DNA of 44,410 nt. Source: a virus. The notes beneath the pieces are model-generated. The model did not search any database. It was given only the letters and a program-made list of their open reading frames with translations, and had not been told where the DNA came from. Shown here piece after piece: positions 1 through 44,410 of this stretch (within the stretch, counting starts at the first letter, position 1; each line of letters begins with the position of its first letter). Where the stretch lies: IMG/VR virus record IMGVR_UViG_3300034403_000282, positions 1 to 44,410 of that record, one strand, 5' to 3'. The position numbers were made by a program, and so were the translations under genes.

Positions 1-1
1 G

Positions 2-337
2 ACGAAGACGACGAAGACTCGCAAGAACAACCCGGTGCGGTGGGCGGTGCTTGACCCGTTCGATCGGGTAGCCTCGACTTATGACGAGCTGCCGGGTTCG
101 TGGGTAGGTCCGAGCGTGCTCGACCCCTACATCTGTATCGGGCCGGAGTTCGACAGCCTGTCCGACGCCAACGACTGGTTGCTGAAGCACGGTCGACCGG
201 ACCACGAGTTTCAACTGTTGCGCGTCACCAAGCGCGACATACACATCGAGCAGAAGCGTTCGATAGTGCAGCACGTTCTAGCGCTCACCGAACCATCAAC
301 AACTGAAGGAGAAAACGATGACGCAACGGAAGGTTAA
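2..337 (+). CDS. Hypothetical protein, probably 5'-truncated by window edge
   Basis: The frame is open from base 2, so this is probably the C-terminal part of a longer protein. A GTG at 35 could start a 100-aa version, but no Shine-Dalgarno sequence precedes it. The first visible residues are Lys/Thr-rich and linker-like; the rest is a compact sequence with several Trp and an acidic tail. The end overlaps the next gene by 20 bases, which suggests a common transcript. I do not recognise a family. Confidence 0.6.
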   Translation, partial: TKTTKTRKNNPVRWAVLDPFDRVASTYDELPGSWVGPSVLDPYICIGPEFDSLSDANDWLLKHGRPDHEFQLLRVTKRDIHIEQKRSIVQHVLALTEPSTTEGENDDATEG

Positions 338-743
338 AATCGAGCTGGGCGTGCCCATCCCCGCCGAGGCGGTGAAGGAGATCGCCCTCGACATGGCGAA
401 GCACCAGAGCGCGCTCATTCGGATGCGCGGCGAGTACAAGGACATCCAGCGGGAGTGGCGGGAGAAGATCAAGCACAAGGAGGGGGTCGTACAGGAGCTC
501 TGCGAGCGGGTCACGCAGGAGGAGCGGCTCGAGTTCGTTGACTGCGTCGAGGAGTACGACTGGGACCACCACAAGATTCGAGTGCGACGACTCGACACCA
601 ACGAGACGGTCGGCATCCGGGAGGCGTCCGAGGCCGAGCGGGAGTCCTTCGAGGAGCTCGATGGTGACCAACGGCAGACGGGGCTCGAGCTCGCAGCCGA
701 TGCCGATGAGGACAGCAGTGCCGAAGCATCCGCCCCCAGCTGA
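318..743 (+). CDS. Hypothetical charged helical protein
   Basis: 141 aa. The start is supported by a strong AAGGAGA Shine-Dalgarno sequence seven bases upstream of the ATG. The middle (about residues 40-115) is highly charged and probably helical, with clustered Glu, Arg and Lys. The C-terminus is a low-complexity acidic, Ser/Ala-rich tail. It sits just upstream of, and overlaps, the RusA-like gene, so it may act in the same recombination or DNA-processing step; that is inference from position only. No family recognised. Confidence 0.75.
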   Translation: MTQRKVKIELGVPIPAEAVKEIALDMAKHQSALIRMRGEYKDIQREWREKIKHKEGVVQELCERVTQEERLEFVDCVEEYDWDHHKIRVRRLDTNETVGIREASEAERESFEELDGDQRQTGLELAADADEDSSAEASAPS

Positions 744-1332
744 AGCGGTCGTCGAGGGTGCTACCTGGACGTTCCAGGTCGCATCCGAGCCGGTGGGCAA
801 GGCCTCCCACATCATTCGCCCAGGCGGCGCGCCCTGCAGGCTGTGCGGGCAGTCGAAGGCCTTCCCGTCGATAGGGCTGAAGGACAAGTCGCGCGCTTTC
901 GAGCTCGAGATCGGTCGCCTCGCCAAGGGTTGCCTGCCCGTTCTGGGCGCGTCGATGATCGCCATCGACGTCGAGAGCTACAAGAAGCGCCCGAAGCATC
1001 TCATCACACGCACGCGACCACGCGGGCCCATCCCCTGCCCGGTGAAGCCAGACGGCTCGAACATCCTGAAGTCCTGCGAGGACGCGCTGATGCGCTGTCG
1101 CCACTGTGGCAAGGCGGGCAGCAAGTGCAAGCAGCGCCACCACACCTACACACCGACGCTCAATGACGACGCCACGATCGTCGACACTCGGTGCCGCACC
1201 TTCTACACCAGCGTTCTCGACCTAAAAGCGAAGATTTCTCGGCCCGGCCGAATCGTCATCACCATCAGCGTGGTCGTCGCACCGGTCGCGGCTTTGGTGC
1301 AGCCCAGCTCCGAGAAGGTAAAGCTCCTTTAA
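706..1332 (+). CDS. RusA-like Holliday junction resolvase with zinc-knuckle-like insertion
   Basis: 208 aa. RusA family enzymes are small dimeric nucleases that cut Holliday junctions and resolve phage recombination intermediates. The family signature KPDxDNxxKxxxDAL...DDxxV is visible as KPDGSNILKSCEDALM at residues 114-129, followed by NDDATIVD at 153-160. Two oddities: the second Asp of the DxDN motif is Ser (S118), and about 20 residues with C131, C134, C141, H145 and H146 are inserted between the two catalytic blocks. Another CxxC lies at 44-47. Together these could bind zinc. RusA is usually about 120 aa, so this is long. ATG 706 is my choice; ATG 700 is in frame. The gene overlaps its upstream neighbour. 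Confidence 0.8.
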   Translation: MRTAVPKHPPPAEAVVEGATWTFQVASEPVGKASHIIRPGGAPCRLCGQSKAFPSIGLKDKSRAFELEIGRLAKGCLPVLGASMIAIDVESYKKRPKHLITRTRPRGPIPCPVKPDGSNILKSCEDALMRCRHCGKAGSKCKQRHHTYTPTLNDDATIVDTRCRTFYTSVLDLKAKISRPGRIVITISVVVAPVAALVQPSSEKVKLL

Positions 1333-1364
1333 CGCGAGAAGGTGTACTTTCTTGCGCGGAAGGC

Positions 1365-1392
1365 TTGCCAACGCCACCGCTGCGTCTATACT
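1365..1392 (+). promoter_or_regulatory. Sigma70-like promoter
   Basis: TTGCCA (1365-1370), a 16-base spacer and TATACT (1387-1392). Transcription would begin near 1399, placing the well-supported start codon at 1426 behind a short leader. The -10 lies within a small dyad, GTCTA (1384-1388) and TAGAC (1394-1398), which could be an operator. It follows the end of the RusA-like gene, so it would serve the genes from 1426 to 7791. Confidence 0.55.
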
Positions 1393-1425
1393 TTAGACAT
1401 GGGAACGACGACAACGGAGACGACG

Positions 1426-1689
1426 ATGACCAACTACGCCATACTGACCGACCTCACCCCCGAAAACGGTTCCATCGCCTTCGCGTCCAACGACACCGAC
1501 GAGTTCCTCGACGCGCTCGACGATTACGGCGACAACATCCTCATCGCCACCATCACCGACGAGCAGTGCGAGGCCGACCGCGTCCGCCTCGCCGCGGTCA
1601 CGGTGGTGACGGACGTCCACGCGCACATCGCGGGCGTGGTCACCGAGCGCGTATGCGCGAACTACGTCGACCCAGACCTGGGCTGGTAG
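1426..1689 (+). CDS. Hypothetical acidic protein
   Basis: 87 aa. The start at 1426 has a GGAG Shine-Dalgarno sequence at good spacing. Upstream in-frame starts at 1342 and 1399 lie before or at the predicted transcription start and lack a ribosome site. The protein is acidic with alternating hydrophobic stretches (NILIATITDE, VTVVTDVHAHIAG), suggesting a small alpha/beta fold. First gene after the promoter at 1365-1392. No family recognised. Confidence 0.7.
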   Translation: MTNYAILTDLTPENGSIAFASNDTDEFLDALDDYGDNILIATITDEQCEADRVRLAAVTVVTDVHAHIAGVVTERVCANYVDPDLGW

Positions 1690-1732
1690 ACGACCAATCA
1701 CCGGCTCGATGAGCCAAACCAAGGAGAAGAAG

Positions 1733-1780
1733 ATGCCGAAGACCTACACCACCGAAGAACTCACATTGGGGCTAATCTGA
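1733..1780 (+). CDS. 15-codon mini-ORF coupled to next gene
   Basis: ATG at 1733 follows a strong AAGGAG sequence and encodes 15 residues (MPKTYTTEELTLGLI). Its TGA shares bases with the ATG of the next gene (TGATG at 1778-1782). The next gene has no good ribosome site of its own, so this short frame probably loads ribosomes for it by translational coupling. An in-frame ATG at 1709 lacks a Shine-Dalgarno sequence. Whether the peptide itself has a function is unknown. Confidence 0.5.
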   Translation: MPKTYTTEELTLGLI

Positions 1781-2091
1781 TGACCGACGAACAACGCATC
1801 GAGCGGCTCGCCCTCAGCTTTCCCTCCATCCGCAGCAACGTCGAGATGGGATACGTTCCCGGCATCTCGCCCTGGGACCCGACCACGTTCTACGAGTACC
1901 TTGCCGCGCCGGCAATGGAGCACGGCTCCGGTCTGAAGCAGGCGCTCGGGTTCATCTGGTACGTCTGGTCGGGCCGGACGGTCGACGCGAATGAAGCGTT
2001 CGACTTCGACCTCCGGATGGCCTTCGGGCGCTGGGATCCTCCGCACGAAGCAGCCTGGAAGGCATGGGCCGCCAAGGCGTGGTGGGCATAG
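1780..2091 (+). CDS. Hypothetical tryptophan-rich protein
   Basis: 103 aa. The start is fixed by the overlap with the preceding 15-codon frame. The sequence is rich in Trp and other aromatics, especially at the C-terminus (AAWKAWAAKAWWA), and begins with an acidic helical stretch. The C-terminal part could form an amphipathic helix. Its end overlaps the next frame by 28 bases, or by one base if that gene starts at GTG 2091. No family recognised. Confidence 0.7.
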   Translation: MTDEQRIERLALSFPSIRSNVEMGYVPGISPWDPTTFYEYLAAPAMEHGSGLKQALGFIWYVWSGRTVDANEAFDFDLRMAFGRWDPPHEAAWKAWAAKAWWA

Positions 2092-2345
2092 TGCGCCCGC
2101 TGCCGCTCGAGGACGACTCGGTCGTCGACTTCGACACGCTCGAGCCGAAGCCCTACGGCTACCGCTCGAGCACCCACAATCTCACCGTCGAGGGACTCGG
2201 CGCCGGACGCTTCTGTATCCGGTACCGGGACACCCGCGGCATTTCCCAGTACGTCACCGGGCCATGGTCCGGCGACGGACGCTCCGCTCGAGCGCATGCT
2301 CGGCGGCTCATCAAAAAGGGCGGGATCGCCCAAAGGACCAACTAA
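2064..2345 (+). CDS. Hypothetical small protein
   Basis: 93 aa from ATG 2064. A GTG at 2091 that overlaps the upstream TAG by one base would give 84 aa and matches the tight-overlap style of neighbouring genes; the choice is open. The protein has a central beta-rich stretch (TVEGLGAGRFCIRYRD) and a basic C-terminus (ARRLIKKGG), consistent with a small nucleic-acid-associated fold, but nothing specific can be assigned. Confidence 0.65.
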   Translation: MGRQGVVGIVRPLPLEDDSVVDFDTLEPKPYGYRSSTHNLTVEGLGAGRFCIRYRDTRGISQYVTGPWSGDGRSARAHARRLIKKGGIAQRTN

Positions 2346-2719
2346 TGCAGACCGTGACGATGAAGCTGAAAGATGCCGACGCCGACAAAATTTCCGTCCT
2401 CCCCAACGGCACCCGGACGGTCGTCATGACGAACGCGTCCATCGCCCTGCTCGAGCTCGCTGCCATCGCCACGAAGCACCTCGATGATGCGCTGCTGAAT
2501 AAGAGCGAGGCGCTGATTCTCATGATCGAGGCGGCGGCGGCGACCTTTGCGCTCGACTGTCTCGAGATTCTCTGCTTCGACCGCGACAAGCTGCGCGGCC
2601 TCGCCACCGCGCACGGCATCACCGTCAGCGATGAGGACCAGTCGGTCATCCTCGTGCTCGGTCAGCTGCTCGCGACATCCAAGCGAGCCTACGACCGCAT
2701 CACCTTCGGAGCTGCCTGA
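2345..2719 (+). CDS. Hypothetical helical protein
   Basis: 124 aa. The ATG at 2345 overlaps the upstream TAA by one base. The protein begins with a short beta-like segment (TVTMKLKDADADKISVL) and continues as Ala/Leu-rich helices. Two Cys lie close together (about residues 63 and 68). It ends in a TGATG overlap with the zinc-ribbon-like gene. No family recognised; apparently a phage-specific accessory protein. Confidence 0.7.
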   Translation: MQTVTMKLKDADADKISVLPNGTRTVVMTNASIALLELAAIATKHLDDALLNKSEALILMIEAAAATFALDCLEILCFDRDKLRGLATAHGITVSDEDQSVILVLGQLLATSKRAYDRITFGAA

Positions 2720-2928
2720 TGCAGAGAACCTACACATGCCAGGGACCGGGCTGCCGTCGGTCCTGCGACTTCTCGAGTCAGTACTGCGTGAAGTGCGAGC
2801 GGGCTATCGACGAACTCCGCGACGGTGAGGAGCTCGACGAGGAGAGCGAGGACGACTACCCCGGGCCCGACGAGGACGACTTCGACGATGGCCAGGACTA
2901 CGAGGTCGACTGGGAATCGCCGCTATGA
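2719..2928 (+). CDS. Small zinc-ribbon-like acidic protein
   Basis: 69 aa. Cysteines at about 7, 12, 16, 23 and 26, including CVKC, form a pattern suited to one bound zinc. From residue 33 onward the protein is almost entirely Asp/Glu. A zinc knuckle plus acidic tail could bind a protein partner or mimic DNA, but no function is shown. The stop (TGA 2926-2928) is in frame with the MT-A70 remnant that follows, so the present C-terminus may have been shaped by the same deletion. Confidence 0.7.
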   Translation: MQRTYTCQGPGCRRSCDFSSQYCVKCERAIDELRDGEELDEESEDDYPGPDEDDFDDGQDYEVDWESPL

Positions 2929-3042
2929 CCGACACCCGGTCCCCGGTTGGAGCTTTTCGCCCGCCAGCCGCGCGAGGGTTGGGACGCCATGGGCAACGAG
3001 ATCGACGGCCACGTCTTCGGTCGTCAGGGGAAGCTAGTATGA
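2929..3042 (+). pseudogene. C-terminal remnant of an MT-A70 adenine methyltransferase
   Basis: After the stop of the preceding gene, 37 sense codons continue in the same frame and include RLELFARQPREGWDAMGNEI. This matches the conserved end of MT-A70 family methyltransferases (ELFAR...GW..WGNE), also seen in the intact homologue at 6872-7441 as YVEFFGRVDRPGWTSVG. No start codon or N-terminal domain is present. The TGA (3040-3042) overlaps the helicase ATG (3039), preserving the coupling expected of a real upstream gene. I infer that most of a second MT-A70 gene was deleted. Confidence 0.65.
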
Positions 3043-4424
3043 TGACAGAAAGCTACGGTAATTTCGTTGAAGGCAAGCGGGTGGAGGTTCTCCCTGTAGG
3101 GTTCGATGCCCCCGAGTTGTCTGCTCAACTGTTCGACTTCCAACGCGAAACCGTGCTGTGTGCGCTGCGGAAGGGTCGCGCCTCCATATTTTACGACTGC
3201 GGACTCGGCAAGACCTTCATGCAGTTGGAGTGGGCGCGGTGCGTGGCTGAGAAGACCGGCAAGCCCGTCCTGGTGTTGGCACCGCTCGCCGTGGGCTACC
3301 AGACCCAAGCGGAAGGGGGGCGGTTCGGCATCCCCGTCAGTATCGCGAAGGACCAAACAGGCATAGGTGACCGCGGCATCTACGTCACCAACTACGAACG
3401 CTTGCAGAAGTTCGACGCGGGAGTGTTCGGCGGGGTCGTGCTCGACGAGAGCAGTATCCTCAAGTCCTACATGGGAAAAACCAAGCGGAACCTCCTGACG
3501 GCGTTCAAAAATACCCCGTTCCGACTGTGTTGCACAGCGACACCCGCGCCAAACGACCACCTCGAACTCGGCAACCACTGCGAGTTTCTCGGCGTCATGA
3601 CCAGCCATGAGATGATAGCGCGCTGGTTCATCAACGATCTATCGCTGTTCGGCACCTACCGCCTCAAGGGCCACGCGCGGGTGGCATTCTGGGATTGGGT
3701 TTCGAGTTGGGCTCGAGCCGCTGAGAGCCCGGCGGACTTGGGCTATGAGGCGAGCGCCTTCGTCCTACCCCCCCTGGATACCTGTCCAATCAACGTCACG
3801 GTAGACCTGACGGCAGACCGCGCGGACGGACAGTTGTTCCGAATGCCGGAGATGTCAGCCACATCCATCCACCGCGAGAAGCGAAGAACGGCCGACGCTC
3901 GGGCGCTAGCCATTGCTGAGAAGGTACGCGCGGAGCCTGACGAGCCCTGGCTCATTTGGGTAGACACCAACTACGAGGCTGACGCTCTATCTGCGGTGCT
4001 TCCCGAAGTCGTCGAGGTCGCGGGAAAGGACAGCATCGCCACGAAGGAGAAGCGACTCCTCGGGTTCACCCGGGGCGAAGTTCAGTGGCTCATGACCAAG
4101 CCAAAAATCGCCGGGTTCGGGCTCAACTGGCAACACTGCGCGCGCGTGGCGTTCATGGGTCCCACCTTCAGTTATGAGGGCTTCTACCAAGCCGTCCGAC
4201 GTGTGTGGCGCTTCGGTCAGCTGCGACCCGTGAAGGTGTTCATCGCGATGGCGACCACCGAAAGCCACATTTACCACGTGATGACCCGGAAGGCCGACGC
4301 GCATGTCGAAATGAAGCGCGAAATGCATGCGGCCATGCGACGAGCTCACAGCAAGGAATCGCCCAAAATGGGCTACGAACCTCACCACAAAGCAAGGATT
4401 CCGTCATGGTTCAGAACCACATAG
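3039..4424 (+). CDS. SNF2/DEAD-type helicase
   Basis: 461 aa superfamily 2 ATPase. Visible motifs: a Q-motif-like FDFQRET near residue 33, Walker A GLGKT at 55-59, Walker B-like DESS at 136-139, TATP at 166-169, and a C-terminal motif VI region GFYQAVRRVWRFGQ of the SNF2 type. Such proteins are commonly found next to a DNA methyltransferase in phages and may remodel DNA or recombination intermediates. ATG 3039 follows AGGGGAAG. An in-frame ATG at 2925 would add 38 Arg/Pro-rich residues in the region of the MT-A70 remnant and is less likely. Overlaps the next gene by 19 bases. Confidence 0.85.
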   Translation: MMTESYGNFVEGKRVEVLPVGFDAPELSAQLFDFQRETVLCALRKGRASIFYDCGLGKTFMQLEWARCVAEKTGKPVLVLAPLAVGYQTQAEGGRFGIPVSIAKDQTGIGDRGIYVTNYERLQKFDAGVFGGVVLDESSILKSYMGKTKRNLLTAFKNTPFRLCCTATPAPNDHLELGNHCEFLGVMTSHEMIARWFINDLSLFGTYRLKGHARVAFWDWVSSWARAAESPADLGYEASAFVLPPLDTCPINVTVDLTADRADGQLFRMPEMSATSIHREKRRTADARALAIAEKVRAEPDEPWLIWVDTNYEADALSAVLPEVVEVAGKDSIATKEKRLLGFTRGEVQWLMTKPKIAGFGLNWQHCARVAFMGPTFSYEGFYQAVRRVWRFGQLRPVKVFIAMATTESHIYHVMTRKADAHVEMKREMHAAMRRAHSKESPKMGYEPHHKARIPSWFRTT

Positions 4425-5323
4425 CCTGCACAGGCTCGGCCACAGGGGACGACTGGGCGCTCTACCAGGGCGACTGCGTCGAGGTCTCACGGCAGATGCC
4501 TCCGAACAGCGTCGACCTCGCGCTTTACTCCCCGCCGTTCTCCAGCCTCTACACTTACAGCGACAGCGAGCGCGACATGGGTAACAGCGTCGACGACGAC
4601 GAGTTTTTGCGGCACTACCGCTACCTGGTGGACGAGTTGTTTCGGATAGTCCGTCCCGGCCGCATCGTCGCCGTCCACTGCAAGGATCTGGTGAACTACA
4701 AGGGACGTGATGGCGAGTCGGGACTGCGGGACTTTCCCGGGGAGCTAATCCGCGTGCATCGCGAGGCCGGGTTTGCCTACCACAGCCGCACTACGGTGTG
4801 GAAGTGCCCCGTGGTTGAGATGCAGCGGACCAAGTCGCACGGCCTGCTTTACAAGCAACTCCGCGCCGATTCGACGTTCAGCCGTCAGGGCTTAGCCGAG
4901 TATGTCCTAGCCTTTCGGCGCTGGCCCAAAACGGAAGAAGAGGCGGAATCCATTCAGCCGGTGACCCAAACTCGCGCCGACTTCTCCCTAAATCAGTGGC
5001 AGGAATGGGCGTCTCCGGTGTGGATGGACATCAACCAAACGAACGTCCTCAACGCAAAACTGGGGCGCGACGAATTGGACGAGCGCCATATGTGCCCGCT
5101 CCAACTCGACCTAATCGAACGGTGCGTCAAGCTGTGGTCCAACCCCGGGGATGTGGTGCTGTCGCCATTCGCTGGCGTTGGTAGCGAGGGCGTTGTCGCG
5201 CGACGATTCGGACGCCGGTTCGTGGGCGTAGAACTCAAGGAAAGTTACTTCAAGCAGGCGCAACGCAACCTCGAAGAAACCCGAATCGTACAGAGGGACC
5301 TGTTTGCGGCGGGCGGGCGATAG
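4406..5323 (+). CDS. DNA N4-cytosine/N6-adenine methyltransferase (beta class)
   Basis: 305 aa. The circularly permuted order of a beta-class amino-methyltransferase is clear. The catalytic SPPF motif (motif IV) is at residues 42-45, and the AdoMet-binding motif I (LSPFAGVGSEG) is near the C-terminus, followed by GRRFVGVELKESYFKQA. The enzyme would methylate an exocyclic amino group in DNA, probably to protect phage DNA from restriction. SPPF/SPPY variants are often N4-cytosine enzymes, but the base cannot be decided here. ATG 4406 has AAGGA upstream; the end of the helicase gene overlaps it. Confidence 0.88.
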   Translation: MVQNHIACTGSATGDDWALYQGDCVEVSRQMPPNSVDLALYSPPFSSLYTYSDSERDMGNSVDDDEFLRHYRYLVDELFRIVRPGRIVAVHCKDLVNYKGRDGESGLRDFPGELIRVHREAGFAYHSRTTVWKCPVVEMQRTKSHGLLYKQLRADSTFSRQGLAEYVLAFRRWPKTEEEAESIQPVTQTRADFSLNQWQEWASPVWMDINQTNVLNAKLGRDELDERHMCPLQLDLIERCVKLWSNPGDVVLSPFAGVGSEGVVARRFGRRFVGVELKESYFKQAQRNLEETRIVQRDLFAAGGR

Positions 5324-5435
5324 TGAACGATCCGGTCCCCACCTCCGACCTCGAGACGGCCCGGTGAAGCCCGCGCCGGCCTCGATTCCCATAAGGGCCT
5401 CGACCATGGCGGAGAGTGGCGGGGTCGACTGGTGA
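5323..5435 (+). other. Two coupled nano-ORFs (14 and 23 codons)
   Basis: Two short frames fill the gap between the methyltransferase and the next gene. GTG 5323 to TGA 5367 encodes 14 aa and overlaps the methyltransferase TAG by one base. GTG 5364 to TGA 5435 encodes 23 aa. Each joins the next through a GTGA overlap, and the second does the same with the gene at 5432. The chain of exact GTGA junctions suggests translational coupling, but the peptides may have no role and chance cannot be excluded at this length. Confidence 0.35.
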
Positions 5436-5737
5436 AGCTGTCGCTAGTTCCGATCACCATCGGAGACGCCAAGACCTTTGTCGCAGCGCAGGTGTGGGTC
5501 AAGGCGGATGATGCTCCCATGGACTGCGATGGCTCTGGCGATTGCCCTTGGTGCTGTGAGCTTGATGGCAGTTCCGGTGGTCCGTGTCCTTTCGCCGCGG
5601 ACACCCCCCCCCATTGTAAAAACTTGGAGGGCGGCGCGGTTTACTGCCCCGGAAAATATCCGCGCGCATGCGAGCCCCCAGCCCACCACACCATCGCCCG
5701 CGGCCCACCACGGGGCGGCCCACCGAGCACCACATGA
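5432..5737 (+). CDS. Cysteine-rich hypothetical protein
   Basis: 101 aa from GTG 5432, which overlaps the preceding nano-ORF by GTGA. Cysteines cluster in the middle (DCDGSGDCPWCCELDG, then four more), consistent with two zinc sites. A run of nine C residues at 5605-5613 lies within it; cysteines continue in frame past the run, so the frame shown is probably correct. The last 20 residues are Pro/Gly/Arg-rich and look disordered. The stop overlaps the next ATG by ATGA. Confidence 0.6.
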   Translation: MKLSLVPITIGDAKTFVAAQVWVKADDAPMDCDGSGDCPWCCELDGSSGGPCPFAADTPPHCKNLEGGAVYCPGKYPRACEPPAHHTIARGPPRGGPPSTT

Positions 5738-5925
5738 CACCTAGAGAAACCATTTCAGTGCTCGAAGGCATCATTGAAACCGCAGAGGAAGACCGCCGCC
5801 CCATTGGCATGGTGATAGCGATAGATCTTGGGGATGGAGCAACGGCCACCATCATAGCCGGCGACTGCTCCGGCCTCGCGGCCATAGTCGCCGCCGCCAA
5901 CGGGGTGTTGCATGCGGGCGCTTGA
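5734..5925 (+). CDS. Hypothetical small acidic protein
   Basis: 63 aa. ATG 5734 overlaps the upstream TGA (ATGA); longer in-frame extensions upstream are Pro/His-rich shadow sequence. The N-terminal half is an acidic helix, and the C-terminal half is Ala/Gly-rich with hydrophobic residues (TIIAGDCSGLAAIVAAA). It overlaps the start of the C5-methyltransferase by 14 bases. No family recognised. Confidence 0.6.
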   Translation: MTPRETISVLEGIIETAEEDRRPIGMVIAIDLGDGATATIIAGDCSGLAAIVAAANGVLHAGA

Positions 5926-6526
5926 CCTATTCTGCGGCGCGGGCGGTGCGAGCATGGGCCTGCACCGCGCGGGCTTTGAGGTGGTGGGTGTAGACCTTGC
6001 GCCCCAGCCCAACTACCCCTTCGAGTTCCACCAGGCCGACGCGCTCGAGCACCCGCTGGATGGCTTTGACCTCATCTGGGCGAGCCCGCCCTGCCAGGGC
6101 TTCACCAGCTACAAGCGGCGGCCCGGACACGTACGCCCCTGCGCCAACCTCATCCCCCAGACACGCGAGCGTCTCCTGGCATCGGGCACCCCCTACATCA
6201 TCGAGAACGTCCCTGGCGCCATCGCCCAGCTTCGCCACCCTGTGCAGCTGTGCGGCTCAAGCTTTGGGCTGGACGTGAGGCGCCACCGCCTGTTCGAGAC
6301 GTCTTTCTACGCGCTCGCGCCGGCGTGTGACCACGGCTGGCAAACGCCACGCTTCCCGCCAGCCACCAACCGCACCAACCTCCGAAGCACGGTGGAGGTG
6401 GGGGTGTGGCGTATTGCGCTCGAGGTTCAGCAGCGCGCAATGGGAATTGACTGGATGACTCGCCCGGAGCTCTCTCAAGCAATACCCCCGGCGTACTCAC
6501 GGTTCCTGGCAGGGTTTACCCCATGA
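5912..6526 (+). CDS. Compact DNA C5-cytosine methyltransferase
   Basis: 204 aa. Motif I DLFCGAGG (residues 5-12), motif IV SPPCQGF with catalytic Cys61, motif VI ENV (98-100), motif VIII RRHRLFE (124-130) and a motif X-like AIPPAYS near the C-terminus are all present. The protein transfers a methyl group to cytosine C5 in DNA. It is much shorter than bacterial M.HhaI-type enzymes (over 320 aa): the target-recognition region between motifs VIII and X is only about 60 residues. Such minimal forms are known from phages. The start overlaps the previous gene. Confidence 0.9.
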   Translation: MRALDLFCGAGGASMGLHRAGFEVVGVDLAPQPNYPFEFHQADALEHPLDGFDLIWASPPCQGFTSYKRRPGHVRPCANLIPQTRERLLASGTPYIIENVPGAIAQLRHPVQLCGSSFGLDVRRHRLFETSFYALAPACDHGWQTPRFPPATNRTNLRSTVEVGVWRIALEVQQRAMGIDWMTRPELSQAIPPAYSRFLAGFTP

Positions 6527-6744
6527 CTGACCCCACCGCCATAGCCCACTTGCAATCCCTCGACCTACCCGCCGCGCGTGAGTACGTGAAGACACTGTGG
6601 GCCGAAGCCACCATATGCAGCATCCGCGGCCGCGACGCCGAGGGCCTTGGCTGCATCTTCGGTATCGGGTTCCTCGCAGGCCGCTTCCCAGAGATAGCAT
6701 CGGGCCTGGGTGTCACCCTCATGGGGCAGGAGGCGAGCGCATGA
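6523..6744 (+). CDS. Hypothetical small protein
   Basis: 73 aa, joined to the C5-methyltransferase by an ATGA overlap and to the next gene by another. It is a mostly helical sequence with a Gly/Phe-rich segment (LGCIFGIGFLAGRF) that is hydrophobic but too short and interrupted for a confident membrane helix. Position suggests co-translation with the methyltransferases. No family recognised. Confidence 0.65.
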   Translation: MTDPTAIAHLQSLDLPAAREYVKTLWAEATICSIRGRDAEGLGCIFGIGFLAGRFPEIASGLGVTLMGQEASA

Positions 6745-6875
6745 GTTACCCCTACGACACCTGGCGTCAAGCGAGAGGACCGCATGACGGGGGCGGCGGC
6801 TCGTGGTCTCGAACGAACCGGCCCCGGGTAGACGCGCATCCGTTGCAGCGAAAACTCCGCTGGGAGGCATCATGA
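6741..6875 (+). CDS. Hypothetical 44-aa basic protein
   Basis: Short gene held between two exact ATGA overlaps, with the gene at 6523 upstream and the MT-A70-like gene downstream. It has a Gly run followed by a basic Trp-containing tail (VDAHPLQRKLRWEAS). The double ATGA junction is the main support. The sequence alone gives no function, and its main effect could be to carry ribosomes to the methyltransferase start. Confidence 0.5.
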   Translation: MSYPYDTWRQARGPHDGGGGSWSRTNRPRVDAHPLQRKLRWEAS

Positions 6876-7441
6876 ACACGTTCACCACCCAGCTGCTCGA
6901 CCCCGCATGGGAAGAGCACGGCGGCGGCGGTCGTGGCTGCCAGAACCACTACGAGACGATGCCGGTCGCCCAGATGCCGCGCGCAATCATGGCGTCGCCG
7001 ATGTGGCGGCCCTCGAGGTCTGCGCATTGCTGGATCTGGGCGACCAGAACCTATCTCAAGGACGCGCTCTGGCTGATGGGCCGGCTCGGTTTCCTCTACA
7101 AGACGGAGCTCATCTGGTACAAGACCGACACCGAGGGGAAACCGCGTCTGTCTCTAGGGCAGTACGCGCGTTCCGTTCACGAGTCCCTCCTCCTGGGGAC
7201 TCGTGGCGGAGCACTCATGCCCGAGACGAAGGTCGCCTCGGTGTTCACCGCCCCGGTGCCGTCGAAGGCCGGGAAGCGTATCCACTCGAGGAAGCCTCCC
7301 AGGGCCTACGAAATCATCGAGACGGTCTCGCCGGGTCCGTATGTCGAGTTCTTCGGCCGGGTCGACCGGCCAGGCTGGACCTCCGTCGGGCTCGACGCCG
7401 ACGGGCAGCTGTTCACCGCGCAGGAGTCGCTTTCGCTATGA
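6872..7441 (+). CDS. MT-A70-like adenine methyltransferase with DPAW motif
   Basis: 189 aa. MT-A70 family enzymes methylate adenine N6. The catalytic motif, normally DPPW, reads DPAW at residues 10-13. The family pattern continues with NHYETM, a WATRTYLKDAL segment, HESLLLGTRGG, HSRKPPRAYEII and the closing YVEFFGRVDRPGW. The Pro-to-Ala change might alter or weaken activity, although phage homologues tolerate variation here. ATG 6872 has a GGGAGG sequence at correct spacing and overlaps the previous stop. With two other methyltransferases nearby, the likely role is protection against host restriction. Confidence 0.8.
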   Translation: MNTFTTQLLDPAWEEHGGGGRGCQNHYETMPVAQMPRAIMASPMWRPSRSAHCWIWATRTYLKDALWLMGRLGFLYKTELIWYKTDTEGKPRLSLGQYARSVHESLLLGTRGGALMPETKVASVFTAPVPSKAGKRIHSRKPPRAYEIIETVSPGPYVEFFGRVDRPGWTSVGLDADGQLFTAQESLSL

Positions 7442-7791
7442 CGACCAAAACCCCATGCCCGGCGTGCAACGACACGGGTAGCTATGAAACCGACCACGGG
7501 AACACGGTCGACCCCTGTGACTATTGTTCCGGCGGCCCGGGTCCGGAACCCGTGTTCGCGTGGCACAAGCACGGGGCGCCGGGAGACCCGTATTGGTTCG
7601 CTGAGGTCGGCCAATACAGAGCCGCCGCTGTGTGGTGGTCGCCGGACGGCAACGGGTGGTTCGTCTCTGTCGGTGCGCGGGTCGCGCTTCCCGGTGTGTC
7701 CCCCGAACTGTCGGGAGCAAAGGAGCGCGCCCGAAGCGTGTGGCGGTGGCTTCGCCTGCGTCGGGCGAGGCTGCTAGTCGCCGAGGACTAG
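7438..7791 (+). CDS. Zinc-finger hypothetical protein, last gene of the plus unit
   Basis: 117 aa. The start overlaps the MT-A70-like stop by ATGA. The N-terminus has CPACNDTG and CDYCSGG, a DnaJ-like CxxC...CxxC arrangement that probably binds one zinc. The remainder is aromatic, with a basic C-terminal helix (WRWLRLRRARLL). It ends at TAG 7789-7791, inside the palindrome shared with the converging minus-strand gene. No specific function. Confidence 0.7.
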   Translation: MTTKTPCPACNDTGSYETDHGNTVDPCDYCSGGPGPEPVFAWHKHGAPGDPYWFAEVGQYRAAAVWWSPDGNGWFVSVGARVALPGVSPELSGAKERARSVWRWLRLRRARLLVAED

Positions 7792-7793
7792 CA
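7772..7793. terminator. Palindrome spanning both converging stop codons
   Basis: TGCTAGTC, six bases (GCCGAG), then GACTAGCA: perfect 8-base arms. The left arm carries the reverse complement of the TAG ending the minus-strand gene, and the right arm carries the TAG of the plus-strand gene. A hairpin could form in both transcripts, but no T tract follows on either side, so it is not a standard intrinsic terminator. Confidence 0.45.
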
Positions 7794-8451
7794 CGGGCGG
7801 GGCCGGCGTGTGAAACGTCAGCCGGGTCTTCCAGTGGGACGACCGGTGGGTGCGCATGACGGGACACCGGGGACGGTACTTCCGACAGCGCCCACCGGGC
7901 GTCCTCGAGACGCACTTCGGCATCGTTACTGCGGTGCGATGGGCAGCCTTCCACACTGCGAGCTCGTCCTTGTACCGGCAGTGCTTCCTGACGCTGGGCA
8001 CCTGGGCGACCACGTGACGCGCCCAGAAGCGAGCAGCACACTTCCACTCGGTTCGGATGTCGGCAGACCACGTCCAGCCGCAGACGCGCTTGATGCCCTT
8101 CCGCGCCCATCGCCAATGCTGAAACAGGCCTAGCGCCCGCGCCTTGCATCCGGCCTCGCCCTCCTTGCAATGGACACGCTTGTCCGACTTCAGTCGCCAG
8201 TCGCCCTTTCGGGTCGCCTTCATGCCAGACTCGCGACAGGCTGCCGCGACGGTGAGACCGCGCGCGAACTCTGGGATGCCGGCAGCCCGCTCGATGCTGA
8301 GCAGAGACAGGACCATCGCCCGGTCAGGCGTGCGTTTCGAGATACATCCGACGTCGACGATGCTGTCTGCGAGACGCCTATCCGCCGCCAGTTCGGGCGA
8401 CGGTGTCACCAGATCGAGCATGGTCCAGATTACGACGATAAGGGATAGCAC
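7774..8451 (-). CDS. Secreted lytic transglycosylase/lysozyme-like protein
   Basis: 225 aa from GTG 8451, chosen because GGAGGTGA lies just upstream. Residues 1-16 are hydrophobic (LSLIVVIWTMLDLV), giving a signal or signal-anchor. A lysozyme-like core follows, with AACRESGM (candidate catalytic Glu74) and ARALGLFQHWRWARKG, as in SLT-type muralytic enzymes. Ten cysteines spread through the protein imply disulfide bonds in the periplasm. The C-terminus is basic. It is the second peptidoglycan hydrolase in the window besides the amidase, and may aid DNA entry or lysis. It is the last gene of the minus-strand unit. Confidence 0.65.
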   Translation of the reverse strand: MLSLIVVIWTMLDLVTPSPELAADRRLADSIVDVGCISKRTPDRAMVLSLLSIERAAGIPEFARGLTVAAACRESGMKATRKGDWRLKSDKRVHCKEGEAGCKARALGLFQHWRWARKGIKRVCGWTWSADIRTEWKCAARFWARHVVAQVPSVRKHCRYKDELAVWKAAHRTAVTMPKCVSRTPGGRCRKYRPRCPVMRTHRSSHWKTRLTFHTPAPPVLVLGD

Positions 8452-8503
8452 GGGGTCACCTCCATTCGAGGCGGCGGACCCTAGCAGACTCGACCCGCTC
8501 CGG

Positions 8504-8980
8504 TCACTGAATCGACAGGTGAGCTGCCAGGCCGCGATAGATGTTACCAACGTCTGCCACGGTCATCTGCCCGGTGAAGTGCAGGACGTTATCGACCGTC
8601 AAGTTGATCTCGATGTCGACGCCCGCCTGCCTCCCGACGCATCGGGCAGCGGTACGCCCGCCCCCGGTGTCGACGACGATGAAGTTGCTGAACTCGAGCC
8701 CGTCCCGCTCGACCGAGGTCAGGCTATAGAAGCCGCCCATGAACCCGACCGACCCCACGGCTTGGTGCCAGATTCGCAAACGCAGTTCGCCACCGCCGTC
8801 GATCTGCGTGACCTCTGCCAGGTACCACAAGCGGACGAGGTCTCCGAACCGGAGAGTGTTCGCCGGGATCGTCAAACTGTAGAGCGTCTGCTCGGTGTCG
8901 TCGTTGGCGATCAGCGCCGTCTCGAGGCCGATGCCGTCGATTTTGCCGCCTTGGTCTGCCCCTGTGATGTACTTCGACAT
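8504..8980 (-). CDS. Probable virion or fibre-associated beta-sandwich protein
   Basis: 158 aa. Mostly predicted beta strands with many Gly and hydrophobic alternations (TLYSLTIPANTLRFGDLVRLW, GELRLRIW), typical of tail-fibre or capsid-decoration beta-sandwich domains. No catalytic motif. It lies within the lysis region rather than the fibre block, one base after the stop-proximal end of the next upstream gene, so it is probably transcribed with late genes. Structural assignment is inference. Confidence 0.55.
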   Translation of the reverse strand: MSKYITGADQGGKIDGIGLETALIANDDTEQTLYSLTIPANTLRFGDLVRLWYLAEVTQIDGGGELRLRIWHQAVGSVGFMGGFYSLTSVERDGLEFSNFIVVDTGGGRTAARCVGRQAGVDIEINLTVDNVLHFTGQMTVADVGNIYRGLAAHLSIQ

Positions 8981-8981
8981 G

Positions 8982-9185
8982 CTACGCCTCCCACGGTTGC
9001 GTGATGCGCTGGTTCATCGCGTCGGGGTAGGTCTCGTCGGCCACGTGACCGGGATCGGGACGCGGCCCGCACGCTCCTGCCTTCAGTTCGTCGGTCAGGT
9101 GTCCCGCGCAGTACGCGGGCCCACCCGGCGAATCGGTCCAGGTCAGGCCGGTCGTCTCTTCGCAGGTGTCTTCTTCGCAGGTCAT
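8982..9185 (-). CDS. Small cysteine-containing hypothetical protein
   Basis: 67 aa. ATG 9185 has AAGGA upstream and overlaps the preceding gene's stop by ATGA. An upstream extension in the same frame to 9359 is Arg-rich shadow sequence. Four Cys (residues 3, 7, about 26 and 39) in an acidic, hydrophilic protein suggest metal binding or disulfides. No signal peptide is seen. Function unknown. Confidence 0.55.
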   Translation of the reverse strand: MTCEEDTCEETTGLTWTDSPGGPAYCAGHLTDELKAGACGPRPDPGHVADETYPDAMNQRITQPWEA

Positions 9186-9652
9186 GGCGTTCCTTGGGAT
9201 TCCGTTACAGCGAGCCACGTCACCGGAACGGCAATCGCGGCAGTTACTATGATCGTCACCGTCGCGACGAACCACGGCTGCGTATACCACCCGACCACGG
9301 GCTCGACCCGCCCGGCCTCGGACAGCCTGAAGGACAGCGTTGCTGCCTGTTGGTCGCATGCGTCCACACGCTCAGCGCATCGTCCGCGCGCGGTTTTGAT
9401 GCGCTCCTTGGCGTCCTTCAGCTTCACCGCGAGCTTCAGATTTGCAATCTCGGCCTTCTCTCCCCTGGCCTGGTCGGCTGCGAGCTTCAGCGCGTCCGCC
9501 TTGCTCATCAGGACGCCCTCGCAGGGGCTAGCCTGGCCCTGCTGCAGTATCGACGGTGCTTCGTTCTGGCAGGGCGTCGCCCTCGTCGTCGTCGTCATCA
9601 TGACGACGCAGAGCATCGCGGAGCAGAGAGAGAGTCTCTTCATCATCCCCAT
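9182..9652 (-). CDS. Spanin-like protein (signal sequence plus C-terminal membrane helix)
   Basis: 156 aa from ATG 9652, preceded by GGAAG; ATG 9658 is the alternative. The N-terminal 25 residues are hydrophobic and signal-like. A hydrophilic, helical, Ala/Lys-rich middle follows, and residues about 125-150 form a clear membrane helix. The stretch LQQGQASPCEGVLMS resembles the GxPAPxxGVL motif of phage membrane proteins near lysis genes. The topology resembles unimolecular spanins, but no canonical lipobox is visible. It overlaps the upstream i-spanin-like gene by about 125 bases out of frame, as Rz and Rz1 genes do. Confidence 0.5.
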   Translation of the reverse strand: MGMMKRLSLCSAMLCVVMMTTTTRATPCQNEAPSILQQGQASPCEGVLMSKADALKLAADQARGEKAEIANLKLAVKLKDAKERIKTARGRCAERVDACDQQAATLSFRLSEAGRVEPVVGWYTQPWFVATVTIIVTAAIAVPVTWLAVTESQGTP

Positions 9653-9947
9653 GCGCATCTTCCACCGCCTTCAGTTTGTCGTCTGCGCTTTTCTCACGCG
9701 CCTCGAGGGCAGCGATCGCCGCCTTCAAGCGTTCGTCCGCGAGCGCCTTCTTCTGTTCGTACTTCGAATCGATGCGCTTCTCGTCAGCGATGCGCCTCTC
9801 TGCCGCCTGTTTTGCCGCGTTGGCGTCCTCGACCGCCTTCTTGGCGCTGTCGAGCTGACGCTTCGCAGACTTCAGGCGGACCGTCTGAATCACCACCACC
9901 AGGCCGAGGACGCCCGCGCCGATGCCAAGACCGAGCGCCAGGCTCAC
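9528..9947 (-). CDS. Inner-membrane spanin-like (Rz-like) coiled-coil protein
   Basis: 139 aa from GTG 9947, overlapping the holin stop by GTGA with AAGGA upstream. An N-terminal membrane helix (ALGLGIGAGVLGLVVVIQTV) is followed by a long charged coiled coil from about residue 22 to 110, then an acidic tail. This is the layout of an i-spanin that spans the periplasm and joins an outer-membrane partner to fuse membranes at lysis. Its 3' third is also read in another frame by the next gene, the expected partner. Confidence 0.6.
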   Translation of the reverse strand: MSLALGLGIGAGVLGLVVVIQTVRLKSAKRQLDSAKKAVEDANAAKQAAERRIADEKRIDSKYEQKKALADERLKAAIAALEAREKSADDKLKAVEDAHGDDEETLSLLRDALRRHDDDDDEGDALPERSTVDTAAGPG

Positions 9948-10330
9948 GCCTTGTCGTCCTTCTGGCCGCCGAACAGCCGCTTGAACGCGGTGTTGATGCT
10001 GCCCTTCGTAGATGAGACGACGACTGCAGCCAGAGCACCGGCGCCGGCACCGACGGAGCCGCCATACCAGACACTCCAGTCGATGGCGCCCATCGCTAGA
10101 CCGACGAGGAAGCCGAGAAGGATCCGCACGATGACAAGCATCGGAGACCACCATAGCCGCCGCTTCGCTTCCTTGGCGGTCATGCCCTCGACGTCGTAGC
10201 GCAGCTTCTTCTCGGCGGTCTTCTCGATGGCCTCAACGAAATACCACGCCACCGCTGCGGCGATGACGACGATGGCGCCGATGAGCGTCCACGGAAGCGG
10301 GACGTCGACGGGTGGTATCGGTGCATTCAT
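9944..10330 (-). CDS. Probable holin
   Basis: 128 aa with three hydrophobic segments: LIGAIVVIAAAVAWYFV (about 16-32), LVIVRILLGFLVGLAMGAI (about 65-83) and a Gly/Ala-rich helix at about 90-107. The C-terminus is basic and charged. It lies between the amidase and spanin-like genes. Holins form inner-membrane lesions that time lysis. The short length, membrane segments and position support the call; there is no family motif. ATG 10330 overlaps the upstream stop. Confidence 0.6.
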   Translation of the reverse strand: MNAPIPPVDVPLPWTLIGAIVVIAAAVAWYFVEAIEKTAEKKLRYDVEGMTAKEAKRRLWWSPMLVIVRILLGFLVGLAMGAIDWSVWYGGSVGAGAGALAAVVVSSTKGSINTAFKRLFGGQKDDKA

Positions 10331-10827
10331 AATCTGTCCTCCCCGTCCACTGCGGCCAGCTTCTTCCCAGCGGCCTTCAGGTCTTCATCAGTAATCGCGC
10401 CCCCACGCCTGGTCGAGAGCCGTATGCGCTCCGGCAACGAGTCCAGCTTCGCGCTAAACCGATCCATGCTGTCGCTCATGCGCAGCGTCGCCGTCGCTTG
10501 GCGGTTGCCCATGGCGGTTGCCTCGCCCACGAACTTCTCGCGAGACTCACGCTCGGCCAGGAGCTGCTCGGTCATCGCCGCCTCGCGTCGTTCCGCACGC
10601 TCTTCGCCCTTCTCGAACGCGTTTAGGAAGTCTGACCGCTGCTTTGTCTCCTGCCGTTCGTTGTCTGACCGCAGTTGAGCCCGCTCGAGAGCATGCTCGG
10701 CCTTCATGTCGGGAATGAACTTAACGAACAGGTACGCGAGGACGGCGCCAGCGACACCGGCAGAAAGAAGGATAGAAACCCAATCTGTCGGTGCCTGCGT
10801 GGCAGTGGCTGCTAGGAGGTGGTACAC
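10327..10827 (-). CDS. Membrane-anchored coiled-coil protein of the lysis cassette
   Basis: 166 aa from GTG 10827, which follows AGGGG and lies nine bases after the amidase stop. An N-terminal membrane helix (VSILLSAGVAGAVLAYLFVKF, about residues 16-36) is followed by a Glu/Arg-rich coiled coil to about 120. The C-terminus is mixed charge. It could be a holin partner, an anti-holin or part of the spanin apparatus; the sequence does not decide. Confidence 0.55.
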   Translation of the reverse strand: MYHLLAATATQAPTDWVSILLSAGVAGAVLAYLFVKFIPDMKAEHALERAQLRSDNERQETKQRSDFLNAFEKGEERAERREAAMTEQLLAERESREKFVGEATAMGNRQATATLRMSDSMDRFSAKLDSLPERIRLSTRRGGAITDEDLKAAGKKLAAVDGEDRL

Positions 10828-10835
10828 GTCGGCCC

Positions 10836-11792
10836 CTACTTCTTCGGTCGTGTCCGATAGTCCCAGGTTTTGTCGAGGTCCCACTGTGACGGGATGGGCC
10901 GACCCGGTCCGGCCTTGCTTGACAGTCCGCCTCGCTTCTTGTGGCTATGGTGGTGCGGGACGTAGAAGTCCGGGCCCTCGTCGGTCAGCCCCAGCTCGCC
11001 CTTGCAGTAGAGCGCGACGTCCTGCCAGATGAGCTCGCCGGGGTCGGAGGGCTTGCCGCGATGCGTCTGCCGGTGAGCGTGGACGAACTTCACCTCGCCA
11101 CCATTGGCGGCGACCGTCTCGACGATGAAGCGACAGAGCGCCCTCGCCGCCTCGACCTGCTTCGGGCTCGACTCCATCGGCTGACGGTTCGGCCGCGACT
11201 TCGGCTTCCAGAACGTGGGCAGGTCGCCATGGACGCCCGCGAAGTATCCGTCGATCTCGATGCCTACATCGCGTCTGTTGAACGCGTGGCCGTGCGCCAT
11301 CTCGCGGTCAAACGGAGCGTTGAGGGCGGTCTGTCCGCAGCGAAGGACGACAGCGTGTGCGCGAATCTTAGCGACTCGTGCGATGGCCTTGGCGATCTGC
11401 GCTTCGGTGGGGTCGAGCGAACTCAGGAAGCAGGTCGCGGTCTGGTGAAACGTAATGCCGGTAATGTCCGCCCAGTCGCGCGACCTGCGCTGCCGGCTGA
11501 CGTACTCGTTCCGGAGGTCGTGCAGCCACGCACCGGGCCACGCCGGCATCGGTGGCGGCGGCGGTATCTCGGAGGCGACCTTGAGGATGAACGCCACGAT
11601 CTCGCCGTCGATGGCGTCGCCGTCTTCGTCGAATAAATCCTGCTCGCCCCGGAAGTACATGAACTCCTCCACGGCTTTGAAGGTCTCGGTCCCCGCTGAC
11701 CCGTCCGCGCCATAGCGTGGTAGGTCGTGGCCGAGTGATTCGAGCGCCTTCTGAAGCTCGAGCACATTGTTGTCGCTGTCGCCGCGTTTCAT
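10836..11792 (-). CDS. Endolysin: peptidoglycan-binding domain plus N-acetylmuramoyl-L-alanine amidase
   Basis: 318 aa. Residues 1-45 match a PG_binding_1-type repeat (VLELQKALESLG...GTETFKAVEEF). A Pro-rich linker at about 76-84 leads to an Amidase_2-like domain, with ITFHQTAT (candidate zinc ligand His116) and VHAHRQTHRGKPSDPGELIW near residues 240-260. This zinc amidase class cleaves the lactyl-amide bond between MurNAc and the stem peptide. The C-terminal 50 residues are His/Lys-rich and extra to the domain. No signal peptide is visible, so release would depend on the holin. Confidence 0.85.
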   Translation of the reverse strand: MKRGDSDNNVLELQKALESLGHDLPRYGADGSAGTETFKAVEEFMYFRGEQDLFDEDGDAIDGEIVAFILKVASEIPPPPPMPAWPGAWLHDLRNEYVSRQRRSRDWADITGITFHQTATCFLSSLDPTEAQIAKAIARVAKIRAHAVVLRCGQTALNAPFDREMAHGHAFNRRDVGIEIDGYFAGVHGDLPTFWKPKSRPNRQPMESSPKQVEAARALCRFIVETVAANGGEVKFVHAHRQTHRGKPSDPGELIWQDVALYCKGELGLTDEGPDFYVPHHHSHKKRGGLSSKAGPGRPIPSQWDLDKTWDYRTRPKK

Positions 11793-11800
11793 TAGCTTAC

Positions 11801-12670
11801 TTACTCCTCATAGCCGAGCATCACGCCGGACATTGTGAGAGTACCTGCACTCTCGTCCCAGAAGACGCCATCTGCGAACGCTAAGGCCTCCGCGAACTGG
11901 TGGGTCACAGTGGTCACCGACGAAGCCCCCGCGCCGGGATCAGAAGCGAACAGCGGCAACACGACCGGCCCCGCCACAGTGATCCCATCTCGGAGCAGGA
12001 GCTGCCCGAGAGAGTTCGCGGACTGCTCGATAGTGACCACTATATCCGTGATATAGAGCGTTTTTCCTACGGTCACCGTGTACTCCAGCGTCGGCACGGT
12101 GATCGCATTCGTAACAATACGGATCGGCGTCCTGCCCGGTAGCTGCGAAGGGCGAGCGCCGCTGACGACCTGCAGGTTCTGGAATGTGCCGGCGGCGTTG
12201 GTTGTCGGCGCGACAGACACGTTATTGTACGCGCCCCCCGAGTCCGCGCCGACCAGGATCGAGCGGTTCAGCTGCGTGACCATCCCGCCCGCGATAAAAG
12301 CGCTGACGCCAAGGACCTGGGGGTTCTGCGAGGTGTGTAAAAACTTGGTCTCGTAGAAAAAGTCGCCCTGCCCTACTGCCCCATTGGCATACTCATACTG
12401 AACGAACGGCGTAAATGCCGGGGCGGCGAATAGGAGAAAACCGTCTGCGGCGGCGTAGGGAATCGTCAGGAGCCTTACCTGGTCTGTGCCAGCTGCGTCG
12501 GAATACCACCTAATAGTGATCACCCCATCTACGTCGCTCATGATGTGAGTATCCACCTGGGTGTAGCCCTGCAGGTCGAGCACGCCGGACTGATACAGGC
12601 CGCCGACCCCCAAGTTCGCGGTGGTGACGTATGCCTGAAAGGCTGCTGGTTCTGCGGGTTGGTATGCCAT
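11801..12670 (-). CDS. Tail fibre/virion surface protein
   Basis: 289 aa, almost wholly beta-strand-like with many Thr, Val and Gly and few charges. Segments such as TVPTLEYTVTVGKTLYITDIVVTIEQ suggest jelly-roll or carbohydrate-binding-like folds seen in receptor-binding proteins. It lies between endolysin and fibre genes. It could be a fibre tip or a baseplate-attached decoration; no motif fixes this. Confidence 0.55.
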   Translation of the reverse strand: MAYQPAEPAAFQAYVTTANLGVGGLYQSGVLDLQGYTQVDTHIMSDVDGVITIRWYSDAAGTDQVRLLTIPYAAADGFLLFAAPAFTPFVQYEYANGAVGQGDFFYETKFLHTSQNPQVLGVSAFIAGGMVTQLNRSILVGADSGGAYNNVSVAPTTNAAGTFQNLQVVSGARPSQLPGRTPIRIVTNAITVPTLEYTVTVGKTLYITDIVVTIEQSANSLGQLLLRDGITVAGPVVLPLFASDPGAGASSVTTVTHQFAEALAFADGVFWDESAGTLTMSGVMLGYEE

Positions 12671-12688
12671 TGTCTGCCTCTGTCCTAG

Positions 12689-13087
12689 CTAGTAGATCCA
12701 CCAGTCGGTGCCGTCGCTGACCACGGAGATCTGTTCGTGCTGTTTTTTTAGCTTTAGCCCGGTCGCGCTGTAATCGGTGCCGTCAATGTCGATGCCTGCG
12801 CCACTGGTGCGGATCTCGATGCTGGTGACCGTGGCCGCGATGATCTTGACCGCGACCCTCGCATCAGCCACAGGTGCTGGTAGCGTGATGACGCACGTCG
12901 AGGCATCTACCACAACGAACTCGCCGTCAGCCGCACTGCGGGCGGCCGTGGTCTCGGTGGCGACAGTCCACACCGCGCCACCGCCGGCGGTCTGTGCTTC
13001 CCATTCACCCGCGATCGTATTGAAGGCCACGACCTGGCCGTTGGACGCCCCATCCTGGGCAAGCTGTTTCAATCGTACTTTGGGCAT
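12689..13087 (-). CDS. Small tail-fibre-type protein
   Basis: 132 aa. It begins MPKVRLKQLAQDG, nearly the same as the next upstream gene (MPKVKGKQLADG), suggesting a shared attachment peptide. The C-terminal half has repeated short beta strands and ends ISVVSDGTDWWIY, a closing motif common in phage fibre proteins. Probably a minor fibre or an alternative fibre tip. Confidence 0.65.
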   Translation of the reverse strand: MPKVRLKQLAQDGASNGQVVAFNTIAGEWEAQTAGGGAVWTVATETTAARSAADGEFVVVDASTCVITLPAPVADARVAVKIIAATVTSIEIRTSGAGIDIDGTDYSATGLKLKKQHEQISVVSDGTDWWIY

Positions 13088-13093
13088 TGTCTT

Positions 13094-14449
13094 CTAACTC
13101 AGGTAGCTAGCGTCGAGAGTGTCGGTCGCGTCCATGTCGACCGCGGTGCCGGACGATGCGAGCCACGTGATTGTAGTTCCCGACAGGGTGTAGTCGTTCC
13201 CGGCGCCCTGTTGTTGTTTGACGCCGTTCAGGTAGAGCATCAGAGAGTTGACCGGGTTTGGTGTGTTGTTCAGAGTGTCGGTGATCGCGGTGTCGGTGCT
13301 GATGACCTCGGTCGTCACCTCTTCCTCGTTCTGGGTTTGGTTCGGCTCGGCACCGGCTGTTATGCCGTCGAGCTTGGTCTTGTCGGACCCGGTCATGAAT
13401 CCAGCGGCGCCGGCGGCGATTGCGTTCGCGTGCTGCGTTCCGCCGCCCCGGGTCCCGTGCTGCGCATCGGAGGCGAGGACGCCGACCTGAATGTCGTTGG
13501 CGTTCACCACGATGGACGCGTCGCCGTTCGCGACGACGTCGAGGTCGTTCACGTTCAGCACTAAGCCGGCCCCAGCCCCGCGGGGCGACCCGGCCCCGAT
13601 CAGGCCAAACGTGAGGCCATCCGTCCCGACGATGTCGGAACCCTCGACGTTACTACATGCGTACAGACGGGCGGCATCGGTCGTCCCTTCCTCAATCCAC
13701 ACACGAACGCCACGGGCCTCCGTTCCCGTTCCCATATCGGCAGACCGCGACCATGCGCCGGCGCCGGTGATATAGATCCCGTCCTCGGCGACGGTGCTTT
13801 GCTGGTCGGCGAGGACGCGGCTTGTCGACGTCAGGACGCCGTCGATCGTCTGTTCGCCGCTTAGGGTCAGGTCGCCTTGTGCGCGGACAAGACAGGACTC
13901 TTTCGCATCGATCCCGGCCGCATCCTGAAGCGCGTCGAGCTTCGTCTTGTCCGCTGCGGTCATGAACCCAGACGCCCCACCCGTTGCGGCGGCGTGAAGC
14001 GTTCCACCCGACCGGCTCCCGTGGTCGTGTGTGTGGTCCGACCGAGCGAGCGATGTGGCCGAGCCCTCGGCGTTAGCCTCGGCAAGCTCGACCGCTGCAG
14101 CGGTCGAAACGTCGTGCTTGTGGTCGGCCCGCGCGGGTGCCGTGGCCGAGCCCGTGGCGGCGGTGGCCCTGGTGACATCGGCCGGAGCCGCCGGCGCCGC
14201 GACGGCGTGAACATGGTCTTCTCGAGCAAGATTAGAGCTTGAGCCCTCGGCCGCGGAATCACCGATCTCGACCGACGATGCCGCTCCACCCGTCGCCACG
14301 GCGTGCTGGTGGTCGCGACGAACGAGACCGGTCGCCGTGCCTGTCACAGCCGCATCGCCGGCGTTGATGGTGCTGAGCGGCCCCGTTTCGTCGACCTGCG
14401 TCGCCGTTACGGTCCCGTCTGCGAGTTGTTTCCCTTTAACTTTCGGCAT
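13094..14449 (-). CDS. Tail fibre with repeated HxH metal-binding motifs
   Basis: 451 aa from ATG 14449, preceded by GAGGG. After the MPKVKGKQLA start, four repeats of about 30 residues carry DHxH: H47/H49, H79/H81, H110/H112 and H139/H141/H143. In trimeric phage fibres such HxH motifs are known to coordinate iron along the axis. GFMTAADKTKLD (about 161-172) and a second GFMTGSDKTKLDGI are typical fibre modules. The C-terminal 50 residues are paralogous to the end of the next upstream gene. Likely the main long fibre; the C-terminus would face the receptor. Confidence 0.8.
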   Translation of the reverse strand: MPKVKGKQLADGTVTATQVDETGPLSTINAGDAAVTGTATGLVRRDHQHAVATGGAASSVEIGDSAAEGSSSNLAREDHVHAVAAPAAPADVTRATAATGSATAPARADHKHDVSTAAAVELAEANAEGSATSLARSDHTHDHGSRSGGTLHAAATGGASGFMTAADKTKLDALQDAAGIDAKESCLVRAQGDLTLSGEQTIDGVLTSTSRVLADQQSTVAEDGIYITGAGAWSRSADMGTGTEARGVRVWIEEGTTDAARLYACSNVEGSDIVGTDGLTFGLIGAGSPRGAGAGLVLNVNDLDVVANGDASIVVNANDIQVGVLASDAQHGTRGGGTQHANAIAAGAAGFMTGSDKTKLDGITAGAEPNQTQNEEEVTTEVISTDTAITDTLNNTPNPVNSLMLYLNGVKQQQGAGNDYTLSGTTITWLASSGTAVDMDATDTLDASYLS

Positions 14450-14460
14450 GGCTCGCCCTC

Positions 14461-14922
14461 TTATCGGTAGCGGACAACCACCAAATCGGTTGTGTCCATT
14501 GCAAACGGTGCGTTGAGCCACGTAATCGTGGTGCCCGAAACCGTGTAGTCGGTCCCCTCGTCCGCCAAAACGCCGTTAACGGCGAAAGTTAGAGTCTGGA
14601 GATCGGCAGGCGCCGTCGAGATGATGAAGGTCACCTGGCCACTGGTGGGCGTGAACTCGTCTTCGTTCCATGGCCCAACGCTGGCGCCCGTCAATAGGGC
14701 GTAGGTCGGAGATCCGCCAGCGGTCAGCACGACGTGGACGTCATCGGTGTCGAGCTGCCGGACGAGCTGTCCGACTTGCAGCTGTAGACTGTTCCCGGAC
14801 GGGTCGAGTATGGGGTCGCGGTTGGTGTTCGCGATACGGTCGACGTCCGTCGGGAACGTGAACGCAACCGCGGGGTGAACCCCGTCGCTTCGGTCTTGCT
14901 GACTATGTCGTTCACCGGGCAT
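14461..14922 (-). CDS. Fibre/baseplate accessory protein paralogous to the long fibre end
   Basis: 153 aa. GAGGGG lies upstream of ATG 14922. The C-terminal half (NGVLADEGTDYTVSGTTITW and the following MDTTDLVVVRY) is clearly related to the end of the fibre gene at 13094-14449 (NGV...DYTLSGTTITW...MDATDTLD). The N-terminal part mentions no known motif. Probably a short fibre or adaptor sharing the same distal domain. Confidence 0.6.
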   Translation of the reverse strand: MPGERHSQQDRSDGVHPAVAFTFPTDVDRIANTNRDPILDPSGNSLQLQVGQLVRQLDTDDVHVVLTAGGSPTYALLTGASVGPWNEDEFTPTSGQVTFIISTAPADLQTLTFAVNGVLADEGTDYTVSGTTITWLNAPFAMDTTDLVVVRYR

Positions 14923-14925
14923 AGG

Positions 14926-15138
14926 CTATCCCCTCACAAGCGAGCCGCCGTTTCCGGCGATCAGCGGTTGACCCGCCCCACCCAATAAGTGCAGAAGGTC
15001 TACCAGCGCCGGACCGGCTCCGGGCTGAACGATACAGGCCACTATCCTGCACACGGCGCCGCCTGGGTCTGGAAGCCCCAGCGTCAGGTTGAAGGTGTCC
15101 ACGCTCAGCGTGTGAACGAGTGTGCAGGTCAGAGCCAC
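14926..15138 (-). CDS. Small hydrophobic hypothetical protein
   Basis: 70 aa from GTG 15138, overlapping the upstream TAG by one base (TAGTG). It is Leu/Val/Gly-rich without a charged segment and has no clear membrane helix break pattern. It could be a small virion protein or a structural fragment. It sits in the fibre block; nothing more can be said. Confidence 0.5.
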   Translation of the reverse strand: MALTCTLVHTLSVDTFNLTLGLPDPGGAVCRIVACIVQPGAGPALVDLLHLLGGAGQPLIAGNGGSLVRG

Positions 15139-16499
15139 TAGACGCGCGCCTCTCGGAGGTCGAGCACGAGGCTCCCGATGGTGTAGAACGCAGCATCTAC
15201 CGACGCAGGATGGTTGATTGTGATGACCAGGAACAGGAAGTCGTTGGTCTCGAGAACGAGGTTCGCCGCGATATTGGTCAGCGTCAGAAGCTGCTGGCCT
15301 GCGCCGTTGGGCATCGTGACATCATCCGACACCGCCACAGCCGCGCCGGGCGCAGAGTCATCGTGCAGCCACAGTTGCGCGGTGTGGTTCCCGCTGCCCA
15401 GCGCCACGGACACGTTATAGCGAAGACGCGCGTCGATGACCTGAACACCGCGGACATCACCGAACACCTGCTGCGACAGATAGCCCGTGTCAGCGTTGCC
15501 CGTCAGGTGCCGGACGTTCGTGCCGACCCATCGCCCATCGGCGAAGGAGAAGCCGATGTTGTTGCGCTCTGTATCGGTGGGGGTCTCGCTCCCGTCGAGG
15601 ACCATGGAGCCGAGACCGAAGGCGCGCGACCATTCGCGCCCGCCGGGGTTCGTCAGCGGGAACAGGTCCGCCGTCGACTCGCCTGCCGGCAGCGCGGACC
15701 GGCGCCACCGTGGATAGCTATCGTTGCTCAAGTCAGGCGCCGACAGGTCGCGCAGACGATGACGCAACGACAACACCCCCCCGGCGTCCTCTTTGGCAGT
15801 GATTACAGGGACCTCAGAGGCGTCTTGAAATACACCAACCTCATACCCAGTGGCGCCCGGCCCGATGCGCGAGGCAGCAAAGGTCGTCGACAACGCGCGA
15901 ACCTGCGCGTTCACGTCGAAGTTCGCGGACGTTGTTCCGTCGGGAATGACGACCTGAAACAGCGCCTGCTGATTCACCGCGATGGCGGGCGCGCCTGCGC
16001 CCGGCGTTCCCTGAACCACGACGACTGCAGCGCTAGAGCTCCACCGCGTATCTTGTGGTATCGGCCCCGTCGGGATCTTTTGCGGCATCGACAGCTGACG
16101 GTCCGTGATGAGCGTCCAATCGGCGACGATGATGTCGATCCGCTCGCTTCCGCTGACGTTGTCCGCAATGCCGACGATGATGGTGTCGATCAGTGCGAGA
16201 AGCGTCGTCGGGACCGTCTCGGTCCCGTTGACAACGGACGTCAGTCCCGACGTCGCCGGAACGTGTTGCCAGGCGATGGCGCCCTTCGCGAGGTCGACGG
16301 TGATCGTCAGTGCCGGGATCGTCCACCGAAGTCCGCCGATGATCCGACCGGGCCCCCCGACCGCGCCGGTGTCGTCGAAGAAGAACTCGCCGAACAACTC
16401 CTGAAGCGACTTCGCCGTCCAGCGACCGCCGGCGTTGAAGTGACCCGCGTCCGGCTTCTGAAGGTTCGTGTGAAACTGTGCTTGTACTCCGGAACCCAT
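15138..16499 (-). CDS. Large tail fibre/baseplate-attached protein
   Basis: 453 aa. ATG 16499 has a GGAGG sequence seven bases upstream; the in-frame start at 16529 has none. The N-terminal 60 residues (LQKPDAGHFNAGGRWTAKSL) resemble baseplate-attachment regions. The middle and C-terminus are beta-rich, including TAQLWLHDDSAPG and LFLVITINH typical of carbohydrate-binding-like sandwiches. It contains the first copy of the 46-bp repeat (15533-15578), translated here as TDTERNNIGFSFADG. It follows the baseplate genes, so it probably attaches to them. Confidence 0.65.
   Translation of the reverse strand: MGSGVQAQFHTNLQKPDAGHFNAGGRWTAKSLQELFGEFFFDDTGAVGGPGRIIGGLRWTIPALTITVDLAKGAIAWQHVPATSGLTSVVNGTETVPTTLLALIDTIIVGIADNVSGSERIDIIVADWTLITDRQLSMPQKIPTGPIPQDTRWSSSAAVVVVQGTPGAGAPAIAVNQQALFQVVIPDGTTSANFDVNAQVRALSTTFAASRIGPGATGYEVGVFQDASEVPVITAKEDAGGVLSLRHRLRDLSAPDLSNDSYPRWRRSALPAGESTADLFPLTNPGGREWSRAFGLGSMVLDGSETPTDTERNNIGFSFADGRWVGTNVRHLTGNADTGYLSQQVFGDVRGVQVIDARLRYNVSVALGSGNHTAQLWLHDDSAPGAAVAVSDDVTMPNGAGQQLLTLTNIAANLVLETNDFLFLVITINHPASVDAAFYTIGSLVLDLREARV
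15533..15578. repeat. 46-bp exact direct repeat, copy 1
   Basis: Identical base for base to 42502-42547 in the same orientation; it starts GCCCATCGGCGAAGG and ends CTCTGTATCGGT. Flanks differ immediately. Here it lies in the tail protein gene and is read in a natural-looking frame. Confidence 0.95.
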
Positions 16500-17530
16500 T
16501 ATAAAGCCTCCATTACGACGACGCCGCAAACGCCGCCGAGCTTTGCCCGGTCGACTATCTCTTGAAGTGAACTCAGAAGACCATCTAGAAGCGACGTATC
16601 ATCGCCGATGTGGTCCTCGCTGATGATGCCGTCGTTGATTACGAACCCTTCGTCGACCAGCAACGCCTCGAGGTTCGGAACGACAATGCAGAAGGACGGC
16701 GGTCCGCTGAAGTGATCGTCGCCGATGACGCCCTCGCCGATGACCCAGCCGCTCTCGAACCACTCGACCATGGTCGCCTCGACGTTGAACTCGGCGAGCT
16801 CCTCGTTCACGGCCAGCATGATGTTCGTCCGCGTCACCGTCAGCGGCAGTCGCTTGACGCGCCGGCGGAGCTGGACGTCACTCTCGTCTTCTGCCCGTGG
16901 TAGGCCCTTCTCGGTCGCGATGAGGTCGAGGGTACCGATGGCACCACCGGTCAGGTCGTCTTGCGCTGCGAGCGTGATAGACCCATCAGCGATGCCGTCG
17001 AGGAACTCGACCTTACCTGCGTCCGTGGTGTCGTCGCTCCAGGTGATGCCGCCGAACTCGTCGCAGCTCTCGGGGAGCGGCACCGCCCACCGCGAGAGGT
17101 CACGCTCGGCGACGTTCCACAGGAAGCCCGTCCACTCGGCTGCGATGCCGATAATCACGGTGGTGTTCGCAGGTGCACCAGCACCGACTTCGAAGTCCTC
17201 GGTCGAGCGGTAGCGCGGCCCCCAGGGGGTCTCGAACAGAATCTGACCCTCGCGGATGCCCTGGATGTCGGTCGTGCCCAACGTCCACTCGATTTCGACC
17301 GTTCCCGTAGCCTTCTGCGGTCCCGTAGCGCTGCAGGTGAACACCGACTCGTGGAGCTCGTGGACGCGCTGCATGACCCGCGCCATCTGCGCAGCGCTCG
17401 CTCGGAAGGGGATCTCGGCGTGCGGACGGCCGTCGAACTGCGCCTTCCGGTAGGGCGTGCAGAGACGCAGCCACAGATCGTAGAAGTCGTCCGCGGTCAG
17501 GATCGGGTGAATGTTTTGGATGATTGGCAT
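16499..17530 (-). CDS. Baseplate protein, J-like homologue with C-terminal repeat
   Basis: 343 aa. The segment GLPRAEDESDVQLRRRVKR matches the conserved acidic-then-Arg motif of baseplate J family proteins, also seen in the next upstream gene as NDTETDAEFRSRGRG. The N-terminus (about 1-110) is mixed. Near the C-terminus a 16-residue unit occurs twice: GWVIGEGVIGDDHF and GFVINDGIISEDHI. It overlaps the fibre start by one base. Probably a second wedge component beside gpJ-like 17534-18661. Confidence 0.65.
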   Translation of the reverse strand: MPIIQNIHPILTADDFYDLWLRLCTPYRKAQFDGRPHAEIPFRASAAQMARVMQRVHELHESVFTCSATGPQKATGTVEIEWTLGTTDIQGIREGQILFETPWGPRYRSTEDFEVGAGAPANTTVIIGIAAEWTGFLWNVAERDLSRWAVPLPESCDEFGGITWSDDTTDAGKVEFLDGIADGSITLAAQDDLTGGAIGTLDLIATEKGLPRAEDESDVQLRRRVKRLPLTVTRTNIMLAVNEELAEFNVEATMVEWFESGWVIGEGVIGDDHFSGPPSFCIVVPNLEALLVDEGFVINDGIISEDHIGDDTSLLDGLLSSLQEIVDRAKLGGVCGVVVMEAL

Positions 17531-17533
17531 TGC

Positions 17534-18661
17534 TTATAGGACCGTGACGAGTCCTTCGGATGTCAAGAACCGCTCGCCGTGGTTCGGCTTCTCGATCCCG
17601 GCGGGCGCTATAGTCGCGATGATGCCCTCGACGCCAGCGACCGACATCGTAGCTTGCTCGACGATGCCTGGGGTCAGCCAGGTGTTCGCCGGCGCCAGCA
17701 GGGCGGACGGCGCCGCGTTGGACTTGAGCAGGTTGACCCGCGCGACGATGGTCTGCTGAATCGACCGCTTCACGGCGGGCGTCGCCTGTCCGGGCGCGTA
17801 GAACGGCTGCACCGAGATCGGTCGGAGAATGGCGGTTGCAGCTTCGACGAACACCTTGATGCCTGCCCCGCGCCAGTTCTCGAGCTCCTGCACTACCAGG
17901 TCGACGACCGCGTCGTTGCAGTTGCCCTCGCCGTCGCTGATGACGACGCCGACGATCCCGGTCTGGCAGCCGTCGAGCTCTCTGAACTCGTATACGGACG
18001 CGTTCCGGACTTGCGGGATCTCGAACGTCCCTTGCTCGATGGCCGACAGGGTCCCCCGTCGAGCGTTCACGAAGATGCCGCGGCCCCGGCTGCGGAACTC
18101 GGCGTCGGTCTCGGTGTCGTTGCCGCCGGCAGCCTTCTGCAGGTTCGTCACCGTCAGGTCTGCCGCAGGTAGCGCGCCGGCGAACGTGGTCAGGACGTTC
18201 GCCGCTGCCCGCTGGGTGCGCCCGGACCCCGACGACGTCGCCTCGACCGACAGCGTCGAGACGCCGATAGCGAGCCCGAGCTCGGTGTCCGTCAGGAATT
18301 GAACGGTGCCATCGGGGTCGGTGACGATTGTCCCGGCGGGTATGATGAGGGCGCCCACGGTGATCGTTCGTGTGAACGTCAGCGTCACGACCCCGGCGGT
18401 CGCCCCGAACCGCTGCAGCGCGTAGCGGTCCGCAATCCAGCGCGACAGCGCCTCCTGCCTCGACGTGTCCATGAACGTGCCGGTGAAGCGGTCCACCGCT
18501 TGGAAGTAGACCTCGGCGCCCATAGCCGCCCCAGCTCGGAGACTGAGTTCGTATGACGTACCGGGCAGCCGCAACGTCGCCTCGTCAATCTCGTCGGCGG
18601 TGTCGCGGTCGATGACCTCTGCGAGTCCGACTTCGAACAATTCGTCGATGAATGTGCTCAT
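17534..18661 (-). CDS. Baseplate J-like protein
   Basis: 375 aa, close to the usual 300-380 for gpJ/Mu gp47 proteins that join wedges around the hub. Typical features: an N-terminal helical region, a central beta domain (TLTFTRTITVGALIIPAGTI), the NDTETDAEFRSRGRGIF motif near residue 190, and a C-terminal PAVKRSIQQTIVARVNLL segment. It overlaps the gp25-like fusion gene by four bases, in the order expected for P2/Mu tails. Confidence 0.85.
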   Translation of the reverse strand: MSTFIDELFEVGLAEVIDRDTADEIDEATLRLPGTSYELSLRAGAAMGAEVYFQAVDRFTGTFMDTSRQEALSRWIADRYALQRFGATAGVVTLTFTRTITVGALIIPAGTIVTDPDGTVQFLTDTELGLAIGVSTLSVEATSSGSGRTQRAAANVLTTFAGALPAADLTVTNLQKAAGGNDTETDAEFRSRGRGIFVNARRGTLSAIEQGTFEIPQVRNASVYEFRELDGCQTGIVGVVISDGEGNCNDAVVDLVVQELENWRGAGIKVFVEAATAILRPISVQPFYAPGQATPAVKRSIQQTIVARVNLLKSNAAPSALLAPANTWLTPGIVEQATMSVAGVEGIIATIAPAGIEKPNHGERFLTSEGLVTVL

Positions 18662-20337
18662 AAGATGATAGCCCTCGCGGTCAGGTCGACGCGCTCATTG
18701 ATCGGCCCGAAGTCCGTTCTGACGCGTATTTGCGCGATGAGGTGATAGTTCTCCGACCTGGTCAACTCAACTCCGACGGCTTGAACGCCGGGGATTGCTT
18801 GCAGCTGCCGCTCGCGTCTCCGCGCGTCGTCCTTCAGGTCGAGCGGTAGAAGCTGCTTGTGGTTGGAGGTCGTGCCGTGATTCGGCGCCCAGACGATCGA
18901 ACCCAGCGGGGTCAACAACGTGTCGAGGACCACCTTCCGAATCGTGGCGAACCCGCCGCTGAGCGGAATGTCGGTGTCAGCTGTGTATTTGAAGTCTCTG
19001 AACACGCTCAAATCGAGGTCGAGCAGGTTCTCCTTCGGTCGTTCGTACACCGTCAGCCGCTTTCCGGTGAGCGTCTGGCTCGGGAACGGGACCTCGAACG
19101 CAAAGTCTGTTCCGTCGAGTTGGTAATCCACTTCCTCGCGGAGCGTCATGTCGGTGACGAGGACGATCTTCGTGTCCGACTCCTGCTCGATCCCGGCCAC
19201 TCGTGGCTTGTCGGTCGGTCCCATCAGCGTCCACGAGTCCGGCAGCAGCTGCCGGCGTTGGAACGGGCCATCGGCCTCGACGAGTATCCGGTTCTGACCC
19301 CGCACGAGAGCGCGAAGAAGCTTCGTGATTTGGCCGAGGGCGCCGACCGGCGGCGGGTCCGGCATCACGGGTCCGTCGAGCAAGATCGCGGCGGCGGTCG
19401 TCTCGCCGCCACGAACGAGCGACGGTTCGCTGATGTGGAGGTCGTCAAGCGGCGCGTCTTCAAACAGCGGGTCGAGCTCGGTGTCAGTCAAGCCTGGGCC
19501 GTTTTCGAAGTTCTCGACGGTGTGAAAGACCGTGTTCCCGTCAGAACTGAAGGCGTTCGACGCCTCAAAGGTGTCACCCACGAGCCCGTGCCGGCAATAG
19601 TTGTCGACGGCCAGCAGGTTGCGCCCGGTTACTGACGCGTTCGCCATCCCAGTGACCGGATGATCCTGCGCCACGTTGTTCGACATGCAGTTATAGAACG
19701 TGCAGTTGTGCAGGGCCACTGGATGGGTGTCGGCCTGGCGTTCGACGGCCCAATCGGTGCAGCGGATGAACTCACAGGCGTACAGTTCGAGCTGCGCGGA
19801 GTTCTGATGCCAGACACCCACTATGCAGTCGACGAACGTGCAGGCCTGAACATCAGGGGCCACGATGCCGCCGAGTTCGAGCCACAATCCGAAGTCCCAA
19901 CCATCGAAGGTGCATCCCGCGAACAATGGCCGGGCGCCAGCGAAGTCGCTCGAGTAGCCTCGCGTCCCGCCACCGGTAGCCTCGATGCGCAGGCCGAACA
20001 GGATCATGGCCAGCAGCGTTGTATGCGAGAAGCCGGTGGTGGCTCCGGTCCACTGCAAGATCGGGCGCGTGGCCACATCGAACCCACCCACCGGATCGCC
20101 GAATACACCGTCGCCCGCATAGACGATCCCGTTCTCGTCGACGCCCCGGAACAATAGTCCGGTGGAGATTACCAAGGCGGCTGCATGTACGTAGGGCGTT
20201 CCGTCCGCGTAGAGGATGTGCAGCGAATCGCCTGCTGACATCTGTGTGATGGAGAACGGAATCGTATGCCACGGGTCATCGAAGCCGCCGGTGTCGCCAT
20301 TGTTGCCGTTGAGGCTGTCTACCCAGAAGGTCGCCAT
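18658..20337 (-). CDS. Beta-helix protein fused to gp25-like baseplate wedge domain
   Basis: 559 aa. The start FWVDSLNGNNGDTGGFDDPWHTI is a classic opening of right-handed parallel beta-helix proteins, and residues to about 300 carry repeated CTF/CEF-type turns (GCTFDGWDFG, ACTFVDCIVG, ACEFIRCTDW, NCTFYNC). Residues about 437-559 (FRDFKYTADTDIPLSGG, LTPLGSIVWAPNHGT) resemble the W/gp25/Mu gp46 wedge domain, normally a separate 110-140-aa protein. The position between spike and gpJ-like genes is where gp25 belongs. So the wedge appears to carry a built-in pectate-lyase-like adhesin or depolymerase domain. No catalytic residues assigned. Confidence 0.7.
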   Translation of the reverse strand: MATFWVDSLNGNNGDTGGFDDPWHTIPFSITQMSAGDSLHILYADGTPYVHAAALVISTGLLFRGVDENGIVYAGDGVFGDPVGGFDVATRPILQWTGATTGFSHTTLLAMILFGLRIEATGGGTRGYSSDFAGARPLFAGCTFDGWDFGLWLELGGIVAPDVQACTFVDCIVGVWHQNSAQLELYACEFIRCTDWAVERQADTHPVALHNCTFYNCMSNNVAQDHPVTGMANASVTGRNLLAVDNYCRHGLVGDTFEASNAFSSDGNTVFHTVENFENGPGLTDTELDPLFEDAPLDDLHISEPSLVRGGETTAAAILLDGPVMPDPPPVGALGQITKLLRALVRGQNRILVEADGPFQRRQLLPDSWTLMGPTDKPRVAGIEQESDTKIVLVTDMTLREEVDYQLDGTDFAFEVPFPSQTLTGKRLTVYERPKENLLDLDLSVFRDFKYTADTDIPLSGGFATIRKVVLDTLLTPLGSIVWAPNHGTTSNHKQLLPLDLKDDARRRERQLQAIPGVQAVGVELTRSENYHLIAQIRVRTDFGPINERVDLTARAIIL

Positions 20338-20948
20338 CAGATCGCCTCCGCTGCGTTCGCGGTGACGTTCTCGGCACCTTGCGCCGATGGTTTGGCGAGT
20401 TCGTGTGCGGTGACGAGCTTCACGATGTCGTCGGTCAGGGCGCCGCTGAGGAGCGTGTTCAGCTTCACGAGGAAGTCGCCGATCGGGGATCCGGGGGTCG
20501 GGTTCATGTAGTCGTAAAGCGCCTCGGCGTCACCGAGCGACTCGTTGTTGATGGCGATGGGGTCGCCGCTGCCGCCGCCCTTGCCGAGATGAACGGTCCC
20601 GGCCGCGTCGATGTCGATGTCGTTGCGGCTGCGCAGGACGAGGTTGCCCTTCTCGGGACCGTGGATCTCTCGGTTGTCCTCGTTGACCGGTTCGAAGTCG
20701 TCACCGAACTTGCCGAGCACCGAGAGACCGGCTCGAGTGTCGTCGCTCTCGGGCTCGTTGCCAGCGAGGTTCCGACTAAGCCGGACGCGGTCTCCGACCT
20801 TGTAGGTCAGCCAGTCGCCGGGGCTATCGTGGATGTATGCAGTCGCCTTGTGGCCGTTCGCGAGACGAACCACGATTGCGCGATACGTCATCCCATCGTC
20901 CACGGTGACGTGTGTGGGCTTCTCAAGTACTCGGGCGACCTGTGCCAT
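20337..20948 (-). CDS. Baseplate spike/assembly protein (gpV-like)
   Basis: 203 aa. ATG 20948 overlaps the hub stop (TGATG). The N-terminal half resembles an OB fold (KATAYIHDSPGDWLTYKVGDRVRL). The middle has the beta-spiral sequence LRSRNDIDIDAAGTVHLGKG, as in gpV/gp5 spikes. The C-terminal 70 residues are helical. It probably forms the trimeric puncturing tip below the hub. Order hub-spike-wedge is as in P2 and Mu. Confidence 0.75.
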   Translation of the reverse strand: MAQVARVLEKPTHVTVDDGMTYRAIVVRLANGHKATAYIHDSPGDWLTYKVGDRVRLSRNLAGNEPESDDTRAGLSVLGKFGDDFEPVNEDNREIHGPEKGNLVLRSRNDIDIDAAGTVHLGKGGGSGDPIAINNESLGDAEALYDYMNPTPGSPIGDFLVKLNTLLSGALTDDIVKLVTAHELAKPSAQGAENVTANAAEAI

Positions 20949-22783
20949 CAGATAGCCTCCAGCGTCTCGCCACGAGTCACGCGGATGTCGTCCAGCAACG
21001 TCTGGGCGATGACGTCCGCCCGGTATTCTCCGTTCTCGCCCATCTGGTGGACGATTTCGGCGACCTGGAAGAGCAGCGAGGGCTTCAAACGGTCGGACGC
21101 CTCGGCCAGCTTCCGCGCTGCCGACTTGGGAACCCCTATCAGTTGGAACGCGTCCTCGAGGTCGAGCCCCTTGAAGCGGTCCGCTCTCGCGAACTGCATC
21201 TCGATGAGTGCTCCGGACGCGCAGCTCAGCAGGTCGGCGTCGCGCACGGTGCCGCCGGAAGTCCACGGCAACGAGGACGAGAACGTCAGCTCGAGCTCGC
21301 CTCGGTTCACCTGCGCCCAGACGCGCTTGGCGATGCCCCGGAGAGCCGCTGACGAGTTCGCGCCATGGGCGAACACTGTGATCCCGTTGTTGTCGACGCG
21401 CTTGCCGTCGGCGTCCCGCGTGTCATCGTGGAACCTCTCTCGCAGCGTTTTGCCGGTGACCGGGTCGGTCGAGTAGACCTCGACCCAATTGACCCGGTTA
21501 CCGCCGATCAACTCGCGACGCTCTACCATCTGGGCGATGTCGTTCCCGTGCTGCATTACCCGATGCATTCGGTCGCCACGCTGGAAGGGTCGCAGCGTCT
21601 GGCCGCTCTGTATCTCGAGACCGTCGACGATGACCACCATCGGGTTGCCCGACGTGCTGACGCCGACCTCCGGGACCGCGCCCACAAGCTGGCAAACGCG
21701 AGTAATCGCGTCCCATATCGACATTTTCTTCGAACCCCAAACGCGGTCGGGGGTCGGTTTGATGATTTTGGTCTGGTAGGTCCCGGGTCGATAGACGCGC
21801 TTGGACTTCAACGGAAGCTGCAGGCTGTAGCTCTCGAGCGTGCTGCGCGGTACCCGCTCCACCTTCTGGGTGTTGTCGCCGAAGGTGGTGATCTTGAGCT
21901 TCGAAGTCTTCCGGCCCATGACCTTGTCGACGAGGTCCTGCTCGGTGCCGCCGTTGAACTCGACCTCCTTTACCTGGACCGACGACACGCCCTTCTTGTC
22001 GTAGACTTGGATCGTCTCGTAACGGCCCTTCTTCTTGCGGATGCGCTTCTCTTCCGTCAGGCGCGCCGAGATCGTGGGGCCCTCGTTCACTGCACCGCGC
22101 GCCTGGACGATCCACTTGTCACCGCCCGGCACCTCGTTGATGAGCGTCAGCACGATTCCCTCGAGCGATTGGTCGATGTCGATCCCTTCGAACACCTCGG
22201 GGGTCGCTTCGCGAGCGAGCAGCAGCGCGGTGAAGTCCCGACAACTCAGCGTGATGTCGCCTGATGCGTCATCGCGCTCGACCGCATCGACAACGCCAGC
22301 GAAGGAGCCCGGGTCTCCGGGCTTCAGGTTCTCCATCGCCTGGTCGAGCGTTTGCGCGTTGTTGCTGTGGACGAACAACCAACCGAACACCTGAATAGAC
22401 TCGAACAACTGGAGGTCGACGGGCAGCGAGTCGCCGCGGAGCGTGATGTCGAACTCGTCAGCGATTGACGGTGGGTTCCTCGTCCAGGTGAGCTCCCGGG
22501 CGAGGAGGCCGGGAATCAGCGCTCTCTCGCCCGCAGTGTCCTCCGTCGCGACCGGCGAGGGCTTGGGGACCTCAATTCCCAGGGCGCGGAAGACGCGGGT
22601 CTTCGAGGCCGCGTCGAGCGCCTCGGTCAGCCCGGACTGGATGCGGCTCGGCAGCCTCGAGGAGAACTTGTCCGGCAGGTTGACGTAGAGGTCGACGCGG
22701 GACCGCACACGGACCGCCGCGGTCTCGACGATCTCCCGCTCGGTGAGCCGGGTATTCGCACGAACGAGGTCTAGCTTGCCCAT
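20948..22783 (-). CDS. Baseplate hub protein (gpD/Mu gp44-like)
   Basis: 611 aa. It starts after the LysM-like gene with a one-base overlap. The N-terminal region includes RELTWTRNPPSIADEFDITL and LFESIQVFGWLFVHS; the central part has basic insertions (KRIRKKKGRYETIQ). The C-terminal region (VWAQVNRGELELTFSSSLPW, SALIEMQFARAD) fits late-control-D hub proteins. Such hubs sit at the tail end and bind the spike. It is longer than the usual 350-400 aa, with insertions of unknown role. Confidence 0.75.
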   Translation of the reverse strand: MGKLDLVRANTRLTEREIVETAAVRVRSRVDLYVNLPDKFSSRLPSRIQSGLTEALDAASKTRVFRALGIEVPKPSPVATEDTAGERALIPGLLARELTWTRNPPSIADEFDITLRGDSLPVDLQLFESIQVFGWLFVHSNNAQTLDQAMENLKPGDPGSFAGVVDAVERDDASGDITLSCRDFTALLLAREATPEVFEGIDIDQSLEGIVLTLINEVPGGDKWIVQARGAVNEGPTISARLTEEKRIRKKKGRYETIQVYDKKGVSSVQVKEVEFNGGTEQDLVDKVMGRKTSKLKITTFGDNTQKVERVPRSTLESYSLQLPLKSKRVYRPGTYQTKIIKPTPDRVWGSKKMSIWDAITRVCQLVGAVPEVGVSTSGNPMVVIVDGLEIQSGQTLRPFQRGDRMHRVMQHGNDIAQMVERRELIGGNRVNWVEVYSTDPVTGKTLRERFHDDTRDADGKRVDNNGITVFAHGANSSAALRGIAKRVWAQVNRGELELTFSSSLPWTSGGTVRDADLLSCASGALIEMQFARADRFKGLDLEDAFQLIGVPKSAARKLAEASDRLKPSLLFQVAEIVHQMGENGEYRADVIAQTLLDDIRVTRGETLEAI

Positions 22784-23844
22784 TATTCGACCCCGCGGGC
22801 GTCCAGGCGGGGCAGGAGCACGCGCTGACCTCGGACGAGTCCGCTCCCGACGATGCCGTTGAACTGTGCGACCTTGACCCAGGCACCGGCGTCTCCGTCG
22901 TATGCGTTGAAGCAGATCAGCCGCAGGTCGTCTCCATCGAGCGCGTTGTGAATACCGATGAGGTCGTTCCGCCCCTTCAGGTCGAGCCGGCGGGACTCGA
23001 GGGCTGCGATCTGACGCATGGCGCGCGTCGTTCGCTCGATGCCGACCACGAGCTCGAGCGCGGTCATTACCTGCAGCGGGTCATCCGTTCGAACGAACGC
23101 AGCGGGCTCGGCGGCCATCGACTCGCGAAACAGCTTCGAGCCCGATCGGATGGTCCCGAAGCTGCCGGTCAGCGACTGCGCCAAGCCCGCCCCGTCCTGG
23201 GCAGTGTCGCGGTACTCGTCGATGACCGCGACCGAGTCGCTGATTCCTTGGTTGATGACGTTGGCGGCGGCGAAGGCACTGTCGAGCCGGTCGGTGGCGG
23301 TGTTCAACGGCATCCGGGCGCCGTTCAGGAAGCCGAGCCAGGCGTTGCGGATGCGCGTCAGCGTGTCCGTCGAATCGGCGACCAGCGGCACCTTCCGCAC
23401 AGCCTGGAAGCGGTCCGGCTGCAGCGGCTTGATGTTCAGCGTGATGTCGCGCTCGCTACCTCGTGGCTGTGCGCCCTCCGCGCTGACGAGATAGCCGATG
23501 TAATCTTCCTCGCCGGTGAGCTCGACCTGTACGGTCACCGCATCGCGGACCATCTCACGCAGCAACGCGAGACCGCGCGCAGCGGTCTGGACGGCCTCGC
23601 CGCCCTCGAGCTTCATCGGCTCGTTGCTGGACGACAGCTGACGGTTCCGCAGTCGGAACTCGTATTCGATCGGCATCTCTTCGGCACCGTCGAGTCGAGC
23701 TCTACCGACGTTCCGGCCCTTCTGGTAGGCCACATCGCCACGCTGCTCGGTGCCGACCGAGAACCCGCGTTGCGGGACGCAGTCGTCCTTCAGCGTCAGG
23801 ACGCGCCGAGGCGGTTCGAGTTGGCGGATGACCATCTTCGACAT
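22783..23844 (-). CDS. LysM-like tail/baseplate assembly protein
   Basis: 353 aa. The C-terminal 60 residues (AYDGDAGAWVKVAQFNGIV...GQRVLLPR) have the LysM-like pattern found in tail proteins that follow tape measures, such as Mu gp43 neighbours. The N-terminal part has a beta-sandwich-like start and then helices. LysM modules bind glycan chains, or here pack onto the hub. Its position between tape measure and hub supports the role. Confidence 0.65.
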   Translation of the reverse strand: MSKMVIRQLEPPRRVLTLKDDCVPQRGFSVGTEQRGDVAYQKGRNVGRARLDGAEEMPIEYEFRLRNRQLSSSNEPMKLEGGEAVQTAARGLALLREMVRDAVTVQVELTGEEDYIGYLVSAEGAQPRGSERDITLNIKPLQPDRFQAVRKVPLVADSTDTLTRIRNAWLGFLNGARMPLNTATDRLDSAFAAANVINQGISDSVAVIDEYRDTAQDGAGLAQSLTGSFGTIRSGSKLFRESMAAEPAAFVRTDDPLQVMTALELVVGIERTTRAMRQIAALESRRLDLKGRNDLIGIHNALDGDDLRLICFNAYDGDAGAWVKVAQFNGIVGSGLVRGQRVLLPRLDARGVE

Positions 23845-23847
23845 AGG

Positions 23848-25428
23848 TCACCGCCCCACGGTGGCTACAGCGAGGCCAAGGCCAGCGAGTGGACGGCGGG
23901 CGAACGACTCGCGCTGAATGCGACCGCCTCGGCCTGGCATCGACAGGCGCGCAAAGTCGCGGTCTCGAGCGCTCATTCGGTCGACGATGAGCTCACGGAC
24001 TCGCATCTTGCGACCGCCGCCACCGCCGCCACCGCGCTTGTCGATGGTCTGCCCGAACTCCTTCTTCAGCAGGTCAGCGGATTTCTTGTCGCCGCCCTGC
24101 GCCTGCGCCGTCAGCGCGTCCTTCCGGGCGGCCTTCAGTTCAGCCTTCTCGGCAGCAATGATCGCCGCCGCGCCCTGTCCGCTGACGACTCGAGCACCGG
24201 CGATCCCGGCCGCCGCCTTCGCGTCCGACTTGCTGACGTTGCGGAAGTCCTGGTTCAGCGCCTCCGCCGCACCTTGCCCGACGTCCTTCGCGACGAGGGC
24301 GACAGCACCGACGATGGTGGCGCCGGCGACAAGCTTGCCCAGCTTCCCGATCTTGCCCTTGCCACCTGCAGCGCCAGCCGTCGCAGCGTTGGCCGCCGCC
24401 ATGGTCGCCGCGAATGTGCGCGCCATGCCGATGGCCGACGACAGCGCCGAGAGCAGCTTCCCGCCGATCCAGATGGTGACGAGTGTCTTCACGGTCGAGA
24501 CGATGGTGTCCCAATGCTTGGCGAGGAACTTCACGAGACTGATGACGGCCTTCACCGCAGCAACCACGCGCTTGCCGACCTCGCGAGCGAAGGCCCGCGC
24601 CTGACGCTTGTTCGCCTTCAACCACTTCAGCCATTCCTTCAGCTTCTTGCTGATGAACTCCATCAGCGGCTTCGACGCTTCCTCTTTCAGGATCGTGAAT
24701 TGATCCGACATCGACGAGACGAGCCCGCCGAACGAGTTGCCGTAGGCCTCGAGCAGCTTCGGGTCGGGTGCGATCTTCTTCTGAATGAGGTCGGCCGCCG
24801 CCTGCAGGTCGCCCTTCTTCACAAGCTTCTGGACGTCGAACCTGACAGCCTTCAGCACGCCTGCGTTGATGCCGCCGACGTCACCACGAAGCAGCTGCGC
24901 CACGTCCCTGCCTGCGACACCTTGACCGCCAAGCTGCTTGTCGAGGACGGCGATGTCTCGAGCGAAAGCCGCCTGCTTCTCGAGCGACAACCCAGCCTTC
25001 GACAGGAAGAATGTCGTTGCTTCGAAGCCCTCCTGGATGGACGCAGACGTCGCCGGCGAGTCGACAGCCAGCCGCCGGAACTCCTTCCGCAGTTCGACCG
25101 CCGCCTGGCTGGCGACCGAGAATTGAGCGAAGGGCAGCTTCGACGATCCGGATGCCTGCTGAAGCAGCGAGGTCAGCGAGAGCTTCGCGTCTTCCGCGCC
25201 CTTCCCGACGTCTACCAGGTGCTTGACCAGGCCGAACGCTCCGGCTGCGCCCACGGCTGCCCCGAAGGGCGACAGGAACATCCGACCTACGCGTCCGATA
25301 GACCTCGTGGTGCGGTCCGCAATCGCGGACACCATGGCGAACTGACGCTGCATCCGCTTGGCAGCCATGAGCGCCTGCGCGTCCTTGATGGTCCAGAACG
25401 TCTGAACGAAGTTGACGACATCAGGCAC
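23848..25428 (-). CDS. Tail tape measure protein
   Basis: 526 aa from GTG 25428. Long Ala/Lys/Leu-rich helices dominate, with a central hydrophobic patch (about 305-370: WIGGKLLSALSSAIGMA, VAGATIVGAVALVAKDVG) and a C-terminal Gly run followed by a basic end. Tape measures set tail length and are ejected with DNA. A rule of about 1.5 angstrom per residue would give a tail near 80 nm, a short myovirus tail. It follows the chaperone and its frameshift extension, the standard order. Confidence 0.88.
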   Translation of the reverse strand: MPDVVNFVQTFWTIKDAQALMAAKRMQRQFAMVSAIADRTTRSIGRVGRMFLSPFGAAVGAAGAFGLVKHLVDVGKGAEDAKLSLTSLLQQASGSSKLPFAQFSVASQAAVELRKEFRRLAVDSPATSASIQEGFEATTFFLSKAGLSLEKQAAFARDIAVLDKQLGGQGVAGRDVAQLLRGDVGGINAGVLKAVRFDVQKLVKKGDLQAAADLIQKKIAPDPKLLEAYGNSFGGLVSSMSDQFTILKEEASKPLMEFISKKLKEWLKWLKANKRQARAFAREVGKRVVAAVKAVISLVKFLAKHWDTIVSTVKTLVTIWIGGKLLSALSSAIGMARTFAATMAAANAATAGAAGGKGKIGKLGKLVAGATIVGAVALVAKDVGQGAAEALNQDFRNVSKSDAKAAAGIAGARVVSGQGAAAIIAAEKAELKAARKDALTAQAQGGDKKSADLLKKEFGQTIDKRGGGGGGGRKMRVRELIVDRMSARDRDFARLSMPGRGGRIQRESFARRPLAGLGLAVATVGR

Positions 25429-25429
25429 C

Positions 25430-25732
25430 CTACAGCCCTCCGCTCGGCAGACGGAATCGCCAGTAGGTGATCCCGGTTACGGTGAGGCGGAACTGACGGA
25501 CGGTCATTTGCATGATGTCCGGCAGGCTGTTCGAACTGAAATGCATTACGTAGGTGATGTCCTTCCATAGGCTGCCGCGCGTCTCTCCGCAGATTACGCG
25601 GCGGATTCTTTCCCGGATTGAGAGTTCGTAGCCGCCGCCCCCGGCAGCCGGTGGCTCGAAGTGAAAGCCAGTTCTTCCTCTTCGCTCGTTTCGTGAATGA
25701 GCTCGATCGCCGAATCGACCAGCGTCAGCATC
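25430..25732 (-). CDS. -1 frameshift extension of the tail assembly chaperone
   Basis: A frame open from 25732 to TAG 25430, lying -1 relative to the chaperone. It has no useful start codon or ribosome site upstream. Its sequence looks coding: PPAAGGGGYELSIRERIRR, then a Trp-Lys-Asp-Ile-Thr-Tyr segment, then MTVRQFRLTVTG, with aromatic and polar alternation. It resembles the gpE'-type (G/GT, E/E') extensions made by programmed -1 frameshifting between chaperone and tape measure. No perfect X XXY YYZ heptamer was found; a five-G run (25642-25638) and T TTC (25666-25663) are candidates. Confidence 0.6.
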   Translation of the reverse strand, partial: DADAGRFGDRAHSRNERRGRTGFHFEPPAAGGGGYELSIRERIRRVICGETRGSLWKDITYVMHFSSNSLPDIMQMTVRQFRLTVTGITYWRFRLPSGGL

Positions 25733-26049
25733 TTAATGCCGAGACTATCTAGGAACCCCTCGGGGCCGCCCTCGTAGCTCCACGCCTGTTGGCCGTTCAC
25801 CGACTTGACGCACTGAATCCTCATCAGCCGTTTCTTGTTCACGCCGACGTGGGCGAACATCTCGACCATCGTGGGCTTGGCGCCACCGTCGCTGCCGTCG
25901 GGCATGCCCTTCGCCGATTCGGTCACCACCGCGTCGTACGCGGGCATACCGAGCTCCCGGATTTCCATGATGCCGCCGCCAAGCGACTTGGGAACGTCGA
26001 ACTCGTGAATCAGATCCGGCTTATGCTCTTTCTTGAAAAATTCGCTCAT
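25594..26049 (-). CDS. Tail assembly chaperone
   Basis: 151 aa. ATG 26049 has the AAGGGGTTG ribosome site shared with two head genes. It lies between tail tube and tape measure, the fixed place of tail chaperones, which coat the tape measure during tail assembly. Residues 1-130 look folded. The last 25 (FTSSHRLPGAAATNSQSGKE) look like an out-of-frame tail, matching the idea that some ribosomes shift to -1 before it. No sequence motif. Confidence 0.65.
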   Translation of the reverse strand: MSEFFKKEHKPDLIHEFDVPKSLGGGIMEIRELGMPAYDAVVTESAKGMPDGSDGGAKPTMVEMFAHVGVNKKRLMRIQCVKSVNGQQAWSYEGGPEGFLDSLGIKMLTLVDSAIELIHETSEEEELAFTSSHRLPGAAATNSQSGKESAA

Positions 26050-26084
26050 CTACAACCCCTTGCGTCGAGCCTGAATGTTTGAAC

Positions 26085-26519
26085 CTATGCGACGCGGACC
26101 ATCCGCGAGGCCGCAATGGTGAATGGCGACGTGGTCCGCTCGGTCGAGCCGGTGAACGCATGGGTCGCCGTGTGAAGCGTGCACTTCGTCATCCGAAGCT
26201 TGATCCGCGTGCCGTTCGGCAGCGCCATCGTGAACGTGCACGAAATACGGTGGGTGTCGTTGTTGGCGACGCCCGCGTTGAAGTCGCGCTGTTGAAGGAT
26301 GAGCTCGAACAGCGAGATGTCCGCGCTGTTCGTGTCGAGCTGCATGCTCACGGGACCGTTGATGCCCTCGACCCGGGCGACGTCCTCGCCCACCAGCGGA
26401 ATCTCTTCCGACTGCAGGCCGTGGTCGAGCGTCCCGGAGTTTATCCGCAACGTCAGTGGGGCGCCCTGCTGACGGGCGACCACGATGGTGATGTCTCTGG
26501 CGCGGCTAAAATCGCCCAT
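26085..26519 (-). CDS. Tail tube protein
   Basis: 144 aa, small and beta-rich (ITIVVARQQGAPLTLRINSG, RISCTFTMALPNGTRIKLRM), right after the sheath gene as in most contractile tails. The tube forms the inner channel through which DNA passes. Length matches Mu and P2 tube proteins (110-170 aa). It ends with a hydrophobic/basic C-terminus. Identification rests on size, fold type and order. Confidence 0.75.
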   Translation of the reverse strand: MGDFSRARDITIVVARQQGAPLTLRINSGTLDHGLQSEEIPLVGEDVARVEGINGPVSMQLDTNSADISLFELILQQRDFNAGVANNDTHRISCTFTMALPNGTRIKLRMTKCTLHTATHAFTGSTERTTSPFTIAASRMVRVA

Positions 26520-26531
26520 GGTGTCGGTCTC

Positions 26532-28133
26532 CTATGCGGCCTTGCGGCTGACTTCGAGGTCGGAACCGTAGACAACCCGAAGGGTCAGGACGTCGATGTT
26601 CCCGATCTCGAGCACGGCCACATTGACGGTGAATTGCTTCGTGTTCGGGTCATATGACCCGGTCGTCGGGTTGAACCCGCCGATCCGTTCGTTCTCGAGC
26701 AGCTGCTCGAGGTACTCGTCGATGGCGTCGGTCAGGCCCTCCTGATTCGACACGCTCGCCACCGCCTTGTGGTAGGGCAGCGAGACCGCGAGAAGGTTCT
26801 TGTACAGGAAGAACGCGAACCGGCGGGTGTAGAACTTCGTGACAGCGTCGGCCAGCGGCGCCGCGTTGAACGTCGGCTGCAGTCGAGCGCTCAACCCACC
26901 GGGGTTGGAGAACTCGATGACCGGCTGGATGATGCCCGCGTCCTCGTGGGCCTTCCGGTCCGGCGCCGGCGTCAGCGCCTCGACCCCGGTGATGCGGTAG
27001 TTCGTCAGGTTCGCGGTGAAGTTCGCCGGGTTCTGTTCCGGCCGGAACTGCGCCGCGTTGAAGCAGAACGATACCGCCGACGGGATGTCGTGCTGGAAGC
27101 TCTGCTCGGCGATGAGGTTTGCCGAGTCGTCCGGGAACTGGCGGGTCCAGCCCGGGTGGTTGTAGGCGCCGTATGTCGCCTTCAGCGTGGTCCGACCGAC
27201 TCCGTCCGTTGCGCTGCCCTGCGCGACCGACGCTGACGTCCCTTGCGGCGGGGAGCCGCATGCTAGCCGGAAGTAGCCCTCGGCGCTCGCGTCCTCGGCG
27301 TGACGGAAGAGGTCGTCGACGATGAGAAGGTCGGTCCGGTCACAGCAGACCAGCTCGGCGATCTGACCGGTCGCGTAGGTGATCGACTGATCCATCGCGA
27401 GTGTGTAGCGCTTGAGAATCTCGGCGATGTTCATCAGGAACGGCGGTGTGATGACCGACGTCGTCACCACCACCTCCGGGTCTTCCGGCACGTCGATGAA
27501 CGTGGTCACGGTGTTGATCGCCACCGGTGCGACGGTGGTGTCACTAACCTGACGGACGCGGACCGTCTTCGCAGAGAAGTCGGTGCCGATCCACGTCACC
27601 TCCTCAAGGGTGGCGACGATGTAGGGGGTGCCCGCACCGTCCTCGATGCGCGATCCAGCCGGAAGCGTATAGCTCCCGAACACGCCCGCGCCACCGCCGC
27701 CGGAGCGGTCGACTTCGACGAGAAGCGCAGTCGGCAGCGGAGCGAGCGAGTCGATGGTGACGTCGTATAGCGACAGGTCCGGAACGGTCAGGACGAGCAG
27801 AGGAGCGTCGAGCGCCTCGACCTGCGCCGGGAGGTTGCCGTGGTAGCCCGAGAGTGACCCGCGGTCGTTGTAGTTGTCCTGGTCACCGAAGTCGACGCCA
27901 TCGCCCATCCACGAGCGGAAGCCGCCGTAGAGAGACTTTATGTCCTCGGGGACGATGCGGACCGGGATGTTCGGCGCTCCGCGGTCGTTGGGAACGGCAC
28001 CGAAGATGCCGACGGAACCGCGACCGGCTGTCAGCTGAACGGCTTGGGCCAGCTCCTCGATGATGTTCACTTTCGTGTTCGAGGCGAGACGCTCGTTCCC
28101 GGGGAACGACGTGAAGAATTCTACGATCGGCAT
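26532..28133 (-). CDS. Contractile tail sheath protein
   Basis: 533 aa. Recognisable sheath features: an N-terminal strand segment (MPIVEFFTSFPGNERL), a central insertion region (about 130-300), and the C-terminal NLTNYRITGVEALTPAPDRK plus TKFYTRRFAFFLYKNLL and the closing strand of sheath proteins. The sheath contracts to drive the tube into the cell, and it establishes this phage as a myovirus. It overlaps the preceding gene by one base. Confidence 0.88.
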   Translation of the reverse strand: MPIVEFFTSFPGNERLASNTKVNIIEELAQAVQLTAGRGSVGIFGAVPNDRGAPNIPVRIVPEDIKSLYGGFRSWMGDGVDFGDQDNYNDRGSLSGYHGNLPAQVEALDAPLLVLTVPDLSLYDVTIDSLAPLPTALLVEVDRSGGGGAGVFGSYTLPAGSRIEDGAGTPYIVATLEEVTWIGTDFSAKTVRVRQVSDTTVAPVAINTVTTFIDVPEDPEVVVTTSVITPPFLMNIAEILKRYTLAMDQSITYATGQIAELVCCDRTDLLIVDDLFRHAEDASAEGYFRLACGSPPQGTSASVAQGSATDGVGRTTLKATYGAYNHPGWTRQFPDDSANLIAEQSFQHDIPSAVSFCFNAAQFRPEQNPANFTANLTNYRITGVEALTPAPDRKAHEDAGIIQPVIEFSNPGGLSARLQPTFNAAPLADAVTKFYTRRFAFFLYKNLLAVSLPYHKAVASVSNQEGLTDAIDEYLEQLLENERIGGFNPTTGSYDPNTKQFTVNVAVLEIGNIDVLTLRVVYGSDLEVSRKAA

Positions 28134-28753
28134 TATTCACACCTCTGATGATTGATGACGACACACATCCGGCCGGACCCCGGCGGCGGCTCGATTTCGA
28201 GCAACGGATAAGAGACGAGGGCCGCGTGACGAAGGATCCACGTGTCATCGACCGCGGTGTTGTTACTCGTCGGATGACTGATGAAGCCGGTCGGCGACAG
28301 CATGACGCGGATATGGTCGGGAACGCCGAGGACAGCGTCGAGGAAGGTCCCGTCGAGGCGCTTCACGACCGGCATCTTCGTTTCACCGTCCGCCTGCATC
28401 GATAGCCACGCGTTCGACCTGAACTCGCGCTTGAACTCGTTCGCCTCGGCCTCGCTTCGACACTTGAACACGAACTGTCCGGCCGACTCGGCCCGGCCGT
28501 GCTCGTACACGATCTGATCGGTCGGCGAGTCTTCCCGCGCGATCGAATGGTTCAGAAGGATTTCGTCGGCGGGCGCGTTCAGCTCGAACGCCAGCGTCGG
28601 AAGGTCCGGGGCGCAGTCGTCTTCCTCGGTCGCCGGGGACGTCGCGCCGGCCGCTGTATGGGCCCTGGCGCTGACGTTCGGCGCCGTTGTCCACGTGAAG
28701 CCAGCGAGCCACGCGTCGACAAGCTGTCGGGTTGTTTCCTCGACGGCGATCAC
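28133..28753 (-). CDS. Probable tail terminator/neck protein
   Basis: 206 aa. It sits between the gp10-like gene and the sheath, where tail terminator proteins lie. It starts with a helix (VEETTRQLVDAWLAGFTW), continues as strands, and has a Cys near 47. A terminator caps the finished tail and joins it to the neck. Homology is not recognisable by eye; the call is from order and size. Confidence 0.55.
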   Translation of the reverse strand: MIAVEETTRQLVDAWLAGFTWTTAPNVSARAHTAAGATSPATEEDDCAPDLPTLAFELNAPADEILLNHSIAREDSPTDQIVYEHGRAESAGQFVFKCRSEAEANEFKREFRSNAWLSMQADGETKMPVVKRLDGTFLDAVLGVPDHIRVMLSPTGFISHPTSNNTAVDDTWILRHAALVSYPLLEIEPPPGSGRMCVVINHQRCE

Positions 28754-29295
28754 TTCAGACCCGCCCGGCGTAGTTCCTGATCCACGAACTTAGACGCCAG
28801 CGCGGCGAACCCTTGCGAGGCTTTGGCGTGGAACCCTCGGCCCGCGGTCCCACGAATGCGGATAGCCTGCCAAGCGCGGTTCGCGAGGGCTTGGACAGCC
28901 TTTGCCCTTCCGCCCTTTTTGAAACGCCCTGACGGGCCACGCTGGCGGGCTCCGAACGACGCCCCGGACTTGCGCGACTTGCGGGTCGCCCATGCGAGCA
29001 ACGGGGCGAAGGGTGCCGTGTGCGGCTTCGTCCCGTGTTCGATGAACGGCGCGTGTTTCGCCGTGCTGCGAAGGATCCATCCGTCGACGTGCTTCAGCAC
29101 GCGATAGCTTCGACGCAGCTGTCCGGTATCGACGGCCGGGCGAGGCTTGGCGCTATCAATCTCCGCGATGACGAGGGCCTTCCCGGCCTGCGCGGCCTTG
29201 AACAGACCGCGCCGGATGGCGACCTGATTCGACTTGACGACCGAGGGAATCCCGATGGTCGCAAACGTCGCCGGCGTGAAGGTGCTTCGCGTCAT
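28750..29295 (-). CDS. HK97 gp10-like head-tail/tail completion protein
   Basis: 181 aa. ATG 29295 is chosen because it overlaps the upstream gene by ATGA; the longer frame to 29394 is shadow. Residues about 50-95 (AVDTGQLRRSYRVLKHVDGW, APFIEHGTKPH) match the HK97 gp10 family (GxLRxS...xHGTxPH). These proteins act at the neck or tail end. The C-terminus is Lys/Arg-rich. Confidence 0.75.
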   Translation of the reverse strand: MTRSTFTPATFATIGIPSVVKSNQVAIRRGLFKAAQAGKALVIAEIDSAKPRPAVDTGQLRRSYRVLKHVDGWILRSTAKHAPFIEHGTKPHTAPFAPLLAWATRKSRKSGASFGARQRGPSGRFKKGGRAKAVQALANRAWQAIRIRGTAGRGFHAKASQGFAALASKFVDQELRRAGLK

Positions 29296-29633
29296 CGTGT
29301 GTGTCGGAACAGCGTATAGCTGAACGGCGTGTTCGGGTTCGTGGGCGCCACCGGGCCGCCGGCCTTGTGATGGTCGTCGCTTCCAACGGTCCAAGATTCA
29401 CCGTTGTACGCATAGACCCCGCCGATACAGAGCGGTTCCATTGTCCACGCGACGAACTCGACCGCGACGGTCGGGTCCTGTTCGATGGCCTCGAAATCGG
29501 CCTGACGGCGGCCGTGAAGGAACTTCACCGGATCGCCCCCGGCCGCCGGGGTCAGGAACAACGGATCGTCCGTCGCGAGATAGTCGAAACCATCAGCGAA
29601 GATACATCCAAGGTCGAGGGCGGAAACGCTCAT
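29292..29633 (-). CDS. Head completion/neck protein candidate
   Basis: 113 aa from ATG 29633, which overlaps the upstream TGA (TGATG). It is mixed alpha/beta, with an aromatic middle (FVAWTMEPLCIGGVYAYNGESW). Its place between capsid-proximal genes and the gp10-like gene suits a head-tail connector stopper. No motif, so moderate confidence only. Confidence 0.55.
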   Translation of the reverse strand: MSVSALDLGCIFADGFDYLATDDPLFLTPAAGGDPVKFLHGRRQADFEAIEQDPTVAVEFVAWTMEPLCIGGVYAYNGESWTVGSDDHHKAGGPVAPTNPNTPFSYTLFRHTR

Positions 29634-29866
29634 CAGACTTGTCCCCGGCTCGGTCGCCGGCATCCTCCATTATTGATCAGTGAATCGCGTTCACTGCAAA
29701 GTTCTTCCAGCTCGTTCTTCGTCCGCTCGTACGCGTTCCCGACTCCCGAGAAGCTGTTCGGCCCGATCTTCATCGCGTCAGGCATTGCGGCCAGCTTCGC
29801 CTTCTTCGCCTTCAGGGCGGCGATTTCGGCGTCGATGACGGCTAGGCTTCGGAGCGGTCCTGCCAT
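29633..29866 (-). CDS. Small helical head-tail joining candidate
   Basis: 77 aa. ATG 29866 is preferred; the longer frame begins at TTG 29875. It has a helical hairpin: VIDAEIAALKAKKAKLAAM, then a Pro/Gly turn, then AYERTKNELEELCSERDSL. Size and shape recall gpW-like joining proteins, but this is inference. It overlaps the upstream gene by 25 bases. Confidence 0.55.
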   Translation of the reverse strand: MAGPLRSLAVIDAEIAALKAKKAKLAAMPDAMKIGPNSFSGVGNAYERTKNELEELCSERDSLINNGGCRRPSRGQV

Positions 29867-30225
29867 GACATCCAACCTTGCTTTGTGCGGTGAAGGCGAC
29901 GGTCAGCGGTGCGGAACGTGCGTTCGTCGCACCATTTCCAGCAACCTTCCCCGACCTGAAGCAACGCCGACGAGGGCGACAGGACAGCCATTCCGGGGCG
30001 GAAGGTCCGCTTTTCGAAGATGAAGCGAGCCGTGACGCGAACGAAGCACGTCAGGTCGCCGGGTGAAGGGGTCGCCGCCGAGCCGGAATCCGGCAAGGGG
30101 ACCCCAGCCCCCAACTCGGCGACTCGAACCGTCAGCTTCTCGACTTGCGCCTGTGAAGCTTTCAGCTCGTTCAGGGCCTTTTTCAGATCCGTCTCGAGTT
30201 CGGCCTTTGTCGGTTTTTTTGCCAC
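29842..30225 (-). CDS. Hypothetical coiled-coil plus beta domain protein near capsid
   Basis: 127 aa from GTG 30225, eight bases after AAGGGG; GTG 30231 is too close. Residues 2-40 form a charged coiled coil (KKALNELKASQAQVEKLTVRVAEL). The rest contains beta strands and Trp. It could be a head accessory protein or FI-like packaging factor by position directly after the capsid gene. Not recognised. Confidence 0.55.
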   Translation of the reverse strand: MAKKPTKAELETDLKKALNELKASQAQVEKLTVRVAELGAGVPLPDSGSAATPSPGDLTCFVRVTARFIFEKRTFRPGMAVLSPSSALLQVGEGCWKWCDERTFRTADRRLHRTKQGWMSWQDRSEA

Positions 30226-30295
30226 GAACACAACCCCTTGCGAAGCGGAAGAAGAAGGCGAGCGGGCCGCGCCAGGTGGACGACCCGCCCGGTTT

Positions 30296-31351
30296 TCAGA
30301 CGGATACTTGCCACGTCTGAACGCGTTCTTTCACGCGAATGAGAGGGACTCCGTTCAGGCTGTACTCGGTCCGATGGCTGATCGGGTCGTCCTTCGACAG
30401 AACCCGCATGGCCGGCTGACCGGTCGGGTTGTATTCGTCCATCGTCGCGGCCCACTGAAGGATGCGCTGACCGTCGCCAGCGCTCAGCGCGGCGACCGTC
30501 AGCTGATTCAGCGGCCACCGGCGAACCGAGGCGCCGGCCTTGTTCACGTAGGAACCGCTGACCGGGACCCACAGCATATCGAACATCACGAACGGCTGAC
30601 GGGGAACGGCGAAGTTCCGAATGTCACCGTCAGCGCCGAGGAAGCCGGTGAACGCCTTCGTCATGTCCGGGTTGCGCTTCATGGTCTCATTCCACGCCGC
30701 GGACGGCGCGAAATACTGAGCGAAGATGCGGCGATCGAAGAAGACCGTATCCGCCTCGACCTCGGCGTGATCGAGGAACTCGTCTTTCATCGCGTAGATG
30801 TCGACGACGGGGTCGCTCGTTCCGGTCGTCGCCCACGGTACGCCGGGCACGGTCAGCGCGTTCAGCCCGTAAGGCGTGTTCACGACCTGACCGCCGATGT
30901 TCAGGTCGACGCTTCCCCGAAGCGCCTCACATTGCATGATGTGTTTCCGTTCTTCGACGGGAAGCATCGTCTCGCGTGCGATTTCCGCCATCAGTTCGCC
31001 CCGGCGGGACTCCTGAGTTCGGGTCACGCCGCCGGTCTGACGGATCATCCCGTACTTACGGAAAAAGCTGATTTCTTTGTTCGACATCGGCCGCGCGTTG
31101 CGAAGCTGAATCGGGGTCGCCCTGACGGTGCGGAAGTCGTGCGGGTCGGCGTACGGCGACGCCTGACCGAAGTCGACGGGGTCGGCGGCGTACGTCTTCC
31201 ACTTTTTCACGTCCAGCTCGACATAACTTCCCTCGTGAACGACGGTCGGGAAGAACGCATCAGTCGGGTGAAGGTCGAGGCGACTGTGAAGCGTGTCGGC
31301 GGCGCCTTCCAGCGTGGAAGCTTCGAAGTGTGGCAAGCCATGATCGGACAT
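30296..31351 (-). CDS. Major capsid protein (lambda gpE-like)
   Basis: 351 aa. It follows scaffold and decoration genes. Segments such as RPMSNKEISFFRKYG, GVTRTQESRRGELMAEIARE, ALRGSVDLNIGGQVVNTPYG, WNETMKRNPDMTKAFTGFLG and FVMFDMLWVPVSGSYV follow the lambda-type major capsid family (HK97 fold). The protein forms the icosahedral shell. The intergenic stretch 30232-30295 holds only GC-rich sequence and the ribosome site for the next gene. Confidence 0.85.
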   Translation of the reverse strand: MSDHGLPHFEASTLEGAADTLHSRLDLHPTDAFFPTVVHEGSYVELDVKKWKTYAADPVDFGQASPYADPHDFRTVRATPIQLRNARPMSNKEISFFRKYGMIRQTGGVTRTQESRRGELMAEIARETMLPVEERKHIMQCEALRGSVDLNIGGQVVNTPYGLNALTVPGVPWATTGTSDPVVDIYAMKDEFLDHAEVEADTVFFDRRIFAQYFAPSAAWNETMKRNPDMTKAFTGFLGADGDIRNFAVPRQPFVMFDMLWVPVSGSYVNKAGASVRRWPLNQLTVAALSAGDGQRILQWAATMDEYNPTGQPAMRVLSKDDPISHRTEYSLNGVPLIRVKERVQTWQVSV

Positions 31352-31416
31352 TGTGTTTCTCCTTCAGGTCGGGGGCAGGACGCCGCCGGGGGTTGTGGTT
31401 TGGCTGACCGGTCGGC

Positions 31417-32070
31417 CTACCAGAACAGGAAGCCAGCCAATTTGGGCTGAAGGACGCCGGCGGCGACGAAGCCGGTCGGAATGTCCGTGATGAGGCCACC
31501 GGCGAGGATTTGCTTCGTCAGGGCCGTTAGGCCGATCAGCTGCGATTCCTTCGCGTTCCCTTCCAGCGAGAAGGTCGCATAGTGGCGGCGCGGGATGATC
31601 GCGCCGTTCACGAGACGGCGTGTTTCCGGCTGGTCGTTCAGGACGCCGACCGGTTCCCACTCGCCCGGAACGAGGACGTAATCGCCGTCCGTGACCGAGG
31701 CGGCGGCGCCGCTGATGGTGATCGTCTTTGTCGCACGATCGATCGCGTCGATGGTGCGACCGGCGACGATGGTCGTCCCGTCAGCCTGAAGAAGGTCGAC
31801 GACGTCGCCGACGAACAGGTTCCGATCGTCGAGAAGGACGAAGTCGTTCACGGGTCCGACAGTCCCGTCGAACTGCGCGATCGCGGACGGACGAAGGTCG
31901 CCGTTTCCGTCGAGGGCGACGACGGTTCCGGCGAGGACTTCGCCGTAATACGTCGACGCGGCGTTTTGCGCGGCGAGGATGTTCGCGTCAGTGTTTTCCT
32001 CGTGAATGTGGTTCTCACGCCAAGTGCGCTTGGCCTGAATGTCGTAATCCTCGTAGATCGGTGCGGCCAT
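31417..32070 (-). CDS. Head decoration/capsid-stabilising protein
   Basis: 217 aa, starting MAAPIYEDYDIQAKRTWREN. The middle (VALDGNGDLRPSA, LLDDRNLFVGDVVDLL, TIDAIDRATKTITISG) is a beta-rich barrel-like pattern found in decoration proteins that sit between scaffold and capsid genes. Such proteins bind the expanded shell. Longer than lambda gpD (110 aa); identity is likely but not certain. Confidence 0.65.
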   Translation of the reverse strand: MAAPIYEDYDIQAKRTWRENHIHEENTDANILAAQNAASTYYGEVLAGTVVALDGNGDLRPSAIAQFDGTVGPVNDFVLLDDRNLFVGDVVDLLQADGTTIVAGRTIDAIDRATKTITISGAAASVTDGDYVLVPGEWEPVGVLNDQPETRRLVNGAIIPRRHYATFSLEGNAKESQLIGLTALTKQILAGGLITDIPTGFVAAGVLQPKLAGFLFW

Positions 32071-32097
32071 GATTGTCGGGCTCCCTTTGGGTTGCTG

Positions 32098-32865
32098 TTA
32101 CTTGCTCGCGGCGACTTTGCGTCGAAATGGGTCGGCGCTATGGTCGAGGTAGTCCCCGGCCATTTTTGCGCCTTCCTCGCGCAGGATTTGCGCGGCGTCC
32201 TTTTTGGTCTGCTTCCCGCGGGCCTTCGGTTTGACGCCGGCGCCGGGGCGCTTGCCCGTATTTGCATCGTCGACCTGGCGGCCGTCGTCGCCGTCGTCCG
32301 CGTCGTCGTCATCAGCGGACACGGACAGCATGAAGCCGTATTTCTGACGGAACGCTTCCAACGGGGCGACGTGGCCGATCAGGCCGCCTTTGTCGTCGAG
32401 GTCGACGCCTTCGGGCAGACCGCGACCGGTCAGGAGTTCGAGCGCTGCTTCGCGTTTCGCCGGCTTGACCGCGATCGGGTTTCCGTCTGCATCCGTGAAG
32501 AGGGCGGTCGCTAGCTTGCTCGCGATCTTGCCGTCGCGGACGTTCTTCGTGAGGCCCTCGAACTGCGACTTCCAATCGCCGGCCTCTTTCGTTTGCTTGT
32601 CGCGGGCCTCGGTCATCTTCAGAAGCGCGTCGTCGGAACTCGCCGTTTCGAAATCGGCCTTCCACTTGTCGCGTTCGGTGACGGCGGCCTTCAGCTGACC
32701 CTTCAGTTCGGTTTGCTTGGAAGCTGCCGACTGATGACCGGAACGAAGCTTGTCGAACTCGGCGACGTCGGACGCCACGGCCCCCGACACCTTCGCGTAT
32801 AGCTCGGCCCCGGCATCGCCGAGGGCTTCCTTCAGACCTGATAGTGTTTCGTTGTCTAGCGGCAT
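32098..32865 (-). CDS. Scaffolding protein
   Basis: 255 aa from ATG 32865 with AAGGGGTTG upstream. A long charged helix (residues about 40-125: DKLRSGHQSAASKQTELKGQ and following) is followed by a linker, an acidic run (SADDDDADDGDD) and a basic C-terminus (KPKARGKQTKKDAAQIL), the usual design of scaffolds, where the basic end binds the capsid protein. It is the first gene after the predicted promoter at 32903-32932. Confidence 0.8.
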   Translation of the reverse strand: MPLDNETLSGLKEALGDAGAELYAKVSGAVASDVAEFDKLRSGHQSAASKQTELKGQLKAAVTERDKWKADFETASSDDALLKMTEARDKQTKEAGDWKSQFEGLTKNVRDGKIASKLATALFTDADGNPIAVKPAKREAALELLTGRGLPEGVDLDDKGGLIGHVAPLEAFRQKYGFMLSVSADDDDADDGDDGRQVDDANTGKRPGAGVKPKARGKQTKKDAAQILREEGAKMAGDYLDHSADPFRRKVAASK

Positions 32866-32902
32866 CACAACCCCTTGTGCGCTTGATCTCTGTTCGGGCC
32901 GA

Positions 32903-32932
32903 ATCGTGAGGCCCTGAAACACGGCGTGTCAA
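32903..32932 (-). promoter_or_regulatory. Predicted promoter of the scaffold-capsid-tail unit
   Basis: On the minus strand TTGACA (32932-32927), a perfect -35, is followed after 18 bases by CACGAT (32908-32903), a weak -10. It lies in the 187-base gap between scaffold and the plus-strand gene. This is the most likely start for late transcription because an opposing gene separates scaffold from portal. Confidence 0.45.
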
Positions 32933-32987
32933 GTGTGCGGAAACGCTTAGTTTTTCGGCCCGTTGGTTCGCCGACAGGTCAGCCGAT

Positions 32988-33013
32988 CGATCCCGCGATC
33001 GCATCCGGGATCG
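32988..33013. promoter_or_regulatory. Inverted repeat, possible operator
   Basis: CGATCCCG (32988-32995), ten bases, CGGGATCG (33006-33013): perfect 8-base arms. It lies 39 bases before the ATG of the plus-strand gene at 33053 and upstream of the minus-strand promoter. A repressor dimer, perhaps the product of 33053, could bind here. No binding evidence. Confidence 0.45.
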
Positions 33014-33052
33014 GTTCCGGGGTAGGATCGCCGCCTGATTCAAGGGGAACCC

Positions 33053-33394
33053 ATGACCGACCATGAAGAGACCGACCAGCAACCCGGCGAGATTCGCTTA
33101 GCCCGGACCCGTAGCCTTGCAGCTGTCACGCAAGGCCCTGAACCGCTCATCACGGAAATATCCGAACCGCGAGCCGGCGCCGGCCTTCCCCCGACCGTGA
33201 GGAAGGAAGTGAAGCTGATCGAGGCGACGGAACACGCGTTGCTTCTGCGCCTCGCCAAGCGCCACGGGAAGCCGATGTCGATCATGCTGAAGGACATGAT
33301 GATGAGAGGGTTACGCCTTCAGGAAGCCATCGACGACGGCGGCGAGGTCGTCGTGATGAAGGGTCGCAGCATCCTTTACAAGATACTCGCCTGA
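33053..33394 (+). CDS. Plus-strand moron gene, possible ribbon-helix-helix-type protein
   Basis: 113 aa, the only plus-strand gene within 32 kb of minus-strand genes. ATG 33053 has AAGGGGAACCC upstream. The N-terminal 50 residues look disordered. From about residue 50, VRKEVKLIEATEHALLLRLA, then KRHGKPMSIMLKDMMMRGLR, then EVVVMKG resembles a strand-helix-helix DNA-binding unit, but it is not a clean match. The nearby inverted repeat and the divergent promoter suggest an autoregulated accessory gene. It could instead be a superinfection or anti-defence factor. Confidence 0.65.
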   Translation: MTDHEETDQQPGEIRLARTRSLAAVTQGPEPLITEISEPRAGAGLPPTVRKEVKLIEATEHALLLRLAKRHGKPMSIMLKDMMMRGLRLQEAIDDGGEVVVMKGRSILYKILA

Positions 33395-33409
33395 CCGACG
33401 TCTGAAGCT

Positions 33410-33466
33410 AAGCCCGACCCTTCGCGACCCGTCCGAAAGGAGACAATAAGGCGTTGGGCCGGGCTT
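33410..33466. terminator. Inverted repeat between converging genes
   Basis: AAGCCCGACCC (33410-33420) and GGGCCGGGCTT (33456-33466) pair with one mismatch across a 35-base loop. It lies between the plus-strand gene (ends 33394) and the minus-strand gene ending at 33497, so it could stop transcription in both directions. The loop is long and there is no strong T tract, so efficiency is doubtful. Confidence 0.4.
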
Positions 33467-33496
33467 CCGTGCAATCGCCGGAAGGGTAGCACACTC

Positions 33497-33694
33497 TCAG
33501 TCGTCGACGGCGCCGAGGGCTTTGTCGAGACGGGCGACCCCTTCGTCCCCGTGTTCGTTGTCGGCCTTGATATAGAGAATCTGCGCGACGTCCGCGGTCA
33601 GTACGCCGTCAGCCTCGGCACGCTCCGCCAGGTCAACAATGTGATCGAGTTCGTCGACGTCCGCGGCGAGGTCTAGCGCTTCCTTCTCTGTCAC
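33497..33694 (-). CDS. Small acidic hypothetical protein
   Basis: 65 aa from GTG 33694, directly after the MuF stop with GAGG upstream. Highly acidic helices (EKEALDLAADVDELDHIVDL, DLAERAEADG). Last gene of the terminase-portal unit before the inverted repeat. It might bind the adjacent MuF or portal product or act as an inhibitor; nothing shows this. Confidence 0.55.
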   Translation of the reverse strand: MTEKEALDLAADVDELDHIVDLAERAEADGVLTADVAQILYIKADNEHGDEGVARLDKALGAVDD

Positions 33695-33695
33695 T

Positions 33696-35540
33696 TTAGA
33701 GCCTCGTCAGAAGTAGGTTTTTCGCCTCGGCCCGCATCTTACGGGGGAGGCCCTTCACAAACCGGTCGATAAACTCGCGGCCGTTCCTTTCGCTGACGTT
33801 CGTCGGCGTCGGAGGTTGCGTCGGAGCGGCTATACTAGCACGCCGGCGCCGACCTCGGCCCGTAATCGAACCCCAGTACTTATGCCACCCTTGCGTAATG
33901 TCGTCCGTTTGCGCCTTCGCCTTCATGCCGCCCTTTACCTTTAGATCCTCGAACCACGTAAAGAGCGCCGTTTCTTCCTTCTCGGTCGCCGTCCCGGCTG
34001 TCACCTTCGCGTCGATGGCCTTCAGCTTCCGCGGGAAGGCGTCAGTGTTCCTCGCAGCCTTGCGGAGCGCGATACTTACCTCGCGCCGGAACTCTTTATA
34101 GGCGCCGCCCTTGCGCCATTGGTCGACCTTCTTCGCGTCGCTGACCGAGGCCGACTGAAGGGACGAACGCGCGACGAGGTTCGGGATCTTCTTCGCTATG
34201 ATGTCGCGGGCCATGGTCTCGGTTACGACCTCTTCCATCTTCACAACGAACCGATGTTTGTAGAGATACTGCGGACCGCGATCGTGAACTTCCTCGTGAA
34301 TGAAGCTTTCGAAGCTTTCGAGGCCGCTCTTTTGTCCGAGGATGCCGCCCGAATGCCTCGATATAACGTTTTCGGCAACACGACTCGTCCCCTTCATGAA
34401 CTGCGAAGCTTCAAGGGCGACACGACGCTGAACGCGCATTTGACCGGTGAGGGACATTGAAGCAGCGGCGCGACCGCCGGCGCTTGACGTCTTCAGCTTG
34501 TCCCGGTCCGTGATAAACGCGCCCTCGGCTTGCGGAAGGCTGTCGCCGGCGAACTCGCGAATGAAGTTCCGAACGTCCTTCTGATCGCGAGCGCCGAGCC
34601 GGCCGCCGTTCCCGAACTTTTCTAGGGCGTCGGCGGCCCGCCTTGCGAGCGGTGTTTCGAAAAGGGCCTCTTCAGCTGCTAGCGGGTCGACGACCGCTTC
34701 CGGTTCCGCCTCCGGTACGGGTTCGGGTTCCGGTTCGAAATCAAGCGGGACGAAAACCATCGTCCCGCGGTCGTTGGGCCGGTCCGGCGGATGCTGGAAA
34801 AGCTCACCGGTCGTGCGTTCGAATGCCTCGTCGAGCTTCCGCTCTTGTCCGTGGATCTGGATCGAATCCTGACCGGTCCGCTGGTCGAACGCCGTCACAA
34901 GCTGTTTCCGCCATTCCTCGCCCTCGCCCTCGCCGAGTTCGATCATGTCCTGAAGCTGTCGACGGTGCGCGGCGAGGCTCGTTTCGGTGCGAACGATGCG
35001 CTCGGCTTCCCATTGCGGGATCTTCACGTCGGAGGCCATCCGCGTGAACGTTTCCGACAGCGTGTCGCCGGCGAGGATCGACGAGGCCATAGACGCGCGC
35101 ATTTCGGCCCGCATTTGAGCGGTCCAGCGCTGGCGGCTTACCTCGTAGTGTTCAAGCAAGCCATCAGCGAGGATGTCGCCGGCGGCTTCAAAGTCGGGCA
35201 CTTGCGCCCCGGCATCCGTCCAAACGTCGAGCTGACGGCCGAGGAAATCGCGGGCCACGCGTGACGATTCGCGGCCGAGCTCGTCCACAACATCGCCCAT
35301 TGCTTCGCCTGAATGCGCGCTGACCGAATTGATGACACCGAAGATCCCGGTCACGGATTGGACGGCCTGTGTTTCGCTGAACGAGCCCGGACGGATGCCG
35401 GCGAGGCCACGCTGAAGGGCGGCGGCCGTGTCGCCTCCGATCTTGCGAAGCTGAGCGCGATACTTCGGGGCGAGGCGGCCTAGCGCCTTTTGTTGCCGTC
35501 GAAGTAGCGTCGCTATCTCAGGCGGAACCGTCGTCGCCAT
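33696..35540 (-). CDS. MuF-type head morphogenesis protein with HExxH metallopeptidase-like domain
   Basis: 614 aa. Residues about 130-260 show the Mu gpF-like pattern: WEAERIVRTETSLAAHRRQL, then a Trp, then FDQRTGQDS, and HPPDRPNDRG. A Pro/Glu-rich linker (268-282) follows. The C-terminal region has FIHEEVH at 413-419, an HExxH zinc motif, with EEVVTE (437-442) placed to supply the third ligand, as in gluzincins. The end is basic. MuF proteins with C-terminal enzymatic or toxin domains are known. The domain could process the prohead or be delivered with DNA. It overlaps the portal gene by 23 bases. Confidence 0.75.
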   Translation of the reverse strand: MATTVPPEIATLLRRQQKALGRLAPKYRAQLRKIGGDTAAALQRGLAGIRPGSFSETQAVQSVTGIFGVINSVSAHSGEAMGDVVDELGRESSRVARDFLGRQLDVWTDAGAQVPDFEAAGDILADGLLEHYEVSRQRWTAQMRAEMRASMASSILAGDTLSETFTRMASDVKIPQWEAERIVRTETSLAAHRRQLQDMIELGEGEGEEWRKQLVTAFDQRTGQDSIQIHGQERKLDEAFERTTGELFQHPPDRPNDRGTMVFVPLDFEPEPEPVPEAEPEAVVDPLAAEEALFETPLARRAADALEKFGNGGRLGARDQKDVRNFIREFAGDSLPQAEGAFITDRDKLKTSSAGGRAAASMSLTGQMRVQRRVALEASQFMKGTSRVAENVISRHSGGILGQKSGLESFESFIHEEVHDRGPQYLYKHRFVVKMEEVVTETMARDIIAKKIPNLVARSSLQSASVSDAKKVDQWRKGGAYKEFRREVSIALRKAARNTDAFPRKLKAIDAKVTAGTATEKEETALFTWFEDLKVKGGMKAKAQTDDITQGWHKYWGSITGRGRRRRASIAAPTQPPTPTNVSERNGREFIDRFVKGLPRKMRAEAKNLLLTRL

Positions 35541-37239
35541 CGTCGTCGCCGTCCTCGTCGTCAGGGTCAGGGTCGTTCAGGTCGTCCGCGTTCGGGTCGT
35601 CAGCCGGCGGCGGCTTCTGTCCCGGCGGCTTGGACGTGTCCATCATGGGCCCTTCTTCCTCGATTGCGGCCCATTCCGCTTCGGGGTCTTCCAGCCCGAT
35701 AGCCGTCCCGAACATCAGGGTCGCGGTCTTTTGCGTGATGAACGGGCCGCCACGGGCTACAAGCAACGCTTGCGCCCATAGCTGAACGTCCTCGGCCGTC
35801 ATCGTCAGGACAGCGGGCCAAAGCCACGACAGCGCGGTTCCCTTGTGCTTCCCGGTGACTTCCGACAGCTTGCGCCAAAGGAGGTTCCACCCTTCCTCGA
35901 TCGGCGACCGGTACGCCTTCACGACGGCGACGGTCGGTTCCTGAAGGCGCTGAACAGCCGTCCCCGACATCGCCCCGGCGCCGTCCTGTCGTCCGATTTC
36001 CTGAATCCCGGACAGCTGCGACGCTTCCTTCCGTAGCTGCGTCCCGTGTTCGATTCCCTTCTCGATTGCGGCGCCGGTCGTTTCGAGTAGCTGAACCGAA
36101 GCGTTCGTCCCCTGTCGGCGGGACTCGATTCGGAGGAAGGCGCCGGGATCGCCGGCCGCGAAATCGCGGTTCGTCCCTTCGCGCGGATTGGCCTGAAACT
36201 CGCCCTCGAGTTTGCCGTCTGTAATTCCGAGCCTTGGAAAAGCGTTGTAGGAATAGGCCGTGTCGCGCTTGCTTGCGGTGTAGTCGGCGGCCTTCGCCAT
36301 CGACATGAATTGACGCCCGATCATGGGTTCGCCGTCGAGTTCCCCCGGCTCGGTTCCATCCGGGACCATCCACACGAACGGAATCAGGCCCCAACGGTGC
36401 GGCTTCAGCGGCTCGGCCTTCCATACCTGCAACGTCGACGCGGATTCCTCGACCGTGATCGAGTCGTAATCGATGATCACGTCGGCGAGATAGTCGCGCC
36501 GGAACCACGTCGACACCGTCCGTTTGTGGCCCTGACCGTCGAGGATTTCTTCGTCGCGCCGCCACTGCATCGTAAGGAACGCGAGGTCGAGCGGGTCCGC
36601 ACCTTCGACCGGCTTCAGGAAGGCCCTTCGGTTGTCCCCTTCGCCGTCGACGTCGAGGAACGCGTCGGCCCCGTCGACGTGGTTCACGAGCCAAGTCGCG
36701 TATGACTCTGACTTGAGCCCGTCGACCTGAGAGTTCAGGACCGCGTCGCACCATTGCGTTGGAAGGTACAGAAGCGCGGGGTTCAGCCCGCTTGGCTCGG
36801 CCGTGAATCCGAAGATCCCCGACCCCTTCAGTGCGAGGTCTTTCAGTGGAAGGATGGTCGCCTGACGGGGACGCAACGCGAGAAGGTCCGCGGTCGCGAT
36901 TGCGAGGGCGTCGTCGCTGTCATCGTCGACCTGGCGCGCGTCGTCGCTGGTCGTTTCGGCTTCCTCGACGACCGAAATCGTCGCCCACTTGTCTTCCCCG
37001 GCCAGCTTCTGAAGCAGCGAATCGACCTTGTCCTTCACGAGGCCGACCTGAACCGATGGCGCGCGCTGTGCTTGCGGTAGGTAGCACATACAATCGTCGA
37101 TCAGGGCGTAGAACGGTTCCCACGGCGCTAGATGTTCGTACGCCGTTCCCTCGTAAGCCGCGTCCTTTTCGAGAAGCTCAGCGGTCCGCGGATGCAGTCC
37201 CCGAAGCTCGTTCAGGCGCATGAAGTGTTTTATCGGCAT
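35518..37239 (-). CDS. Portal protein
   Basis: 573 aa, located between terminase and MuF genes as in most tailed phages. The N-terminal half has the clip/stem-type mix; SMAKAADYTASKRDTAYSYN, then FPRLGITDG, and a helical region (GTQLRKEASQLSGIQEIG) fit portal folds. The C-terminal 45 residues are a Pro/Asp-rich acidic tail. The dodecamer forms the DNA channel at one capsid vertex and binds terminase. Confidence 0.8.
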   Translation of the reverse strand: MPIKHFMRLNELRGLHPRTAELLEKDAAYEGTAYEHLAPWEPFYALIDDCMCYLPQAQRAPSVQVGLVKDKVDSLLQKLAGEDKWATISVVEEAETTSDDARQVDDDSDDALAIATADLLALRPRQATILPLKDLALKGSGIFGFTAEPSGLNPALLYLPTQWCDAVLNSQVDGLKSESYATWLVNHVDGADAFLDVDGEGDNRRAFLKPVEGADPLDLAFLTMQWRRDEEILDGQGHKRTVSTWFRRDYLADVIIDYDSITVEESASTLQVWKAEPLKPHRWGLIPFVWMVPDGTEPGELDGEPMIGRQFMSMAKAADYTASKRDTAYSYNAFPRLGITDGKLEGEFQANPREGTNRDFAAGDPGAFLRIESRRQGTNASVQLLETTGAAIEKGIEHGTQLRKEASQLSGIQEIGRQDGAGAMSGTAVQRLQEPTVAVVKAYRSPIEEGWNLLWRKLSEVTGKHKGTALSWLWPAVLTMTAEDVQLWAQALLVARGGPFITQKTATLMFGTAIGLEDPEAEWAAIEEEGPMMDTSKPPGQKPPPADDPNADDLNDPDPDDEDGDDDGDDGSA

Positions 37240-37253
37240 TTCCCTAGCTCCAT

Positions 37254-37586
37254 TTATGCGGCCTCGCGATAGAGACTCGAAAGCGCGGCTTCAGCCGCCC
37301 GTTTTGCTGCGGTGGCGTGTCCCGCCTTGCCGAACACGCTCCCGAATCGGGTTTTACTCCGCGCCGGATTCGAGGCCACGGCCGCGACACTCGAACCGAA
37401 GCGGCGCCGGCGCACACGTTCGTCGTGGTCGGCCCTCGTCAGTATCCGGTGCGGACCCCGGACCCACCACATAACGCCGGCTTCGTCGTCGTCCGACACC
37501 CAACCGACTTCCTTCCCGCCGACGAGGGCGAAACACGTTCCGGGGTCCTTCGTGTCGGGCTTCCACTGAACTTGTGCTGTGCTCAT
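37254..37586 (-). CDS. Hypothetical protein between terminase and portal
   Basis: 110 aa. ATG 37586 overlaps the terL stop by ATGA. The first 55 residues form a small beta domain with Trp (VQWKPDTKDPGTCFALVGG, EVGWVSDDDEAGVMWWVRG). The C-terminal half is basic, with an Ala-rich helix (ATAAKRAAEAALSSLY). It could be a packaging accessory. No family recognised. Confidence 0.6.
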   Translation of the reverse strand: MSTAQVQWKPDTKDPGTCFALVGGKEVGWVSDDDEAGVMWWVRGPHRILTRADHDERVRRRRFGSSVAAVASNPARSKTRFGSVFGKAGHATAAKRAAEAALSSLYREAA

Positions 37587-39139
37587 CTCGCGAACCAATT
37601 TGGCAGACCGCTACGAGGATTCATAGCGACATCCTGTTCGATGCGTTCTGACAGGGCGTAGCGCCCCGCGTCAAATGCGTGATCGTCGCTCTTTCGTTTG
37701 CACCATAGCTCAGCGTTACGACCGACCGCGTTTTCCGGGCGAACGAGCGATTCGAACGACCGCCACGAAGAAGGCGTCGCGATGCTGAACTGATCCCGGC
37801 CCTGATGAATCCGGCGCTGAAAGAATTCGAGCCCGTCGAGCCTGTCGAGGTATGCCGTCTGACAGCTGAAGCCCCGCTTTTCGAACTGCGCGACCGAGCC
37901 CGGCGAATCATGCGGGAAGAAGATCGGGACTTGCTGCCACTGTCCGGCCGTCCAAGTGCAGAACCGCGACCAGCGGTCGAGCGCCTTGTAAGCAACGGCT
38001 GTCCAGCATTCAGCCTGCCGGCCTCGGCGGTTCCGCCATCCCTGTTCATCGTCGATGACGAACTGACGCGCGCTGATGGTTTCCAGCTCGTGAACGCCGC
38101 CGTCGTGATCCTCGCCCCAAACCGTGAAGACCGCCGGATTCGTCCATCCGAAATCCATCCCGGCCGTGATGCGTCGGATTCGGTGTGTCGGGAAGACGCG
38201 CTGATGAACGTTCTGTTCGAGTTCGACGAGGATCTGACCCTTGAACGCGACCCACGACGCCAGAAAGTTCCGCTTCCACATTGGCGCCGGCATCCGGGCC
38301 TTAGCTTCAAGCGCCCATTGCCTGATCCGAGGGTTCGACGTGTTATCCATCGTCGTCCACTGAACGCACCGCACACGAGGCGACACGGCGACGTGTTCGC
38401 CCGTGCTGTCGAGGATGTCCTGACTCGCTTCGGGCGATCCCGTCGCCCACAACCGATAGAACGCCGAGGCCTTTGACAGCGGCGTCGATGTGATGATCGC
38501 CCAGGCGTTGGTGTCCGCCAGCGCCGGCTGGAGGTGGTCCTCCCAGACGTCGGCCTTCAGGCGAGCGAACTCGTCGAGAAGGACGCCGTCGTAGGCATCA
38601 GCGACGAGGTTGCCGGGGTTGTCGCCGGACCTCCACTCGACGAGGAGCCCACCGAGCAGCCACCAGTCGCCCCGCTTGGCCGCCTTGACGATGAGCCCGC
38701 CGCTGACCGCCATGCCTAACATCCGCTGCATCTTGCGCTTCAGCGGCTTCAGCAGCTTGTAGATCGGAGCAACGACCACGTAGTGGAGGAAGGGGTCCGG
38801 CGATGCGCCCTCGGGCTTCCACTCCGCCGGCCCCCAATGTTCCCAGCGACCGAGCCCGAGACGCTTGTTCTCGTAGTCGTCGCAGATCTTGTCGATGAAC
38901 TCGGCGGCGGACCACTCGCTCTTGCCACCGCGACGACCACAGTTGAGCACGGTGGTGTCGACGCCCGGCAGATTGGCGATGTGGTGGGCGATGCCCTGCT
39001 TGCGGTGTGGCGTATAGCCCAGCGGGAACTTCCGCTCGGGTATACCGTACTTCTCGGTGAGTTCCTTGACGTAGGCTGCCGCGTCGTCGGGATCGACCTC
39101 TACCGGGTCAGCCTTCGCGAGCGCTCGCCTCGAGGGCAT
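37583..39139 (-). CDS. terL: Terminase large subunit
   Basis: 518 aa from ATG 39139 (TGATG with the small subunit). ATPase part: Walker A CGRRGGKS (67-74), Walker B GVLLDE (185-190), motif III ITSTP (216-220). Nuclease part: GMDFGWTNP with its first catalytic Asp, and KSDDHAFDAGRYAL near the end. It powers DNA packaging and cuts concatemers. Glu codons switch from GAG (11 of 13 up to residue 200) to GAA (14 of 17 from residue 237), with the change between 38542 and 38431, suggesting a recombination joint between ATPase and nuclease. Confidence 0.92.
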   Translation of the reverse strand: MPSRRALAKADPVEVDPDDAAAYVKELTEKYGIPERKFPLGYTPHRKQGIAHHIANLPGVDTTVLNCGRRGGKSEWSAAEFIDKICDDYENKRLGLGRWEHWGPAEWKPEGASPDPFLHYVVVAPIYKLLKPLKRKMQRMLGMAVSGGLIVKAAKRGDWWLLGGLLVEWRSGDNPGNLVADAYDGVLLDEFARLKADVWEDHLQPALADTNAWAIITSTPLSKASAFYRLWATGSPEASQDILDSTGEHVAVSPRVRCVQWTTMDNTSNPRIRQWALEAKARMPAPMWKRNFLASWVAFKGQILVELEQNVHQRVFPTHRIRRITAGMDFGWTNPAVFTVWGEDHDGGVHELETISARQFVIDDEQGWRNRRGRQAECWTAVAYKALDRWSRFCTWTAGQWQQVPIFFPHDSPGSVAQFEKRGFSCQTAYLDRLDGLEFFQRRIHQGRDQFSIATPSSWRSFESLVRPENAVGRNAELWCKRKSDDHAFDAGRYALSERIEQDVAMNPRSGLPNWFAR

Positions 39140-39801
39140 CAATGCGTGGTCGGGCTGACTTCGTCGATGTCAGCCTGCGTCACACCCTCACCGAGACGTG
39201 TGCGACGCGCCAACGAGAGAGAGCTCTCTGCGAGGAACGAGGCGAACCGCTCAGCAAGTTCGGGGTCGACCATGCGCATCGACAGAAGCAGGTCCTCGGG
39301 CATGAGCAGACGACCACCACCGGCGGTGCCCTGCTTGGCCTGTTCGAGCCGCCACTCGGCGAGGGCGGATTCGGCGTTGGCCTTCTTCGTCTCTGCGAGC
39401 AGCTTGACCTTCTCCTCCGGACTGCGTCGGCGGTTCGAGAAGCGACCAGGCCACCGACGCTCGAGCAGCCAGGCCTTCGCCCGCCAGTCGCCCTTTCCGT
39501 CGTGGAGCAGCTGGGCCAGGATGCTCGCCTCGGACGCCTGCAGGGCGGTCTCGTATTCGACGTGGAGACGAACGAACGGCCGGTCGTCCTTCGGCACCTG
39601 CTCGATGACCTCGTCAAGGTCGACCTGGTCCTCGTCGCTGACCAGGCGGAGGGCGGTGCGACCTCTAGCGAGGTACCTGAAGGCGGTCCGCTGACGCCAG
39701 CCAGCGCGCCCAGCGGCGCCGGTGACCGTTGTTCCGAGAGACACCGCCTCGATGAAAAGGCGGTGTCTCTCGTCGTTGTAGTGACTCTTTCTACCGGCCA
39801 T
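39139..39801 (-). CDS. terS: Terminase small subunit
   Basis: 220 aa from ATG 39801 with GAGGGG upstream; the longer frame to 39831 lacks support. The N-terminal region (TVTGAAGRAGWRQRTAFRYL) is a helix-turn-helix for pac/cos recognition. The middle is a charged helical oligomerisation region. It ends in a TGATG overlap with terL. The 137 bases upstream (39802-39938) hold no supported gene. Confidence 0.8.
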   Translation of the reverse strand: MAGRKSHYNDERHRLFIEAVSLGTTVTGAAGRAGWRQRTAFRYLARGRTALRLVSDEDQVDLDEVIEQVPKDDRPFVRLHVEYETALQASEASILAQLLHDGKGDWRAKAWLLERRWPGRFSNRRRSPEEKVKLLAETKKANAESALAEWRLEQAKQGTAGGGRLLMPEDLLLSMRMVDPELAERFASFLAESSLSLARRTRLGEGVTQADIDEVSPTTH

Positions 39802-39938
39802 CGGTTCCCCTCGATGAACGCGCAACAGCATGGATGTTCGGACGGTCCGCGGTCAACCTTCTAGCTCCCGACCCTGCTCGACCTCCGCAGGGGACAACTT
39901 CTTTTTGCTGCCCGGGAAGGTGCGGGGAGGCGTCCGTT
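39802..39938 (-). other. Intergenic stretch before terS
   Basis: No convincing gene. On the minus strand a frame without ATG or GTG reads TPPRTFPGSKKKLSPAEVEQ after the MazG stop, ending at a TGA about 35 codons on. It looks mildly coding but cannot be given a start. No clear promoter or terminator; packaging sites often lie near terS, but none is recognisable. Confidence 0.3.
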
Positions 39939-40265
39939 TCAGCGGTCGTCCCCGTCGCCCCTGATCTTCCCCTCAGCCTTTCGGGTTCGGAGCTTCTGTA
40001 GGTTCGCCTCAGCGACCACAGAAGGGTCCAGCCCGTACTGCTTACAGCACATGGCCCAGTACCAGAGGACGTCCCCCAGCTCCTTGGCCATCTGCTGCCG
40101 GCGTGCCTCGGTCAGCATGCCGTCGTCGTCCCGGTAGATCTTCTTGGCCTTGTTCGCGACCTCGCCGGCCTCACCAGCCAGGCCCGCGGCGACGTACAAG
40201 TATTTGATGGCGTCAGGGTACGACGCCGTCTCGGTAGCCCGTGTCATGTACTCTTGTAGAGTCAT
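39939..40265 (-). CDS. MazG-like nucleotide pyrophosphohydrolase
   Basis: 108 aa. GLAGEAGEVANKAKKIYRDD (about 28-47) and KELGDVLWYWAM (about 61-72) form the ExxE...ExxD metal site of the MazG/all-alpha NTP pyrophosphatase family, which hydrolyses (d)NTPs to monophosphates. Phages use these to tune nucleotide pools or ppGpp-linked starvation responses. ATG 40265 has AGGAGG at ideal spacing. Confidence 0.88.
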   Translation of the reverse strand: MTLQEYMTRATETASYPDAIKYLYVAAGLAGEAGEVANKAKKIYRDDDGMLTEARRQQMAKELGDVLWYWAMCCKQYGLDPSVVAEANLQKLRTRKAEGKIRGDGDDR

Positions 40266-40266
40266 G

Positions 40267-40302
40267 GAGTCCTCCTGTCAGGGTCTTCTAAAGTACCCTG
40301 AC
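40267..40302 (-). promoter_or_regulatory. Hairpin next to the mazG-like ribosome site
   Basis: GTCAGGGT and ACCCTGAC (40277-40284 and 40295-40302) are perfect 8-base arms with a ten-base loop. Immediately downstream in the transcript, the ribosome site lies in its own palindrome GGAGTCCTCC (40267-40276). The structure could control translation or act as a weak terminator for the preceding small gene, whose stop lies within the loop. Confidence 0.45.
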
Positions 40303-40401
40303 TAGAGGCCCTTGGTGGCAGCGTACTCGACCGCGGCCCATGCACCAGCCTTCTGGCACCGAGGTCAGCGGGTTGTTTTTAGCGGCTGACTTTTTGGGCA
40401 T
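40288..40401 (-). CDS. 37-aa basic hypothetical protein
   Basis: ATG 40401 has CGGAGAG upstream and overlaps the previous gene by 23 bases. The peptide starts MPKKSAAKNNPL and is basic, with two Cys. The stop lies in the hairpin before the MazG-like gene. Small size limits confidence, but ribosome site and packing support it. Confidence 0.45.
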   Translation of the reverse strand: MPKKSAAKNNPLTSVPEGWCMGRGRVRCHQGPLVRVL

Positions 40402-40666
40402 CAGCGCTCTCCGTTTTAACTGGGTTTTCTCCGCGCTGGGGCACCGGTGCGATGAAGTCCAGGCGGTGACGCTGCAGGAGCTCCTCGACCTTCTCGGACC
40501 ACGGACCCCGCACGTTGAACCCGACGGGCAGCCTGGCGACGATGGGGTCCTCGTCCTCGCCCCACCCGGCGGTCGTGACGATTGCGAACCGGGGCGGCGA
40601 CCAGCCACACAGGAGGCAGACCTTCGAGTCGACGAACTTGTGCCGACAGATGGATGTGTCAGTCAT
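40379..40666 (-). CDS. Zinc-finger-like hypothetical protein
   Basis: 95 aa. ATG 40666 overlaps the upstream stop by ATGA. The N-terminus has CRHKFVDSKVCLLC, a CxH...CxxC pattern for one zinc. The rest contains FNVRGPWSEKVEELLQRHRL, a helical segment. Function unknown; a role in replication-region metabolism is possible from position. Confidence 0.65.
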   Translation of the reverse strand: MTDTSICRHKFVDSKVCLLCGWSPPRFAIVTTAGWGEDEDPIVARLPVGFNVRGPWSEKVEELLQRHRLDFIAPVPQRGENPVKTESADAQKVSR

Positions 40667-41268
40667 AGCCCACCTTGCCACCCCCAACTGTGCGCAGCCT
40701 TTGGCCCTTTCACCTTGCGACTCCTGTGTTTGTCCCAGTTCATCTGGCCGTATTTGAAGCCCGGCGCGTGGTCCATGGGCACGTCGCCGCCGATACCGTC
40801 GTAGGCCTGGTCCGACGCCCTGAACTCGTTGCCGCCGCGGAGCAGCGTGCACGCCTCGAGGATGCAGGCCCACGCGGCGAGCTCCTGCTCGGCGGTCGGC
40901 GGCTCACCGCCATTCCAGGGCAAGCGTCGCCCGCCGTTCGTATTCCTGGCCGGCGGTTCGATGCCGGTGCGCCACTGGACCCGGCCGATGGTCAGCACGT
41001 TGGCCGCCTCGATGAGACCTTGGAAGAAGGCGCGCGCCCGGAGGCTGCCGCTACCCCTGCGGACGTCGTGCAGGAACTGTCCGAGGATGATGCGTCGAGT
41101 GTATCGATCCCGCTTGGCCGGGTCGGCGGGCGCTCGAGCGACGAACGCCCGCAGCATCTGCGTGACACGCGGCGAGAGACTCCGGAACGAGCACGGATGG
41201 ACCCCGAGAGCGTGCATGAGCAGACCACGCTTCCCGGCGATGGCTGTCGCTTGTTTGAGTAGCGTCAT
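40663..41268 (-). CDS. Hypothetical replication-region protein with QAYDGIGG motif
   Basis: 201 aa from ATG 41268, overlapping the ASCH gene by ATGA. It has basic helical N-terminal half and Trp-rich C-terminal half. Residues encoded at 40785-40809 (QAYDGIGG) are identical in protein and DNA to part of the gene at 41983-42420. The C-terminal GFKYGQMNWDKHRSRKVKG segment is strongly basic. No family recognised. Confidence 0.65.
   Translation of the reverse strand: MTLLKQATAIAGKRGLLMHALGVHPCSFRSLSPRVTQMLRAFVARAPADPAKRDRYTRRIILGQFLHDVRRGSGSLRARAFFQGLIEAANVLTIGRVQWRTGIEPPARNTNGGRRLPWNGGEPPTAEQELAAWACILEACTLLRGGNEFRASDQAYDGIGGDVPMDHAPGFKYGQMNWDKHRSRKVKGPKAAHSWGWQGGL
40785..40809. repeat. 25-bp repeat, copy 1
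   Basis: Identical to 42342-42366 in the same orientation (CGCCGCCGATACC...GTAGGCCTG). Both copies encode QAYDGIGG in the same reading frame of two otherwise different proteins. Confidence 0.9.
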
Positions 41269-41702
41269 TGGGTGGCCTCGATGAGGGCGAGGGCCTCCTC
41301 CGGGAGCGTCCGCAATCCCTGCGCGCCCTTCCATGGGACCTCGCAGCGGCGGACGTTTTCGAGTTCCCATGCGAACCGACCATGGCCCCAATCACCAGAC
41401 ACAAGGTCCAACGAGTGGGTGGGCGCGGTCGTGTAGGATGGCCCAACGCTGACGAGGTCGACGACGGCCACGATTGAGCCATAGACGAACGGCGCGCACG
41501 GTAGCTCAATGTGCCGCCCCTCCTCGTAGGCGCAGAGTTCAAGGAAGTCGAGAAGACCCAGTCCCACGCCATCGACGGGACGCTTGGCCGCATGAATCGC
41601 GAGCGGCCCCCGGTACGTCGTCGACCAGGACCGCGTCTCGTGAACCTTCAGGCCGATGGCGACGAGACTCGCCCACGGTTGCCACAAGGTAATGATTTTC
41701 AT
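41265..41702 (-). CDS. ASCH-domain protein
   Basis: 145 aa. The N-terminus KIITLWQPWASLVAIGLKVH, then ETRSWSTTYRGPLAIHAAK, is the ASCH signature (GxKxxExR). ASCH domains are PUA-like folds that bind RNA or modified nucleosides. They occur in phages, with proposed roles in RNA handling, and one member hydrolyses N4-acetylcytidine. ATG 41702 overlaps the previous stop; the longer frame to 41873 is shadow. Confidence 0.85.
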   Translation of the reverse strand: MKIITLWQPWASLVAIGLKVHETRSWSTTYRGPLAIHAAKRPVDGVGLGLLDFLELCAYEEGRHIELPCAPFVYGSIVAVVDLVSVGPSYTTAPTHSLDLVSGDWGHGRFAWELENVRRCEVPWKGAQGLRTLPEEALALIEATQ

Positions 41703-41986
41703 CGTGTGGCCCTCGCCGCCTCGGCCTCGCGACGCTTCTTCTCGGCGGCGGTCTTCTTGATGACCCTGGCCTTGAGTTGCTCCCGATAGCGCTCGGCCCC
41801 GATCTCGGCGCGAGCAATCGCGGCGTCGAGCAGGGCGACGCAACGCTGCCGCCCCTTGTGCTCGCCTGCCCACTCCTTGTCGATCCCGCGAGACTTGCGC
41901 AGACCCTTCTCGAGCAGGTGCAACGTCGCATCGGGCGTCTTCCGACGAGCTTCGTTGATGAGACTCTTCATCTTGTGCTTGTTCAT
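41699..41986 (-). CDS. Basic helical hypothetical protein
   Basis: 95 aa, strongly Lys/Arg-rich with a C-terminal charged helix (KARVIKKTAAEKKRREAEAA). Probably binds nucleic acid or another protein. Joined by ATGA overlaps on both sides, so it is co-translated with the ASCH gene. No family recognised. Confidence 0.6.
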   Translation of the reverse strand: MNKHKMKSLINEARRKTPDATLHLLEKGLRKSRGIDKEWAGEHKGRQRCVALLDAAIARAEIGAERYREQLKARVIKKTAAEKKRREAEAARATR

Positions 41987-42420
41987 GTCGTCACCTCGGC
42001 CGGCAGCTGCTCATCGGGATCGCCGATGCCCGCCGGGAACGCCTCGCCGGGACGGAGCACCAGATGCAGCGCCGACTCGTAGAACGCGTGCCAGGCGCAG
42101 GCCGCGTGCCGGGCGTCGACCACGCGCCCGAGCGTGTTCTGCTGCGCCATGTATCCGCGCAGGTAGGCGGCGCCGGCGACTCCGGCCGAGTCGATGGCGG
42201 CCACCGCTGTCGCGAGTGCGAGGTCATCGGCATCGGTCACCGCGTACTCGACGCGCTTGCCGTCCATCATCTGCGCCACCTGGCAGTGAACCTTGAAGCC
42301 CTCCTCGGCGATGTCCGCTATGCGTTCTGCCATCTGGAGACCGCCGCCGATACCGTCGTAGGCCTGCATGTACTCGCGGAGTCGGTCGTAGAAGTCGTCT
42401 CTGAAGTCGGTGCTACTCAT
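41983..42420 (-). CDS. Hypothetical protein with QAYDGIGG motif
   Basis: 145 aa from ATG 42420, ATGA overlap upstream. It starts with an acidic/aromatic helix (SSTDFRDDFYDRLREYMQAY), then the QAYDGIGG motif shared with 40663-41268. The Ala-rich middle (DLALATAVAAIDSAGVAGAA) is helical. Unknown function. Confidence 0.6.
   Translation of the reverse strand: MSSTDFRDDFYDRLREYMQAYDGIGGGLQMAERIADIAEEGFKVHCQVAQMMDGKRVEYAVTDADDLALATAVAAIDSAGVAGAAYLRGYMAQQNTLGRVVDARHAACAWHAFYESALHLVLRPGEAFPAGIGDPDEQLPAEVTT
42342..42366. repeat. 25-bp repeat, copy 2
   Basis: Second copy of the 25-bp sequence at 40785-40809, again encoding QAYDGIGG. Flanks differ at once on both sides. Confidence 0.9.
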
Positions 42421-42821
42421 TGCTTTTCCCTTGGTTTTCGAACGGTTGCAGCGGTCTCCCCTTGAGATTGCTGCGACTGCTCGAGGTCGTGCTGATTTAT
42501 TGCCCATCGGCGAAGGAGAAGCCGATGTTGTTGCGCTCTGTATCGGTATTCTTCAAGCTGCTCGATGGCATCGTTGCGCTGACGACGCAGGAGCGCATTC
42601 TCGTCGCGTAGCCTGTTCACCGCCTGCGTCAGCTTCTGGAAGCTCGCCTGGGCTTGCTTCGCTGATGCCACGATCGATTCCTGCGCAGCGCGACGCTCAC
42701 CGAGCTCGAGTCCGAGCTGGGCTGCAAAGTCGACGACCTTCCGAGCGAGGCCTGCTGGGAGAGGCCGGTTCGTCCTGATGGCAAGGGCGATCGCCGCCGC
42801 CTCCGAAGGGTAGATCGTCAC
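42417..42821 (-). CDS. Coiled-coil protein carrying out-of-frame 46-bp repeat
   Basis: 134 aa from GTG 42821, one-base overlap with the helicase TAG. Residues about 1-90 form a helical protein with a coiled coil (AQASFQKLTQAVNRLRDENA). Residues encoded at 42502-42547 (YRYRAQQHRLLLRRWA) come from the 46-bp repeat in a frame different from that in the tail gene. The last 25 residues are Gln-rich. The C-terminal third may be a late addition. Confidence 0.6.
   Translation of the reverse strand: MTIYPSEAAAIALAIRTNRPLPAGLARKVVDFAAQLGLELGERRAAQESIVASAKQAQASFQKLTQAVNRLRDENALLRRQRNDAIEQLEEYRYRAQQHRLLLRRWAINQHDLEQSQQSQGETAATVRKPREKQ
42502..42547. repeat. 46-bp exact direct repeat, copy 2
   Basis: Identical to 15533-15578. 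Here the gene reads it shifted by one base, giving an Arg/Leu/Gln-rich segment instead of the tail sequence. This makes this copy the likelier recipient. Confidence 0.95.
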
Positions 42822-44173
42822 TAGCGCTCCCGGTACTGGACAAATTCTGGGTGGAAGTGAAGCGGAATCTCGCCGGTGCTGCCGTCCCTGTTCTTCAGGA
42901 TGAGCAATTCGGCGTTGGTCCGCTCAACTTTCGAACCGTACAGGCCCCCGGCTGATTTGCGGTAGTACCAAGGCCAAAACGGGCTGACGACGTATTGCGC
43001 GTCCTGCTCGATGGCCCCGCATTCGCGGGCGTCGCTGATTATCGGCTTTTTGTCGGCGCGGTCCTCGCACTTGCGCGACAACTGGGCCAGCATCAGAACG
43101 ACGCAGTCAAGGTTGTTGGCGAGATCCATCAGGCCACCCGACGAGATAGCCATCTGCGAATCGTCGCGCCGGTGGCCGGTCAGCCCGTGGTTCATTTTGT
43201 GAAAGTGGTCGACAACCACGAAGTCGAGGCCGCCGAGTCGCCGCTTCATCCGCATCGCCCGGCTCATGATTTGGCTGACGGTGAGCGCGGTCTCGAAATC
43301 GTAGAGCAGCTCCCAGGTTCGAATTTTCTCGCCGGCGCTCAGAAATGCGTCCAGCTGCTGGCGATTGAGCGCCTTCTTCTTGTTGACGATGGTGCGATAC
43401 GGGACGCCGCCGACCATCGCCGCATACCGCCCGGCGATTTCGCGCTCCTTCATCTCCATCGAGAAGAAACCGCCCTTGGCGCCGTGCTCGAGCCAGTGGC
43501 TGGTCAGGTTCATCGTCCAGGAGGTTTTGCCCATGCCCGGGCGGCCCATGACCACCACGAGTTTCCGCGGGCAACCGCCGATGGAGAACTCGTCGTTGAA
43601 CGTCGGGAAGTGCGTCAACAGCGGCGGCCCGGTCTCTTCGTCTGGCTCGTCGGTCATGACATGCCGGTGGAGCGCGGTCATAGCGTCGGACGCGGTCCGC
43701 TCGGTGTCGCTGCTGAAGTTCGAGGACGCACGCACCAGCGTTTGTTCGCACTTGACCGCCCAGGCTTCGACGTCCTCGATGGTCTCCTCGTAGCCCTCGA
43801 CCACGATGTCGTTAGCGGCGCCGATGATGCTGCGCCGCCGGGCGTAGTCACGAATGCGCTGGGCATACTTCGCCGCATTGACGGTGGTGCCGACGAGGTC
43901 CAGACAGGCGCCAACGGTCGCGGGGCCGCCAGCGCGATCAAACAGCTTGGCCTCCTTCAGCCACGAGTAAATCATGGCGACGTCGAATGTGCCGTGCTTC
44001 GCATAGAGCGCGCGCATCGCATCCCAGAGGATGGCCAGACGATGGTTGCTGAAGTGCCCGAACTCGACGATGTCACCGCACTCTTCGACGAGTGTCGGTT
44101 GCATGAGACAGCAGCCGATTAGCTGCGTCTCGGCGCCATTGTCGCGCGGTGGTGTGCGCTGCAGGTCGTTCAC
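42821..44173 (-). CDS. DnaB-like replicative helicase
   Basis: 450 aa from GTG 44173, fixed by a GTGA overlap with the upstream gene; the longer frame to 44320 is shadow of that gene. The N-terminal domain (AETQLIGCCLMQPTLVEECG and following) matches DnaB. The RecA core has Walker A GRPGMGKTS, GGFFSMEMKEREIAGR, DFVVVDHFHKM (Walker B) and a Q-rich motif near LMLAQLSRK. It unwinds the phage replication fork. A separate primase or loader is not seen in the window. Confidence 0.9.
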   Translation of the reverse strand: MNDLQRTPPRDNGAETQLIGCCLMQPTLVEECGDIVEFGHFSNHRLAILWDAMRALYAKHGTFDVAMIYSWLKEAKLFDRAGGPATVGACLDLVGTTVNAAKYAQRIRDYARRRSIIGAANDIVVEGYEETIEDVEAWAVKCEQTLVRASSNFSSDTERTASDAMTALHRHVMTDEPDEETGPPLLTHFPTFNDEFSIGGCPRKLVVVMGRPGMGKTSWTMNLTSHWLEHGAKGGFFSMEMKEREIAGRYAAMVGGVPYRTIVNKKKALNRQQLDAFLSAGEKIRTWELLYDFETALTVSQIMSRAMRMKRRLGGLDFVVVDHFHKMNHGLTGHRRDDSQMAISSGGLMDLANNLDCVVLMLAQLSRKCEDRADKKPIISDARECGAIEQDAQYVVSPFWPWYYRKSAGGLYGSKVERTNAELLILKNRDGSTGEIPLHFHPEFVQYRER

Positions 44174-44409
44174 GTCGAGTAGGCCTTGTTCAACTGGACG
44201 AGCCAGTCCGCCATAGAGAGCATGCCGCGCTCGACGAGGTAGACCTCGAGCGTTTGCTCGAAGTCCATCGGCGACGGCCGCCACCCGGTTCCCTTGATTT
44301 TCTTCCCCGCGGTATCCCACCAGTGCCAGAAGGTGGCAAGCGCGGTCTCGACCTTGTCCGCCGGGCCGCGACGGTCGCGGTGGCCGATGAGTGTCTCCTT
44401 CAGCGCGAA
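44170..44409 (-). CDS. Hypothetical protein, 5' end outside window
   Basis: 79 C-terminal residues; the frame runs off the right edge. It includes ATFWHWWDTAGKKIKGTGWR and TLEVYLVERGMLSMADWLVQ, with helical and aromatic character, and ends at TGA 44170-44172, overlapping the helicase GTG. Co-translated with the helicase, so a replication role is plausible but unproven. Confidence 0.6.
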   Translation of the reverse strand, partial: FALKETLIGHRDRRGPADKVETALATFWHWWDTAGKKIKGTGWRPSPMDFEQTLEVYLVERGMLSMADWLVQLNKAYST

Positions 44410-44410
44410 C

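Follow-up and report, generated by a model that had tools for sequence, protein, structure and literature searches.

Can the gp25-type sheath initiator, a small, conserved core part of contractile machines that is tightly bound to the sheath, carry a large additional domain at its N-terminus? The question is raised by a minus-strand gene of an uncultured virus, which is predicted to encode a beta-helix and a gp25-like domain in a single chain. The window analyzed here is the whole of IMG/VR virus record IMGVR_UViG_3300034403_000282 (44,410 bases, linear, 63.6% GC). Among its genes we recognized those for TerL, the portal, a capsid protein of the Phage_cap_E family, the tape measure, baseplate J and an amidase endolysin; helicases (DnaB-type and others) are also encoded, and no tRNA genes were found in the 44,410 bases. 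The phage is of the contractile-tail type, unclassified, known from metagenome sequence alone and without close named relatives. Its TerL is at most about 25% identical to those of named phages among the matches listed, and neither the capsid nor the sheath candidate at 26532-28133 matched anything in named phages. Relatives were sought via J, the sheath candidate, TerL and the capsid, which yielded one congener contig (L002, 21,858 bp) that shares TerL (81%) and ends before the tail genes. The TerL gene itself (37586-39142, minus strand) shows a mosaic pattern when compared with L002:10001-11551. Over the first ~235 residues protein identity is 90-100% (DNA 93-99%, to about codon 210), and beyond this point it falls abruptly to ~55-78%, which on these sequences likely marks a recombination breakpoint between the ATPase and nuclease parts.

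Gene order in the baseplate region

On the minus strand, the tape measure is followed by a LysM-like gene, a hub candidate, a V-like gene, the fused gene, J, a second J/I-like gene and the fibres (Table 1). P2 and Mu have the same order (hub, V, W, J, I), and in this scheme the fused gene takes the place of W/gp46; no spare gene lies between the V-like gene and J. The names V, hub and LysM-like are given by position and by eye, with no family matches; in particular, the V-like gene had no Pfam match above noise, so that its name rests on position. The earlier note on this DNA had described a beta-helix followed by a gp25-like domain in one chain, and this overall architecture is backed both by the gene order and by the sequence statistics given below.

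Table 1. Positions of the fused gene, its parts and the neighboring baseplate genes in the window
Feature	Coordinates	Strand	Evidence
Fused gene, 559 aa: beta-helix, linker domain and gp25-like sheath-initiator domain (predicted)	18658..20337	-	Unbroken ORF, codon-position GC, GGAGG, overlaps
Residues 1-316, predicted right-handed parallel beta-helix	19390..20337	-	PF13229, PF01696, DUF5123, rung motif
Residues 317-435, linker and uncharacterized domain	19033..19389	-	No Pfam match for residues 330-424
Residues 436-559, gp25-like sheath-initiator domain (probable)	18661..19032	-	gp25 HMM, hhalign, H-H-E-E-E model, Foldseek
J-like baseplate protein	17534..18661	-	PF04865 E 8.8e-20, phrog_6 E 4e-28
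Second wedge protein, J/I-like position	16499..17530	-	phrog_6 E 0.023, position
V-like position, OB-type/spike candidate, ~203 aa, ATG 20948	20337..20948	-	Position, sequence reading
Hub candidate	20948..22783	-	Placement between the LysM-like and the V-like gene; without family match
LysM-like/gp53-like candidate	22783..23844	-	C-terminal LysM-like sequence by eye; Pfam without support

The N-terminal half and the linker

We assign residues 1-316 to a right-handed beta-helix with strong confidence, judging from sequence motifs. The Pfam Beta_helix family (PF13229) matches residues 138-225 with E 2.3e-4 and 21.3 bits, below its curated cut-off of 25.9, and weak Pfam matches to PF01696 (E 0.0014) and DUF5123 (E 0.018) together span residues 138-307. 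A C[TE]F rung motif (CTF or CEF) recurs at residues 141, 166, 188 and 212; the spacings of 25, 22 and 24 are the size of one beta-helix rung, so that repeating rungs of ~22-26 residues are present. Self-similarity within residues 130-240 is likewise greatest at lags of 22 and 24 (shuffle p = 0.013), and across the whole region (residues 35-320) it is weaker (shuffle p = 0.057). The expectation that the first ~300 residues form a beta-helix is supported by the C[TE]F repeats, and by PF13229 at a score below its curated cut-off; neither half of the fused protein reaches the cut-off of a curated model. The full-length AlphaFold model (pLDDT 35) was too poor to judge the beta-helix.

No solved structure in the PDB showed sequence similarity to this half above noise, and Pfam, PHROGs and NCBIfam gave no match above noise to a catalytic family (lyase or hydrolase) or to a tail spike. 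We consider it likely that the beta-helix would serve as a surface-binding or a fibre-docking module, the two taken jointly, and unlikely that it is an enzyme. A specific form of the latter, which would keep the same architecture and be a functional variant of it, is an active depolymerase on the sheath initiator that cuts glycans at the baseplate rim. Many phage depolymerases are beta-helices; nevertheless, we hold this possibility to be rather improbable, given that neither a lyase or hydrolase family nor a PDB entry was matched and that beta-helix depolymerases are usually trimeric, and the XM1 initiator is monomeric on each wedge (PMC10457771).

The two halves are joined by ~120 coding residues in the same frame as both. 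By eye, the linker sequence DYQLDGTDFAF (DYxLxG) resembles DYT[VL]SGTTITW segments of the fibre genes (13094-14922, minus strand). Kinship of the linker domain with the phage's own fibres was considered and set aside, as it was unsupported by phmmer and no relative was present among the window frames. One of the fibre proteins (13094-14521, minus strand) contains four repeats, spaced apart, that each end in R.DH.H (residues 68, 100, 131 and 160) and come after a stretch rich in small residues.

The gp25-like domain and the integrity of the chain

The last 120 residues had been described as gp25-like, and here the curated collections are silent: residues 436-559 have no Pfam match even at E 10 and none in PHROGs or NCBIfam, and PF04965 (GPW_gp25) has no match anywhere in the window. 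We therefore used a gp25 HMM built here from 17 gp25-type proteins (from P2, T4, KVP40, syn9, Herelleviridae, Thermus phages and others). With this model the fused frame ranks first of the 413 window frames at 13.4 bits, the runner-up scoring 6.2 bits, and the isolated domain scores 17.3 bits, above the maximum of 12.9 among 5,000 shuffles. These statistics support the description. The earlier reading depended on residues 430-559 matching gp25; hhalign does align the gp25 family with residues 449-539, nearly the whole domain, at moderate strength (pairwise E 1.5e-4, probability 51). The core common to the two is GFATIRKVVLDTLLTPLGSIVWAPNHGT. The EPR(L) motif is absent, its place being taken by IPG at residues 515-517; there are also gp25 members in Herelleviridae without EPR, which have DxR instead. 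Since the EPR motif reads IPG, membership of the gp25 family is likely, not proved. A tblastn search with the domain alone gave chance-level E-values, yet two of its seven matches fall in phages that also rank high among the J matches. These are Bacillus phages Goe26 and SBSphiC, in which the gp25 gene immediately preceding J was hit.

Structure prediction had been proposed as a check on the full protein. Run without an alignment on the domain alone, AlphaFold gave a helix-helix-strand-strand-strand order at low confidence (pLDDT 52). (A MAFFT alignment with Herelleviridae gp25s was discarded for folding, as it misplaced the C-terminal strands.) In a Foldseek search with the domain model, IraD, a gp25-fold protein, was third in the PDB (110 columns, E 0.22), and gp25-like/DUF2634 proteins were among the better viral matches, individually non-significant; with the full-chain model IraD came 46th (E 1.3). 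No Foldseek match with these low-confidence models of the domain or of the full chain reached E 0.001. Two long proteins of uncultured phages in BFVD, A0A6J5NAE6 (1041 aa) and A0A6J7WX90 (514 aa), have predicted structures that weakly match the domain model, and other long gp25 chains or fusions may therefore be possible.

Combining the sequence evidence with the gene position, we identify residues 436-559 as gp25 with good confidence. The product could instead be a baseplate or tail-spike protein ending in a small alpha/beta wedge domain other than gp25, with an unrecognized gene elsewhere coding for the sheath initiator, a reading that draws on the silence of Pfam, PHROGs and NCBIfam, the missing EPR motif and the weak Foldseek scores. 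We regard it as improbable because the domain occupies the slot between the V-like gene and J, where there is no spare gene, because it has the top gp25 HMM score in the window and exceeds all 5,000 shuffles, and because the alignment-free model retrieves IraD and gp25-like proteins.

The chain itself is intact. The gene runs on the minus strand, a strand that the earlier note had left out in placing one chain here, from an ATG at 20337 to a stop at 18658, 559 codons without interruption. A GGAGG ribosome-binding site lies 7 nt 5′ of the ATG, its start shares 1 base with the stop of the preceding V/spike-like gene (TGATG), and its stop shares 4 bases with the start of J (ATGA); with overlaps at both ends, the frame fits an intact operon. 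In each block of 60 codons, those at the junction (residues 300-440) included, GC content is highest at the third and lowest at the second codon position. No start codon inside the gene that has a suitably positioned ribosome site was found 5′ of the C-terminal domain. A frameshift or assembly error had been named as what could undo the fusion, and the architecture is indeed seen on one metagenome contig with no second copy found; however, the constant codon-position signal through the junction, the in-frame coding linker and the native overlaps at both ends make it very improbable that an error of sequencing or assembly fused two genes, or that proteolysis splits the chain after translation.

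Predicted role and comparison with known systems

Together, we interpret the product as probably a structural baseplate protein, in which a C-terminal gp25-like sheath initiator carries an N-terminal beta-helix outward. The roles of gp25 and other sheath initiators have been described (PMC10457771, PMC10966104, PMC3004832): the initiator of XM1, seated on every wedge heterotrimer, anchors the first ring of the sheath through beta-sheet augmentation (PMC10457771), and the upper baseplate of T4 contains six gp25 copies (PMC3004832). By analogy, residues ~436-559 would rest on the J-type wedge and, like gp25 and W, initiate polymerization of the sheath by beta-strand augmentation. If the domain acts as in XM1 and T4, six beta-helices would project from the baseplate-sheath junction; the N-terminal 316-residue modules, in approximately six copies, would be carried outward there and might attach to the cell surface, serve to dock fibres or cleave polysaccharide, the first two being favored. 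A bolder proposal, that a sheath initiator with six host-binding or glycan-cutting beta-helices physically couples recognition to the start of contraction, with no separate fibres or wedge adaptors, we consider doubtful. A natural fusion of ~435 residues to gp25, if true, would demonstrate that a large cargo can be accommodated by the core wedge, and would make it possible to test directly whether contraction can be triggered by a surface-binding module on the sheath initiator.

The arrangement had been thought to be that of no standard phage, and a beta-helix-gp25 fusion was indeed not found elsewhere: a survey of 50,697 phage records yielded no such relative, IMG/VR and 84,980 GTDB genomes gave none for the fused protein, and the literature searched contained no description of one. 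Searches of IMG/VR, the GTDB genomes and the phage records with either half separately were empty or gave noise. The IMG/VR and GTDB searches used 8-residue patterns, which reach close relatives only, so that this absence is weak evidence. N-terminal cargo on gp25, however, has a precedent. Although gp25 was said to be normally a stand-alone protein, in the Herelleviridae examined it is the C-terminal half of proteins of 220-249 aa, and in two of these, Twort ORF050 and Goe3 gp215, a weak LysM domain precedes it (Pfam E 0.002-0.003, just below the cut-off). The two LysM-gp25 proteins (Twort, L008:2049-2753; Goe3, L004:2167-2895) are annotated merely as baseplate protein. They resemble the fused protein in having gp25 C-terminal in a longer chain directly before J, and are the best weak matches of the domain; they differ in that the N-terminal LysM covers ~45 aa of a 234-242-aa protein, with no beta-helix.

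Right-handed beta-helix proteins (PF13229), phage tail spikes among them, have the rung motifs and the length of the N-terminal region in common with the fused protein; such proteins are normally separate and often trimeric, with their own baseplate anchor. With the gp25/W sheath initiators (PF04965 and PF10934: T4 gp25, P2 W, XM1 gp15) the fused protein shares the gene slot between V and J, the predicted helix-helix-three-strand topology and a local LLTPxGS...G motif. Unlike them, it has ~435 additional N-terminal residues, has IPG in place of EPR and falls below Pfam detection. A gp25-like domain on the end of a beta-helix chain appears to be an uncommon form of a familiar part, observed so far on a single contig.
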